NCBI RefSeq assembly: GCF_018324385.1
Contig: NZ_AP019536.1
Location: 558,001-622,000 of the forward strand
Direction: 5' to 3'
DNA from: Ferrigenium kumadai
GTDB taxonomy: Bacteria > Pseudomonadota > Gammaproteobacteria > Burkholderiales > Gallionellaceae
DNA length: 64,000 bases
The notes beneath the pieces were generated by a model that was not told where the DNA came from, searched no databases, and worked only from the letters and a program-made list of their open reading frames with translations. Of this stretch, positions 1 through 64,000 are shown piece after piece (the first letter of the stretch is position 1; each line of letters starts with the position of its first letter). The position numbers were made by a program, and so were the translations under genes.

Positions 1-1185
1 GTCGCGACGCTGTACCGCGATTGGCAGGCGCTGCGCCGCAGCCGCATCAGCCTGAGCGAGAACGCCGGCGCGCTGGCATCCGAGCGCGAACTGTTGCAGT
101 TCCAGCGCGACGAATTGCTCAGCCTGAACTTCAATGCGGCGGAATGGGCCGAGACGCAGGTCGACCATGCGCGTCTCGCCCATGCCGCGAGTCTTCTGGA
201 GACTGCAGCGTTCGGCATCGAAACCCTGAGTGAATCCGATTCCGCCTGCCTGGCGCAGCTCAACGCGCTGACTTCGCGCCTGCGCGACGGCATGGCGCAT
301 GACGAGAGCCTGGGCGACACTTTGAAGATAATGGAGAGCGCTCAGGCCGAGCTGCAGGAGGCGGTGTACGCGCTGCGCCATTACCAGCAGCGCCTCGACA
401 ACGATCCGCAGCGCCTGCGTGAATTGGAGCAGCGCATCCGGGATGTGATGGACGCCGCGCGCAAATACCGCGTTGCGCCGGAGCAGTTGCACGAGGTGTT
501 GCAGCGCATCGAGTCTCGTCTGGAACAACTGGGCGGCGATGCCGATCTGGCCGAACTGGAAAAACAGGAGCAAGCTGCACAGCAGGGATATCTGGCGGAG
601 GCGCGAAAACTGAGTGCGGGGCGCAAGCTGGCCGCCGACAAACTGGCGCATGAGATCACCGCCGCGATGCAGACGCTGGCGATGCAGGGCGGCAGCTTTG
701 CCGTGGCGTTGTTGCCGCTGGCAGAGGGCAATGCCTGCGGGCTGGAGAGCATCGACTTTCAGGTCGCGGCCAATCCCGGCGTGCCACCGCGCAGTCTGGC
801 CAAGGTCGCCTCAGGCGGCGAGTTGTCGCGCATCAGCCTGGCGATCCAGGTTGCCACCAGCCAGGTCGCCAGCGTACCGACGCTGATCTTCGACGAGGTG
901 GACAGCGGCATCGGCGGGCGTGTGGCGGAGATCGTCGGGCATCTGCTCAAGCAGCTGGGGCGCGACTATCAGGTGCTGTGCGTCACCCATCTGCCGCAGG
1001 TCGCCGCTGCCGCCGATCACCAGTGGCAGGTGAGCAAGGCGGTGGAGGGCGGCGTCACACTGAGCCACATCGCGGTGCTGGACGATGAACAGCGCATCGA
1101 GGAGATCGCGCGCATGCTGGGCGGGGTGACGATCACCGAGACCACGCGCAAGCATGCGGCGGAGATGTTGGGTGCGGTGGGTTGA
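1..1185 (+). CDS. recN: DNA repair protein RecN, C-terminal part (5' end outside window)
   Basis: The frame is open from base 1, so the N-terminal ATPase half and its Walker A motif lie upstream of the window. What remains is about 394 codons: a long charged coiled-coil stretch (roughly the first 225 codons), then the C-terminal ABC-type ATPase half with the signature ASGGELSRISLAIQ, Walker B TLIFDEVDSGIGG and the switch-like VTHLPQVAA. RecN is an SMC-like protein that gathers DNA ends during double-strand-break repair in the cytoplasm. Any ATG inside the visible frame is internal, because residues encoded from base 1 (YRDWQALRRSRISLSE) already look like RecN coiled coil. Confidence 0.95.
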   Translation, partial: VATLYRDWQALRRSRISLSENAGALASERELLQFQRDELLSLNFNAAEWAETQVDHARLAHAASLLETAAFGIETLSESDSACLAQLNALTSRLRDGMAHDESLGDTLKIMESAQAELQEAVYALRHYQQRLDNDPQRLRELEQRIRDVMDAARKYRVAPEQLHEVLQRIESRLEQLGGDADLAELEKQEQAAQQGYLAEARKLSAGRKLAADKLAHEITAAMQTLAMQGGSFAVALLPLAEGNACGLESIDFQVAANPGVPPRSLAKVASGGELSRISLAIQVATSQVASVPTLIFDEVDSGIGGRVAEIVGHLLKQLGRDYQVLCVTHLPQVAAAADHQWQVSKAVEGGVTLSHIAVLDDEQRIEEIARMLGGVTITETTRKHAAEMLGAVG

Positions 1186-1228
1186 GGTATCATGCCGCGG
1201 CTTTGAATATTGAAACGACGAGATCACT

Positions 1229-3149
<1,921 letters not shown>

Positions 3150-3169
3150 CGGTTGTTTGGGGTCTTGAT

Positions 3170-3196
3170 CGGGAAGCTGGAAATTCAGGCTTCCCG
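3170..3196. terminator. Hairpin between convergent dapB and CorA-like gene
   Basis: Perfect 8-bp inverted repeat CGGGAAGC (3170-3177) / GCTTCCCG (3189-3196) with an 11-nt loop, in the 54-bp gap between two converging genes. There is no T-run on either strand, so it may be a weak or Rho-assisted terminator. Confidence 0.4.
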
Positions 3197-3203
3197 GGAG
3201 GAT

Positions 3204-4547
3204 TCATTTCAGGTCGAGCAAATCCCGCACTACTTTGACCTGAGTCGCCCTAGCTCGGCTTTTCAGCTTCCGGCTCTCGGAATATTTCAGCGCAACATAA
3301 GTCGCCCAGCCGATCAGTCCCATGCCAGCCACGAATGAACCGTAGGCGATAGGCCAGGGGATTCCCTGGGTCATCATCGAAAATTCGGACATGCCGCCGA
3401 CACCCGCCAGGATGTTGAGGGGCATGAACACCACACCGAATACGGTCAGTTGGGAAACGCGCTTGTTCTGGTTGATGTTGATGAAGCCGATGGTGGCATC
3501 CATCAGGAAGTTGATCTTGTCGAACAGGAATGCGGTATGGCTGTTGAGGGACTCGATGTTCCGCAGCGTCTGTCTTGCATCGTCGAACTGGTTCGAAGAC
3601 AGGATCTTGCATCGCATCAGGAAGGTCAGTGCGCGGTCGGTATCGAGGATGTTGCTGCGAATGCGCCCGTTGAGGTCCTCCTCTTCCGCGATGTCCGCCA
3701 GAATGGCTGCCGCCTCCGTGTCGCTCATCGTTTCGCTCAGTACATGGCGCCCCACCTTGCGAAGGGTGTTGTAAATGTCCTCCAGGGAGTCCGCCGAGTA
3801 TTCGACATCCGCCCCATACAGGTCGAGCAACAGGTCGTTGCAGTCCGAGACATAGCCCGGCTGTGTGCGGGCGCGGCGTCGTTGCAAACGGAATACCGGC
3901 AACTCTTCGTGGCGCACTGAAAACAGGATGCCGTCATGCAGGATGAACGCCACGGGAACGCTGCGTGAATTGCCTTCGCGATCGAGCAGGAAGTTCGAGT
4001 GGAGGTGGATCTCGTTGTTTTCCTCGACATGGAAACGTGAGCTGACCTCCAGGTCGGTGGTGTCGCCCGGGTCCGGAAGCTCCAATCCGAAATGCTTGCC
4101 CACATAAGCGCGTTCTGCTTCGGTGGCATTGAGCAGGTCGACCCATATCGGGCGAACGCCCTCCAGGTCTTTGCGGCCGGTGATCGCGATCTGCCGCAAC
4201 CGTCCCTCGAACAGCTCAAAGGCGTTCAGCTGGCTTTCGGCAAAGCCGGGTTCCCGGCTGCCAGCCAACTGTTCCCGGAGTGAGTCCGAAACCTCCCACA
4301 GAATATCGTTTTCCCGTTCTTCGGGGATTTGCTTCCAGAGAAGCACAGCCTCCTCTGTCGGCAAGGCTTCGAGGATATTGCCGATTTCCTGCGTCGGCAG
4401 TTTGGCGATCAAGTTCTGTAATTCGGCCAGATGCTGCCTGTGCACAATGGTTGCTACAAGATCCTGACGGGGCATGCTCTGGCTATGGACCATGCTCTCC
4501 ACCAATTTCTGCTTGTTGAGCAAATCGGTAATCTTCTCGAGGGACAT
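3204..4547 (-). CDS. CorA-like divalent metal transporter with MgtE-type N-terminal domain
   Basis: 447 aa. Residues about 25-130 resemble the MgtE intracellular N domain of helical repeats (LAELQNLIAKLPTQEIGNILEALPTEEAVLLWKQIPEE). The rest follows the CorA layout: an alpha/beta domain beginning near LEGVRPIWVDLLN, a long helical region (FLFDKINFLMDATIGFININQNKRV) and two C-terminal membrane segments at about 368-384 and 398-424, then a basic tail. The loop between the membrane helices, where CorA has its GMN selectivity signature, reads GGMSEFS here (Gly385-Met386-Ser387). CorA proteins are pentameric Mg/Co/Zn channels of the inner membrane; loss of Asn makes the transported ion uncertain. 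It lies 10 bp downstream of the CDF gene on the same strand and is probably translated from the same mRNA. Confidence 0.8.
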   Translation of the reverse strand: MSLEKITDLLNKQKLVESMVHSQSMPRQDLVATIVHRQHLAELQNLIAKLPTQEIGNILEALPTEEAVLLWKQIPEERENDILWEVSDSLREQLAGSREPGFAESQLNAFELFEGRLRQIAITGRKDLEGVRPIWVDLLNATEAERAYVGKHFGLELPDPGDTTDLEVSSRFHVEENNEIHLHSNFLLDREGNSRSVPVAFILHDGILFSVRHEELPVFRLQRRRARTQPGYVSDCNDLLLDLYGADVEYSADSLEDIYNTLRKVGRHVLSETMSDTEAAAILADIAEEEDLNGRIRSNILDTDRALTFLMRCKILSSNQFDDARQTLRNIESLNSHTAFLFDKINFLMDATIGFININQNKRVSQLTVFGVVFMPLNILAGVGGMSEFSMMTQGIPWPIAYGSFVAGMGLIGWATYVALKYSESRKLKSRARATQVKVVRDLLDLK

Positions 4548-4557
4548 CGGGGGACTC

Positions 4558-5487
4558 CTAGTTCGCTTTGGGGGTTACCGGGTCGACGTGAGTCATCAGA
4601 TAGAGGACGGGATGGCGGGCCATCACATTGAGTTTTGCCTGCCGGGCAATGTCGTGCCCTTCCGCGACCGTGATGCTGCCATCGATTTCCAGATGGACAT
4701 CGGCCAGGATCATGTCGCCCGCCTTGCGGGTCTTCAGTTCATGCATCCCCAGAACGCCGGGAGTCGCCAGGATTTCGGCGGCGATGCCTTCGACCTGCTC
4801 CTCGGTGGCGGCCCGGTCCATCAGGTCATGGAGCGCATCCCAGAAGAACTCCCAGCCCATCTTGCCCACCATGAAACCCACGATCAGCGCGGCTATGGGG
4901 TCGAGAAGTGCGAACCCGAGAAGATTGCCCCCGATGCCGATCGCGACCACAAGCGAGGAAGCGGCATCGGAACGGGCATGCCAGGCATTCGCGACCAGCA
5001 TGCTGGAGCGAACTCGCTCGGCAACGGCCAGCATATAGCGGAAGAGCGTCTCCTTGACGACCAGGGCGCCCAAGGCCACCCAAAGCGCCATCAGATGAAC
5101 AGTAGGGATGGACTCCGGCGCCTGCAGCTTGTGGACGGCGGACCAGATCATGCCCACCCCCACCGCCAGCAGCAATCCGCCAAGGACCAATGAGGCTGCG
5201 TTCTCATAGCGTTGGTGGCCGTAGTGATGGTCTTCATCCGCCTGCTTCTTGCTGTGATGCACGGCCAGGAGTACTACAAAATCGGCCACCAGATCGGACA
5301 GGGAATGTATGCCGTCGGCAATCAGCGCCTGGGAGCCTGCGACTACGCCGGCGATGACCTGGGTGATGGTCAGGCCCAGATTGACGACCACGCTGACCCA
5401 AGTGCTGCGCTTGGTGGCGGCCTCGCGTTCAGGGGTGTTTTCTTCGCTGTCGAGTTCGGCCATGTCTTGGAGGTTATTCATATTCAT
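4558..5487 (-). CDS. Cation diffusion facilitator family efflux protein
   Basis: 309 aa with the CDF layout: six membrane segments and a cytosolic C-terminal ferredoxin-like domain (about 220-305). The transport site is visible as HSLSD in helix 2 (His61, Asp65) and HARSD in helix 5 (His170, Asp174). An HxxxD/HxxxD pair is typical of the Zn2+/Cd2+-type rather than the DxxxD iron/manganese type of CDF, so zinc export is the best guess. A His-rich cytosolic loop follows helix 2 (VHHSKKQADEDHHYGH). The protein would exchange metal for protons across the inner membrane. Two in-frame starts, at 5487 and 5481, are equally possible; neither has a strong Shine-Dalgarno. It is the first full-size gene of a two-gene unit with the CorA-like gene. 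Confidence 0.9.
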   Translation of the reverse strand: MNMNNLQDMAELDSEENTPEREAATKRSTWVSVVVNLGLTITQVIAGVVAGSQALIADGIHSLSDLVADFVVLLAVHHSKKQADEDHHYGHQRYENAASLVLGGLLLAVGVGMIWSAVHKLQAPESIPTVHLMALWVALGALVVKETLFRYMLAVAERVRSSMLVANAWHARSDAASSLVVAIGIGGNLLGFALLDPIAALIVGFMVGKMGWEFFWDALHDLMDRAATEEQVEGIAAEILATPGVLGMHELKTRKAGDMILADVHLEIDGSITVAEGHDIARQAKLNVMARHPVLYLMTHVDPVTPKAN

Positions 5488-5493
5488 TTTCCA

Positions 5494-5580
5494 CTAATTG
5501 AATCGTTGGGTTACATCGGCGCCAGAATAATGCCTGTGTGAAATTTGGTCGAGAATGATTTGGCGGTGATCGTCACTCAT
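5494..5580 (-). CDS. Possible 28-aa leader ORF upstream of the CDF gene
   Basis: An ATG at 5580 opens a 28-codon frame whose TAG lies 6 bp before the CDF start codon. The peptide is rich in Asp, His and Gln (MSDDHRQIILDQISHRHYSG). The same frame is open for about 35 further codons upstream but without a good start there. There is no strong ribosome-binding site. It could be a leader peptide, a remnant, or chance; I cannot separate these from sequence alone. Confidence 0.25.
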   Translation of the reverse strand: MSDDHRQIILDQISHRHYSGADVTQRFN

Positions 5581-5758
5581 GCCAAAAACCACCGCCGCAA
5601 AAAACTGGCGGGTTCCGGGGCAAGGCGGTATGGAAAGTAAAGTGACCGGTTGGTTCCCGCTTCGGGCAATTATTTTCGGCTGACAGGCTTAAGGCTGGTC
5701 AGCCGGGCTTCTCGATTGCTGCCGATGTTATGCGCAATTGGTCGCGAGTTTTTTATGT

Positions 5759-6292
5759 CTAAAAGACGAGGATCTTGATACCGATCAGGATCAGTACCAC
5801 ACCACCGAAGATCTCGGCCTTGTTCTCCAGCCAGGTGCCGCTGCGTTTGCCGATCTCGACGCCGGCCCAGCTGAAGGCAAAGGTCGTCACGCCGATGATG
5901 AGGCAGGCCAGGTAGGCGTTTATGTCCAGCAGGGTCAGGCTGAACCCTGCGGCCATGGCGTCGATGCTGGTCGCGATGGCCAGCGTCAGCATCATCTTGT
6001 TGGTGATGGCCGCGATGTCTTCTTCTATGCCTTCCTGCAGACCTTCGTAGAGCATCTTGCCCCCGATCAGCGCCAGTAATCCGAATGCGATCCAGTGTGA
6101 GTAGGCCTGGACCCAGCCCAATACGCTCTCGCCGCCGAGGTACCCGATGAAGGGCATCAGCGCCTGGAAGGTGCCGAAGTACAGACCCGCCTTTAATCCA
6201 AGTCCGCGGGTGTCGCCTTTGGAGCCCAGTCCGATGGAAACGGCAAAGGCATCCATGCTAAGTGCTACAGCCAAAACGATTACTTCAAACAT
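5759..6292 (-). CDS. mntP: Manganese efflux pump MntP
   Basis: 177 aa from the ATG at 6292 (a TTG five codons upstream at 6307 is in frame but less likely). It has six predicted membrane segments in two similar halves, with the family motifs [16 protein letters not shown] near the N-terminus and [13 protein letters not shown] in the second half; the paired Asp residues in these helices are the conserved metal-handling residues. It exports Mn2+ across the inner membrane. It lies on the same strand as the CDF/CorA-like pair but is separated from it by 271 bp. A TATAAT box at 6363-6358 gives a leader of about 60 nt, too short for the manganese riboswitch often found before mntP. Confidence 0.95.
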
Positions 6293-6357
6293 ATGGGGTA
6301 CTTTCAATGAGGTTGGACAAGATCGCGCCCTTCAACCGGAGGGGCGGAAGGGGCGGC

Positions 6358-6363
6358 ATTATA
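6358..6363 (-). promoter_or_regulatory. Probable -10 box of mntP
   Basis: Perfect TATAAT on the minus strand followed by a GC-rich discriminator, about 65 nt before the mntP start codon. No convincing -35 hexamer is visible at 16-18 bp. Confidence 0.45.
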
Positions 6364-6409
6364 CGGTAGCGCCCCTTCCCTTTAGTAGCCACAAGGGCTG
6401 CGCGTCCGT

Positions 6410-6438
6410 TTGATGCCGCCCCTCTAATCGGCTATAAT
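6410..6438 (+). promoter_or_regulatory. Sigma-70 promoter of carAB
   Basis: TTGATG (6410-6415) and TATAAT (6433-6438) with a 17-bp spacer, followed by a GCGCACC discriminator. It predicts an mRNA leader of about 215 nt before the carA start. Confidence 0.75.
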
Positions 6439-6452
6439 GCGCACCAATTCAG

Positions 6453-6481
6453 AGCGGGATGGGCCAACGGTTCGTCCCGCT
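6453..6481 (+). promoter_or_regulatory. Terminator-like hairpin at the start of the carAB leader
   Basis: Stem AGCGGGATG (6453-6461) pairs with CGTCCCGCT (6473-6481) with one G-U pair and an 11-nt loop, followed by TCTTT. It starts about 8 nt after the expected transcription start, so it could act as an attenuator or a 5' protective hairpin. Confidence 0.45.
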
Positions 6482-6660
6482 TCTTTACGGATACCCCTGC
6501 AAATTCATTCTTCGGACGCATCGCGGCGTTACGCGGTGCCCGGACCCTAGCTGTACCGCGCGTACTGTCTCTGGGTCTGCGTGTCGCGCGCGGCACTCCG
6601 AACCCTGAATTTCCAGAGGCATCAAATAAGTCATTCATCCACGATTTTGGGAGTATTCCG
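6482..6660 (+). promoter_or_regulatory. Rest of the long carAB leader, with pairing segments
   Basis: 179 nt without a recognisable gene. It contains nested complementary segments: TTCGGA (6511-6516) with TCCGAA (6597-6602), and GACCC (6543-6547) with GGGTC (6573-6577). The AT-richer end carries GGGAG (about 6650) 7 nt before the GTG of carA. Pyrimidine or arginine control of carAB through its leader is known in other bacteria, so a regulatory role is plausible but not shown here. Confidence 0.4.
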
Positions 6661-7782
6661 GTGTCGCAAACGAGCCCTGCCATTCTAGTGTTAGCCGATG
6701 GGACAGTGTTTCGAGGCGTTGCTATCGGGGCTTCCGGCAGCAGCGTCGGCGAGGTTGTGTTCAATACCTCGATGACCGGCTATCAGGAAATCCTCACCGA
6801 CCCTTCCTATTGCAAGCAGATCGTCACGCTGACCTATCCGCATATCGGCAACGTGGGCGTGAACGCCGAGGATGTCGAGTCGCGCCAGGTGTACGCCAGC
6901 GGTCTGATCGTCCGAGACCTTTCGCTGACGGTGAGCAACTGGCGCAAAACCCAGTCGCTGCCCGACTATCTCAAGGCCAATAATGTGGTCGCCATCGCCG
7001 GGATCGATACCCGCAAGCTGACGCGCATCCTGCGCGAGAAGGGGGCGCAGAACGGCTGCATCGCCACCGGCACCGACGTCGATGCGGCGCTGGCGGCTGC
7101 GCGGGGATTCCCCAGCATGGCGGGTATGGATCTGGCCCAAGTTGTGTCGTGCGACAAGCCCTACGAGTGGATGCAGCGCGAGTGGGCTCTGGGGCATGGC
7201 TACCGCGATGCGACCGAAACGAAATTCAATGTGGTCGCATACGACTTCGGCGTGAAGAGCAACATCCTGCGCAAGCTGGCCGAGCGCGGCTGCAAAGTCA
7301 TCGTGGTGCCGGCGAAGACGACGGCTGCCGAGGTGCTGGCGATGAATCCGGACGGCGTGTTCCTGTCCAACGGTCCCGGCGATCCCGAGCCGTGCGATTA
7401 CGCCATCGAGGCGACCCGGAAATTCATCGAGGTCGGCATCCCCTTGTACGGCATCTGCCTCGGGCACCAGCTGATGGGTCTGGCCGTGGGCGCGAAGACG
7501 GTGAAGATGAAGTTCGGTCACCGCGGCGCGAACCATCCGGTTCAGGACCTGCAGAGCAAGCGCGTGATGATCACCAGCCAGAACCACGGCTTTGCGGTGG
7601 ATGCGGCGACGCTGCCGAAGAATGCGCGTGTCACTCACGTTTCGCTGTTCGACGGCACGCTGCAGGGTTTCGAGCTGACCGACAAGCCCGCGTTCTGTTT
7701 CCAGGGTCACCCTGAGGCGAGTCCCGGTCCGCACGATGTGGACTATCTGTTCGATCGCTTCGTAGATTCGATGCGCAAGTAA
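6661..7782 (+). CDS. carA: Carbamoyl-phosphate synthase, small (glutaminase) subunit
   Basis: 373 aa. The N-terminal CPSase small-chain domain is followed by a class I glutamine amidotransferase domain with nucleophile Cys266 in [11 protein letters not shown], the oxyanion segment [11 protein letters not shown] and the catalytic His/Glu in [13 protein letters not shown]. It hydrolyses glutamine and passes ammonia through a tunnel to CarB to make carbamoyl phosphate for pyrimidines and arginine. The start is GTG, supported by GGGAG 7 nt upstream. carB begins 12 bp after the stop. Confidence 0.98.
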
Positions 7783-7794
7783 TGGTTGTGATAA

Positions 7795-10700
7795 ATGCCA
7801 AAACGTACTGACTTAAAAAGCATCCTCATCATCGGCGCCGGCCCCATCGTCATCGGGCAGGCGTGCGAGTTCGACTACTCCGGGGCACAGGCCTGCAAGG
7901 CGCTGCGCGAGGAGGGCTACCGCGTCATCCTGGTGAATTCGAATCCGGCCACCATCATGACCGATCCGAACATGGCGGATGCGACTTACATCGAGCCGAT
8001 TACCTGGAAGATGGTCGAGAAGATCATTGCCAAGGAACGTCCCGATGCGATCCTGCCGACCATGGGCGGGCAGACCGCGCTGAACTGCGCGCTGGACCTG
8101 GCCAAGCATGGCGTGCTGGAGAAATATAACGTCGAGATGATCGGCGCTTCGCGTGACGCCATCGACATGGCGGAAGACCGCGAGAAGTTCAAGCAGGCGA
8201 TGACCCGCATCGGCCTGTCTTCCGCACGCTCCGCCATCGCACACAGCATGGAAGAGGCGCTGCAGGTGCAGCAGGTGATGGGCTTCCCGACCATCATCCG
8301 TCCGTCCTTCACGATGGGCGGCAGCGGCGGCGGTATCGCCTATAACCGCGAAGAGTTCGTCGAGATCTGCGAGCGCGGCCTCGAAGCCTCACCTACGCAC
8401 GAGCTCCTGATCGAGGAATCGCTGCTTGGCTGGAAAGAATATGAGATGGAAGTCGTGCGTGACCGCAACGACAATTGCATCATCATCTGCTCCATCGAGA
8501 ACCTCGACCCGATGGGCGTGCATACCGGCGATTCCATCACCGTCGCTCCGGCGCAGACACTGACCGACAAGGAATACCAGATCCTGCGCGATGCCTCGCT
8601 GGCGGTGCTGCGCGAGATCGGCGTGGAGACCGGCGGTTCCAATGTGCAGTTCTCCATCAACCCGAACGACGGGCGTATGGTGGTGATCGAGATGAATCCG
8701 CGCGTGTCGCGTTCCTCGGCGCTGGCATCCAAGGCCACCGGCTTCCCGATCGCCAAGGTCGCGGCCAAACTGGCCGTCGGCTACACGCTGGACGAACTGA
8801 AGAACGACATCACCGGTGGCGCGACTCCGGCCTCGTTCGAGCCGACCATCGACTACGTGGTCACCAAGATCCCTCGTTTCGCGTTCGAGAAGTTCCCGCA
8901 GGCTAACGACCGCCTGACCACGCAGATGAAGTCGGTGGGCGAGGTGATGGCCATCGGCCGCACCTTCCAGGAATCTTTCCAGAAAGCCCTGCGCGGCCTC
9001 GAGGTCGGCGTGAACGGTCTGGATGCCAAATACAGCGACCGCGAAGCCATCGTGTCCGAACTCGGCAACCCGGGGCCGGAGCGCATCTGGGCGGTGAGCG
9101 ACGCTTTCCGCATCGGCATGAGCGTCGAAGAAGTGTTCAACGTCAGCAAGATCGATCCGTGGTTCCTGGTTCAGATCGAAGACCTGATCCGTCAGGAGCA
9201 GGCACTGTCCGGCCGCACGCTGGAAAGCCTCGATGCGGACCACATGCGCACTTTGAAGCGCAGCGGTTTTGCCGATGCACGTCTCGCGACCTTGCTGGAT
9301 ACCGATGCTGCGGCCGTGCGCGCCTACCGTCATGCACTGGGTATTCGTCCCGTGTTCAAGCGCGTGGATACCTGCGCCGCAGAATTCGCGACCAACACCG
9401 CTTACATGTACTCGACCTACGAGGAAGAGTGCGAATCGCAGCCGACCAACAACAAGAAGATCATGGTGCTGGGCGGCGGTCCGAACCGCATCGGTCAGGG
9501 TATCGAGTTCGATTATTGCTGCGTGCATGCCGCGCTGGCGATGCGCGAAGACGGTTATGAGACCATCATGGTCAACTGCAATCCGGAGACTGTGTCGACC
9601 GACTATGACACTTCCGACCGTCTGTACTTCGAGCCGCTGACGCTGGAGGACGTGCTGGAAGTGGTCGCCGTCGAGAAGCCGGTCGGCGTGATCGTGCAAT
9701 ACGGCGGTCAGACTCCACTGAAACTGGCGCACGGGCTGGAAAAGAACGGTGTGCCTATCATCGGCACCACGCCGGACATGATCGACTGCGCGGAAGACCG
9801 CGCGCGTTTCCAGGCCATGCTGCGCAAGCTGGAACTGAAGCAGCCGCCCAATCGCACGGCGAGCAATGTGGCCGATGCGGTCGCCGGCGCCGAAGAAATC
9901 GGCTATCCGTTGGTGATGCGTCCTTCCAACGTGCTGGGTGGCCGCGCCATGGAGATCATCCATGCGCAGGCCGACCTCGAGCGCTACATGCGCGACGCCG
10001 AGGAGATGTCCAAGACCTATCCGGAGCGCATGCCTATCCTGCTCGACCGCTTCCTGAACGATGCGATCGAAGTGGATGTGGATGCGGTGTCCGACGGCAA
10101 GCAGGTCATCATCGGCGGCATCATGGAACACATCGAGCAGGCGGGCGTGCACTCCGGCGACTCGGCCTGTTCGCTGCCGCCGTACTCGCTGTCCGCCAAG
10201 CTGCAGGACGAGTTGCGCCGCCAGACCATTGCGATGGCGAAGGAGCTCAACGTGGTCGGCCTGATGAACGTGCAGTTCGCCATCCAGGGCGAGACAGTGT
10301 ATGTACTGGAAGTGAACCCGCGTGCCTCGCGTACTGTCCCCTACGTGTCGAAGTCGACCGGCGTGCCGCTGGCCAAGATCGCTGCACGCTGCATGGCCGG
10401 CCAATCGCTGGCGCAGCAGGGCGTGACCAGGGAAGTCATCCCGCCGTACTACTCGGTGAAGGAAGCTGTGTTCCCGTTCATCAAGTTCCCGGGCGTCGAT
10501 ACCATCCTCGGCCCCGAGATGAAGTCCACCGGCGAAGTGATGGGCGTGGGCGATACCTTTGCCGAAGCTTTCGTCAAGTCGCAACTGGCGGCCAGCGTGA
10601 AGCTGCCCAAGGACGGCAAGGTGTTCATCAGCGTGCGCGACGCGGACAAGTCCGGTGCGGTGGAAGTGGCGCGCTCCCTGGTCGAGCTTGGCTTCACCGT

Positions 10701-11013
10701 GCTGGCGACGCGCGGCACGGCGGCGGTGATCGCTGGGGCGGGCGTGGCGGTGACGGCGGTGAACAAGGTCGCCGAAGGCCGTCCGCATATCGTGGACATG
10801 ATCAAGAACGGCGAGGTCAGCCTCATCGTCAACACCGTGGACAGCAGGCCATCCGTGATGCGCGACTCGTATTCGATCCGCCATGCGGCGCTGCAAGGCC
10901 GTGTCACCTACTACACCACGCTCGCCGGAGCGCGTGCCGCCTGCGTCGGGATGCAGCATCTCGCCGAGCTGCAGGTGTACGACGTCCAGACGCTGCACCA
11001 GCGTCTGGCTTAA
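7795..11013 (+). CDS. carB: Carbamoyl-phosphate synthase, large subunit
   Basis: 1072 aa, full length. Two homologous ATP-grasp halves are visible, starting at [22 protein letters not shown] and at [20 protein letters not shown], each with ATP-binding and [15 protein letters not shown] / [15 protein letters not shown] segments. The C-terminal MGS-like allosteric domain (about residues 940-1072; [21 protein letters not shown]) binds regulators such as UMP and ornithine in relatives. It works in the cytoplasm as a heterodimer or larger assembly with CarA, encoded just upstream. Confidence 0.98.
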
Positions 11014-11036
11014 TCAGGAATAAGGAAGTTTTCGTT

Positions 11037-11513
11037 ATGAGCAAGATCCCCTTGACCTTCATCGGCGCAGAGTTGTTGCGCCAGGAGTTGCACCACCTGA
11101 AGACGGTGGAACGCCCGGCGGTCATCAACGCCATTTCCGAGGCGCGCGCGCAGGGTGACCTGTCGGAGAACGCCGAATACGACGCCGCCAAGGAGCGGCA
11201 GGGTTTCGTCGAAGGGCGCATCGTCGAGCTGGAGTTCAAGCTGGGCAGCGCGCAGATCATCGATCCCAAGAATATCAGCGCCGACGGGCGCTGCGTGTTC
11301 GGTTCGACTGTGGTGCTGGAAGATGTCAACAACGGCGACGTGGTGACTTACCAGATCGTCGGCGACGACGAGGCGAACATCCGCGAGCGCAAGATCTCCA
11401 TCAGCTCGCCGATCGCGCGTGCGCTGATCGGCAAGTACAGCGGCGACATCGCCGAGGTGCAGGCACCGGGCGGGGTGCGTGAATACGAAGTGGTGGACGT
11501 TCAGTACATCTGA
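11037..11513 (+). CDS. greA: Transcription elongation factor GreA
   Basis: 158 aa, standard length. The N-terminal antiparallel coiled coil carries the acidic tip ([20 protein letters not shown]), whose Asp/Glu residues enter the RNA polymerase secondary channel and stimulate cleavage of backtracked RNA. The C-terminal FKBP-like domain ends with [19 protein letters not shown]. It follows carB by 23 bp on the same strand; the carAB-greA order is common in proteobacteria and suggests cotranscription. A palindromic element directly after the stop may end the transcript. Confidence 0.98.
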
Positions 11514-11520
11514 TCGGGTT

Positions 11521-11571
11521 GTAGGGGCGTGATTCATCACGCCCTTTGGGCACGATAAATTGCGCCCCTAC
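11521..11571. repeat. Palindromic element GTAGGGGCG...CGCCCCTAC, copy 1
   Basis: Outer 9-bp arms (11521-11529 / 11563-11571) enclose a second perfect 9-bp hairpin GGGCGTGAT (11525-11533) / ATCACGCCC (11536-11544). It fills the gap between convergent greA and yhbY and includes the yhbY stop codon (11568-11570 on the minus strand). The same outer arms recur at 16990-17018. Confidence 0.7.
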
Positions 11572-11924
11572 GTGCGGCTGCCGAGTTGCTTCTTGGTCAG
11601 CGGCTTCTTGCCCTTGTGGCGCGGCATCTTCTTGATCTCAATCTGTTTCGCCTCAGGGTTGGGCTGGTAGACGACCAGGATCTTGCCGATGTGTTGCACC
11701 GGGGCTGCGTTGAGCTGGGTGCAGATGGATTCAAGGATGGCTTCACGTTGTGCGCGCTCGTCGCTCATCACACGAATCTTGATCAACTCATGGTTCTTCA
11801 GGGTAATGGCGATCTCTCTCAGCACCGCTTCGGTCAGTCCGGCATTGCCGATCATCACGGTAGGGTTGAGGGCGTGGGCGCGTGCTTTGAGGTCGCGGCG
11901 TTCGGATACAGTCAGGGATAACAT
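11568..11924 (-). CDS. yhbY: YhbY-type RNA-binding protein (CRS1/YhbY domain)
   Basis: 118 aa with one CRM/YhbY domain (about residues 1-95) including the family loop, here IGNAGLTE (more often GKNGLT). Related proteins bind pre-50S ribosomal particles and assist 23S rRNA assembly. The tail is Lys-rich (EIKKMPRHKGKKPLTKK). It is divergently arranged with rlmE, 34 bp apart, so both rRNA-related genes share a short promoter region. Confidence 0.93.
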   Translation of the reverse strand: MLSLTVSERRDLKARAHALNPTVMIGNAGLTEAVLREIAITLKNHELIKIRVMSDERAQREAILESICTQLNAAPVQHIGKILVVYQPNPEAKQIEIKKMPRHKGKKPLTKKQLGSRT

Positions 11925-11958
11925 GGTGAGCCTTTCAAGTGAGGTCGGATTTTAATCG

Positions 11959-12576
11959 ATGAAGCCTTCCAAAACCAGCAAACAATGGATGCGTGAGCAT
12001 GTAAATGACCCTTTTGTGCAACTTGCACAGAAGGAGGGCTATCGTTCGCGCGCCGCCTACAAGCTTCTGGAGATCGATGCCAAGGACCATTTGTTGAAAC
12101 CCGGCATGGTGGTGGTGGACCTGGGGGCGACTCCGGGCGGCTGGTCTCAGGTGGCGGCGCACAAGGTGGGGCGCGGCGGCAAGGTGATCGGCCTTGACCT
12201 GTTGCCATTAGACCATCTTGCTGGAGTGGATTTTATCCAGGGCGATTTCCGCGACGATGCCGTGCTGAAACAGCTGGAAGATCTGCTGCAGGGCAGGCCG
12301 GTCGGGCTTGTAATCTCGGATATGGCCCCCAATATCAGCGGCATCGTCTCCGCCGACCAGGCGCGCGCCATGCACCTCGCGGAACTGGCGATGGAGTTCG
12401 CACTCGAACACCTGACGCCGGAAGGGAGTTTTCTCGTCAAGGTCTTCCAGGGCGCGGGGTTCGAGGAGTACCTGAAGCAGATGCGCAGCCGTTTTTCCAA
12501 AGTGGTTTCGCGCAAGCCCAAGGCCTCGCGCGACCGCAGCAGCGAAGTGTATTTGTTGGCGACTGGGCCACATTAG
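11959..12576 (+). CDS. rlmE: 23S rRNA 2'-O-ribose methyltransferase RlmE (FtsJ/RrmJ)
   Basis: 205 aa. The SAM-binding motif is [16 protein letters not shown], and the catalytic K-D-K-E tetrad can be read as the N-terminal Lys region (KTSKQW), Asp in VISDMAPN, Lys in FLVKVFQG and Glu in SSEVYLL. RlmE methylates U2552 in the A-loop of 23S rRNA in the 50S subunit. rlmE followed by ftsH is a classical order; here a 142-bp gap with a large inverted repeat lies between them. Confidence 0.97.
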
Positions 12577-12583
12577 TAGTTGC

Positions 12584-12648
12584 GGCACATCGATAAACCT
12601 ACCACGCAACGCCGCAATCAAGTCGCGCAGTAGGTTTATCGATGTGCC
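12584..12648. repeat. 19-bp perfect inverted repeat between rlmE and ftsH
   Basis: Arms 12584-12602 and 12630-12648 are exact reverse complements (core ACATCGATAAACCTA) around a 27-nt centre. No T-run follows on either strand, so it is not a classical terminator. Its size and shape suggest a small mobile palindrome or a strong mRNA hairpin between the two genes. Confidence 0.7.
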
Positions 12649-12707
12649 CTTGAGTAATCGGGCAATACATAGTCTAATGACCGTTCGGCAGCCGTGATGC
12701 GCCGGTT

Positions 12708-12713
12708 AAGGAG
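12708..12713 (+). promoter_or_regulatory. Ribosome-binding site that fixes a TTG start for ftsH
   Basis: AAGGAG lies 5 nt before TTG at 12719 but 14 nt before the first ATG at 12728, so the TTG is the better start. Confidence 0.65.
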
Positions 12714-12718
12714 TTATC

Positions 12719-14623
12719 TTGAACAACATGTTTAAAAGTATCGCCATCTGGATGGTCGTCGCCCTCGTGCTGATGACCGTGTTCAACCAGTTCAATGCAC
12801 GCCAGCAGCAGACTGCGCAGGCGCAGCTCGAATATTCCCAATTCCTGGATGAAGTCAAGAAGGGCACCATCACCAAAGTGACCATCGAGGGGCACGCCCT
12901 GAAGGCGGTCACCAGCGACGGCAAGCGCATCACCAGCTATGCGCCTAGCGACCCGTGGATGATCTCCGACCTGTTGAAGAGCGGCGTGACCATCGAGGCC
13001 AAGCCGGAAGAAGAACCATCCATGCTGATGAACATCTTCGTGTCCTGGTTCCCGATGATCCTGCTGATCGGCGTGTGGATATTCTTCATGCGCCAGATGC
13101 AGGGCGGCAAGGGCGGCGGCGCGTTCTCCTTCGGCAAGAGCAAGGCGCGCATGCTGGACGATACCAAGGAGCGCGTGACCTTCGCCGACGTGGCCGGTTG
13201 CGACGAAGCCAAGGAAGAGGTGAGCGAGCTGGTGGACTTCCTGCGCGATCCCTCCAAGTTCCAGAGCCTCGGCGGGCGCATTCCGCGCGGCGTGCTGATG
13301 GTGGGCAGCCCGGGTACCGGCAAGACCCTGCTGGCCAAGGCCATCGCCGGCGAAGCCAAGGTGCCTTTCTTCTCGATTTCCGGTTCCGACTTCGTCGAGA
13401 TGTTCGTCGGCGTGGGCGCGGCGCGCGTGCGCGACATGTTCGAGCAGGCCAAGAAGCAGTCGCCGTGCATCGTGTTCATCGACGAAATCGACGCGGTGGG
13501 CCGCCAGCGCGGAGCTGGCCTCGGCGGCGGCAACGACGAGCGCGAACAGACACTGAACGCCCTGCTGGTGGAAATGGACGGTTTCGAGGGTTCCAGCGGC
13601 GTGATCGTGATCGCCGCGACCAACCGTCCCGACGTGCTCGACCCGGCGCTGCTGCGCCCGGGCCGTTTCGACCGTCAGGTGGTGGTGCCGCTGCCGGATA
13701 TCCGCGGCCGCGAACAGATCCTGATGGTGCACATCCGCAAGGTGCCGGTCGCGAACGACGTCAAGGCGGACGTGCTGGCGCGCGGCACGCCGGGCTTCTC
13801 CGGCGCCGACTTGGCCAACCTGGTGAACGAGGCTGCATTGTTCGCGGCGCGCCGCAACAAGCGCTTCGTCGAGATGGACGACTTCGAATCCGCCAAGGAC
13901 AAGATCATGATGGGCGCCGAGCGCAAGTCCATGATCATGCCGGAGGAGGAGCGCAAGAACACGGCCTACCACGAAGCGGGGCACGCATTGGTGGCCAAGC
14001 TGCTGCCCAAGACCGATCCTGTGCACAAGGTCACGATCATCCCGCGCGGCCGCGCACTGGGCCTGACCATGCAGTTGCCGACGGAAGACCGTTACAGCAT
14101 GGACAAGGCGCGCATCCTGTCCACCATCGCGGTTCTGTTCGGCGGGCGCATCGCCGAGGAAATCTTCATGAATCAGATGACCACCGGCGCCTCCAACGAC
14201 TTCGAGCGCGCCACCGACATGGCACGCAAGATGGTCACCCAATGGGGTATGTCCGATGCGCTGGGCACCATGGTGTATGCCGAAAACGAAGGCGAAGTGT
14301 TCCTCGGCCGCTCGGTGACCACGCACAAGAACATCTCCGAAGCGACCATGCAGAAGGTGGATGCCGAGATCCGCAGCATCATCGACCAGCAGTACGCACT
14401 GGCGCGCAAGCTGATCGAAGATAACCGCGACAAGATCGAGGCGATGGCCAAGGCGCTGCTGGAATGGGAAACCATCGATGCCGACCAGATCAACGACATC
14501 ATGGCCGGCAACCCTCCGCGCGAGCCCAAACCCAGCCAGAGCACCAAGGCGCCGGAGCCGCCCAAGGATCAGGCGCCGACCGCTCCGGCGACTACACCGA
14601 ACGAGCCTGCACAGGAAACCTGA
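12719..14623 (+). CDS. ftsH: ATP-dependent zinc metalloprotease FtsH
   Basis: 634 aa from the TTG at 12719. Two membrane helices (about residues 5-24 and 98-122) flank a periplasmic domain. The AAA domain has Walker A GSPGTGKT, Walker [13 protein letters not shown] and the second region of homology [18 protein letters not shown]. The protease domain has the zinc motif HEAGH (in [11 protein letters not shown]). It is a hexameric inner-membrane protease that removes misassembled membrane proteins and selected soluble regulators. The Pro/Lys-rich tail ([17 protein letters not shown]) is ordinary. A GGATACGGG repeat copy begins 6 bp after the stop. Confidence 0.97.
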
Positions 14624-14628
14624 AGCAG

Positions 14629-14676
14629 GGATACGGGATACAGGATTCAGTGACCTGTATCCCGTATCCCGTATCC
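14629..14676. repeat. GGATACGGGATACAGG palindromic repeat, copy A (ftsH-folP gap)
   Basis: Perfect 16-bp arms 14629-14644 (GGATACGGGATACAGG) and 14654-14669 with a 9-nt loop, followed by a further CGTATCC. It occupies nearly the whole 56-bp gap between the ftsH stop and the folP start. Related copies lie at 52000-52065 (inside a gene) and 60801-60862. Confidence 0.85.
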
Positions 14677-14679
14677 TCA

Positions 14680-15501
14680 ATGCTCCATTGCGGCAAATAC
14701 CAATTCAAACTCGATCGCCCACTTGTGATGGGCATCGTCAACGTCACGCCCGATTCGTTTTCCGACGGCGGGCGTTTTTTTTCGCCTGCCAAAGCGATAG
14801 ACCATGCCTATGAGCTGATCGCGGAGGGCGCGGACATCCTCGACATCGGCGGCGAATCCACACGTCCCGGCGCCGCGTCGGTCGGTGTGCGGGAAGAGCT
14901 GGACCGCGTGCTGCCGCTGGTCGAGGCGCTGCGCGGCGTCCCCGTCTCCATCGATACCTGGAAACCCGAGGTGATGCGAGCCGCACTGACGGCGGGCGCC
15001 TGCATGGTCAACGACGTGAATGCGCTGCTCGCGGAAGGGGCGCTGGATGCGGTCGCACAATCCGATGCCGCCGTGTGCCTGATGCACAAGCAGGGCGACC
15101 CACAGACCATGCAGAAGCGCCCCCATTATCAGGATGCCCTCACCGAAGTGAGCGAATTTCTGCGCGAGCGCATCGCCGCGGCAGAAGCCGTGGGGATCGC
15201 GCGCGAGCGCATCGCGATCGATCCGGGCTTTGGTTTCGGCAAGACGCTGGCGCATAATCTCGAATTGTTGCGCGGGCTGCAAAAACTGCGCGAACTGGGA
15301 GTGCCGGTGCTGGCGGGACTGTCGCGCAAGTCCATGCTGGGCGCGATCACCGGGCAGGATGTGGAGCATCGCGTATCCGCCAGCGTGGCGGCGGCATTGA
15401 TCGCGGTGCAGCGCGGGGCGTCCATCGTGCGCGTGCACGACGTGCGCGCGACGGTGGATGCGTTGAAGGTTTGGGATGCAGTAAATAATTGTGCGAAATA
15501 G
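14680..15501 (+). CDS. folP: Dihydropteroate synthase
   Basis: 273 aa from the ATG at 14680; the upstream extension of the frame runs back into ftsH and the repeat and is not coding. Family motifs are MGIVNVTPDSFSDGG (pterin/pyrophosphate loop), DIGGESTRPGA and DPGFGFGKTLAHN. It joins p-aminobenzoate to hydroxymethyl-dihydropterin pyrophosphate in folate synthesis and is the sulfonamide target. ftsH-folP-glmM is a conserved order in proteobacteria. Confidence 0.97.
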   Translation: MLHCGKYQFKLDRPLVMGIVNVTPDSFSDGGRFFSPAKAIDHAYELIAEGADILDIGGESTRPGAASVGVREELDRVLPLVEALRGVPVSIDTWKPEVMRAALTAGACMVNDVNALLAEGALDAVAQSDAAVCLMHKQGDPQTMQKRPHYQDALTEVSEFLRERIAAAEAVGIARERIAIDPGFGFGKTLAHNLELLRGLQKLRELGVPVLAGLSRKSMLGAITGQDVEHRVSASVAAALIAVQRGASIVRVHDVRATVDALKVWDAVNNCAK

Positions 15502-15519
15502 ATACCGTTCGCGGTGAGT

Positions 15520-15580
15520 ATTTCCCGTTCGATCCTTCGATACGGCGCGCTATGCGCGCCACTCAGGACGAACGGGAAAT
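15520..15580. repeat. REP-like double hairpin between folP and glmM
   Basis: Outer 12-bp arms ATTTCCCGTTCG (15520-15531) / CGAACGGGAAAT (15569-15580) enclose a second 7-bp hairpin GGCGCGC-TAT-GCGCGCC (15544-15560). The segment ACTCAGGACGAACGGG is reminiscent of palindromic repeats common in many proteobacterial intergenic regions (recalled, not checked). Confidence 0.7.
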
Positions 15581-15611
15581 GTATCGATCCGCATCACATT
15601 AGGGAAATGCA

Positions 15612-16973
15612 ATGAGTAGAAAATATTTCGGTACGGATGGCGTGCGCGGCAAAGTGGGCGAGTACCCCATCACCCCGCAGTTCGTGATGCATCTGGGTTA
15701 TGCGGCGGGCAAGGTGCTGGCGGGCGCCGAGCACACGCGCGGCGAGCGCCCTGCGGTGCTGATCGGCAAGGACACTCGCATCTCCGGCTACATGCTGGAA
15801 TCCGCGCTCGAAGCCGGGTTGATCGCTGCGGGCATCGACGTGTACCTGGCCGGTCCGGTGCCGACCCCGGCGGTGGCCTACCTGACGCGCGCCTTGCGCC
15901 TGCAGGCAGGCGTGGTGATCTCCGCCTCGCACAATCCGTTCGAGGACAACGGCATCAAGTTCTTCTCCGGCAACGGCACCAAGCTGCCCGACGAGACCGA
16001 GCATGCCATCGAGTCCGAACTGGACAACCCGATGCAGACCAACGCCTCGGAGAACCTGGGCAAGGCCAAGCGCATCGACGATGCGGTCGGGCGCTACATC
16101 GAATTTTGCAAGAGCACCTTTCCGTGCGATATGAACCTGCGCGACATGAAGATCGTGGTGGACAGCGCGCACGGCGCGACCTATCACATCGCGCGCCACG
16201 TGTTCCACGAGCTCGGCGCCGACGTGGTCGCCATCGGCGCCGAGCCGAACGGCAAGAACATCAACGACGGCTACGGTGCGACCAAGCCGCAGAACCTGCA
16301 GAAGGCCGTGGTCGAGCATAAGGCCGATCTCGGCATCGCGCTGGACGGCGACGGCGACCGGCTGGTGATGGTGGACGCGGCAGGCAAGCTCTACGACGGC
16401 GATCAGCTGATCTATGTCATCGCCAAACACCGACAGGCGCAGGGCAGGATGCAGGGGGGAGTGGTCGGCACATTGATGACCAACCTCGCCTTCGAGCATG
16501 CGATGCAGAAGCTTGGCATCCCTTTTTCGCGCGCCAAGGTCGGCGACCGTTACGTGATGGAGCAGTTGCTGGAAAAGGGCTGGCAGATCGGCGGAGAGAA
16601 CTCGGGCCATGTCATCTGCCTCGACAAGCACAGCACCGGGGACGGCATCGTCTCGGCGCTGCAGGTGCTGCACGCGCTGCGCGCGAGCGGGCAGGGGCTC
16701 GCCGAAGCGGCGGCGGACCTGCGCATGTACCCGCAGGTGCTGGTCAACGTGAAGGTGACGGGCAAGGCTGCTGCCTTGCTGGAGCTTCAGGCGGTGAAGG
16801 ATGCGGTGGCGGAAGCCGAGCGCGAGTTGGACGGCAAGGGGCGGGTGCTGTTGCGGCCTTCGGGTACCGAGCCGTTGTTGCGGGTGATGGTGGAAGGCGA
16901 GGATGGGCCGCTGGTCGAACAGTCCGCACAGCGCATTGCCGAAGCGGTGCGGGTGGCAGCTTCGGCCAATTGA
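15612..16973 (+). CDS. glmM: Phosphoglucosamine mutase
   Basis: 453 aa. It has the catalytic phosphoserine loop [17 protein letters not shown], the Mg-binding DGDGDR, the substrate loop GGENSGHVI and the C-terminal phosphate-binding [12 protein letters not shown]. It converts glucosamine-6-phosphate to glucosamine-1-phosphate on the way to UDP-GlcNAc for peptidoglycan and lipopolysaccharide. It is the last plus-strand gene of the ftsH-folP-glmM block and converges on gluQ, with a palindrome in between. Confidence 0.97.
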
Positions 16974-16989
16974 TTTACGTTATGCGATT

Positions 16990-17018
16990 GTAGGGGCGGG
17001 TTTCAAACCCGCCCCTAC
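16990..17018. repeat. Palindromic element GTAGGGGCG, copy 2
   Basis: 14-bp arms GTAGGGGCGGGTTT (16990-17003) and their exact complement (17005-17018) around one central base, between convergent glmM and gluQ. The outer nine bases match copy 1 at 11521. It could serve as a two-way transcription end. Confidence 0.75.
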
Positions 17019-17021
17019 GGA

Positions 17022-17918
17022 TCATGTGGGGATATGCGATTGACCGGCTAGTACTTCCGGCTGCCAGTTCTTCGCCGCCCATCCCAACACTTCTTTTACG
17101 CTTCCATCCTGCAATTCAGCAGGCGGTCGCTGCCGCAGGAAATCCAATACCGAAATCAATGTCGTGACGATGTTATAGGTCGCAACGGCAGGGGCGAGGG
17201 TCTGTTTGCTAAGCTTCTCGCCCTGTGCATTCACCGCGACGGGCAGATGCAGGTAGTGCGGGGTGGGTAGGCCGAGCAGGCGCTGGAGGTGGATCTGGCG
17301 CGGGGTGGAGTGGAGCAGGTCCGCGCCGCGCACGATGTGGGTGATGTTCTGGAAGGCGTCGTCTACCACCACCGCCAGCTGGTAGGCGAACAGGCCGTCG
17401 GCGCGTTTCACCACGAAGTCGCCTATCTCGCTCTCGAGTCGCTGCGACTGGAGCCCTTGCAAGGCATCGTCGAACCTGACGGGCGTGTCGTTCGTGCGCA
17501 CCCGCCATGCCAGCGTCGCTCTCGGGTGCGCCAGTCCGTTGCGGCAGTTGCCGGGGTAGACGAATCCCTCGATGCCGTGCAGCGCCGAGTCAGTGATTTC
17601 CTTGCGCGTGCAGCAGCAGGGATACACCGCGTCGAGGGCTCGCAGCTTGTGCAGCGCTTCGTCATAAGCGGCGGTGCGCTGGCTCTGGTAGATGACGGGT
17701 TCGTCGCTGTGCAGGCCGTAGGCTTCAAGTGTGCGCAGGATGTCTTCTGCCGCACCGGGCATGCAGCGCGGTATGTCGAGGTCTTCCATGCGCACCAGCC
17801 AGGTACCGTGGTGATGTTTTGCATCGAGGTAGCTGCCGATGGCGGCGACGAGTGAACCGAAGTGCAGGGGGCCGGTGGGGGAGGGGGCAAATCGCCCCCT
17901 GTAGCTAGAACGTTGCAT
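17022..17918 (-). CDS. gluQ: Glutamyl-Q tRNA(Asp) synthetase
   Basis: 298 aa, the short GluRS-like form without an anticodon-binding domain. N-terminal signature YRGRFAPSPTGPLHFGSL contains the HIGH-like HFGS, and KLSKQ is the KMSKS equivalent. Zinc ligands are visible around YPCCCTRKEI and YPGNC. It attaches glutamate to queuosine at the wobble position of tRNA-Asp rather than charging a tRNA end. It stands alone on the minus strand between two palindrome-containing gaps. Confidence 0.95.
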   Translation of the reverse strand: MQRSSYRGRFAPSPTGPLHFGSLVAAIGSYLDAKHHHGTWLVRMEDLDIPRCMPGAAEDILRTLEAYGLHSDEPVIYQSQRTAAYDEALHKLRALDAVYPCCCTRKEITDSALHGIEGFVYPGNCRNGLAHPRATLAWRVRTNDTPVRFDDALQGLQSQRLESEIGDFVVKRADGLFAYQLAVVVDDAFQNITHIVRGADLLHSTPRQIHLQRLLGLPTPHYLHLPVAVNAQGEKLSKQTLAPAVATYNIVTTLISVLDFLRQRPPAELQDGSVKEVLGWAAKNWQPEVLAGQSHIPT

Positions 17919-17924
17919 TGCCTA

Positions 17925-18031
17925 CTGCGCAGCCAATCTGCGGTGTCGCGTGCTCGCTCATTCCTCGCCTACCTATGAGGTATGTCTCGTCATTCGCTGC
18001 GCGGCTCCTTGCATATTGGCTTGCTCGTGAC
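17925..18031. repeat. Imperfect long palindromic block upstream of gluQ
   Basis: Outer complementary ends AGCCAAT (17931-17937) and ATTGGCT (18015-18021) enclose partly complementary GC-rich segments and a small central hairpin ACCT-ATG-AGGT. It appears non-coding and probably belongs to a dispersed repeat family, but only one copy is in this window. Confidence 0.35.
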
Positions 18032-18062
18032 GGCACTGAAACGTTCTCTAGAGTTGGGGTTG

Positions 18063-18084
18063 TAGGATGGGTATGCCCATCCTA
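18063..18084. repeat. Short perfect palindrome downstream of clpA
   Basis: TAGGATGGG (18063-18071) and CCCATCCTA (18076-18084) with a 4-nt loop, 10 bp beyond the clpA stop. No T-run. It resembles the other GTAGG-type palindromes in this window and may act as an mRNA 3' end. Confidence 0.5.
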
Positions 18085-18093
18085 TTTGCCAGA

Positions 18094-20349
18094 TCAGGCA
18101 GGGACAGCCTCTTTCTCGAATTCCAGTCCCACCTTGCCGTTCTTCACATCCACGGTGACCTTGCCGCCATTCGAGAGCCTGCCGAACAGCAGTTCGTCGG
18201 CCAGCGCGGAGCGGATGGTGTCCTGGATCAGGCGCGCCATCGGACGGGCGCCCATCTGCGGATCAAACCCGTTGTCGGCGAGGTAGTCCTTGAGTTCGTC
18301 GGTGAAGGTGACGTCCACCTTCTTCTCGTGCAGCTGTTCCTCGAGCTGCATCAGGAACTTGTCCACCACGCGCAAGATGACTTCGTGGTCCAGCGGTGCG
18401 AAGGAGACGATGGCGTCGAGGCGGTTGCGGAATTCGGGCGTGAACATGCGCTTGATGTCGGCCATCTCGTCGCCGGCAGCGGCGGTCTTGGTGAAGCCGA
18501 TCTGGGCCTTGTTCAGCGCTTCTGCGCCAGCGTTGGTGGTCATGATGACGACGACGTTGCGGAAGTCGGCCTTGCGGCCGTTGTTGTCGGTCAGCGTGCC
18601 GTGATCCATCACCTGCAGCAGGATATTGAAGATGTCCGGGTGCGCCTTCTCGATCTCGTCGAGCAACAGCACACAATGCGGTTGCTTGTTGATCGCTTCG
18701 GTGAGCAGGCCGCCCTGGTCGAAACCCACATAGCCGGGAGGCGCGCCGATCAGGCGGCTGACGGCGTGGCGTTCCATGTATTCGGACATATCGAAGCGGT
18801 GCAGCGGCATGCCCATCGCATAGGCCAGCTGGCGTGCGACCTCGGTCTTGCCGACGCCGGTGGGGCCGGAGAACAGGAAGCTGCCGATGGGCTTCTGCGG
18901 GTTGCCGAGACCGCTGCGCGACATCTTGATGGCGCGTGCCAGCACGTCGATGGCCTTGTCCTGGCCGAACACGGTGGTCTTGAGGTCGCGGTCGAGGTTC
19001 TTCAGCGCGTTGCGGTCGTCGTGCGACACGGTGCGGGTCGGGATGCGCGCGATCTTGGCGATGATCTCCTCGATCTCGTGCTTGCCGATGGTCTTCTTCT
19101 GTCTGGATTTCGGCAGGATGCGCTGCGCTGCACCGGCCTCGTCCAACACATCGATGGCCTTGTCCGGCAGGTGGCGGTCGTTGATGAAGCGTGCGGAAAG
19201 TTCGGCGGCGCTGGTGATCGCGGCCGCGCTGAATTTGACGCTGTGGTGTTCCTCGAAGCGCGTCTTCAGCCCTTTCAGGATCTCGATGGTCTGCTCCACC
19301 GAAGGTTCGGCCACGTCTACCTTCTGGAAGCGGCGCGACAGCGCGGAATCTTTTTCGAAGATGCCGCGGTATTCCTGATAGGTAGTTGCACCTATACATT
19401 TGAGTGCGCCGCTCGACAGAGCCGGCTTGAGCAGGTTGGAGGCGTCCATGGTGCCGCCGGAGGCTGCGCCTGCACCGATCAGGGTGTGGATCTCGTCGAT
19501 GAACAGCACCGCGTTCGGTGCGTCGCTCAATTCCTTCAGCACCGCCTTCAGGCGTTGCTCGAAGTCGCCGCGATATTTGGTGCCTGCCAGCAGCGAGCCC
19601 ATGTCCAGCGAGTAGACGCGGGCATCTTTCAGGATGTCCGGCACGTTCTCCTCGACGATGCGGCGCGCCAGACCTTCGGCGATGGCGGTCTTGCCCACGC
19701 CGGCTTCGCCGACCAGCAGCGGGTTGTTCTTGCGGCGGCGGCACAGGGTCTGGATCACGCGCTCCAGTTCTAGGTCGCGCCCGATCAGCGGGTCGATCTT
19801 GCCAGCCAGTGCCTGGGCGTTCAGGTCCTGCGTGTAGCTCTTCAGCACGCCCTCGTCGGTGCCGGCCTGTTGCTCGTTCTCGGTTTCGCCTTGCGCTTGG
19901 GCGGTGCTGCCGGCCTCGCTCTTGGCAATGCCGTGGGAGATGTAGTTCACCACGTCGAGGCGGTTGAGGCCGCGCTCGGTGAGGAAGTGCACCGCGTGGG
20001 AATCCTTTTCCCCGAACAGCGCGGCGAGGATGTTGGCGCCGGACACTTCCTTCTTGTTGGTGGATTGAACGTGCAGGATCGCGCGCTGGATGACGCGCTG
20101 GAAGCCGACGGTGGGTTGCGTGTCCACCTCGCCGTCGCCGGGGACGGTGGGGGTGTGGCTGTCGATAAAGGCAGTCAGGACATCGCGCAATTCGTCGATG
20201 TTCACGCTGCACGCGCGCAACACTTGCGCGGCGGAGGCATTGTCCAGCATCGCGAGCAGGAGGTGCTCGACGGTGATGAACTCGTGGCGCTTCTGGCGGG
20301 CCTCGACGAACGCCAAGTGCAGGCTGACTTCCAATTCTTGCGCAATCAT
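18094..20349 (-). CDS. clpA: ATP-dependent Clp protease ATP-binding subunit ClpA
   Basis: 751 aa from the ATG at 20349, which has GGAGG about 8 nt upstream; the open frame extends further but overlaps clpS and is not coding there. N domain (about 1-145), first AAA module with [13 protein letters not shown], second with [13 protein letters not shown], and the ClpP-docking IGF-type loop (KAQIGFTK). ClpA unfolds substrates and feeds them into ClpP. clpS lies immediately upstream: its TGA and the clpA ATG are one base apart, so translation is likely coupled. Confidence 0.97.
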
Positions 20350-20350
20350 T

Positions 20351-20659
20351 TCAATTTTCCTCCATGCCGCATCGTAGCGGATGCCCGTGTTGCTTTGCAA
20401 ACTCAGATACCTGTGCCACCTTGGTTTCGGCGACGTCGTATGAATACACCCCGCATACCGCAGAACCCTCATTGTGAACTTTGAGCATGATTTGCATCGC
20501 GCGTTCACGGTTCATTGCAAAGAAACGTTCCAGCACTTCGATCACGAAATCCATCGTGGTGTAATCGTCGTTGAACAGAATTACCTTATACATGCGTGGG
20601 GGCTTTGTTGCGGCCCGTTCCGGCGCGAGTGCGGTGCTGCCGTGTTGTTTGGTTGCCAT
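20351..20659 (-). CDS. clpS: Clp protease adaptor ClpS
   Basis: 102 aa. The core KVILFNDDYTTMDFVIEVLERFF contains the N-degron pocket residues (Asn-Asp-Asp and following Met), and the His-type lid VHNEGSAVCGVYSYDVAE follows. It delivers N-end-rule substrates to ClpA. It is first in the clpS-clpA unit. The 241-bp gap upstream is shared with the divergent cold-shock gene. Confidence 0.97.
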   Translation of the reverse strand: MATKQHGSTALAPERAATKPPRMYKVILFNDDYTTMDFVIEVLERFFAMNRERAMQIMLKVHNEGSAVCGVYSYDVAETKVAQVSEFAKQHGHPLRCGMEEN

Positions 20660-20757
20660 AGTTCCTGATGCGTATTCTGATGTCTTGTCTGCAAAGCATA
20701 GTTGATGATTAGCGCTACTTTTTCAACCCTAATCGAAAAATATTTTTGCTCACCCTC

Positions 20758-20781
20758 TTGACGATATCAATAAAAGGATAG
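20758..20781 (+). promoter_or_regulatory. Possible promoter of the cold-shock gene
   Basis: A good -35 hexamer TTGACG (20758-20763) precedes an AT-rich stretch; the -10 is unclear (TAGTAA at 15 bp or GTAAAA at 17 bp). It would give a long leader of about 110 nt, usual for csp genes. Confidence 0.3.
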
Positions 20782-20860
20782 TAAAAAGCGCGCGGGTGTT
20801 TGATTCAAAGTTTCTGCAGTACCGGTCTTGCCGTGTGCGGTCTTAAATCAAACAGTTTAA

Positions 20861-20884
20861 CGGGAACACTCTCCCGGGTTTTTT
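20861..20884 (+). promoter_or_regulatory. Terminator-like hairpin in the cold-shock mRNA leader
   Basis: CGGGA (20861-20865) pairs with TCCCG (20872-20876), followed by GGTTTTTTG and then the ribosome-binding site AAGGAA (20887-20892) and the ATG at 20901. A hairpin plus T-run only a few bases before the ribosome-binding site suggests a leader element that changes with temperature or a leaky attenuator. Confidence 0.4.
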
Positions 20885-20900
20885 GTAAGGAAGTAAACAC

Positions 20901-21104
20901 ATGGCAACTGGTACCGTAAAGTGGTTCAACGACGCAAAGGGTTTTGGTTTTATCACTCCCGATGATGGCAGCGAAGACCTGTTCGCACACTTCTCCGCTA
21001 TCAACATGAGCGGCTTCAAGTCCCTCAAAGAAGGCCAGAAGGTCTCCTTCGAAGTGGTACAAGGCCCGAAGGGCAAGCAAGCTTCCAACATTCAAGCCGC
21101 CTAA
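20901..21104 (+). CDS. Cold-shock protein (CspA family)
   Basis: 67 aa, a single cold-shock domain with RNP1 KGFGFITP and RNP2 DLFAHFSA motifs and the usual start [16 protein letters not shown]. It is a small OB-fold protein that binds single-stranded RNA and melts mRNA structure. A long leader, a strong ribosome-binding site and a downstream terminator make it a single-gene unit. Which paralogue (cspA, C, D, E) cannot be decided from sequence. Confidence 0.96.
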
Positions 21105-21130
21105 TTCAAGCGGTTTTTTTGTTGTTTAAA

Positions 21131-21159
21131 AAGCCCGCCGGACTCCGGCGGGCTTTTTT
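21131..21159 (+). terminator. Rho-independent terminator of the cold-shock gene
   Basis: 11-bp stem AAGCCCGCCGG (21131-21141) / CCGGCGGGCTT (21145-21155) with a 3-nt loop and a T-run. Confidence 0.93.
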
Positions 21160-21290
21160 ATTTGCCATCTTCCTAGGGGGCATCCTTTCCAGTCTGCCGC
21201 CCCTTGCTTGCGCCTGGCAGGCTGCTGAAAACACGGACCAGCCAGCCATTGGTAATATGGCGCCATTGCAGAACGGGACAATAACTGATC

Positions 21291-22643
21291 ATGAAATGGT
21301 TTAAACGCATACTGATCACACTTGCGGTACTGCTCGTGATTGCGGGGGCATCGCCGTTTTTCATCACGCTCAACGCTTACATTCCCCAGATCGAAAAAGA
21401 GGCCTCGACCAGACTCCAGGAGCCGGTGTCGATAAAGAGCATCAGGTTCGCCGCATTGCCATTGCCGCATGTCACGATCGACGGTATCGCGGTCGGCACA
21501 ACCGATGACATCAAGCTCGGCAAGGTGCAGGTGACCCCCGCACTTTTCTCATTGCTGCAGTCGACTAAGGTCATCAAGAGCATCGAGATCGATTCTTTGG
21601 CACTGTCGCAGAAGGGGATCGACAAGATTGCGGCTTTGGCCAAGTCGGATACCGGCAAGTTGCCGGAACAACCGCCGCAAGCCCGGGTCGAGAGCATCCG
21701 TCTCAATAAAGCCCTAGTCAGTTTCGGCAAGGCGAACTTCGGCCCGTTTGATGCACGCGTAAGCCTTGACAGCAAGGGCGAAGCCGAGGACGCATCGATT
21801 ACCACGCAGGACGGCAAGTTCAAGGCGATCATCAAGTCTGACAATTCAAAATATCTGATCGATGCCAGCGCAAAATCGTGGACATTGCCGGTCGGGCCGG
21901 CGCTCGTATTCGACGAGTTGATCATCAAGGGAGTAGCGACACGCCACGATGCCAACTTGGGTGAGGTGAGCGCCAGGCTCTACGGTGGCACAGCAATTGG
22001 CAAAATGGCCATCAGTTGGCAGAACGGGCTGCATCTCGACGGCAATCTCGACATCAAACAGGTGGAGACGCAAAAAATCGCTTCCATGCTGTCACCAGGC
22101 ACTCACGTCAGTGGCAAGCTCAGCGCCAAACCGGTTTTCTCCGCCTCGGCGGCATCCGCAGATCAGCTTATGAATGTGTTGCGGCTGGCAACGCTTTTTA
22201 ACGTCCAGAACGGCGCGCTCCACGGTGTCGATATCCAGAAAGCTGCCACCAGCTTGAACAAGCAGGGAAAGGCCAGCGGAGAAACCCGTTTCGATCAGTT
22301 GTCCGGGCATCTCCTCATGGAGCACGGCGGCTACCGTTTCTCACAACTCAGGATCGCCTCGGGTGCGTTGGCTGTCGACGGTGAGGTGAACGTCTCTTCG
22401 AAGAAGGCACTGTCGGGACGTGTCAACGCTCAGGTCAAAGCGTTGGGTACCAGCACAACCGTACCACTCAACGTTTCGGGTACGGTCGATGCACCGTTAC
22501 TCTATCCCACTGGCGGGACCATGGCGGGCGCGGCGGTCGGCACGGCCATAATGGGGCCGGGAGTCGGTACTTCGGTTGGCGTAAAAGTCGGAAACTGGGT
22601 CGAAGGCTTGTTCGGCAAGGAAGAGAAAAAGCCCAAAAAATAA
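21291..22643 (+). CDS. AsmA-family inner-membrane anchored protein
   Basis: 450 aa. One N-terminal membrane anchor (ILITLAVLLVIAGASPFFI) is followed by a large periplasmic region with AsmA-like features: repeated beta-rich segments, VSIKSIRFAALPLPHVTIDGI, and a later domain (about residues 230-400) typical of AsmA C-terminal regions (VQNGALHGVDIQKAA). A Gly-rich stretch and a Lys-rich tail end the protein (EEKKPKK). AsmA-like proteins sit between inner and outer membrane, and some move phospholipids; the substrate here is unknown. It starts 132 bp after the cold-shock terminator and is monocistronic, converging on icd. Confidence 0.8.
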   Translation: MKWFKRILITLAVLLVIAGASPFFITLNAYIPQIEKEASTRLQEPVSIKSIRFAALPLPHVTIDGIAVGTTDDIKLGKVQVTPALFSLLQSTKVIKSIEIDSLALSQKGIDKIAALAKSDTGKLPEQPPQARVESIRLNKALVSFGKANFGPFDARVSLDSKGEAEDASITTQDGKFKAIIKSDNSKYLIDASAKSWTLPVGPALVFDELIIKGVATRHDANLGEVSARLYGGTAIGKMAISWQNGLHLDGNLDIKQVETQKIASMLSPGTHVSGKLSAKPVFSASAASADQLMNVLRLATLFNVQNGALHGVDIQKAATSLNKQGKASGETRFDQLSGHLLMEHGGYRFSQLRIASGALAVDGEVNVSSKKALSGRVNAQVKALGTSTTVPLNVSGTVDAPLLYPTGGTMAGAAVGTAIMGPGVGTSVGVKVGNWVEGLFGKEEKKPKK

Positions 22644-22770
22644 GCTCGGTGATTGTCAGGGCCGTTGCGCGCAACTAGGAGATTGGCTGTCACTGCATCC
22701 CAATAGCCGGAATCCGGGCATATCCATTGCGGTGATCCTGCCGTGGCTTCAAAAGGGCGCGCCCAATAAA

Positions 22771-22795
22771 AAAGCCCGGCGGATGCCGGGCTTTT
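22771..22795. terminator. Bidirectional terminator between AsmA-like gene and icd
   Basis: 10-bp stem AAAGCCCGGC (22771-22780) / GCCGGGCTTT (22785-22794), loop GGAT, with T on the plus side and AAAAAA before the stem giving T on the minus side. It serves both convergent genes. Confidence 0.85.
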
Positions 22796-22870
22796 GTCGG
22801 ACGTGGGCCGGATCAACAAGTGCAGGATGATCGCGTCACCGAAGGCGGAGCGTTCTCTCCGTGGCTGTGC

Positions 22871-25679
<2,809 letters not shown>

Positions 25680-25684
25680 ACGGA

Positions 25685-27235
25685 TCAGCCGCGACCGCGT
25701 CCACCGCGCGGTGCGCCGCGCCCTTGCCCAGTGCCTTGTCCGGCTCCGCGCTCGCGGCGTGCGTGAGGCGCGGGCTGGAACAATCCCGGTTGCGGCATCG
25801 CCTGATGGCGCGCGGCTTCGGACAGCAGCGGTTCGCCGGCCTTCTTCGCTTGGGGTTGGCGCGGTTTCCCGGGCTGTGATCCGCTACGGGGCTGCTGGCC
25901 GTTGCGCGCCTGTTGATCACGCTGCTGCGGATTGCGCGGCTTCTGGCTCTGACCGTCATGTGACTTTTGGCCGTCACGAGGTTTCTGGCCCTGGCCTGCG
26001 CGCGGTGCGCTGGCGGTGGTGTTGCTGTGACGGCGCTGGCCGTGTTGCGGACGCGGTGGGCGCGGCGCTTCCGGCGGGATGTGCGTCGGCGGCACGAAGC
26101 TGTCTATGGTCACCTTCGGGATCGCGTGCTTGATCAGGCGCTCGATGCTCTTCAGGTACGGGAACTCCTCGCTGTCCACCAGCGAGATCGCCGCGCCGTT
26201 ACTGCCCGCGCGGCCGGTGCGGCCGATGCGGTGCACATAGTCTTCCGGCACATTCGGCAATTCGAAATTCACCACATGCGGCAGCTGGTCGATGTCCAGT
26301 CCGCGCGCAGCGATGTCGGTGGCGACCAGCACCGGCAGCGTGCCGTCCTTGAACTGCGACAGCGCCTTGGTGCGCGCCGACTGGCTCTTGTTGCCGTGGA
26401 TCGCGGCGGACGGGATGCCGTCACCGGTCAGCTTTTCCGCCAGGCGGTTCGCGCCGTGCTTGGTGCGGGTGAACACCAGCACCTGCTTCCAGTCGTTGTG
26501 CTTGATCAGGTGTGCGAGCAGGTGGCTCTTCAGCTTCTGCGGGATCAGGTGCACGCTCTGTTCGACCAGTTCGGACGTGGTGTTGCGGCGCGCTACTTCG
26601 ACATAACCTGGGTTGTGCAGCAGGCCGTCGGCCAGCGCCTTGATCTCGTCGGAGAAGGTCGCCGAGAACAGCAGGTTCTGGCGCTGTTTCGGCAGCAGCG
26701 CGAGGATCTTCTTGATGTCGCGGATGAAGCCCATGTCCAGCATGCGGTCGGCTTCGTCCAGCACCAGGATCTCGACGCCGGACAGATCCAGCGTCTTTTG
26801 TCCGACGTGGTCGAGCAATCGGCCCGGCGTGGCGACCAGGATGTCCACCTGGCCGCGCAAGGCCTTGATCTGCGGATTGATGTTCACGCCGCCGAACATC
26901 ACCATGGATTTCAGCGGGAGATACTTGCCGTAGGTCTGCACCGATTCCTCCACCTGCGCGGCGAGTTCGCGCGTCGGCGTCAGGATCAGGCAGCGCGGGC
27001 AGCCTGCGCGCGGATTCGCGGCGGGCTTTTCGGACAGGCGATGCAGGACGGGCAGCGTGAAGCCGGCGGTCTTGCCGGTGCCGGTCTGTGCGCCGGCCAG
27101 CAGGTCGCCGCCCTTCAGCACCTGCGGGATGGCCTGAGCCTGGACGGGGGTGGGGTGCGTGTAGCCGGCATCGGCGATGGCGCGCAGGATGGGTTCGGCC
27201 AGGTTCAGGCCGGCAAAAGAAATTTCATTAGACAA
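25685..27235 (-). CDS. rhlE: DEAD-box ATP-dependent RNA helicase, RhlE-like
   Basis: 516 aa. Q motif ([14 protein letters not shown]), Walker [20 protein letters not shown] (VLDEADRML), SAT, and [10 protein letters not shown] are all present, so the core (about 1-370) is complete. The C-terminal third (about 390-516) is a low-complexity Gln/Arg/Gly/Pro tail ending in [12 protein letters not shown], usual for RNA-binding tails of RhlE-type helicases. It remodels RNA structures, commonly in ribosome assembly or mRNA decay. The assignment to RhlE rather than another DEAD-box subgroup is moderately sure. Confidence 0.88.
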
Positions 27236-27367
27236 GTTTTATGACTCCAGCGACGGCCTGAAGCCCTACAGGGCACACCAATCGAGGCAGACGGATTAAG
27301 CGATCGGAACGATCGGGAGTGTTCGGGAAGGCCGCTGCACCGATTGGTTGGGAGCAGGGCGGCGCGC

Positions 27368-27373
27368 ATTATA
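27368..27373 (-). promoter_or_regulatory. Probable -10 box of the DEAD-box helicase gene
   Basis: TATAAT on the minus strand followed by GCGCGCC; it leaves a leader of about 130 nt before the helicase start. No strong -35. Confidence 0.5.
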
Positions 27374-27470
27374 TACCCATACTGCGACTTTCGAAGCGAG
27401 GTATGGGCGGCGGCGCGCAGAAAACAGCGCTTGGGCTGGGCGCGGGTGGGCTTTGCCGGGGTTCATCGGG

Positions 27471-27476
27471 TATAAT
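27471..27476 (+). promoter_or_regulatory. Probable -10 box of the fmdB-DUF502-aspS operon
   Basis: TATAAT followed by GCGCGCC, 35 bp before the fmdB-type gene, with AGGAGG as ribosome-binding site before its ATG. The -35 region is weak. Confidence 0.5.
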
Positions 27477-27510
27477 GCGCGCCTTTGAAATTACCCGATA
27501 GGAGGATGTT

Positions 27511-27750
27511 ATGCCTATTTATGCTTATGCCTGTTCCAGCTGCGGCGTGCAAAAGGACGTGATGCAGAAGATGAGCGATGCGCCGCTCACCGTTTGCCCG
27601 GAGTGCGGCAAGGAAACCTTTACGAAACAATTGACTGCCGCCGGCTTCCAGTTGAAGGGTAACGGCTACTACGTCACCGACTTCAAGAACAAGCCCAAGG
27701 CTGAGTGCGCGCCCTGTGCCAGCGCGGGCTCCTGCCCGATGGCTAGCTGA
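27511..27750 (+). CDS. FmdB-family zinc-ribbon protein
   Basis: 79 aa. The N-terminal zinc ribbon has the pairs CSSC (Cys8, Cys11) and CPEC, spaced as in the FmdB/CxxC_CxxC_SSSS family (MPIYAYACSSCG). The tail has further Cys residues (CAPCASAGSC). Function is not known for most members; some have been named putative regulatory proteins. In betaproteobacteria it is commonly the first gene before a DUF502 gene and aspS, as here. It is 3 bp from the next gene. Confidence 0.9.
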   Translation: MPIYAYACSSCGVQKDVMQKMSDAPLTVCPECGKETFTKQLTAAGFQLKGNGYYVTDFKNKPKAECAPCASAGSCPMAS

Positions 27751-27753
27751 TCG

Positions 27754-28383
27754 ATGAAAAAATACCTCATCACCGGGCTGCTGGTCTGGGTTCCGCTCGG
27801 CATCACCCTCTGGGTGCTGAACCTGACCATCACCACGATGGACCAGACCCTGTTGCTGCTGCCAGAGCAATTGCGGCCGGACAATCTGTTGCCCATCCAT
27901 ATTCCCGGTCTGGGCATCATCCTGACGCTGGCTGTGGTGCTGCTCACCGGCCTGCTGATCCGCAACGTGTTCGGTCAGCGGCTGTGGGACGCTTCCGAGA
28001 AGGCGATGCTGCATGTGCCGTTCGTGGGCAGCATCTACAAGGGCGTGAAGCAGGTCAGCGACACCTTGTTGTCGGGCAGCGGCAATTCGTTCCGCAAGGT
28101 GCTGCTGGTGCGCTATCCGCATCCGCAAGCATGGTCGCTGGCGTTCCAGACCGGCGTACCGGGCGAGGTGAGTAGCCGCTTCGATGAAGAATATGTGGCA
28201 GTGTTCATTCCCACTACGCCCAGCCCGGTGAATGGTTTCTATTTCTATGTGCGCCGTGCCGACACCATCGAACTGGATATGACCGTAGACGTGGCGCTGC
28301 GCACCATCGTGTCGATGGGCGTGGTCGCCACGCCCGAGACCGCACATGCCCAGGCGGCCGGCCAGATTTCCAAGCAAGACTAA
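27754..28383 (+). CDS. DUF502 family membrane protein
   Basis: 209 aa. Two membrane segments near the N-terminus (YLITGLLVWVPLGITLWVL and IPGLGIILTLAVVLLTGLLI) precede a soluble beta-rich domain. Conserved DUF502 residues are seen in PFVGSIYKGVKQVSDTL and VFIPTTPSPVNGFYFYV. Plant relatives (COV proteins) are involved in vascular patterning, but no bacterial function is established. It sits between the FmdB-type gene and aspS. Confidence 0.9.
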   Translation: MKKYLITGLLVWVPLGITLWVLNLTITTMDQTLLLLPEQLRPDNLLPIHIPGLGIILTLAVVLLTGLLIRNVFGQRLWDASEKAMLHVPFVGSIYKGVKQVSDTLLSGSGNSFRKVLLVRYPHPQAWSLAFQTGVPGEVSSRFDEEYVAVFIPTTPSPVNGFYFYVRRADTIELDMTVDVALRTIVSMGVVATPETAHAQAAGQISKQD

Positions 28384-28410
28384 TCCCGTTTTTTACCAAG
28401 AAGCCGAATC

Positions 28411-30213
28411 ATGCGAACTCATTACTGTGGACTCCTCAACACCGACCAACTCGACCAGACCGTGAGCATTTGCGGCTGGGCGCATCGCCGCCGCGACCAC
28501 GGCGGGGTGATCTTCATCGACCTGCGCGACCGTGAAGGCCTAGCTCAGGTCGTGTGTGATCCGGATCGCGCCGAGATGTTCAAGATCGCCGAGTCCGTGC
28601 GCAGCGAGTTCGTGCTGCGCATCACCGGCAAGGTGCGTCGTCGCCCGGAAGGCACGACCAACTCGAACATCACCAGCGGCGAAATCGAAATCCTGTGCCA
28701 CGAGATCGAAGTGCTGAACAGCGCGGTGACGCCTCCGTTCCAGCTCGACGACGAGAACCTCTCCGAGAACGTGCGCCTGACCCATCGCGTGGTCGACCTG
28801 CGCCGTCCGCAGATGCAGAAGAACATGATGCTGCGCTACAAGGTCGCGATGGCATTCCGTCGCTTCCTCGACAGCCGCGGCTTCATCGATATCGAGACGC
28901 CGATGCTGACCAAGTCCACGCCGGAAGGCGCACGCGACTACCTGGTGCCGTCGCGCGTGCATCCGGGCGAGTTCTTCGCGCTGCCGCAGTCGCCGCAGCT
29001 GTTCAAGCAGATGCTGATGGTGGCCGGCTTCGACCGCTACTACCAGGTCACCAAGTGTTTCCGCGACGAAGACCTGCGCGCCGACCGCCAGCCCGAATTC
29101 ACCCAGGTCGATATCGAGACCTCGTTCCTGAACGAGGCGCAGATCACCGCGATAATGGAAGAGATGATCCGCACCGTGTTCAAGGAAACGATGGATGTGG
29201 ACCTGCCCAATCCGTTCCCGCGCATGACCCACGCCGAGGCGATGGCGCGCTTCGGTTCGGACAAGCCAGACCTGCGCGTGACGCTGGAACTGACAGAAGT
29301 GACCGACGCGGTGAAGGATGTCGCGTTCAAGGTGTTCGCCGGCGTGGCGAATTCCGATAGCGGCCGCGTGGCTGCATTGCGCGTGCCTGGCGGCGCGGCG
29401 TTCACACGCGGCGAGATCGACGAGTACACCAAGTTCGTCGGCATCTATGGCGCGAAGGGCCTGGCCTACATCAAGGTCAACGACATCACACAACTCAACG
29501 AGACCGGTCTGCAGTCGCCCATCGTGAAGAACATCCACGAGGCCGCATTGAAGACCATCGTCGAGAGCACCGGTGCGCAGAATGGCGACATCATCTTCTT
29601 CGGCGCGGACAAGACGAAGATCGTCAACGACGCGCTGGGCGCGTTGCGCAGCAAGATCGGCCACGAGAAGGGCTACACCAACGGCAAGGCATGGGAGCCG
29701 CTGTGGGTGGTGGACTTCCCCATGTTCGAATACGACGACGAAGACAAGCGCTGGACTGCTTGCCACCATCCGTTCACTTCGCCCAAGGACGAGCATGTCG
29801 CCCTGCTGGAAAGCGATCCGGGTAAGTGTCTGGCCAAGGCCTACGACTTGGCTCTGAATGGCTGGGAAATCGGCGGCGGCTCGGTGCGTATCCACAAGGA
29901 AGAGGTGCAGAGCACCGTGTTCCGCGCGCTCAACATCGGTGCGGAAGAAGCACAGCTCAAGTTCGGCTTCCTGCTCGATGCGTTGCAATACGGTGCGCCC
30001 CCGCACGGCGGCCTGGCCTTCGGCCTGGATCGCATCGTCACCATGATGACCGGCGCCGAGTCGATCCGCGACGTGATCGCCTTCCCCAAGACCCAGCGCG
30101 CGCAGTGCCTGTTGACCCATGCGCCGAGCGCAGTGGACGAGAAGCAGCTGCGCGACCTGCACATCCGCCTGCGCCAGCAGACTCAGGCTACCGTGGAAGT
30201 CGCCAAGGAATAA
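28411..30213 (+). CDS. aspS: Aspartyl-tRNA synthetase
   Basis: 600 aa, bacterial-type length. N-terminal OB-fold anticodon-binding domain ([21 protein letters not shown]), class II motif 2 region ([20 protein letters not shown]), the bacterial GAD insertion (about 290-420) and motif 3 [13 protein letters not shown]. It charges tRNA-Asp; many bacterial forms without GatCAB partners discriminate Asn, which cannot be judged here. The downstream RNase gene starts 3 bp after the stop, implying one transcript. Confidence 0.98.
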
Positions 30214-30216
30214 ACG

Positions 30217-30597
30217 ATGGCGCGTTCGCTACGTCCATTGCTGCTTGCGGCGCTGCTGTGGCTGCCGCAGGTGCCGGCGGCGGCAGCATCGGAGCAGATC
30301 GATGCTGCAAGCGGATTGCCCGTCATCGCGGCGGCCGCGCTGCCCGCCGAAGCACGCGACACGTTGCGCGCGATCGAGCGGGGCGGGCCGTTCGCCTATG
30401 AACGCGACGGAGTGGTGTTCAAGAACTACGAGCGGGTGCTGCCGAAGCAGCGGCGCGGCTATTATCATGAATACACGGTGAAGACGCCGGGGGCGCGCAA
30501 TCGCGGTGCGCGGCGCATCGTGTGCGGGCAGCCGGTGGAGTGTTATTACACCGGCGATCACTACAAGACTTTCAAGCGTATCCGGGAACAGCCATGA
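30217..30597 (+). CDS. Secreted guanyl-specific ribonuclease, barnase (N1/T1) family
   Basis: 126 aa with a clear signal peptide (RSLRPLLLAALLWLPQVPAAAA). The mature domain is about 100 aa with barnase-like landmarks: GVVFKNYERVLP, the catalytic Glu in YYHEYTVKTPG, Arg in RNRGARR and the terminal His in YYTGDHYKTF. Barnase-type enzymes cut RNA after guanine. With a signal peptide the enzyme would act outside the cytoplasm. The stop codon overlaps the start of the barstar-like gene by 4 nt (ATGA), so toxin and inhibitor are made from one message. Confidence 0.9.
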   Translation: MARSLRPLLLAALLWLPQVPAAAASEQIDAASGLPVIAAAALPAEARDTLRAIERGGPFAYERDGVVFKNYERVLPKQRRGYYHEYTVKTPGARNRGARRIVCGQPVECYYTGDHYKTFKRIREQP

Positions 30598-30992
30598 ATC
30601 TGCTGGCACAACAACTGAACAGTCCATCCAGGGCGGGCAGCTATATGCTGACATGCAGCGTGGATGAGTTGCTCGCTGCAGTTGCCGAGGCGAACTTCGC
30701 GCTGTTCGACGCCGACCTCAAAGGCGTCAAGGGCAAGGCGAACCTGCTCAACGCGCTGGCGCGCGCCGCCGGTTTCCCGCCGGAATTCGGCGCGAACTGG
30801 GATGCGCTGGCGGATGACCTGTGCGACCTGTCGTGGTGCGGCGAGAAGGCCGGTTACGTGCTGCTGTTGCGCAACGTCAGCGATACCTTCGGCTTGTCCG
30901 CCAACGACCGCGAGATCGCGCAGGACATCCTCGCCGACACGGTGGTGTACTGGCGGCAGCGCAACAAGGCTTTCTGGATATTCTTCATCTGA
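30594..30992 (+). CDS. Barstar-like ribonuclease inhibitor
   Basis: 132 aa from the ATG at 30594. The barstar core is seen in FALFDADLKGVKGKANLLNALA and FGANWDALADDLCDLSW; the acidic helix with Asp residues is what barstar uses to plug the barnase active site. It is cytoplasmic (no signal), as expected for protection against unexported RNase. It overlaps the RNase gene by 4 nt; nudB starts 3 bp downstream. The partner relation is inferred from family and overlap. Confidence 0.9.
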   Translation: MNLLAQQLNSPSRAGSYMLTCSVDELLAAVAEANFALFDADLKGVKGKANLLNALARAAGFPPEFGANWDALADDLCDLSWCGEKAGYVLLLRNVSDTFGLSANDREIAQDILADTVVYWRQRNKAFWIFFI

Positions 30993-30995
30993 GGC

Positions 30996-31451
30996 ATGAC
31001 GACCTACAAACGGCCGGTCTCGGTGCTGGTGGTGGTCTACACTTCCAATCTTGATGTGTTGTTGCTGGAGCGAGCCGATTACCCCGGCTACTGGCAATCG
31101 GTCACCGGCAGCTGCGAACCGGGTGAGGATTTGCGCGACACGGCGATCCGCGAAGTGAGCGAGGAGACCGGTCTGGATGCTTTGCAATATGCGCTGAGCG
31201 ACTGGCAGTCGCAGAACGTCTACGAGATATATCCGCACTGGCGCCACCGCTACCCGCCCGGCGTCACCCACAACACCGAGCATGTGTTCGGCCTGCAACT
31301 GCCGCATCGTGTCGATGTCCAACTCGCGCCGGGCGAGCACTTGAACTTCGAGTGGTTACCGTGGCAGGATGCGGCGAATAAAGTATTTTCACCGAGCAAC
31401 CGTGCGGCGATACTCCAATTACCGGTGCTCGCACAAAGGCCAGTTAAATGA
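30996..31451 (+). CDS. nudB: Dihydroneopterin triphosphate diphosphatase
   Basis: 151 aa with one Nudix box [20 protein letters not shown] (followed by TGL), matching GX5EX7REUXEEXGU. The start [11 protein letters not shown] and the C-terminal [12 protein letters not shown] segment resemble NudB, which removes pyrophosphate from dihydroneopterin triphosphate in folate synthesis; aspS-nudB neighbourhood is common in proteobacteria. The final ATGA overlaps nadA by 4 nt. Confidence 0.9.
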
Positions 31452-32545
31452 GCAAAAACGTCATCTCCATACCCTACGACCATCCCGATGTCGCACAGTC
31501 TGGTTGCAGCACGGCACGGGCGTGGGCGAAGCGGCCACTGGAGCCGGCGCCGGAGCAGAGGGCCGAGTTGATCGCGCGCATCAAGCGCCTGCTCAAGGAG
31601 CAGGACGCAGTGCTGGTGTCGCATTACTACGTGCATCCAGACTTGCAGGATCTCGCCGAGGAGACGGGCGGCATCGTGTCCGACTCGCTGGATATGGCGA
31701 ACTTCGGCCACCAGCATCCGGCAAAGACCATCGTGGTCGCGGGCGTGCGCTTCATGGGCGAGACCGCGAAGATACTCAATCCGGAGAAGCGCGTGCTGAT
31801 GCCGGACCTCGAGGCGGAATGTTCGCTCGACCTCGGCTGTCCGGCGGACGAGTTCGCCGCGTTCTGCGATGCGCATCCGGACCGCACCGTGGTGGTGTAC
31901 GCCAATACCAGTGCGGCGGTTAAAGCGCGCGCCGACTGGATGGTGACCAGCTCGATCGCGCTGCCCATCGTCAAGCACCTGAAAGAGCGCGGCGAGAAGA
32001 TCCTGTGGGCGCCAGACCGCCATCTGGGCAGTTACATCCAGGAACAGACCGGTGCGGACATGCTGCTTTGGCAGGGCTCGTGCATCGTGCATGACGAATA
32101 CAAGGCGAAAGAGCTGCAGGAACTCAAGGCGCAACACCCCGGCGCGTTGGTGCTGGTGCACCCCGAATCCCCGCGCGCGGTGGTCAAGCTGGCGGATGTG
32201 GTCGGCTCCACCACGCAACTCATCAAGGCCGCACAGCATTCCGATGCGAAGGAGTTCATCGTCGCCACCGACAACGGCATTCTGCACAAGATGCGTGCGC
32301 TGTGTCCGGGCAAGATTTTCCTCGAGGCGCCCACCGCAGGGTATGGCGCGACCTGTACCAGTTGCAGCCATTGTCCGTGGATGGCGATGAACGGCCTGAT
32401 CAATCTCGCCGATGTACTGGAGACGGGAAAAAACGAGATCTACGTCGATCCGGCCATCATCCCGAGCGCCGTCAGGCCGATCCAGCGCATGCTGGATTTC
32501 GCCAAGCAGATCAACCTGCCGACACGCGGCATCGGCAACGCTTAG
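31448..32545 (+). CDS. nadA: Quinolinate synthase
   Basis: 365 aa. Three Cys in family contexts can bind the [4Fe-4S] cluster: [19 protein letters not shown] and [34 protein letters not shown] is the substrate-site segment near the N-terminus. It condenses iminoaspartate and dihydroxyacetone phosphate to quinolinate in NAD synthesis. It overlaps nudB by 4 nt; no nadB or nadC is visible nearby. Confidence 0.97.
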
Positions 32546-32559
32546 GCTGCGGGGTTCCG

Positions 32560-33306
32560 GTGCCAGCCCTGAAGATCGCCACCTACAATATCCACAAGGG
32601 CTTTTCCCATTTCAATCGCCGCGTGGTGCTGCACGAACTGCGCGACCGTTTGCACGAGCTGGACGCCGACATCGTGTTCCTGCAAGAGGTGCAGGGCGAG
32701 CATGTGCGCCACCCCGAGCGTTACCATAACTACCCGGACGAGCCGCAGCACGAGTTCATCGCGGGCGAGGTATGGCCGCATCACGCTTATGGCAAGAACG
32801 CGGTGTATCAACTCGGCCACCACGGCAATGCCATCCTCAGCCGTTTCCCCATCCTGTGCTCGGTGAACAAGGACGTCTCCGCGCACCGTTTCGAGAGCCG
32901 CGGCCTGCTGCATTGCGAGGTCGACATCGGCGGGCGTTATCGCGTCCATTGCCTGTGCGTGCACTTCGGCCTGTTCGCCAAGGGGAGGCGCGTGCAGACG
33001 CGCGCGCTGATCGAGCACGTCAAGGAGAATATCCCGGACGGCATGCCGCTGATCGTTGCCGGAGACTTCAACGACTGGAGCAACCAGTCGAGCCGGACCC
33101 TGGCCAGCGAGCTGGGCATGCATGACGTGTTCCAGATGCACGGCGGCAAGCTGGCGCGCAGCTATCCCGCCGCGCTACCCCTGTTCCGCCTTGACCGCAT
33201 CTACGTGCGCGGCTTCGGCGTGCTGCACAGCGATGTGCATTTCGGTGCGGCATGGCAGCGTCTGTCAGACCATGCCGCGCTTTCCGCTCAAGTGAAGAGA
33301 ACATGA
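32560..33306 (+). CDS. Endonuclease/exonuclease/phosphatase family protein
   Basis: 248 aa from a GTG at 32560; the frame upstream lies inside nadA. EEP-fold landmarks: LKIATYNIHKGF (metal Asn), DIVFLQEVQGE (metal Glu), GHHGNAILSRFP, VHFGLF and VAGDFNDWS (catalytic Asp-x-Asn), and the final SDHAAL (general base Asp-His). Members include nucleases and phospholipid or inositol phosphatases. Directly before clsB, with which it overlaps by 4 nt, a lipid-related substrate is conceivable but unproven. Confidence 0.87.
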   Translation: MPALKIATYNIHKGFSHFNRRVVLHELRDRLHELDADIVFLQEVQGEHVRHPERYHNYPDEPQHEFIAGEVWPHHAYGKNAVYQLGHHGNAILSRFPILCSVNKDVSAHRFESRGLLHCEVDIGGRYRVHCLCVHFGLFAKGRRVQTRALIEHVKENIPDGMPLIVAGDFNDWSNQSSRTLASELGMHDVFQMHGGKLARSYPAALPLFRLDRIYVRGFGVLHSDVHFGAAWQRLSDHAALSAQVKRT

Positions 33307-34463
33307 ACGGCATCCTCCAGATTGCCGGAAACAATCTGATGCTGCTGCAGAGCGGATCGGCCTATTTCCCGCAGTTGTGCGCCGATATCGATGCCGCGCA
33401 CCATTCCATCTACCTGGAAACGTACATCTTTGCCGCCGACGAGACCGGTCATATGGTCTCGGCGGCGCTGCGCCGCGCTGCCGCGCGCGGGGTTACGGTG
33501 CGCCTGATGCTGGATGGTTTCGGGTCGGCGGAATTGCCCCAGCGATGGGTGGATGACCTGCGCAGTGCGGGCGTCGAGGTGCAGTGGTTCCGCCGCAAGA
33601 TATCTCCGCTGACTTTGCGCCGCAGCCGCCTGCGACGCCTGCACCGCAAGCTGGTGGTGATAGACGGGGAGATCGCCTTCGTGGGCGGAATCAACATCAC
33701 CGACGATATCCCGCAGCGCCGTGGTTTGGCTGCGCCGCGGCTGGATTATGCGGTGCGCCTGAAGGGAGCCCTGACGGGCGAGATCCACGCGGTGATGAGG
33801 CATCTGTGGGGCATGGTGTCGTGGGCCAATGTCCACCACCATAGCAGGCGCATCCACTGGAGGCTGAGAGAAGCGAAGAGGCCGCAGGCCGCAGGTGACG
33901 TCGCGCTGGTGCTGCGCGACAATCTGCGCCACCGCCGCGATATCGAGCGCGCCTACCTCAAGGCGATCGCCACGGCGCAACACGAGATTATCATCGCCAA
34001 CGCCTATTTCCTGCCCGGCCGCGTGTTCCGTCGCGCGCTGAAACTGGCCGTTCAACGCGGGGTGCGCGTTGTGCTGCTGTTGCAGGGGAAGGTGGAGTAC
34101 CGCCTGCAACACTATGCGACGCACGCGCTGTATGAGGAGTTGCTGGGGGCAGGCATCGAGATCTACGAATACCTCCCCAGCTATCTGCACGCCAAGGTGG
34201 CCGTGGTCGATGGGCAGTGGGCGACGGTGGGTTCCTCCAACATCGATCCGTTCAGTCTGCTGCTGGCACGCGAGGCCAACCTGGTGGTGCGCGATGCCGC
34301 CTTCGCCGGAGAAGTGCGCAAGAGCCTGATGGCCGCCCTTGCCAGCGAGGCGCGGCGTGTGGAGTTTGCACGGGAAAGCGTCTTTGTTCATGTGCTGGCG
34401 CGCATGAGCTATGGCATCGTCCGATTCCTGGTGGGGATGCTGGGCATGTCCAGAAGGCAGTGA
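33303..34463 (+). CDS. clsB: Cardiolipin synthase, ClsB type (phospholipase D family)
   Basis: 386 aa from the ATG at 33303 (ATGA overlap with the EEP gene). Two HKD motifs are present: HRKLVVIDGEIAFVGG and HAKVAVVDGQWATVGSSN. There is no N-terminal pair of membrane helices, as in ClsB and unlike ClsA. It joins phospholipid head groups to make cardiolipin at the inner membrane. It ends the long aspS-containing run; two sRNA candidates follow. Confidence 0.9.
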   Translation: MNGILQIAGNNLMLLQSGSAYFPQLCADIDAAHHSIYLETYIFAADETGHMVSAALRRAAARGVTVRLMLDGFGSAELPQRWVDDLRSAGVEVQWFRRKISPLTLRRSRLRRLHRKLVVIDGEIAFVGGINITDDIPQRRGLAAPRLDYAVRLKGALTGEIHAVMRHLWGMVSWANVHHHSRRIHWRLREAKRPQAAGDVALVLRDNLRHRRDIERAYLKAIATAQHEIIIANAYFLPGRVFRRALKLAVQRGVRVVLLLQGKVEYRLQHYATHALYEELLGAGIEIYEYLPSYLHAKVAVVDGQWATVGSSNIDPFSLLLAREANLVVRDAAFAGEVRKSLMAALASEARRVEFARESVFVHVLARMSYGIVRFLVGMLGMSRRQ

Positions 34464-34549
34464 TGCCAGGCACGGGGCGTCGGAGGAATTTCCAGTCTGT
34501 TTCATAATAATGAAACATCGGTTTGGCATGATGCTTGGCGAAACGTGAT

Positions 34550-34634
34550 TGATGGCGATCTTCGGGGCTCCTGCCCCATGCCTTCATGCATTTCCTCTCC
34601 TCATTTTGGGCGTCCTGTGGACGCCCGTTTTTTT
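34550..34634 (+). ncRNA. Candidate small RNA A of a tandem pair
   Basis: From about GCGATC (34555-34560): hairpin GGGGC-TCCT-GCCCC (34564-34577) with an anti-Shine-Dalgarno loop, an unpaired CU-rich stretch (TTTCCTCTCCTC, 34591-34602), and a strong terminator GGGCGTCC/GGACGCCC (34608-34626) with seven T. An upstream block GGCATGATGCTTG (34525-34537) lies 17 nt before GCGATC. Candidate B repeats this order with the same spacing. The 5' end is a guess. Confidence 0.55.
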
Positions 34635-34749
34635 GCCGTCCGGCGTGATCCGTGCCGCCCCTCGTACCGTGTGGGCCGATCTTCTGCCGGATACAATTGT
34701 TAACAAAAATAAAATATTTGTCCGGCAGATGCTTGTTACAGTGTAAGCG

Positions 34750-34829
34750 AAAGCGATCGCGGGACTTCCCGCTCTTCCTTTCATGTTTCTCATCCTCTTT
34801 CGGGCATCCTGTGGGTGCCCGTTTTTTTT
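34750..34829 (+). ncRNA. Candidate small RNA B of a tandem pair
   Basis: From about GCGATC (34753-34758): hairpin GCGGG-ACTT-CCCGC (34759-34772), a CU-rich unpaired stretch (TTCCTTTC, CATCCTCTTT), and terminator GGGCATCC/GGGTGCCC (34802-34820) with eight T. The upstream block GGCAGATGCTTG (34724-34735) again lies 17 nt before GCGATC. The stems differ in sequence from A while keeping pairing, which supports structure. An AT-rich stretch (34694-34719) precedes it. Confidence 0.55.
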
Positions 34830-34855
34830 GCCGGTTTCATCAAGGTGTGCGCGGC

Positions 34856-34861
34856 TATAAT
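34856..34861 (+). promoter_or_regulatory. Probable -10 box of the Atm1-type exporter gene
   Basis: TATAAT followed by TTGCACC, 29 bp before the start codon. The -35 is weak (GTTTCA at 16 bp). Confidence 0.45.
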
Positions 34862-34890
34862 TTGCACCCTGTCATTCTCACCGCTCCGAC

Positions 34891-36687
34891 ATGCGACCAT
34901 CCTCATCCTCAAGCGAGCACGCCGCCAACCGTGCCGACTGGCAGACCATCCGTTCCCTGTTGCCCTACCTGTGGGAGTTCAAGTGGCGCGTTGTGATCGC
35001 GCTGAGCCTGCTGGTGGTGTCCAAGCTCGCCAACGTGTCGGTACCGCTGGTGCTGAAGGAGATCATCGACTCGCTGGACTCGTCGCATAAGGTGCTGGTG
35101 GTGCCGGTGGCACTGGTCGTCGGCTACGGGGTGCTGCGCCTTTTCAGCACGCTGTTCGGCGAGTTGCGCGATGCAGTGTTCGCCAAGGTGACGCAGCGAG
35201 CGATCCGGCGCGTGGCGCTGCAGGTGTTCGAGCATCTGCACAGTCTCAGCCTGCGTTTCCATCTCGACCGGCAGACCGGGGGGGTGTCACGCGACATCGA
35301 GCGCGGCACGCGCGGCATCGGCTTCCTGCTGAACTTCATGCTGTTCAATATCCTTCCGACCCTGCTTGAGATCGGGCTGGTGGCGGCGATCCTGTTCAGC
35401 AAATACAACGTCTGGTTCGCGGTGATCACCTTCGTCACCCTGATCGTCTACATCGCGTTCACGCTGTTCATCACCGAGTGGCGCATGGTGGTGCGCCGCT
35501 CGATGAACGACCTCGACTCCAAGGCGAACAGCCGCGCCATCGACAGCCTGCTGAACTACGAGACGGTGAAGTACTTCGGCAACGAGCGCTACGAGGCGCG
35601 GCGCTACGACGAGAACATGCAGCGCTGGGAGGTGGCGGCAGTGCGCAATGCCACCTCGCTGGCGTTGCTCAATGCGGGCCAGAGCTTCATCATCGCCATC
35701 GGCATCACTGCGCTGATGCTGCTGGCGGCCGACGAGGTGGTGAAGGGGACAATGACGCTGGGCGACCTGGTGCTGGTCAACGTGTTCATGATCCAGCTCT
35801 ACATGCCGCTGCACTTCCTCGGTTTCGTGTATCGCGAGATCCGCCATGCCCTGGCGGATATGGAAAAGATGTTCGGCCTGCTGCACGAGCACCGCGAGAT
35901 CGCCGACGCCCCCGATGCCCGGATCCTGCAGCCGGACCAGGCCGAGGTGCGCTTCGAGCATGTCGGTTTCGGCTATGGGCCGGACCGCCAGATATTGTTC
36001 GACGTGGATTTTTCGATCCTCGCGGGGCAGACCGTCGCCGTGGTCGGCGCGAGCGGAGCGGGCAAGTCCACGCTGTCGCGCCTGCTGTTCCGCTTTTACG
36101 ATATGCAGCAGGGGCGCATCCTGATCAACGGCCAGGACATCCGCGCGGTGACGCAGGCCAGCCTGCGCGCGGCGATCGGCATCGTGCCGCAGGACACTGT
36201 GCTGTTCAACGACACGATCTACTACAACATCGCCTATGGCCGTCCCGAAGCGACGCGCGCGGAGATCATGGCGGCGGCGCAGGCCGCGCACATCCACGGC
36301 TTCATCGAGTCATTGCCGCAGGGCTATGACAGCATGGTGGGCGAGCGCGGCCTGAAGCTGTCCGGTGGCGAGAAGCAGCGCGTGGCGATTGCGCGTGCCA
36401 TTTTGAAGAACCCGGCGATCCTGATCTTCGACGAGGCGACTTCCGCGCTCGACTCGAAGTCCGAGAAAGCGATACAGGCCGAATTGCACGGCATCGCCCG
36501 GAACCGCACCACACTGATCATCGCGCACCGCCTGTCCACCGTGGTCGAGGCTGACCAGATACTGGTGATGGACAAGGGGCGGATCATCGAACGCGGCACG
36601 CATCGAGAATTGCTTATGCTGAACGGGGTTTACGCGCAGATGTGGAATCTTCAGAAACAAGAGGAGATGAGTGATTCTGTGTATTGA
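34891..36687 (+). CDS. ABC transporter of the Atm1/HMT1 type (half-transporter, TMD-NBD)
   Basis: 598 aa: six membrane helices (about 30-320) fused to an ATPase (about 350-598) with Walker A GASGAGKST, signature LSGGEKQRVAIARAI, Walker B ILIFDEATSALD and the switch His in IIAHRLST. The segment ETVKYFGNERYEARRYDE and the helix LLNAGQSFIIAIG are typical of Atm1-like exporters, which in Novosphingobium and mitochondria move glutathione-linked metals or sulfur species. It would form a homodimer in the inner membrane. No MsbA-partner gene such as lpxK is adjacent, in line with Atm1 rather than MsbA. Confidence 0.9.
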   Translation: MRPSSSSSEHAANRADWQTIRSLLPYLWEFKWRVVIALSLLVVSKLANVSVPLVLKEIIDSLDSSHKVLVVPVALVVGYGVLRLFSTLFGELRDAVFAKVTQRAIRRVALQVFEHLHSLSLRFHLDRQTGGVSRDIERGTRGIGFLLNFMLFNILPTLLEIGLVAAILFSKYNVWFAVITFVTLIVYIAFTLFITEWRMVVRRSMNDLDSKANSRAIDSLLNYETVKYFGNERYEARRYDENMQRWEVAAVRNATSLALLNAGQSFIIAIGITALMLLAADEVVKGTMTLGDLVLVNVFMIQLYMPLHFLGFVYREIRHALADMEKMFGLLHEHREIADAPDARILQPDQAEVRFEHVGFGYGPDRQILFDVDFSILAGQTVAVVGASGAGKSTLSRLLFRFYDMQQGRILINGQDIRAVTQASLRAAIGIVPQDTVLFNDTIYYNIAYGRPEATRAEIMAAAQAAHIHGFIESLPQGYDSMVGERGLKLSGGEKQRVAIARAILKNPAILIFDEATSALDSKSEKAIQAELHGIARNRTTLIIAHRLSTVVEADQILVMDKGRIIERGTHRELLMLNGVYAQMWNLQKQEEMSDSVY

Positions 36688-36744
36688 TTTATATCGATAT
36701 TGAGGTATCCTACGCAGCATTGGATGTGGTTGAAAGGGTTGCAC

Positions 36745-37626
36745 ATGAAAAAGGTATTACTGACAGGTCTGCTGGTTGGCTACACGCTCGCGGCACAGGC
36801 GGGGGACTATGGCACAGTAAAATCGGAAGGCGCCCGTTACGCTCCGGTGTTCAAGGTCAATTCCACGCCCAAACTGCATTCCTCAATCGCGTTGATTTAC
36901 GACCAGCAGACGCAGACCCCGCTGTACACCAAAAAGCCCGATGCGCTTGCTCCTATCGCTTCCATCACCAAGCTGATGACGGCGATGGTGGTGCTGGACG
37001 CGCATCAGTCGCTGGATGACGAGATCAGCATCGACGTGGCGGATATCGATACCCTCAAGGGCACGCATTCGCGTCTGCGCATCGGCATGACGTTTACACG
37101 CAGCGAGTTGCTCAAGCTGGCCTTGATGGCTTCGGAGAACCGCGCGGCATCTGCCTTGGCACGATCCTATCCGGGCGGGCGGGATGCGGCGGTTGCCGCG
37201 ATGAACGCCAAGGCGCGCGAACTGGGGATGTACAACACACGTTTCCTCGATCCCACGGGATTGAACAGCGACAACGTCTCCACTGCGCGCGACCTGGTCA
37301 AGATGGTTGCGGCCGCACACAACTACTCACTGATACATCAGTACACGACCACGGCTTCGCATACCGTAGACGGGTGGGGCGGGCGTGATCTGCGCTTCAA
37401 CAACACCAATCCCCTCGTCAGGAACGCCAAGTGGGAGATCGGCGTGAGCAAGACCGGCTTCATCAACGAGGCGGGCCGCTGCCTGGTGATGGAGGCGAAG
37501 ATCAACCAGCGTCCGGTGATCATCGTGCTGCTCGATTCCTGGGGGAAGAGTACCCGTATCGGCGATGCCAACCGCATCAAGAAATGGATGGAAAGCTCCA
37601 TTGCGCGCACGACGCGGCGCGGTTGA
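36745..37626 (+). CDS. pbpG: D-alanyl-D-alanine endopeptidase (PBP7/8 type)
   Basis: 293 aa from the ATG at 36745, with AAAGGG as ribosome-binding site and a signal peptide (KKVLLTGLLVGYTLAAQAG). Active-site motifs of penicillin-binding proteins: SITK (nucleophile Ser), SEN and KTG (VSKTGFINE). It cuts D-Ala-DAP cross-links of peptidoglycan in the periplasm. It follows the exporter gene by 57 bp and ends at a good terminator. Confidence 0.93.
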   Translation: MKKVLLTGLLVGYTLAAQAGDYGTVKSEGARYAPVFKVNSTPKLHSSIALIYDQQTQTPLYTKKPDALAPIASITKLMTAMVVLDAHQSLDDEISIDVADIDTLKGTHSRLRIGMTFTRSELLKLALMASENRAASALARSYPGGRDAAVAAMNAKARELGMYNTRFLDPTGLNSDNVSTARDLVKMVAAAHNYSLIHQYTTTASHTVDGWGGRDLRFNNTNPLVRNAKWEIGVSKTGFINEAGRCLVMEAKINQRPVIIVLLDSWGKSTRIGDANRIKKWMESSIARTTRRG

Positions 37627-37643
37627 TGGCAGGATTCATGGAG

Positions 37644-37667
37644 AGAGGGGCGTAGCCCCTCTTTTTA
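37644..37667 (+). terminator. Rho-independent terminator of pbpG
   Basis: 7-bp stem AGAGGGG (37644-37650) / CCCCTCT (37656-37662), loop CGTAG, then a T-run. It lies 18 bp after the stop codon. Confidence 0.85.
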
Positions 37668-37677
37668 TTTATCTCCG

Positions 37678-38172
37678 ATGATAGAGCTGGTCCTACTCGC
37701 TGTCGTCGTCGCGACCGTGATCCTGGCAATACGCAAGGGCGGTGCCGCGGTGCCTGTCGAGCCGCTCATCGTGCAGCGCCCCGGGCAATACCACATCACG
37801 CTTGCGCCGCAGCTCGATTCCTCGCTTGGATTCATCGAGGCTGTGGCACAGCGGCTGGCTGGCGACAGCCAGCCGGCCGGAGATACGCCGACCATCTTTT
37901 TCCAGGTGCGCCGCGCGGGCGGTCAGGCCGAAAATTTCTATTTGCTGGCGATCGCATTCCGCAAGGGCGTGTTTTTCATCCAGGCCATTGTGCCGCGCCC
38001 CTTGCGCGATTCGGAGAGCCATCTGGCCGCTCTGCGTGAATTCTCCGATGCGGTGCTGTTAAACTACCCGCCGGTTCCGCCGTTCGATGCGGCCGGGGCG
38101 GAGAGGATAGATGCTTCGGTCGAGGAGGTTGCGCAGCAATCTGGAATCGTGGTCAGCAAACTGGTCGCTTAA
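37678..38172 (+). CDS. Hypothetical protein with N-terminal membrane anchor
   Basis: 164 aa. An N-terminal hydrophobic helix (IELVLLAVVVATVILAI) is followed by a soluble domain with no motif I recognise (IIVQRPGQYHITLAPQLDSSLGF-like start, then FYLLAIAFRKGVFFIQAIVPRPL). It stands directly before the Ser/Thr kinase gene (54 bp) and after the pbpG terminator. The frame has normal codon use. Function unknown. Confidence 0.75.
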   Translation: MIELVLLAVVVATVILAIRKGGAAVPVEPLIVQRPGQYHITLAPQLDSSLGFIEAVAQRLAGDSQPAGDTPTIFFQVRRAGGQAENFYLLAIAFRKGVFFIQAIVPRPLRDSESHLAALREFSDAVLLNYPPVPPFDAAGAERIDASVEEVAQQSGIVVSKLVA

Positions 38173-38226
38173 CAGGGGGGGGCTCGCCCGGGCTTATGGG
38201 CGGGAGCATAAAAAGCTAGAACTATC

Positions 38227-40605
38227 ATGGCAAAGCAGAAAATAGGACGATTCGAAGTATTGCGCGAACTGGGCAAGGGAGGCCAAGGGACAGTCTATCT
38301 GGCTTACGATCCCCAGCTCGACCGCCAGATCGCGATCAAGACGCTGCGCAATCTGGGACGTAGTGCCGAGCTGCTGGTTCGCGAGGCGCGAGTCGTCAGC
38401 AAGATGCAACACCCCAATATCATTCCGCTTTACGACGCGGGGGAGCATCAAGGCAGCCCTTACCTGGTTTATGCCCACATCGAGGGGCGGACTCTCGCCC
38501 AGAAGCTCAAGCAGGACAAGACATTGCCTCTTGTGGAGGCTGCAGAAATCGCCTGCGGCGTACTGGAGGGGCTGTCATATGCCCACGCACAAGGCGTGAT
38601 GCATCTGGACATAAAACCATCCAACGTGATGCTGTCCAGCACCGGACAGCCGATGGTGATGGACTTTGGCCTGGCGCAGGCGATCAACGGCCAGGAGCGG
38701 CTTGCCGGCGATGCCATTAGCGGCACGCCTCTCTACATGGCACCCGAGCGCATCTCCGGAAAGCCGGTCGATTCCCTTGCCGATATCTATTCCGTCGGCA
38801 TGATGCTGTACGAGATGGTGACGGGCGAGCCGGCGGTGAGCGGCGAAAGCGTCTATGCGGTGCTCCATCGTGCGGCACATGAAGAGGTTGCCGCCCCCTC
38901 TGCGATCAACGAGCAGGTGGATGCGCAGATGGAGGCGATCATCCTCAAGGCGATCGCCAAAAATCCGGACGATCGTTACCGGAATGCCTCCGCGATGAAG
39001 CAGGCCCTGGAAGGCTACCTCGGCAAGATGGCCGCCGCAGCAGAGGGTGAACGGCGCAAGGCGCACAGCACGCTGGAATTCCTGTTGCGCCGGATGCGCA
39101 GCAAGAATGACTTTCCGGCCCTGTCCAACGTCATTTCCGAAATCAACCGCATCGTCTCGTCCGATTCGGAGAGTCCCAACAAGCTGGCCCGTGTCATCCT
39201 TCAGGACTTTGCGCTGACCAACAAGTTGCTGCGGCTGGTGAACACAGTTACCTACGGCCAGTTCGGCGGCAACATCAACACCATTTCAAAAGCCGTCGTG
39301 ATTCTGGGCTTCGAGACCGTCCGCAATATCGCGATGACGCTGATCCTGTTCGAGTTCATGCAGAACAAGGCGCAATCCGCGCGCCTCAAGGATGAGGTGG
39401 TGCTGGCGATCTTTGCCGGCCTTGTCGCAGCGCAGTTGTCCACGGGCGAGCACGTCCGCGACGCCGAAGAGGCGATGGTCTGTTCGATGTTCCACAACCT
39501 GGGGCGCATGCTGGTCATTTTCTATTTCTTCGAAGAGAGCCAGGAAGTTCTCCGTATGGTCGAGCAGGGCGCGAACGAGGAACAGGCCGCTTTCAAGGTA
39601 CTGGGCATTTCCTACTCGGAACTCGGACTGGGCGTGGCGCGCACCTGGAACTTCCCGCCGCGTTTGCTGGCGGGGATGCGCAAACTCGGCGGAGGCAAGC
39701 TGCGCGCACTGCACGGCGACATGGATTACCTGACTGCAACCGTGAACTTGGCCAATGAGCTGTGTGCGGCTGCCGCGACCACCGAGATCGGAGAGAAGGG
39801 CAAGGCGCTGCGCGAGCTTTCCGCTCGATACAGCGCTGCGATGAAGGTATCGGAGCGCGAGATGGGCAAGGCTCTGGATGTCGGTCTCGATGAATTGGCG
39901 AACCGGGCGGCCGTTCTGGGCATCAGCCCGGGCAATAGCGCTTTGCTGCAGAAAGTGAGCAGATGGAGCGGACATGCCGTGCTGATCCAGCAAGGCAAGC
40001 AGCAGGACGGGGAGATGGACGGGGTCGCCAGCCTTGAGGAGGTTGTCGAACAGCAGAATGCAGGGAAGTCCGATGAGGAAGGCTCGCGGCGCAGTCCGGA
40101 AGACATCCTCGGCGCGGGCATTCAGGATGTCACCACTTCGCTGGTGAGCGACTACAGCCTGAACGATGTGTTGCAGATGGTGCTGGAAACGATCTATCGC
40201 GGCATGGGGTTCGAGAGGACCATCTTCCTGATCCGCGATAACAAGCAGAATGCCATGACCGCGCGCATCGGTTTCGGCAACGGCGTGGGGGCGGTGATCC
40301 CGCGCTTCAAGTTCCCGTTGTCGTTCTCGGCGGACGTGTTCCATCTGTCGATCAGCAAGGGGGCCGATATCCTGATCGAGGATACCCGGGCGCAGAACAT
40401 CACCGACAAGATCCCGGACTGGTACCGTTCCTCGGTCAATGCCCCCTGCTTCATGCTGCTGCCGGTGATGGTGAAGGACAAGGCGATCGGGCTGTTCTAT
40501 GCCGATATGCCGGAGGCCAACGGACTCAACATTTCCAAGCAGCAACTGTCGTTGCTGCGGACTTTGCGCAATCAGGCCGTGCTCGCCATCAAGCAGAAGA
40601 TATGA
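38227..40605 (+). CDS. Ser/Thr protein kinase with HDOD and GAF domains
   Basis: 792 aa. Kinase domain about 8-265: Gly loop GKGGQGTVYLAYD, Lys in AIKTL, catalytic loop HLDIKPSN, DFG in VMDFGLAQ, and APE in YMAPERISG. The Arg of the usual HRD is Leu, so it is a non-RD kinase. An HDOD domain follows at about 285-500 (LPALSNVISEINRIV-type region, KLLRLVNTVTYGQF, TISKAVVILGFETVRNIAM), and a GAF domain at about 625-790 (DYSLNDVLQMVLETIYRGMGFERT). No membrane segment is seen. HDOD proteins often act in cyclic-di-GMP or cell-cycle signalling; the GGDEF-type regulator gene 52 bp downstream fits that. Confidence 0.9.
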   Translation: MAKQKIGRFEVLRELGKGGQGTVYLAYDPQLDRQIAIKTLRNLGRSAELLVREARVVSKMQHPNIIPLYDAGEHQGSPYLVYAHIEGRTLAQKLKQDKTLPLVEAAEIACGVLEGLSYAHAQGVMHLDIKPSNVMLSSTGQPMVMDFGLAQAINGQERLAGDAISGTPLYMAPERISGKPVDSLADIYSVGMMLYEMVTGEPAVSGESVYAVLHRAAHEEVAAPSAINEQVDAQMEAIILKAIAKNPDDRYRNASAMKQALEGYLGKMAAAAEGERRKAHSTLEFLLRRMRSKNDFPALSNVISEINRIVSSDSESPNKLARVILQDFALTNKLLRLVNTVTYGQFGGNINTISKAVVILGFETVRNIAMTLILFEFMQNKAQSARLKDEVVLAIFAGLVAAQLSTGEHVRDAEEAMVCSMFHNLGRMLVIFYFFEESQEVLRMVEQGANEEQAAFKVLGISYSELGLGVARTWNFPPRLLAGMRKLGGGKLRALHGDMDYLTATVNLANELCAAAATTEIGEKGKALRELSARYSAAMKVSEREMGKALDVGLDELANRAAVLGISPGNSALLQKVSRWSGHAVLIQQGKQQDGEMDGVASLEEVVEQQNAGKSDEEGSRRSPEDILGAGIQDVTTSLVSDYSLNDVLQMVLETIYRGMGFERTIFLIRDNKQNAMTARIGFGNGVGAVIPRFKFPLSFSADVFHLSISKGADILIEDTRAQNITDKIPDWYRSSVNAPCFMLLPVMVKDKAIGLFYADMPEANGLNISKQQLSLLRTLRNQAVLAIKQKI

Positions 40606-40657
40606 TGGGCAGTCTGGAATCGGAATTTGTGATGGCGATCGCCGCCGGAAGGATGTT

Positions 40658-41629
40658 ATGAACAAGAAGCTGGGTAAGGTAAAAGTGCTGGTGGTGGAGG
40701 ACAGCAAGGTCGCGATCAAGGCCATCAGCGGCTATCTTGAAGACATCGGCGTGCATCCCCTGGTCGCGGAATCCGGACAGGCTGCTGTCGAGCTCTACCG
40801 CAGGGAGCGTCCCGATATCGTGTTGCTCGACATCATCCTGCCGGACGTCGACGGCTACGACGTCGCAAGGCAGATACGCAAACTGCAGGGCAAGGACGAC
40901 TGGACCGCGATCATCTTCCTGACCGTGATGTCGAAGGACGAGGATCTGGCCCGAGGCATCGAGGTAGGCGGTGACGACTACCTGATGAAGCCGGTGGGCC
41001 GCGTGGTGGTGCAGGCCAAGGTGTCGGCCATGTACCGTCTGGTGCGCATGCAGCGGGCGCTGGTCAAGGTGACCGAGCAGTTGAACGAGGCCAACCAGGA
41101 ATTGCAGCGGCTGTCGATGACCGACGGCCTGACCGGCATCGCCAACCGCCGGCTGTTCGACGACTTGCTGGTGCGCGAATGGCGGCGCTGTGCCCGCATC
41201 GGAAAGCCGATGTCCGTGGTGTTGCTGGACGTGGATTATTTCAAAAAATACAACGACCGCTACGGCCACCAGGCCGGCGACGACTGCCTCAAGGTGGTGG
41301 CCAGGGAAGTGGCTGCTGCCGCGCCGCGCGCAGGCGACCTGGCGGCACGCTACGGCGGCGAGGAATTCGTGCTGGTGCTGGGCGAGACGGATGAAGGCGG
41401 CGCGCGCTGGGTGGCGGAACGCATCTGCCGCCATGTGCTCGGCCTAAAGATGATGCACGAGGATTCGCCGCACGACTACGTGACGGTCAGTTGCGGCGTC
41501 TGCAGCGTGCTGCCGAGTGATTCGTTGGCGGTCGACAAGCTGGTCAAGACCGCCGACAAGGCCTTGTATCTGGCCAAGGAGCGCGGGCGCAACGGGGTGG
41601 CTTATCTGGGGTACGGACAGGGGAGCTAA
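40658..41629 (+). CDS. Response regulator with GGDEF diguanylate cyclase domain
   Basis: 323 aa from the ATG at 40658 (GGAAGGA 6 nt upstream). Receiver domain about 8-125 with the phospho-acceptor Asp in DIVLLDIILPDVDG and Lys in YLMKPVG; a short helical linker; GGDEF domain about 155-320 with RYGGEEFVLVLGE and the inhibitory I-site RAGD (RxxD) five residues before GGEEF. It is a PleD-like enzyme making cyclic di-GMP, switched by phosphorylation. No histidine kinase is next to it; the upstream Ser/Thr kinase protein is a possible partner. Confidence 0.95.
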   Translation: MNKKLGKVKVLVVEDSKVAIKAISGYLEDIGVHPLVAESGQAAVELYRRERPDIVLLDIILPDVDGYDVARQIRKLQGKDDWTAIIFLTVMSKDEDLARGIEVGGDDYLMKPVGRVVVQAKVSAMYRLVRMQRALVKVTEQLNEANQELQRLSMTDGLTGIANRRLFDDLLVREWRRCARIGKPMSVVLLDVDYFKKYNDRYGHQAGDDCLKVVAREVAAAAPRAGDLAARYGGEEFVLVLGETDEGGARWVAERICRHVLGLKMMHEDSPHDYVTVSCGVCSVLPSDSLAVDKLVKTADKALYLAKERGRNGVAYLGYGQGS

Positions 41630-41649
41630 AGGCAGTTCTTACTTCCCTT

Positions 41650-42015
41650 TCATTTGGGCGCGTGGCACACCGCCTCGATGTTGTGCCCATCCGGATCGAA
41701 TACGAACGCGGCATAGTAGGTGGGGGAATAGTCCTCCCGGATTCCCGGCGGCCCGTTGTCCTTGCCGCCGGCCTTGAGCGCGGCCGCGTAGAACTTGTCG
41801 ACCTGCGAGCGTTTACTGCACTGGAAGGCGACGTGGACCTTGGGTTTGGTGGCCTTGCCCTGGCTGATCCAGAAATCCGGATTGCCTGCCGCGCCCAGGC
41901 CCGCCGCTTCGCCGTATTCGGCAACCACCTTATAGCCTAGCGGAGCAAGCGCCGACGCGTAAAACTGTTTGCTGTGCTGATAATCGCTGACATCAATGCC
42001 GATGTGGTCGATCAT
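41650..42015 (-). CDS. VOC superfamily (glyoxalase/bleomycin-resistance fold) protein
   Basis: 121 aa, a single pair of beta-alpha-beta-beta-beta modules. MIDHIGIDVSDYQHSKQFY is the standard VOC start, and FVFDPDGHNIEAVCH the end with the metal-ligand Glu. Substrate cannot be told. It is alone on the minus strand between a plus-strand signalling cluster and a repeat-rich gap. TTTCCTCCCAAAG on the plus strand just after the start gives a GGAGG ribosome-binding site. Confidence 0.9.
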   Translation of the reverse strand: MIDHIGIDVSDYQHSKQFYASALAPLGYKVVAEYGEAAGLGAAGNPDFWISQGKATKPKVHVAFQCSKRSQVDKFYAAALKAGGKDNGPPGIREDYSPTYYAAFVFDPDGHNIEAVCHAPK

Positions 42016-42184
42016 GCGAGTTTCCTCCCAAAGGGTTGTCTGGAATTGCGCTATCGCGCATCACTCGCTTGGAACTTTATTGGGATTTCCAGTCCGTATG
42101 GATACGGGGGAATCTGTATTTCAGGATGGAAAAACTGAGTAGTTGTCTGCTTAACCAGCGGCTTGGCTACGCTGAGATAAGCTT

Positions 42185-42314
42185 TCGCCGCAACCTAGTC
42201 TTGCTGTGTTTCACAGCAGGTTGTGGCTTCGGCCGCCGCTGCGCGGCTTAACTTGCTTCGCAAGTTAGCCTACGCCGTAATCTGGTTTTGCTGTTTTACA
42301 GCAAAACCAGATTA
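42185..42314. repeat. Cluster of three hairpins reaching into the end of proB
   Basis: Hairpin 1: CAACC (42191-42195)/GGTTG (42219-42223) around TGCTGTG-TTT-CACAGCA (42202-42218). Hairpin 2: TAACTTG (42249-42255)/CAAGTTA (42261-42267) with GGC/GCC flanks. Hairpin 3: perfect 16-bp arms TAATCTGGTTTTGCTG (42278-42293) / complement (42299-42314), loop TTTTA. Hairpins 1 and 3 share TTGCTG...CAGCA cores and look like diverged copies. Hairpin 3 covers the proB stop and its last five codons. The rest of the 42016-42295 gap shows nothing coding. Confidence 0.75.
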
Positions 42315-43414
42315 TCTCTATGAATCAGTTCCTGGTCGCCGCCGTAGCCGAGCAGGGTTTCGATTTCCTGACTGGGGTGGCGCGCGATGCGGCGCGCTTC
42401 GTCGGCGCTGTAGTTGGTCAGGCCGCGGGCGATGTCGCTGCCGTCTTCACCGACGCAAGCCACCACTGCGCCGCGCTCGAATTCACCGAACACATCCACC
42501 ACGCCGATCGGCAGCAGGCTCTTACCGCCGGAGCGCAGCGCCTTGATGGCTCCCGCATCCAGCACCAGCTTGCCGGCGACCTGCAAGTGACCGGCCAGCC
42601 ATTGCTTGCGCGCCACCAGAGTCGGGGTGGTCGCGGTGAGCAGGGTGCCGATGGATTCGCCTTTCAGCAGGCGCAACAGCACGTCTCGCTCATGGCCGGA
42701 GGCGATGACGGTGTGCGCACCGCTGCGCGCCGCGCGCTTGGCGGCGAGGATCTTGGTGATCATGCCGCCGCGGCCGATGCTGCTGCCCGCGCCGCCTGCC
42801 ATCTGCTCCAGCGTCGCATCGCCCGCCTGAGCCTGCGATACCAGCGTGGCGCTCGGGTCCTTGCGCGGATCGGCGGTGTATAAGCCGCTCTGGTCGGTGA
42901 GGATGACGAGTGCATCGGCCTCGATCAGGTTGGTGACCAGCGCGCCCAGCGTGTCGTTGTCGCCGAACTTGATCTCGTCGGTGACCACCGTGTCGTTCTC
43001 GTTGATGATGGGGATGACGCGCAGCGAAAGCAGGGTGGTGAGGGTGGAACGCGCGTTCAGGTAGCGCTCGCGGTTCGCCAGGTCGGCATGCGTCAGCAGC
43101 ACCTGTGCGGCATGCAGGCTGTGCTGGCGGAAGCAGCTCTCGTAGGCCTGCACCAAGCCCATCTGGCCGACGGCAGCTGCGGCCTGCAATTCGTGTATCG
43201 AAGTGGGGCGGGTGTTCCAGCCGAGGCGCTGCATGCCTTCGGCGATCGCGCCGGAGGAGACCAGCACAACCTCATGGCCGCTGGCGTTCAGCGCGGCGAT
43301 CTGGCGCGCCCAGTTGCCAAGGGCGTCGAGGTCCAGTCCCGCGCCCTGGTTCGTCACCAGGCTGCTGCCAACCTTGACGACGATGCGCTTGCATTGGTCG
43401 AGTAGGGTTCCCAT
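42296..43414 (-). CDS. proB: Glutamate 5-kinase with PUA domain
   Basis: 372 aa. The amino-acid-kinase domain (about 1-255) begins [21 protein letters not shown] and contains [22 protein letters not shown] and [15 protein letters not shown]; a C-terminal PUA domain follows (about 275-370). It phosphorylates glutamate in the first step of proline synthesis. Its start is 7 bp after the obgE stop, so it belongs to the rplU-rpmA-obgE-proB strand. No proA is visible. The 3' end lies in a perfect hairpin. Confidence 0.97.
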
Positions 43415-43421
43415 AGGTCGT

Positions 43422-44531
<1,110 letters not shown>

Positions 44532-44553
44532 GATTCGTTCCGAACGGCGCTGC

Positions 44554-44811
44554 TTACGCGGCGACGATGGAAACTGTTCTACGCTTTTGCGCGCCCTTGA
44601 TGGCGAACACCACCTTACCGGTGATTTTAGCAAACAAGGTGTGATCCTTGCCCATGCCGACGTTTTCGCCGGGATGGAATTCGGTGCCGCGCTGACGCAC
44701 GATGATGCTGCCCGCGCTGATCAGTTCGCCGCCGTAGCTCTTCACGCCCAGTCGTTTTGAGTGTGAGTCGCGTCCGTTACTGGTACTGCCGCCGCCCTTT
44801 TTTGATGCCAT
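44554..44811 (-). CDS. rpmA: 50S ribosomal protein L27
   Basis: 85 aa. [20 protein letters not shown] is the L27 N-terminus that reaches towards the peptidyl transferase centre, slightly divergent from the common MAHKKAGGSTRNGRDS. The body has [21 protein letters not shown]. There is no N-terminal cleaved extension as found in Firmicutes. It follows rplU by 21 bp. Confidence 0.98.
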
Positions 44812-44832
44812 GTTATATGCTCCTTAACAGAA

Positions 44833-45144
44833 TTACGCGGAGATGCCGTCGATGCGGATCTCGGTGTAGTTTTGACGATGACCTTGCGACTTGCGGTAGT
44901 GCTTACGGCGACGCATCTTGAAGATGTGCACCTTGTCGCCACGGCCGTGCGAAACGATGGTTGCTTGCACGGACGCGCCGGTCAGCAACGGCTTGCCCAC
45001 GGACAGCTTGTCGCCGTCGGCTACCATCAACACCTTGTCCAGCACGATGGCGCTGCCTACGTCGCCGGGAATGGTTTCGATTTTCAGGGTTTCGCCGGAA
45101 GAAACGCGATATTGCTTACCACCGGTTTTAATGACTGCGTACAT
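44833..45144 (-). CDS. rplU: 50S ribosomal protein L21
   Basis: 103 aa. Start [23 protein letters not shown] and the basic segment [15 protein letters not shown] with YTEIRI at the end are typical of L21, which binds 23S rRNA domain near L20. It is the first gene of the rplU-rpmA(-obgE-proB) unit and has a near-consensus promoter 39 bp upstream. Confidence 0.98.
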
Positions 45145-45182
45145 AACAACCTCGATTGCTTACGATTTTTGCGAAGGCGCGG

Positions 45183-45210
45183 ATTATACATAAATATCCG
45201 CGCCGGTCAA
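45183..45210 (-). promoter_or_regulatory. Sigma-70 promoter of rplU-rpmA
   Basis: Minus strand TTGACC (45210-45205), 16-bp spacer, TATAAT (45188-45183), then a CCGCGCC discriminator. Confidence 0.85.
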
Positions 45211-45219
45211 AATGCTTTT

Positions 45220-46476
45220 TTAGCGCTTCATGGAATCAAAGAATTCGGCGTTGTTCTTGGTCGCCTTGATCTTGTCCAGCAGGAATTCCATCGCCTCCAG
45301 CTCGTCCATGGGGTAGAGCAGCTTGCGAAGCAGCCAGATGCGCTGCAGGATGTCCTGCTTGATCAGCAGCTCTTCCTTGCGGGTGCCGGAACGGTTGACG
45401 TTGATCGCCGGATAGATGCGCTTCTCGGCCATGCAGCGATCCAGGTGGATCTCCATGTTGCCGGTGCCCTTGAATTCCTCATAGATCACGTCGTCCATGC
45501 GCGAGCCGGTGTCGACCAGTGCGGTGGCGATGATGGTCAGCGATCCGCCTTCCTCGATGTTGCGCGCCGCGCCGAAGAAGCGCTTGGGGCGCTGCAGGGC
45601 ATTGGCGTCCACGCCGCCGGTCAGCACCTTGCCGGAGGAAGGGACCACGGTGTTGTAGGCGCGCGCCAGGCGGGTGATGGAGTCGAGCAGGATGATGACG
45701 TCCTTCTTGTGCTCGACCAGGCGCTTGGCCTTTTCCAGCACCATCTCGGCAACCTGCACGTGGCGGCTGGCCGGTTCGTCAAAGGTGGATGCGACCACTT
45801 CGCCGCGAACGGTGCGGCTCATCTCGGTCACTTCCTCCGGGCGTTCGTCGATCAGCAACACGATCAACGTAGCATCGGGATTGTTCGAGGAGATCGAGTG
45901 CGCAATATGTTGCAGCATCACGGTCTTGCCCGACTTCGGCGAGGCCACCAGCAGTCCGCGCTGGCCCTTGCCGATCGGGGCGACGATGTCGATGATGCGG
46001 CCGGTGATGTTCTCTTCGGCCTTGATCTCGCGCTCCAGGCGCAGCGGCTCGGTCGGGAACAGCGGGGTCAGGTTCTCGAACAGGATCTTGTTCTTCGTAT
46101 TCTCGGGTGGCTCGCCGTTGACCTTGTCCACCTTCACCAGTGCGACATAGCGCTCGCCGTCCTTCGGGGTGCGGATCTCGCCCTCGACCGTATCGCCGGT
46201 GTGCAGGTTGAAGCGGCGGATCTGGCTGGGGCTGACGTAGATGTCATCCGGGCCGGCCAGGTACGAAGTGTCCGGTGAGCGCAGGAAGCCGAAGCCGTCC
46301 GGCAGAATCTCCAGCGTGCCGTCGCCGAAGATGCTTTCGCCTTTCTTGGCCTGGCTCTTCAACAGCGCGAACATCAAGTCCTGCTTGCGCATGCGGTTGG
46401 CGTTTTCGATCTGGTTGGCCGCGGCCATTTCCACAAGTTCGGTGACGTGTTTGGTTTTTATGTCGGATAAGTGCAT
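45220..46476 (-). CDS. rho: Transcription termination factor Rho
   Basis: 418 aa, standard size without an inserted domain. N-terminal RNA-binding (cold-shock-like) part with [22 protein letters not shown], the Walker A segment [12 protein letters not shown], Walker [17 protein letters not shown] and the Q/R loops. It is the hexameric helicase that ends untranslated transcripts. It follows trxA by 145 bp, a common order. Many gaps here lack T-run terminators, so Rho-dependent ends are likely frequent. Confidence 0.98.
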
Positions 46477-46621
46477 GGCTATGCAGGAATGGTGATTGAG
46501 AAGTACGAAGGGATTAGGATCTACCGGGTGGAAGAAACCACCCGCATGCCTGAAGCGTGTTCGTTTGTGTTGTTGTCAGGGGACGAAACAGGAAGGCGAT
46601 GCGGGTGCGACAGTAAACGCT

Positions 46622-46948
46622 TTAGATATGGCTGTCAATAAACGCGGTCAATTGGGATTTCGACAGGGCGCCGACCTTGGTCGCCTCGATGTTGCCGTTC
46701 TTGAACAGCATCAGGGTCGGGATGCCGCGGATGCCGTACTTCTGAGGAGTCTGTTGGTTCTCGTCCACGTTCAGCTTGGCAATGCTCAAACGGCCGGCGT
46801 ATTCCTTGGCGATTTCGTCCAGGATGGGGGCGATCATGCGGCAGGGACCGCACCATTCGGCCCAGTAGTCCACCAGCACGGGCAGCGGAGCCTGCAATAC
46901 TTCGGCGTCGAAAGTCGCGTCGGAAACGTAATGGATGTGTTCGCTCAT
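46622..46948 (-). CDS. trxA: Thioredoxin
   Basis: 108 aa with active site [13 protein letters not shown] (WCGPC) and the cis-Pro segment [14 protein letters not shown]. It is a general cytoplasmic disulfide reductant (ribonucleotide reductase, peroxiredoxins, methionine sulfoxide reductase). Divergent from the ferredoxin gene, with a 169-bp shared upstream region. Confidence 0.98.
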
Positions 46949-47117
46949 TGTCTTGTTCTCGCTTGGTGATATTGTTGATTCGGAATGAAACGTGCGGTTG
47001 ATTCGTGACAGGTTGCCTAGCTCGTGGCGGCATCCTAACCAAAAACGGCAAGGCTGTGAAGTGAATTAATCCGCCCCTCTCTGTTAGAATAAATCGACCT
47101 TTTCTGGAGTGACTGCC

Positions 47118-47441
47118 ATGGCTTATATCGTTGCCGAAGCCTGTATCAAGTGTAAATACACCGATTGCGTGGACGTCTGCCCGGTGGATTGCTTCCGCGA
47201 GGGCCCCAATTTCCTGGTGATCGACCCGGACGAGTGCATCGATTGCACCCTGTGCGTGGCCGAATGCCCGGCGGAGGCCATCTATGCCGAGGACGACCTG
47301 CCGGAGGACCAGCGCCACTTCATCGCGCTGAACGCCGAACTGGCCAAGCTGTGGAAACCCATCGTCGAAAAGAAGGACGCCCCGGCCGATGCCGACGAAT
47401 GGCGCAACGTGAAGGACAAGCTGCGCCTGCTGGAACGTTGA
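47118..47441 (+). CDS. fdxA: 7Fe ferredoxin (FdxA type)
   Basis: 107 aa from the ATG at 47118; TGGAG (47105-47109) is 8 nt upstream and overlaps the alternative GTG, which is therefore not the start. Cys9, Cys17 and Cys50 would hold a [3Fe-4S] cluster and Cys21, Cys40, Cys43 and Cys46 a [4Fe-4S] cluster, as in Azotobacter ferredoxin I. It is a low-potential electron carrier. Its TGA overlaps the TTG start of the AddB-like gene (TTGA), which is unusual for an FdxA gene and links it to a DNA-repair operon. Confidence 0.95.
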
Positions 47442-50047
47442 ACGCCGCACAACCCTATTTCGACCGGGTCGCCCGTCATATCCTGACGGCGCAAGCCGCC
47501 GCGCTGCCCGATCTGCGCGGCATCGTCATCCTCCTTCCCGGATTCCATACCGCCCAACCGCTGGCGCAGGCGCTGATGCGCGAGGCGCAAGTGCCCGCGC
47601 TGCTGTTGCCGCAGATGGTGACGCTCAACAACTGGGCGAGCAGCCTCACGGCGGACTTCGTGCCGGAAAGCCGACGCCTCGCCTTGCTGTACCAGGCTTT
47701 GCAGTCGCGCCGATGGTTCGGGCAGGCAGACCTGTGGAGCCTGGCGCAGGAACTGCTGGTCCTGTTCGACGAACTGACCCATTCGCTCAGCACCTTGCCT
47801 TCCGATGCGGACGCATTCGCCGCTGCGGTGCAGCAGGCATACAACGCGCGGCAGAACAGCACGCTGCAATTCGAGGCGCGGCTGGTGTTCGAGCTGTGGT
47901 ACGCGATGCAGGCCGGCGGCGAAGCGGATGCCGCGCGCGCTTACCAGCAACGCCTGGCGAAACTGGCGCAGCAGGCCGACAAGCCGCTGTATGTGCTGCG
48001 CACGTCCGACTGGACCGCACTGGAGCAGCGTTTCCTCGACCAATATGCGGAACGCGCCGAGGTGACAGTGTTCGATCTGCGGGAGATGGAAACCCGATGG
48101 AGCGGCCTGTTGCGCGACCAAACTATCCCCCTGAATACCCTGTCTACCCCGCCGTTCGGCGACAGGCTGCGCTTCTTTGCCGCCACCAGCCTGGAACAGG
48201 AAGCGCGTGCCGCCACGATGCAGGTGCGCCGCTGGCTTCAAGAGGGCAAGCGCGACATCGCCATCGTCGCGCAGGACCGCGTGGTGGCGCGGCGGATGCG
48301 AGCTCTATTGGAGCGTGCCGAGGTGCTGGTGGCGGATGAGACCGGCTGGACCTTCGCCACGCTGTCGGTGAGCGCCGTGCTGGACCGCTGGTTCACGGCG
48401 CTGCAAAGCGATTTCTACCACCACGACCTGCTCGACCTGCTCAAGTCTCCCTATATCTTTGCCGACATGGCGGCCGGTGAGCGCAAGTCGGCGGTGTATC
48501 AGCTGGAGCAACTGCTGCGCAAGCACGGAATAGTCTCCGGTCTGGAGAAGTTCATCGCCCTCGCCGAACACGAAACGGACCTGCATCGGCCGCTGGCACG
48601 CCTGCGCCAGGCTGCGATCCTGCTGGAGCAGGGCAAGAAGCAAGGTCTGGGAGAATGGCTGGCCGCGTTGATCGAGAGCCTGCGCGTGCTGGGCATCGAC
48701 ACCGGCTTGCAACAGGACGATGCAGGCCAGCAATTGCTGCGCGCGCTGGAGGGTTGGCAGCAGGAACTGGAGGGCGACGAAGGGCGTTACCGTTTCTCCG
48801 AGTGGCGGCGCTGGCTGGCGCAGCAACTGGACACGCAGACCTACCGTGACAGCAGCATCGACAGCACGGTGCGCTTCACCCATCTTGCGGCGACGCGCTG
48901 GCGCGCCTTTGATGCGGTGGTCCTGCTTGGCTGCGATGCCGACCACTTGCCCAGCGTGGCGGACGGAGGGCGCTGGTTCAACGACAGCGTGCGCAGCAGC
49001 CTGAACCTGCCCACACGCGGCATGCATGCCGCGCGTCAGTGCGACGACCTGCTGGCACTGCTCGCATTGAACGACTGCGTGCTGGTCACCTGGCAGAAGG
49101 ATAAAAATGGTGAAGAGGGCTTGCTCAGCCCTTATCTGGAGATGCTGCGCGACCTGCACACGCTGACTTACGGCGACGACCTGAGCGAGAGCGAATTGCA
49201 TGCGTACCTCGCGGCGGAAGATGCGCGCAAGGTTGAACTGCCGCAAGCCGTACAGCCCGCGCCGAGCGTGGCGTCTGAGGCTGTGCCGCAGGGCGTATCC
49301 ATCAGTGGCTACAACAGTATGGTGGCCTGTCCCTATCAATTCTATGCCCGGCACATCCTGCACCTGAATGAGCTGGACGAAGTGCAGGAAGGCATCGAGA
49401 AACGCGATTACGGCGAGCGCGTGCACGACGTCCTACAGCGTTTCCACGAACGCTATCCGCAAGTGTGCGGGCACAACGTCGAAGAGATGGAAGTCGCCTT
49501 GCGCCGGATAAGCGAAGAGGTGTTCGCCGACCTGCTGCGACAGGACTTCGCCGCGCGCGCCTGGCTGGCGCGCTGGTTCCAGTCGCTGCCTGCCTATCTG
49601 GAATGGCAGACGGAGAACGAAGCCGAAGGCTGGCGCTATGCCGAGGCGGAGAGCAAATTCGACTGGCAGCTAGAAGGCGTGCGCCTGCGCGGCCGCATCG
49701 ACCGGCTGGATGTCAGGGCAGAAGAAAAACTCGTGCTGGATTACAAGACACAGAGCGAGCAGGCGTTGCGCAACAAGCTGCGCGAACCGGGCGAGGACGT
49801 GCAGCTCGCCTGCTATGCCTACGCGCATGAAGCAGCGGATGCCGCCTTCGTCAGCATCGAGAACGGCAAGGTGAAACTGGTGGAACCCAAACAGGATGTG
49901 CCGTTGCTGGCGCAGCTCAATGCCGAGCGTCTGGAGCAGGTGATGGGGCGTATCCGCGGCGGGGCAGGCTTGCCGGCGAACGGCATCGATGCGGTATGTA
50001 CCCATTGCGAGATGCGTGGCGTGTGTCGCAAGGGAGAGTGGCAATGA
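47438..50047 (+). CDS. AddB-like Fe-S nuclease (PD-(D/E)XK), partner of the AddA-like helicase
   Basis: 869 aa from a TTG at 47438 that overlaps the ferredoxin stop; the frame further upstream lies inside fdxA. No Walker A motif is visible. The C-terminal nuclease has [12 protein letters not shown] (metal Asp), [12 protein letters not shown] (Asp-x-Lys) and [11 protein letters not shown]. Four Cys surround it in the AddB iron-sulfur pattern: one in [12 protein letters not shown] and three in [11 protein letters not shown] recognise it as the betaproteobacterial AddB-like (probable DNA repair protein) family. With the next gene it should process double-strand ends for recombination, in place of RecBCD. 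The ATGA at its end overlaps the AddA-like gene. Confidence 0.85.
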
Positions 50048-53000
50048 CCAACCATATCGCCCTCGACCCCAGGCGCAGCATCGTCGTAGAGGCTTGCGCG
50101 GGCAGCGGAAAGACTTGGCTGCTGGTATCGCGCATAGTCCGCTTGCTGCTGGACGGTGCGCAGCCTTCGCAGATCCTTGCCATCACCTTCACGCGCAAGG
50201 CGGCGCAGGAGATGCAGGCGCGTTTGCAACTCTGGCTGCGCGACCTGGCGATGGGCGACGAAGATTTCGTACGCAAGTTCTTCGCCGAACGCGGCGTGGA
50301 AAACCTGAGCGATGCGCAACTGCAACGCGCCCGCAGCCTGTACAGCAGCGTGCTGCTCGCGCAGCCCGGCATCACCATCAGCACCTTCCACGGCTGGTTC
50401 ATGCAGGTCATGCAGCGCGCGCCGCTGAACGCCAACGTGATGCAGGGAATGTCATTGCTGGAGCGCGCAGGCAGCGAGCAGGAAGAGGCCTGGGAAGAGA
50501 TGCTGGAGCAGATGCGCAAGCAGCCTGAGGGGGCTGAAGCGCAGCACATGCAATGGCTGTTCGAAGATTGTGGCCTGTTCACCACGCGCAAGCTGCTATT
50601 CAACTTCCTCGGCAAGCGCGCGGAGTGGTGGGCTTACACCCAAGGACAGGATGATGCGCTGAGCTTCGCGCTGGACAACCTGCGCGCCGACCTCGCCGTG
50701 GACATGGAGTTCGATCCGGTCGCGGATTGGGGTATGTGCGGCAACACCGAGGAGTTGTTGTTCGCCTTCATACGGCAGCTGGTGGACAACGGTACTGATG
50801 CTCAGAAGAACAAAGCGAGTGAGATGGAACGCGCCTGGACCGACTCGGCGCCTGAATCACGATTTGGAAGGCTATGGCCGTTATTGTTCACTCAGAAAAA
50901 CGAGCCGAGAGTTGGCAAGCCGATTGCGCCTACCAAGAAGCAGAACGAGACAGATTTCCTTGCTACCCTGGCAACGTTGCAGGACAGCTTGCAGGAGGTT
51001 CGCTACACACTCGCCGAACAGCAAGCCTACCGCCTGAACGAAGCGGTGCTGCATTGCGGCGTCGCGTTCCTGGAGCGTTATCAGGCATTGAAGACGCAAA
51101 AGCAGCAGATGGATTTCTCCGACCTGGAATGGCAGCTGTGCCGGTTGCTGCAGCAGAGCGAACACGCCGAGACCATGCAGTACAAGCTCGACAGTCGATA
51201 CCGCCATGTACTGCTGGACGAGTTCCAGGACACCAATCCGCTGCAATGGCAAATATTGCGAGCATGGTTCGATGCGGCAGTGGCGGTGGACTCGCAGCCC
51301 ACCGTGTTCGTCGTCGGCGACCCCAAACAATCCATCTACCGTTTTCGCCGTGCAGATGCGCGGCTGTTCGGTGTGGCGCGCGAATATCTGCAAGAGCATT
51401 TTGCCGCCGAGATGCTAGGCAACAGCATGACGCGCCGAAACTCGCAGCCTGTCGTCGATGTGGTGAATGCCGTGTTCCGCTCGCAGCCGGACGGCTTCGA
51501 ATTCGTCGAGCACCAGACGCATCAGCGGGACTTGCCAGGTCACGTGGCGGTGTTGCCGCTGGCAATCGCCGAATCGAGCAAGGAAGAAGAGGCAGGGGAC
51601 GCGCCGCTAGCCTTGCGCGACCCGCTGACCACGCCGAGAGAGGAAATTGAGGAAGGTGCGCGCCACAGAGAGGCCGGGCAATTAGCCGAGCTGCTGAAAA
51701 CCATCGTCAGCGACTGGTCGGTCAGTGAGGGCGGCGAAGAGCGCCGCGCGACCTACGGCGACATCATGGTGCTGGTGCGCAGCCGCACTCACCTCGCAAT
51801 TTACGAAGAAGCCTTGCGCGCGAAGCACATCCCCTTCATCAGTTCGCGGCGCGGCGGCCTGCTCGATACGCTGGAAGCGGAGGACGTGCAGGCGCTATTG
51901 ATGTTCCTCATCACTCCCTTCGCCGATCTCTCTCTCGCACAGGTGCTGCGCGCACCGGTCTTCGCGTGCAGCGACGCGGACCTGATGCAGCTATCGGTAT
52001 ACAGGATACGGGATACAGTGGGGGCAGAGGGTTCTCCTGAATCCTGTATCCCGTATCCCGTATCCCCGTCATGGTGGTCACGCCTGCAGCATCTCGCCGA
52101 CCCGTCGCCCGCATTGCAACGTGCCGCCGAACTGCTGCAACGCTGGCTCGCGCTCGCCGACAAGCTTCCGGTACACGACCTGCTCGACCGCATCTATTTC
52201 GAGGGCGACGTGCTGGCGCGCTACACCGCCGTGCTGCCACCCGAGATGCGCGCCAAGGTCGTCGCCAACCTGCACGCCTTAATGGAGATCGCGCTCTCCG
52301 TGGATGCCGGGCGTTATCCCAGCCTGCCGCGCTTCCTGCAGGAACTGCGTGAATTGCGCGACAGCACGGACGACTCGCCGGACGAAGGCAAGCTGGGCAC
52401 GGCGGGCGATGCCGTGCGCATCTACACCGTTCACGAATCGAAAGGGCTGGAAGCCCCCATCGTCTGGCTGCTGGATACGAATGTCGAAAAGAAGAACAAG
52501 GAAGGCAACGACGTGCTGCTCGACTGGCCTACCCACGAGCCGCAGCCGCTGCACTTCTCCCTGTATGCCGATCAGGCCTCGCGCGGCAGGAAGCGCGTGC
52601 CGCTGTTCGAGCAGGATGCCGCCCAGCAGGCACGCGAGGAGATGAACCTGCTCTACGTCGCTATGACCCGCGCCCAACAGGCGTTGATCGTCAGCGGCAA
52701 CAAGGGAAGTAAAGAAAACAAATCGATGACATGGTACGACCGCATCGCGGCAGTGGTGAGCGAACAGCCGAATCCGTTGCACAAGGCAGTGTCCGTCTCG
52801 GAAACGAAGACACAGCGTGGTGAAAAGACAGTGGCGTTGCCGGCCGTCGTCTCCACCGGCAAACGCGCGGCCCGCAACACCGTGCAACAGCAGCGCGGCA
52901 TCTGGCTGCACGCATTGCTGCAGCACCTGACCGAGGGCGCGGCGGACGGGGGCGAACTCCGGCGACGCCTCGGCATTTCCGCCGCCGAGATGGAATCCCT

Positions 53001-53310
53001 CTGGCAACAGGCACAGCAGCTGCTTGCTGCGCCCCAGCTCTTACGCTTCTTCGATGCGCAACAACACCGCAGCGCCTGTAACGAGATGCCCTATATCAAC
53101 GCGCAGGGCGAGCTGAAACGGATCGACCGTCTGGTGGAATTCGATGACGAAGTGTGGGTGCTCGATTACAAGCTGGGTGATAGCGAAGACGCATCGCGTT
53201 ACCGCGCACAGATGCAGGAATACCGGGCGGCGATGCAATCGGTGTATTCGGGCAAGACGGTGCGCTGTGCGCTGGTGTTTGCGGATGGCGTGCTGAGCGA
53301 GGTAGTGTAA
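50044..53310 (+). CDS. AddA-like UvrD-family helicase/nuclease with an in-frame repeat insertion
   Basis: 1088 aa from the ATG at 50044. SF1 helicase motifs: I EACAGSGKTWLL, Ia ITFTRKAAQEMQ, II LLDEFQDTNPLQW, III VVGDPKQSIYRFRRAD, V IYTVHESKGLEAPIVWLL, VI LLYVAMTRAQQAL. The C-terminal nuclease has LKRIDRLVEF and VWVLDYKLGD. So both AddA activities (3'-5' translocation and end cutting) look intact. Residues about 653-675 (YRIRDTVGAEGSPESCIPYP and three more) are encoded by a palindromic repeat that also occurs in two intergenic gaps; homologues would not be expected to have it. The frame is kept. It overlaps the AddB-like gene by 4 nt. Confidence 0.88.
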   Translation: MTNHIALDPRRSIVVEACAGSGKTWLLVSRIVRLLLDGAQPSQILAITFTRKAAQEMQARLQLWLRDLAMGDEDFVRKFFAERGVENLSDAQLQRARSLYSSVLLAQPGITISTFHGWFMQVMQRAPLNANVMQGMSLLERAGSEQEEAWEEMLEQMRKQPEGAEAQHMQWLFEDCGLFTTRKLLFNFLGKRAEWWAYTQGQDDALSFALDNLRADLAVDMEFDPVADWGMCGNTEELLFAFIRQLVDNGTDAQKNKASEMERAWTDSAPESRFGRLWPLLFTQKNEPRVGKPIAPTKKQNETDFLATLATLQDSLQEVRYTLAEQQAYRLNEAVLHCGVAFLERYQALKTQKQQMDFSDLEWQLCRLLQQSEHAETMQYKLDSRYRHVLLDEFQDTNPLQWQILRAWFDAAVAVDSQPTVFVVGDPKQSIYRFRRADARLFGVAREYLQEHFAAEMLGNSMTRRNSQPVVDVVNAVFRSQPDGFEFVEHQTHQRDLPGHVAVLPLAIAESSKEEEAGDAPLALRDPLTTPREEIEEGARHREAGQLAELLKTIVSDWSVSEGGEERRATYGDIMVLVRSRTHLAIYEEALRAKHIPFISSRRGGLLDTLEAEDVQALLMFLITPFADLSLAQVLRAPVFACSDADLMQLSVYRIRDTVGAEGSPESCIPYPVSPSWWSRLQHLADPSPALQRAAELLQRWLALADKLPVHDLLDRIYFEGDVLARYTAVLPPEMRAKVVANLHALMEIALSVDAGRYPSLPRFLQELRELRDSTDDSPDEGKLGTAGDAVRIYTVHESKGLEAPIVWLLDTNVEKKNKEGNDVLLDWPTHEPQPLHFSLYADQASRGRKRVPLFEQDAAQQAREEMNLLYVAMTRAQQALIVSGNKGSKENKSMTWYDRIAAVVSEQPNPLHKAVSVSETKTQRGEKTVALPAVVSTGKRAARNTVQQQRGIWLHALLQHLTEGAADGGELRRRLGISAAEMESLWQQAQQLLAAPQLLRFFDAQQHRSACNEMPYINAQGELKRIDRLVEFDDEVWVLDYKLGDSEDASRYRAQMQEYRAAMQSVYSGKTVRCALVFADGVLSEVV
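52000..52065. repeat. GGATACGGGATACAG palindromic repeat, copy B, inside the AddA-like gene
   Basis: Left arm GGATACGGGATACAG (52004-52018) and its exact complement (52044-52058), with further CGTATCC (52059-52065); loop 25 nt. It matches copy A at 14629 and copy C at 60801. Read in the gene frame it gives about 23 codons with no stop. Confidence 0.85.
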
Positions 53311-53313
53311 TTC

Positions 53314-53335
53314 GCCGGATGCCAGAGCATCCGGC
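53314..53335. terminator. Hairpin after the AddA-like gene
   Basis: 9-bp stem GCCGGATGC (53314-53322) / GCATCCGGC (53327-53335), loop CAGA, 3 bp past the stop, before the convergent nitroreductase gene. No T-run; could equally be a repeat element. Confidence 0.5.
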
Positions 53336-53359
53336 ACGACAGCATAGTGCGGTTACCTT

Positions 53360-54016
53360 TCACACCTGCACCAAAGTGCTCTCCAGCTTTCGCCGCGACT
53401 TTGGCAACTTGGCATTGTGATCTTCCTGCGGGTGGTGATAGCCGATTGCCAGGGCGACTTGGCAGCGATAACCGTCCAGCTCTTTTTCAAACTCTTTGTT
53501 GACGAGTTCGGTATCGATCCCTTCCATCGTCGTGGAATCGATCTTGAGCCTCGCCAGCACATGCAGGGTGTTGCCGAGCGCCAGATAGGTTTGCGCTTTT
53601 GTCCAGGCACTCGTGTCCCCGGTTTCGTCTGTATTGAGTTCGGCGAACATGAATGAACCGAACGCGCTTTCCCGCGCTTCGGGTTTGGTACGGCCGTCCG
53701 CGATGGCGCAGTCGATGACTTCGCCGTAGTTCGCCCGCGAGTAGCGCGGGTTGTGCGCAAAAAGAATGATGTGCGAACAATCGAAAACATGCGGCTGGTT
53801 GAATTGAAACTTGTTGGCAAAGGTGCGGTTCATGCGTTCCTTGGCCTCGTCCGTTTCGAGGATGACAAATCTCCATGGCTGCGAGTTGATCGAAGAAGGG
53901 GATAGGCGCATCGCCTCGAACAGGACATCGAGGTCTGCCTGCGGCACTTTCCTTGTCTTGTCGTATTTCTTGGTGGTATAGCGCCACTGCAAATCCTGAA
54001 TGATGGGGTGCGTCAT
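53360..54016 (-). CDS. NAD(P)H-dependent nitroreductase, NfsB type
   Basis: 218 aa of the FMN nitroreductase fold. RYTTKKYDKTRKV and LSPSSINSQPWRFVI form the FMN phosphate and N-terminal contacts; ALAIGYHHPQEDH near the end is also typical. Such enzymes reduce quinones or nitro compounds with two electrons. It is divergent from an HxlR-type regulator gene across a 110-bp gap with a palindromic site, a well-known regulator/reductase arrangement. Confidence 0.9.
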   Translation of the reverse strand: MTHPIIQDLQWRYTTKKYDKTRKVPQADLDVLFEAMRLSPSSINSQPWRFVILETDEAKERMNRTFANKFQFNQPHVFDCSHIILFAHNPRYSRANYGEVIDCAIADGRTKPEARESAFGSFMFAELNTDETGDTSAWTKAQTYLALGNTLHVLARLKIDSTTMEGIDTELVNKEFEKELDGYRCQVALAIGYHHPQEDHNAKLPKSRRKLESTLVQV

Positions 54017-54092
54017 TGCTGTTCCTTTTTGTGAATGAGGTGGCGATTATGGCTGTAGATTCCAATTAGACAAGTACGCACCAAGCTGTGCC

Positions 54093-54109
54093 ATACTTAC
54101 CAAAAGTAT
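54093..54109. promoter_or_regulatory. Candidate HxlR operator
   Basis: Inverted repeat ATACTT (54093-54098) - 5 nt - AAGTAT (54104-54109) in the gap between the divergent nitroreductase and hxlR genes, 18 bp before the regulator start. Position and dyad symmetry fit an autoregulated winged-helix site. Confidence 0.55.
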
Positions 54110-54126
54110 ACTAATGGGAGTTTTCA

Positions 54127-54474
54127 ATGAAACATGCGGACTACCGTTGTAGCTTCGGCTGCGCTGTCGAAGCGGCAATTGAGGCCATTGGCGGAAAATG
54201 GAAAGGAGTGATTCTTTATCACCTCGGTTCGACCAAACGCTTTAACGAACTGCACAGGTTGATGCCATCCGTCACGCAAAGAGTCCTGACCAAACAGTTG
54301 CGCGAACTGGAACAAGACGGCATCGTGCGGCGCACCGTCTATGCCGAGGTGCCTCCGCGAGTCGAATACAATTTGACCGAATTCGGCCGAACACTCCAGC
54401 CCATACTGGCTGAACTTGAAAAATGGGGCGGACAGTATTTGGAGAAACTTTCGCAAAACCGGTTCGGGGCATGA
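54127..54474 (+). CDS. HxlR-family winged-helix transcriptional regulator
   Basis: 115 aa. The family core is IGGKWKGVILYHLGSTKRFNELHRLMPSVTQRVLTKQLRELEQDGIV. Two Cys near the N-terminus (CSFGC, Cys8 and Cys12) lie where many HxlR proteins carry their redox- or electrophile-sensing Cys. It most likely controls itself and the divergent nitroreductase gene in response to reactive electrophiles or quinones. Confidence 0.92.
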   Translation: MKHADYRCSFGCAVEAAIEAIGGKWKGVILYHLGSTKRFNELHRLMPSVTQRVLTKQLRELEQDGIVRRTVYAEVPPRVEYNLTEFGRTLQPILAELEKWGGQYLEKLSQNRFGA

Positions 54475-54598
54475 TTGCGGGTTTGCCGAGTGCCTTTACT
54501 CGTTCCCGGCACGATGGCTTGTTTTGCTGTCTTACGCGGGCTGTTGTTTGCATAGCAGGGGTTGCCGCCTCGTCCCGCGCTCTCATTGATGTTTGAGG

Positions 54599-55099
54599 CT
54601 AGCGTCCCAGTTCCCTCTGTACGGCCTCATAGAAACGCTCATAGAACCTCCTGTTCGTTATCGTTTCGCCGCGCGTTTTCACCGTAGTGTCGATCTCGCG
54701 CTTGCTGCTGATGGAAAGGGGTGTCAGCGGCACGCCGATTGAGGTGCTCTCGCTGCTGGCCTTGACGTCGAAATGCTCTTCCGTGGCGGTCACGAACAGG
54801 GTGGAACCGCCGGTGCGTTGGCTGCAGGTGACGTAAAGACGCAATATCGCGTGACGCTCGTCTTCGATCGGAAACTCCTTGGTGCCGATGAGGTCCTGAT
54901 CGATGCTCTTCTCCACGATGTAGCCATCCCCCTGCAAGACGCGGCGGGCTGCGTCGCATACGGGGGCAGCCATGGCGGAAAAATCCCGGCGATGACGCGG
55001 GTCGGCCTGGAAATCCTCTTTCCCCGCATAGGTGCGGGGACCTCCGCATGCGGTAAGCGACAGTAATATCGCTACCAAAAACAGACTGTAGCGTTTCAT
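54599..55099 (-). CDS. DUF2242-like lipoprotein
   Basis: 166 aa from the ATG at 55099, which has GGAGGG 5 nt upstream. Lipobox LSLTAC with acylated Cys near residue 18. The body has RRVLQGDGYIVEKSIDQDLIGTKEF and FVTATEEHFDVKASSESTSIGVPL; I tentatively place it in the DUF2242 family of betaproteobacterial lipoproteins. The region STSIGVPLTPLSIS suggests a small beta domain. Function unknown; single gene. Confidence 0.75.
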   Translation of the reverse strand: MKRYSLFLVAILLSLTACGGPRTYAGKEDFQADPRHRRDFSAMAAPVCDAARRVLQGDGYIVEKSIDQDLIGTKEFPIEDERHAILRLYVTCSQRTGGSTLFVTATEEHFDVKASSESTSIGVPLTPLSISSKREIDTTVKTRGETITNRRFYERFYEAVQRELGR

Positions 55100-55277
55100 T
55101 TTTCCCTCCAATCTAGGGACCAAATGGATGGCTGAAAGGGAGAAACCCTGTCTTCCACTATCGCTGGAATCGAGGTTTTCTTGACGGAAGGGTTACCTGA
55201 CGACGCCGGTTTGACAATACCTTCCTCTGCCCATATAGTTCAAACAGAACGAACGTTCTGTTCTTCCTGCGCCTCTC

Positions 55278-55886
55278 TTACGTGTCGAGATGTCTGTCGA
55301 TGAGCGGAGCAACGATGGTTGCGTGCGTGTAGGCCAGATCGTGATGGCCGCCCGGTATGACATGCAGGTCGGATCGGGGCAGGAGTTCGAAAAGACGGAT
55401 CCCGACCGCGAGCGGGCTGATTGGGTCTGCATCCCCCCACAGGAGCAGGACCGGAACCGTAATGGCGGCGAGCCTCGGCGAAAGGTCCGTCTTGTAATCA
55501 ACGAACCAGTGGGGATAAGACGGGTTGGCCTGGAGCATGTCAGGCCGCCAGTCCTGTGCGCCCAAGGCCAATGTGTCGATGCCGCCGGAGGTGACGCAAA
55601 GCACCAGATGGGTCACGAGCTCGGGACGTTCAAGCGCCGCCAGTATGGCGACGACACCGCCCATGGATTGGGCGACAAGGGCGGTGGGCTGGTCGATTTC
55701 GGACACCACCCTGGTGACGAGGTCACCGATGCCGTTGATCTCCGGATCGGGCGGCACGGGGCCGAAGCCGGGCCAGCTCATGAGGACCTTGTTTGCGGGA
55801 TGGGTGAGCAGGTTGGAGACCGGTTGCCAGAACTCGGTTCGTGCAGATGCTCCGGGGAGAAAGAGTATTTGGGATGGCGCAGTCAT
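55278..55886 (-). CDS. Alpha/beta hydrolase
   Basis: 202 aa from the ATG at 55886; the open frame extends upstream but that part reads as antisense to the radical SAM gene. ILFLPGASARTEFWQPV is the oxyanion strand, VAQSMGGVVAIL the nucleophile elbow (Ser in QSMGG), LLLWGDADPISP holds the acid Asp and PGGHHDLAY the catalytic His. Complete triad; substrate unknown. It is divergent from the radical SAM gene with 84 bp between. Confidence 0.9.
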   Translation of the reverse strand: MTAPSQILFLPGASARTEFWQPVSNLLTHPANKVLMSWPGFGPVPPDPEINGIGDLVTRVVSEIDQPTALVAQSMGGVVAILAALERPELVTHLVLCVTSGGIDTLALGAQDWRPDMLQANPSYPHWFVDYKTDLSPRLAAITVPVLLLWGDADPISPLAVGIRLFELLPRSDLHVIPGGHHDLAYTHATIVAPLIDRHLDT

Positions 55887-55970
55887 GGTTCCGATCGCTG
55901 GAGTAGAGGGGGGCGAGCGGCTACTGTAAATATTCTCCGGAATGCGCGCAACGTTATCAGGATTACAGCA

Positions 55971-57035
55971 GTGAAACATGAAGTAGCAAAAGGCCGCGGC
56001 GCGACGCTGCAGATCGATGGGCGTTTCGAGATTGCGGCGCGCGAGCGAATCGACGACGGATGGGGCACGGCGGACGAAGAATTGCCGCCGCTCAGGACCA
56101 CGGTCACAGTCGAGAAAGCGAAAAGTATCCTCCAACGACAAGCCTCGCCCGATCTGCCATTCGATTATTCGCTGAACGCTTATCGAGGCTGCGAGCACGG
56201 CTGCATCTATTGCTACGCGCGGCCTTCGCATGGTTACCTGAATCTTTCGCCTGGCCTGGATTTCGAGACGAAACTGTTCGCCAAGCCGGATGCGGCTAAG
56301 CTGCTGCGTGCGGAACTGGCGAAGCCTTCCTATCATTGTTCGCCCATCGCGCTGGGCGTTAACACGGATTCCTACCAGCCCATCGAGCGCGAGTTGAAGA
56401 TCGTTCGACAGATTCTGGAGGTGCTGGCTGAGTGCAAGCATCCGGCCTCCATCATCACCAAGTCGGCACTGGTCGAGCGCGACATCGACCTGTTGGCGCA
56501 ACTGGCACAAGACGACCTAGTGCAGGTGTTCATCTCGGTCACCACGCTGGACTCGGAGATCGCGCGCAAGCTGGAGCCCCGCGCTTCTTCGCCGCGCCGC
56601 AGGCTGCAAGCCATTCAGCGGCTGAATGAGGCGGGCGTGCCTTGCGGGGTGATGGCGGCGCCGGTGATTCCCTTCCTCACCGATGCCGAACTGGAGAACA
56701 TCCTGCAGGCCGCACATGAGCATGGCGCACGGGCGGCGGGGTATCAACTGCTGCGACTGCCCTACGAGCTGAAGGATTTGTTCAAGGACTGGCTCTCCGT
56801 TCATTACCCGCTGAAGGCGGAGCATGTGATGAACCGGCTGCGCGAGATGCGCGGTGGCAAGGAGAATGATTCTGAGTTCGGCTCGCGCTTCCGAGGCAAC
56901 GGCCTGTTCTCGGATCTGCTGTCCAAACGTTTCCACATGGCATGCGAGCGGCTGGGTTTGAACCTCGAGGATACGGCGCTCAACACCTCGCACTTCAAAC
57001 CGCCCGTGCGGGGCGGGCAAATGCAGCTGTTCTAA
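55971..57035 (+). CDS. Radical SAM protein, PA0069/SplB-like family
   Basis: 354 aa from a GTG at 55971 (AGGA about 8 nt upstream). The conserved start is KGRGATLQIDGRFE, and the [4Fe-4S] motif is CEHGCIYCYARPSHGY (CX3CX2C). Later parts include NTDSYQPIERELKIVRQIL and ITKSALVERDIDLL. Members resemble spore photoproduct lyase domains but their substrate is not established. It precedes the ferritin-like and sodB genes, though by 96 bp. Confidence 0.9.
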   Translation: MKHEVAKGRGATLQIDGRFEIAARERIDDGWGTADEELPPLRTTVTVEKAKSILQRQASPDLPFDYSLNAYRGCEHGCIYCYARPSHGYLNLSPGLDFETKLFAKPDAAKLLRAELAKPSYHCSPIALGVNTDSYQPIERELKIVRQILEVLAECKHPASIITKSALVERDIDLLAQLAQDDLVQVFISVTTLDSEIARKLEPRASSPRRRLQAIQRLNEAGVPCGVMAAPVIPFLTDAELENILQAAHEHGARAAGYQLLRLPYELKDLFKDWLSVHYPLKAEHVMNRLREMRGGKENDSEFGSRFRGNGLFSDLLSKRFHMACERLGLNLEDTALNTSHFKPPVRGGQMQLF

Positions 57036-57131
57036 GGTTTTTTGCTTATTGACCCTACATGGGGCCGGGCATAGGCTTGCCCGCTGAATGGAACGCAACC
57101 GGCGTTTCCGTGATTATCCTGAGGTGGCAAG

Positions 57132-57596
57132 ATGGCAGGAATCGATACCGAAGAAGTCGTCGGCGTGCTGAACCGGCTGCTGGAAGCGGAGCTGGCCGGC
57201 GTGGTGCGTTACACCCATTATTCCTTCCTGGTGTTCGGTTACAGTCGCATCCCGATCATCTCGTGGCTGCGCGAACAGGCCGATGAGTCGCTGACGCACG
57301 CGCACAAGGTGGGCGAATGGATCACCAACCTCGGTGCGTATCCTTCGCTGGGCATCGGTCCCTTGCTGGACGTACCTAAATCCGACGTCGGCGTCATCCT
57401 GCGCGATTCGCTGGAAGTCGAGGGCGCGGCGCAGGCCTTGTACAAACAGTTGCTCGTACTGGTGGAAGGGCGCCACATCGCTCTGGAGGAATTCGCCCGC
57501 GAAATGATCCTGACCGAGGAGATGCACGCCTGCGCGGTGGACAAGATGCTGCGTCTGCCGGGCGAGGTGGCGTCCTTTACGTCGCGCCCGGCGTGA
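57132..57596 (+). CDS. Bacterioferritin/ferritin-like diiron protein
   Basis: 154 aa four-helix ferritin-like protein. Likely diiron ligands are Glu in LLEAELAGVVRYTHYS, Glu/His in ADESLTHAHK, Glu in SLEVEGAA and the ExxH in LTEEMHACA. The Met that holds haem in E. coli Bfr is not clearly present in the equivalent helix, so haem binding is uncertain. It would store or oxidise iron, and stands just before sodB, which fits control of iron and superoxide. Confidence 0.85.
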   Translation: MAGIDTEEVVGVLNRLLEAELAGVVRYTHYSFLVFGYSRIPIISWLREQADESLTHAHKVGEWITNLGAYPSLGIGPLLDVPKSDVGVILRDSLEVEGAAQALYKQLLVLVEGRHIALEEFAREMILTEEMHACAVDKMLRLPGEVASFTSRPA

Positions 57597-57618
57597 GTGT
57601 CGGGACATTGTGGGGCTA

Positions 57619-57643
57619 ATAGTTGAGCCAAATACTGTGGTAT
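57619..57643. promoter_or_regulatory. Candidate IscR-type (Rrf2) site upstream of sodB
   Basis: The 25-bp segment begins ATAGTTGAG and ends GTGGTAT with an A/T core. I count 19 of 25 matches to the E. coli type 1 IscR consensus as I remember it (ATASYYGACTRWWWYAGTCR followed by RSTAT). It lies 64 bp before sodB. Confidence 0.4.
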
Positions 57644-57707
57644 ATTTCAGCCCAATGGCCTTGCCATTCCCCCTTACCAATCGAGCATATAAACAAGGAG
57701 AAAAACA

Positions 57708-58292
57708 ATGGAGCACACCTTACCGAAGCTGCCCTATGCGATGGACGCACTGCAGCCGCACATGTCCCAGGAAACCTTCGAATACCACTATGGCAAGCAC
57801 CATCAGGCTTATGTGACCAACCTGAACAACCTGATCAAGGGCACCGAGTACGAGAACCTCGACCTCGAAACCATCATCAAGAAGTCGCTCGCCGGCGGCA
57901 TCTACAACAACTCCGCGCAGGTGTGGAACCATACCTTCTTCTGGAACTGCATGAAGCCGAACGGCGGCGGCGCCCCGACCGGCGCGCTGGCCGACGCGAT
58001 CAACAAGAAGTGGGGCAGTTTCGACGAATTCAAAAAGGCGTTCCAGACTTCCGCCGTGGGCAACTTCGGTTCCGGCTGGACCTGGCTGGTGAAGAAGGCC
58101 GACGGCAGCGTGGACATCGTCAACATGGGCGCGGCGGGCACTCCGCTGACCACCGGCGACAAGGCGCTGCTGTGCGTGGACGTGTGGGAGCACGCCTACT
58201 ACATCGACTATCGCAATCTGCGCCCCAAGTTCGTCGAGACCTTCCTCAACAATCTGGTGAACTGGGATTTCGTGGCGAAGAGCTTCGCGTAA
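57708..58292 (+). CDS. sodB: Superoxide dismutase, Fe type
   Basis: 194 aa. Metal ligands are His in [12 protein letters not shown], His in [12 protein letters not shown], Asp and His in [11 protein letters not shown]. The Gln in [13 protein letters not shown] before the second ligand is typical of Fe-SOD (Mn-SOD has Gly there). It converts superoxide in the cytoplasm. AAGGAG gives a good ribosome-binding site, and a strong terminator follows, so it is monocistronic. Confidence 0.97.
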
Positions 58293-58311
58293 CGAATTTC
58301 TGTACCCCAAA

Positions 58312-58340
58312 AATCCCGGGCTGGCCCCGGGATTTTTTTT
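58312..58340 (+). terminator. Rho-independent terminator of sodB
   Basis: 9-bp stem AATCCCGGG (58312-58320) / CCCGGGATT (58326-58334), loop CTGGC, followed by T8. Confidence 0.95.
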
Positions 58341-58424
58341 GCCGGAGGCGGTCTGAACTGGGGCAGAATATGCCCATGCCGCGTGGCGGCGGATATGCAA
58401 CGAATCGTTTCCGGGGACATAAAA

Positions 58425-60794
58425 ATGAACAACGAGACACCGGCGATTTCCGATGCGGAAATCCAATCGCTCAATGCCTGGTGGCGCGCCTGCAACTACC
58501 TGGCCGCCGGGATGATCTATCTGCGCGACAATCCGCTGTTGCGCGAACCGCTCAAGCCGGAGCACATCAAGCGCCGCCTGCTCGGTCACTGGGGCTCGAG
58601 CCCGGGCCTGGCATTCGCCTACATTCACATGAGCCGGCTGATCGTGAAATACGACCTGGATGCGATCTTCATGGCCGGTCCCGGGCATGGCGCGCCCGGC
58701 GTGCTGGCGCCGATGTATCTGGAAGGAACGTACAGCGAGGTCTACACCAACAAGGGTGAGGACGAAGATGGCATGCGCCGATTCTTCAAGGAGTTCTCTT
58801 TCCCCGGCGGTATCGGCAGCCACTGCACGCCCGAGATGCCGGGCTCGATCCACGAGGGCGGCGAGCTCGGCTACAGCATTTCGCACGCGTTTGGAGCGGC
58901 CTACGACAATCCCGAGCTGATCGTCACCGTGATGGTCGGCGACGGCGAAGCCGAGACGGCGCCGCTCGCCACTTCCTGGCATTCGAACAAGTTCCTCAAT
59001 CCGGTGCGCGACGGCGCGGTGCTGCCTATCCTGCATCTCAACGGCTACAAGATCAACAATCCCACCATTCTCTCGCGCATCTCCCACGAGGAACTGGAAG
59101 ACCTGTTCAGGGGCTACGGCTGGACGCCTTATTTCGTCGAAGGCAGCGAGCCGCTGGAAATGCACGCGAAGATGGCGGAAGTGATGGAGCGATGCGTGCT
59201 GGACATCCGCCGCATCCAGCAGAAGGCGCGCGCGAGCGGCAAGCCGGTGCGCCCGCGCTGGCCGATGATCGTGCTGCGTTCGCCCAAGGGGTGGACGGGC
59301 CCAAGCGAAGTGGATGGCAAGAAGGTCGAGGGATTCTGGCGTGCGCACCAGGTGCCGATCAGTGACGTCAAGACGCCGGAGCATTTCGCGCTGCTGAACG
59401 AGTGGCTGAACAGCTACCACCCTCATGAACTGTTCGACGAGAAGGGAAGGCTGCGCCCCGAGTTGAAGGCGCTGGTCCCGAAAGGTATCCGGCGCATGAG
59501 CGCCAATCCTCATGCCAACGGCGGTTTGTTGCGCAAGGCGTTGCGCATGCCGGACCGTCAGCAATATGCGGTCGGGGTGGAAAAACCGGGGACTTCCCTG
59601 GCAGAGAACACGCGACCCCTCGGACGTTTCCTGCGCGACATCCTGCGCGAAAACGCAGACAACTTCCGCGTATTCGGTCCGGACGAGACCTCGTCGAACA
59701 AGCTCGACAATGTGTATGAGGCCAGCAGGAAGACCTGGATGGCCGACATGCTGCCGGAGGACGCTGGCGGCGGCGAACTGTCGCCTGACGGCCGCGTGAT
59801 GGAGATGCTTTCCGAGCATACGCTGGAAGGCTGGCTCGAGGGCTACCTGCTCACCGGGCGGCACGGTTTCTTTTCCACCTACGAGGCCTTCGTGCATGTG
59901 ATCGACTCGATGTTCAATCAGCATGCCAAGTGGCTCGCGATGTCCAGGGACGTGCACTGGCGCGCCGAGGTCTCTTCGCTCAACCTGCTCATCACCTCTA
60001 CCGTGTGGCGCCAGGACCACAACGGCTTCACCCATCAGGACCCCGGCTTCCTCGACGTGGCGGTGAACAAGAGCCCGGCGGTGACGCGCATCTACCTGCC
60101 GCCGGATGCGAACTGCTTGCTGTCCGTGGCCGACCATTGCCTGCAGAGCACCGATTACATCAACGTGATCGTCTGCGACAAGCAGAAACACCTGCAGTAC
60201 CTCGACATGGATGCGGCCATCAAGCACTGCACCAAGGGCATCGGCATCTGGGACTGGGCGAGCAACGACCAGGGAGGCGAACCCGATGTGGTGATGGCCA
60301 GCGCGGGCGATATCCCGACCAAGGAAGCGCTGGCGGCGACCGTGCTGCTGCGCGAACACTTCCCCGATCTGAAGATACGGTTCATCAACGTGGTCGACCT
60401 TTACAAGCTCGCGCCATCCAGCGAGCATCCGCACGGCCTTTCCGACCGCGATTTCGACAGCCTGTTCACGCTCGACAAACAGGTCATGTTCAACTTCCAC
60501 GGTTACCCTTGGCTGATCCACCGCTTGGCCTACCGCCGCACTAACCACAAGAACATGCATGTGCGCGGCTACAAGGAAAAGGGCAGCATCAACACTCCGC
60601 TGGAGCTGGCGATCCAGAACCAGATCGACCGCTTTAGCCTGGTCATCGACGTGATCGATCGCATTCCCGTCCTCCACGTGGCCGGTGCGCACGTGAAGGA
60701 AAAGATGCTGAACAGGCAGATCGAATGCCGCAACTATGCCTACGAGCACGGCGTGGACCTGCCTGAGGAGGACGCGTGGGTCTGGCCGTATTAG
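58425..60794 (+). CDS. xfp: Xylulose-5-phosphate/fructose-6-phosphate phosphoketolase
   Basis: 789 aa from the ATG at 58425. The thiamine-diphosphate motif is [21 protein letters not shown], the phosphoketolase signature includes [21 protein letters not shown] and [23 protein letters not shown]. It splits xylulose-5-phosphate or fructose-6-phosphate with phosphate into acetyl phosphate plus a sugar phosphate. The next gene encodes an acetate kinase that would turn acetyl phosphate into acetate plus ATP. The two are 81 bp apart, with a repeat copy between them. Confidence 0.97.
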
Positions 60795-60800
60795 GAGTCA

Positions 60801-60862
60801 GGATACGGGATACAGGATTCAGTCCGCCCGGCAGATCTCCCGTATCCTGTGTCCTGTATCCC
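60801..60862. repeat. GGATACGGGATACAGGAT palindromic repeat, copy C (xfp-ackA gap)
   Basis: Arms 60801-60818 and 60844-60861 pair over 18 positions with two G-U pairs; loop 25 nt. The two differences from the exact complement keep RNA pairing. It starts 6 bp after the xfp stop and ends 14 bp before ackA, the same placement relative to the upstream stop codon as copy A after ftsH. Confidence 0.85.
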
Positions 60863-60875
60863 ATTTCCTGAAGTC

Positions 60876-61955
60876 ATGACTACCATTCTCACCATCAACA
60901 GCGGCTCGTCCAGCCTCAAGGCCGAGTTGTTCATGGAGGACGGCACGCGCCGCCCCTTCCGTTATCTGCATATCGGGCGCGGCGGCCCGAAGGATCATGC
61001 GGCAGCCTTCGATGCGTTGCTGTCGGATTTGGGGAATGTTCGGCCCGCCGCCGTCGGACACCGCTTCGTGCACGGAGGCGATGTCGACGTGCAGGCCAGG
61101 CTGGCGGACGATGCGGAGCGCGCACGACTAGGCGCGCTGGTGCCGCTCGCGCCGCTGCACTTGCCCGGCAACCTCATGGGACTGGACCTGTGCCGCGAAC
61201 GCTTCGGCGTGCCGCAAGTCGTCTGCTTCGACACCGCCTTCCACGCAACCATGCCGGAAACGGCAAGGCGGCTGCCCATTCCGCGGGAGACCGGATTGCG
61301 CCGCTACGGTTTTCACGGACTGAATTATGCGCATGTGGCCGATGTGTTACCGTCGCTGATCGGCGATGCCGCCTATGGCCGGGTGGTGGTGGCTCATCTG
61401 GGAAGCGGCGCCAGCCTCTGTCTGATGGAAGGATTGCGTTCGGTGGATACCACGATGGGCTATACCCCTGCGGGCGGCATCGTGATGGGAACGCGCAGCG
61501 GCGACCTCGATCCCGGCGTGATGCTGGAACTGTCGCGTCGGTACGACGAGAAGACGCTGTCCGACATGGTGTTCCACCGCATGGGTTTGCTGGCATTGTC
61601 CGATGGAGAGAGCAGCGAGATGTCGGTGTTGCTCAACAGTGACAGCGAGGTGGCGCGTTTCGCCGTGCAGTGTTTCTGTCGCCAGGTGCGCGCGGCCATC
61701 GGCGCGCTGGCGGCCAAGGCGGGCGGCATCGATGCCTTGGTGTTCACTGCGGGCATTGGCGAACACTCCAGCGAGGTGCGCGAATGGGTATGTGAGCCGC
61801 TGGGCTTCCTCGGGTTCGTGCTGGACGGGGCGGCCAACCGTGCACACGCGACGATGCTGCAGGCCTCTCACTCCAAACCCGTGCTGCGGATCCCCGCGGA
61901 CGAGGAACGTACCATCTTCAGGTTGACACGGGAACAGTGCTTGACCGGGCAATGA
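60876..61955 (+). CDS. ackA: Acetate/propionate kinase family protein
   Basis: 359 aa from the ATG at 60876, about 40 residues shorter than E. coli AckA. ASKHA-fold motifs: ILTINSGSSSLKAEL, FDTAFHATMPETARRLPIPR, HLGSGASLCLMEG, MGTRSGDLDPGVML and FTAGIGEHS. It transfers phosphate between acetyl phosphate and ADP. Paired with xfp, it gives a route from sugar phosphates to acetate with ATP gain, or the reverse use of acetate. Catalytic residues appear complete in spite of the shorter length. Confidence 0.93.
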   Translation: MTTILTINSGSSSLKAELFMEDGTRRPFRYLHIGRGGPKDHAAAFDALLSDLGNVRPAAVGHRFVHGGDVDVQARLADDAERARLGALVPLAPLHLPGNLMGLDLCRERFGVPQVVCFDTAFHATMPETARRLPIPRETGLRRYGFHGLNYAHVADVLPSLIGDAAYGRVVVAHLGSGASLCLMEGLRSVDTTMGYTPAGGIVMGTRSGDLDPGVMLELSRRYDEKTLSDMVFHRMGLLALSDGESSEMSVLLNSDSEVARFAVQCFCRQVRAAIGALAAKAGGIDALVFTAGIGEHSSEVREWVCEPLGFLGFVLDGAANRAHATMLQASHSKPVLRIPADEERTIFRLTREQCLTGQ

Positions 61956-61962
61956 CCGAGCT

Positions 61963-61985
61963 GGCCAAAACTACGCCTTTTGGCC
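61963..61985. terminator. Hairpin downstream of ackA
   Basis: 8-bp perfect stem GGCCAAAA (61963-61970) / TTTTGGCC (61978-61985), loop of 7 nt, 7 bp past the stop; weak T content after it. Confidence 0.5.
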
Positions 61986-62143
61986 TATTGCTCAATATCC
62001 CGGATTTGGTTAAGGTGCGGGAGGTAAGAGTAGCGGTTCAGTAACGTCACAGTATCAACTTAGTTTCTTGTTCAGGTGGGGCATGTTGTATTTTTAACAT
62101 GTCGATAATTTACCGATGCCGGCATGTACGGAGGTAAGTGTCT

Positions 62144-62605
62144 ATGACAAAAAGCAGGATAAGAGCGTTGCTGAAAACGATGCTATCCCGCTGGTGGCTC
62201 GTGCTGGGCTTGGCCGTATGCACTCCGGTGATGGCGCAAGAGGTGATCGTCAATACGGATGTCGCGGATCGGACGGTTTCCCAGAGTTCGCTGCGCGCCA
62301 TCTTCAGCATGCGCATGCGTCAGTGGCAGAGCGGCAAGCCCATCAAGGTGTTTGTCCTTCCCAGCGAAAACACCGTCCATATGTCTTTTTCCAAGAGTGT
62401 GCTCAACACTTTTCCGTATCAACTGAAGCGTTCATGGGATCTCATGGTCTACTCCGGTTCGGGGCAAGCGCCGATTGAGGTCGGTTCCCCCGAGGAAATG
62501 CTGCAAAAAGTGTCCTCGACGCCCGGAGCCATCGGTTACCTGCCGGAAAACTATTTGATCGAAGGAGGCAAGAATGAGAACGTTCGCATTCTGGAAGTCC
62601 GCTAG
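62144..62605 (+). CDS. Periplasmic phosphate-binding-like (PstS-fold) small protein
   Basis: 153 aa from the ATG at 62144, with GGAGG 9 nt upstream (a GTG at 62138 is too close to that site). A signal peptide ends near ...CTPVMAQ. The body (EVIVNTDVADRTVSQSSLRA, then WQSGKPIKVFVLP, SWDLMVYSG, and TPGAIGYLPENYL) resembles single-domain PBP-like proteins related to PstS. At this size it holds only one lobe-like domain and lacks a transporter gene beside it, so it may be a ligand-sensing rather than an uptake protein. The next gene begins 32 bp before its end. Confidence 0.8.
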   Translation: MTKSRIRALLKTMLSRWWLVLGLAVCTPVMAQEVIVNTDVADRTVSQSSLRAIFSMRMRQWQSGKPIKVFVLPSENTVHMSFSKSVLNTFPYQLKRSWDLMVYSGSGQAPIEVGSPEEMLQKVSSTPGAIGYLPENYLIEGGKNENVRILEVR

Positions 62606-63794
62606 GCCAAAAATCTCTCTCAAGACGACTGCGCTCGCGGTCATGCTGGGAGAAGCGATGTTTTCCTCGCCGGTATCTGCAGTCGATCTTTCCGAAACCG
62701 TGCAGCTTCACGGTTTCGCAAGCCAGGCCTACGTTTCGACCACGGCCAACCGGTACTTCGGTCCGAGCGATACCGGCAGCTTCGATTTCCGGGAACTGGG
62801 CGTCAACCTGTCCTGGCAGGCAATGCCGAATCTGCAGTTTGCCGCTCAGGTAGGCTCCCGCAAGGCGGGCGGGACGGAGGCTAACGCCAGGCCACGCTTC
62901 GATTACGCCTTGGTCGATTTCGCCTTCTATAACGGCGTCAACAGCCGAGGCGGGGTGCGGATAGGTCGGCACCGGAATCCCGTCGGGTTCTACAACTTGA
63001 CCCGGGATGTGGCCAATACCCGCCCGAGCATCTTTCTGCCTGAGTCGATTTACAGCGATGCGTCCCGCAATCTGCTGCTCGCGTTGGATGGCGCACAACT
63101 CTATGGGGAAAGCCGGACAGCAGTAGGAGATTTTTTTCTGGATGTTGGCGCCGGAGAGGTCATTCTGGACTCCATCACAAAGCAAAGCGCCAAGCCGGCG
63201 ACAAGCTACGTCGGCCGGTTGCTTTACGAACGCGATGGCGGCCGTCTGCGCCTAGCGTTGACTGCAGCCGACGCCAATGTGGCCTTCTTCCAGCGTCCCT
63301 TCGCGGATGCCAAGTTCAACCTCAAAGCGTATGTCCTTTCGGCACAGTACAACGAGGATAGATGGAGCGTCACCGGGGAATGGGTGCCGGAATTGAAAAG
63401 TACCCTTTCAGGATTGTGGTTCCCGGGATTGCTTCCGTTCATACCGCCGAGAATCCTGCCTGATATCAAGCAGACCGGCGAGTCCTATTACCTGCAAGGC
63501 ACGTACCGTATCAGTCCGGATTGGGAAACACTGTTGCGCTATGACGTTCAGTACAGTGACAAGAGCGACAAATCTGGGATAAGGAATGCTACGGCAACGA
63601 CGCCTGCACATCGGTTCTTTGCCAAGGATTGGACCGTCGGCCTGGGCTGGAACGTGAGGTCCGACACCAAGATCAGGGCTGAATATCACCGTGTGGATGG
63701 TACCGGTTGGCTTTCGTCCAGGGAAAACCCGATCCCCATGAACACCAAGCAGCGCTGGGATATGTTCGTTTTGCAGGCATCGTATAACTTTTAG
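62574..63794 (+). CDS. Outer-membrane porin-like beta-barrel protein
   Basis: 406 aa with a signal peptide (TTALAVMLGEAMFSSPVSA). The mature part alternates polar and hydrophobic residues, starts VQLHGFASQAYVSTTANRYFG and ends with Phe (FVLQASYNF), as outer-membrane barrels do. The start overlaps the previous gene by 32 nt and has a strong AAGGAGG (62562-62568) inside that gene, so the overlap looks real and translation coupled. I do not recognise a specific porin family. Confidence 0.8.
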   Translation: MRTFAFWKSARPKISLKTTALAVMLGEAMFSSPVSAVDLSETVQLHGFASQAYVSTTANRYFGPSDTGSFDFRELGVNLSWQAMPNLQFAAQVGSRKAGGTEANARPRFDYALVDFAFYNGVNSRGGVRIGRHRNPVGFYNLTRDVANTRPSIFLPESIYSDASRNLLLALDGAQLYGESRTAVGDFFLDVGAGEVILDSITKQSAKPATSYVGRLLYERDGGRLRLALTAADANVAFFQRPFADAKFNLKAYVLSAQYNEDRWSVTGEWVPELKSTLSGLWFPGLLPFIPPRILPDIKQTGESYYLQGTYRISPDWETLLRYDVQYSDKSDKSGIRNATATTPAHRFFAKDWTVGLGWNVRSDTKIRAEYHRVDGTGWLSSRENPIPMNTKQRWDMFVLQASYNF

Positions 63795-63818
63795 CGCATC
63801 GAATCTGCATATGCGGAC

Positions 63819-64000
63819 ATGCTCATAACGAAAACGAATAAACCAGCGCAGCATTTCTTCAGCTTGAAGTGGCGCGCGCTGGCCATATTCAGCCTGCTGT
63901 TGCTGGCAATCACTTCGTTTTCCACGTTCTATTTCTACTTCAATCTATCCAACCAGTTCGAACTGGAGCGGAAGTCCAGCTATGAAAAGCAGCTGAGGGA
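63819..64000 (+). CDS. Membrane sensor protein, N-terminal part (cut by window end)
   Basis: 60 codons are visible from an ATG at 63819, running out of the window. After a short basic N-terminus comes one membrane helix (LAIFSLLLLAITSFSTFYFYF), then the start of a periplasmic region rich in charged residues (NQFELERKSSYEKQLR). This is how many membrane-bound sensor kinases or GGDEF/EAL proteins begin. Order and spacing suggest it is the third gene of the binding-protein/porin cluster. Confidence 0.65.
   Translation, partial: MLITKTNKPAQHFFSLKWRALAIFSLLLLAITSFSTFYFYFNLSNQFELERKSSYEKQLR

Follow-up and report, generated by a model that had tools for sequence, protein, structure and literature searches.

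Between the cardiolipin synthase gene clsB and a gene for an Atm1/MsbA-type ABC exporter, the stretch of DNA analysed here (64 kb, referred to as the window) holds two similar short units. The question they raise is whether these are genes for small RNAs (sRNAs) and, if so, what would switch them on and what they would do. The upstream neighbor, clsB, lies at 33252–34463 (NCBIfam NF008427, 354 bits against a cut-off of 281) and the exporter gene at 34891–36687, both on the forward strand, as are all features given below except one inverted repeat, which is assigned no strand. Read directly, the interval from the end of clsB (34463) to the start of the exporter (34891) contains two units that share their orientation and the order of their parts: in unit 1, GGCATGATGCTTG (34525–34537), 17 nt, and GCGATC; in unit 2, GGCAGATGCTTG (34724–34735), 17 nt, and GCGATC. 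The 17-nt spacing, already pointed out in a sequence-only reading of this DNA, is exact in both, and each unit closes with a poly-U tail of 7–8 T. Identity between the units is 71% from the upstream block to the T-run and 66% when the terminator is excluded. Their alignment without the terminator scores 68.5, against a mean of 30.2 and a maximum of 57.0 in mononucleotide shuffles (0 of 1000 reached it). The sequences make it very probable that both units are real, homologous sRNA genes. We further consider it probable that they are paralogous genes of about 95 nt for trans-acting sRNAs of an uncatalogued Gallionellaceae family, with unit 1 induced by PhoB and acting by anti-Shine-Dalgarno (anti-SD) repression and unit 2 a diverged sibling.

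The strongest evidence that these are RNA genes comes from covariance models. A first model, R1, contained the window sequences and gave many terminator-driven matches in a genus search; it was consequently rebuilt without them. The second model, R2, was built from five relatives (L002, L128, L129, L131, and L133) and includes no window sequence. Run on the 64-kb window, R2, which is independent of the window in sequence but not in the selection of relatives (these were first picked by a window-containing model), recovers unit 1 with 53.9 bits (E = 1e-10; 34533–34634) and unit 2 with 39.7 bits (E = 2e-7; 34731–34828), and the next match has E = 1. Neither the covariation nor the shared promoter boxes are affected by how the relatives were picked. 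In the alignment of the five relatives, 97.5% of the cells in the four helices are paired, seven pairs are changed on both sides compared with 2.2 in shuffles (0 of 500 reach 7), and pairing falls below 50% in all slid-partner controls. All four helices carry compensatory changes, which reach the three helices 5′ of the terminator; the earlier observation that pairing is kept while the stem sequences differ is thus upheld. Both units match this model of four supported helices, and this recovery by a model made from relatives only, along with their mutual identity, bears out the suggestion that they are tandem sibling sRNA genes.

The RNA of unit 1, with an inferred 5′ end good to within a few nucleotides, spans 34538–34634, and that of unit 2, also with an inferred 5′ end, 34736–34829. 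The folds are far more stable than dinucleotide shuffles, with z from −3.7 to −4.4 across the units (about −3.7 for unit 1). In unit 1, an apical hairpin, GGGGC-UCCU-GCCCC (34564–34577), which shows compensatory changes in relatives, carries an anti-SD loop at 34569–34572; the alignment of the lower stem is less sure than that of the apex. It is followed by a second anti-SD element, the single-stranded CU tract UUUCCUCUCCUC (34591–34602; unpaired probability mostly at least 0.9), and by an intrinsic terminator at 34607–34634 (34607–34627 in the terminator scan). Unit 2 has the apical hairpin GCGGG-ACUU-CCCGC (34759–34772), the CU tract UUUCUCAUCCUCUU (34786–34799), the 3′ half of which is mostly unpaired, and an intrinsic terminator at 34801–34829 (34801–34821 in the scan). 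The two terminators form a direct repeat with 87% identity. Both apical loops, like the unit 1 CU tract and the 3′ half of the unit 2 tract, are predicted to be single-stranded. The exposed elements, the unit 1 loop UCCU and the CU tracts, are complementary to Shine-Dalgarno sequences, and UCCU is the loop in four of the five relatives of alignment A4. The earlier description of an anti-SD loop and tract is supported: direct reading finds tandem order and CU tracts in both units and the anti-SD loop motif in unit 1 only, the loop of unit 2 being ACUU.

Homologues of the units are found in the genus and in a second genus, which goes against the lack of conservation that the sequence-only reading had named as part of its refutation. 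A DNA similarity search yielded L002 as the sole full-length homologue, its other matches being terminators or another class. Single copies lie downstream of clsB in L128 and L129 (approximately 50–60 bp) and in L131 (approximately 840 bp), L133 is another copy, and clsB itself was located by tblastn in L128, L129/L172, L131/L171, and L170. The homologues L002, L133, and L206 do not adjoin clsB. Searched across the order, R2 found a copy in L206 (54.5 bits), which represents another genus of the same family, and on exporter loci the model found copies directly 5′ of the exporter in L206, L071, and L080 and, weakly, in L139 and L048. The exporter gene is present in 58 of 61 genus genomes and at 78 loci in a second collection. 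Where relatives have clsB and the exporter side by side, most carry neither unit upstream of the exporter, which makes the RNA either dispensable or mobile. The usual state in relatives is a single copy, located close to clsB or immediately 5′ of the exporter gene, a point that the sequence-only reading missed. Copies of the family thus recur at two places, 3′ of clsB and 5′ of the exporter gene, and the window has a unit for each. From the sequences, a plausible view is that the copies beside clsB gave rise to unit 1 and those beside the exporter to unit 2.

The blocks upstream of GCGATC, which had been taken as part of units of about 85 nt, are better understood as promoter sequence (a −10 and a sigma54-like element). 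The RNAs therefore probably start just after the blocks, near 34538 and 34736, which gives a length of about 95 nt. The block of unit 1 (34524–34539) contains a −10 hexamer, CATGAT (34527–34532), and a sigma54-like TGGCAT-N5-TTGG. Upstream of it lies a Pho box, GTTTCATAATAATGAAAC (34499–34516), which the earlier reading overlooked, as it did the sigma54 kinship of the block. To avoid circularity, the box was scored with a matrix, covering the 18 nt of the box and the −10, that had been derived from 27 promoters of pstS genes in the genus. Over both strands of the window (approximately 128,000 positions), the best match is at 34499 with 8.4, the next scores 2.5, and 2 of 300 column-permuted matrices have their best window position at unit 1. 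Unit 1 has the PhoB-type promoter layout, with half-sites 11 nt apart, N10, and a −10 hexamer; the N10 between box and −10 is the same as in pstS promoters. The clsB-linked homologues have a TGTCAT/TGTAAC-type direct repeat with an 11-nt period, ten bases, and then a −10, and the matrix gives 19.3 for L128, 14.8 for L129, 12.2 for L133, 7.9 for L002, and 1.7 for L131. The box of unit 1 is thus degenerate (8.4 compared with 12–19 in the best relatives), with CATGAT as its −10. The host genome has a pstS with a Pho box of its own. Judged by these sequence features, unit 1 would appear to be induced by phosphate starvation. No Pho box was found at unit 2 (matrix score −11.5), and neither the Pho matrix nor the sigma54 pattern reveals a recognizable promoter there. 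A scan for sigma70 promoters found none. An imperfect 20-bp inverted repeat, TCTGCCGGATACAATTGTTA / TAAAATATTTGTCCGGCAGA (34683–34729), lies in AT-rich sequence 5′ of unit 2 and may be an operator.

The alternative that fares best is that both units are sigma54-dependent sRNAs, answering to nitrogen or another activator, with the block as a working −24/−12 promoter and the Pho box incidental. The blocks of units 1 and 2 align with the sigma54 boxes of four exporter-side homologues, which are perfect and in the same place (L071, TGGCATGATGCTTGCA; L206, TGGCACGGGGCTTGCT; L080, TGGCACAGCAATTGCT; L139, TGGCACGATGATTGCT). The block of unit 1 shares TGGCATGATGCTTG with L071, and RpoN, like Hfq, is encoded in the host genome. 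A strict sigma54-plus-TCTCCTCC pattern occurs in 3 of 76 genus genomes and 8 of 399 order genomes (0 in the reversed control), and not all of these matches are established as sRNAs. However, whereas the four homologues have GG and GC at −24/−12 with the fixed spacing, the window units do not: in unit 1 the −12 C is absent (TTGG) and there are two mismatches to TGGCAY-N5-TTGCW, while the block of unit 2, CGGCAGATGCTTGT (34723–34736), has TTGT and a spacer one base shorter than the sigma54-like element. In addition, L002 has TTAC, and the clsB-linked L128, L129, and L131 and the copy L133 have Pho-like boxes and no sigma54 box. We regard sigma54 dependence of both units as unlikely.

These same observations may mean that control of the family has changed between sigma54 and PhoB. 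More specifically, though here we are tentative and lean slightly against it, the family may have been rewired between regulons, with the exporter-side copies under sigma54 and the clsB-side copies under PhoB and sigma70. Unit 1 would then be half-way, its CATGAT having arisen within a former sigma54 −24 element and the −12 having been lost, and the tandem pair would be two branches side by side with different inputs.

Unit 1 might instead be a product of the clsB 3′ UTR, made mainly by read-through and processing, with its terminator serving clsB. No other terminator separates unit 1 from the clsB stop (34463), and several homologues follow clsB directly. However, the gap itself contains the Pho box and −10, and the homologues L002, L133, and L206 lie away from clsB, which leaves this explanation improbable. 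That the units serve only as terminators or as an attenuating leader for the exporter gene, with no role in trans, is very hard to credit: these genomes commonly contain GGGCATCC-type terminators, which gave many low-scoring matches, but compensatory changes occur in the three helices 5′ of the terminator, and the exporter has its own conserved TATAAT (34856–34861), probably its promoter, 3′ of the unit 2 terminator, with GGCTATAAT kept just 5′ of the gene in many relatives, which makes a leader role for the units unlikely.

We return to the reading of the units as paralogous trans-acting sRNAs and to their place among known families. Rfam at gathering thresholds finds no family in the whole window. 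The sequence-only reading compared the units with the tandem pair of Neisseria, NmsRA/NmsRB (also RcoF2/RcoF1 or NgncR_162/163), which acts on target mRNAs by antisense pairing (PMC5362039). Both are tandem siblings with a terminator; the betaproteobacterial NmsR RNAs have two anti-SD motifs (PMC5362039), and of the window units both have a CU tract but unit 1 alone has the loop motif. The NmsR genes are located next to lrp, their promoters are sigma70-like, and they are tied to RelA. Kinship with the pair is not supported: its family model RF02877 (NmsRb) matches neither unit even at E = 10 (34440–34900). The units may nonetheless work in the same way. The alpha-r8/MmgR family (RF00519) and SisA–D of Caulobacter resemble the units in having a weak hairpin, a single-stranded UUUCCUCCCU, a terminator, and multiple copies. 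That family is alphaproteobacterial and lacks a three-helix arm of the units' type; induction of MmgR runs through NtrC (PMC7143759, PMC12559287). RF00519 gives 27.9 bits on unit 1 and 26.0 on L219 against a gathering threshold of 41, and the 10-mer UUUCCUCCCU is not exact in either unit (UUUCCUCUCC in unit 1, UUUCUCAUCC in unit 2). The Betaproteobacteria toxic sRNA/S17/double-hairpin RNAs (RF02278) are likewise multi-copy and CU-rich. They are widespread in Burkholderiales, with predicted or shown pairing to ribosome sites (PMC5688073, PMC11722255). Their sequence differs, with UGUCUCCUCC...GGUGGAUU at the 5′ end, and kinship was dropped as the sequences are plainly different. RF02278 has no match in the host genome at E ≤ 0.01 and reaches the cut-off (50 bits) in none of the searched genus genomes; it is present in other families of the order. 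SorY (RF02651) has a similar hairpin, CU tract, and terminator and matches L206, L216, and L219 weakly; its score on unit 1 is 17.8 bits, the gathering threshold being 111. The units thus resemble known sibling CU-rich sRNAs in mode, fit none of the tested families, and are new as a family.

Several other sRNA candidates were encountered in these genomes. A second anti-SD class, with CUCUCCUCCU and a terminator, is present in the host genome and elsewhere (G000:C1:319594-319704 [L156], L003, L004, L006, L137, L138, L140–L143, L146, L148, L150–L153, L222, and L230), in several genomes just 3′ of a monothiol glutaredoxin gene. It has a TATAGT −10, and TAGGC / ATATAGGC repeats upstream suggest an activator site. 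Another class lies 3′ of fabI-like genes in several genomes (L136, L154, L162, and L165) and has a Pho box of the CAGTCATAAAACTGAAAC type, N10, CATAAT, and a CCCUCCCC loop, features that make it probably a further phosphate-controlled anti-SD sRNA. This class was kept apart because a mixed alignment of 14 sequences lost all helices except the terminator. In three further candidates from other Gallionella genomes (L135/L161, L163, and L168), a CCUCCC loop goes with a Pho-like box. Candidates in which a CU-rich hairpin RNA comes after a sigma54 or near-sigma54 promoter occur in other Gallionellaceae and in other families of Burkholderiales (L130, L132, L213, L216, L219, L253, and L255). Finally, G000:C1:2318339-2318434 (L157) and L238 have a GACATGAAAG-type hairpin, UUUUCUCCUCCC, and a terminator, with no Pho box found.

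By analogy with the known sibling RNAs, the units most likely act in trans as anti-SD RNAs, and we infer from NmsR, S17, and the double-hairpin RNAs that they repress the translation of several mRNAs (PMC5362039, PMC11722255, PMC5688073). In the proposed sequence of events, a shortage of phosphate would lead PhoB to turn on unit 1, whose RNA would probably be held by Hfq at its 3′ poly-U end. Through its UCCU loop and CU tract, this RNA would base-pair with a group of mRNAs at their Shine-Dalgarno regions, blocking ribosome binding and promoting mRNA decay. Since its loop differs and it has no Pho box, unit 2 would probably have a different or weaker input and partly different targets. We put forward no target, because an anti-SD motif alone fits most ribosome-binding sites. 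In the open-license full-text literature, the sRNAs of neutrophilic iron-oxidizing Gallionellaceae look almost unstudied. The units would add to this group an sRNA family that is supported by covariation and has a predicted phosphate input, and the family may be a case in which the regulon changed while the fold was retained.
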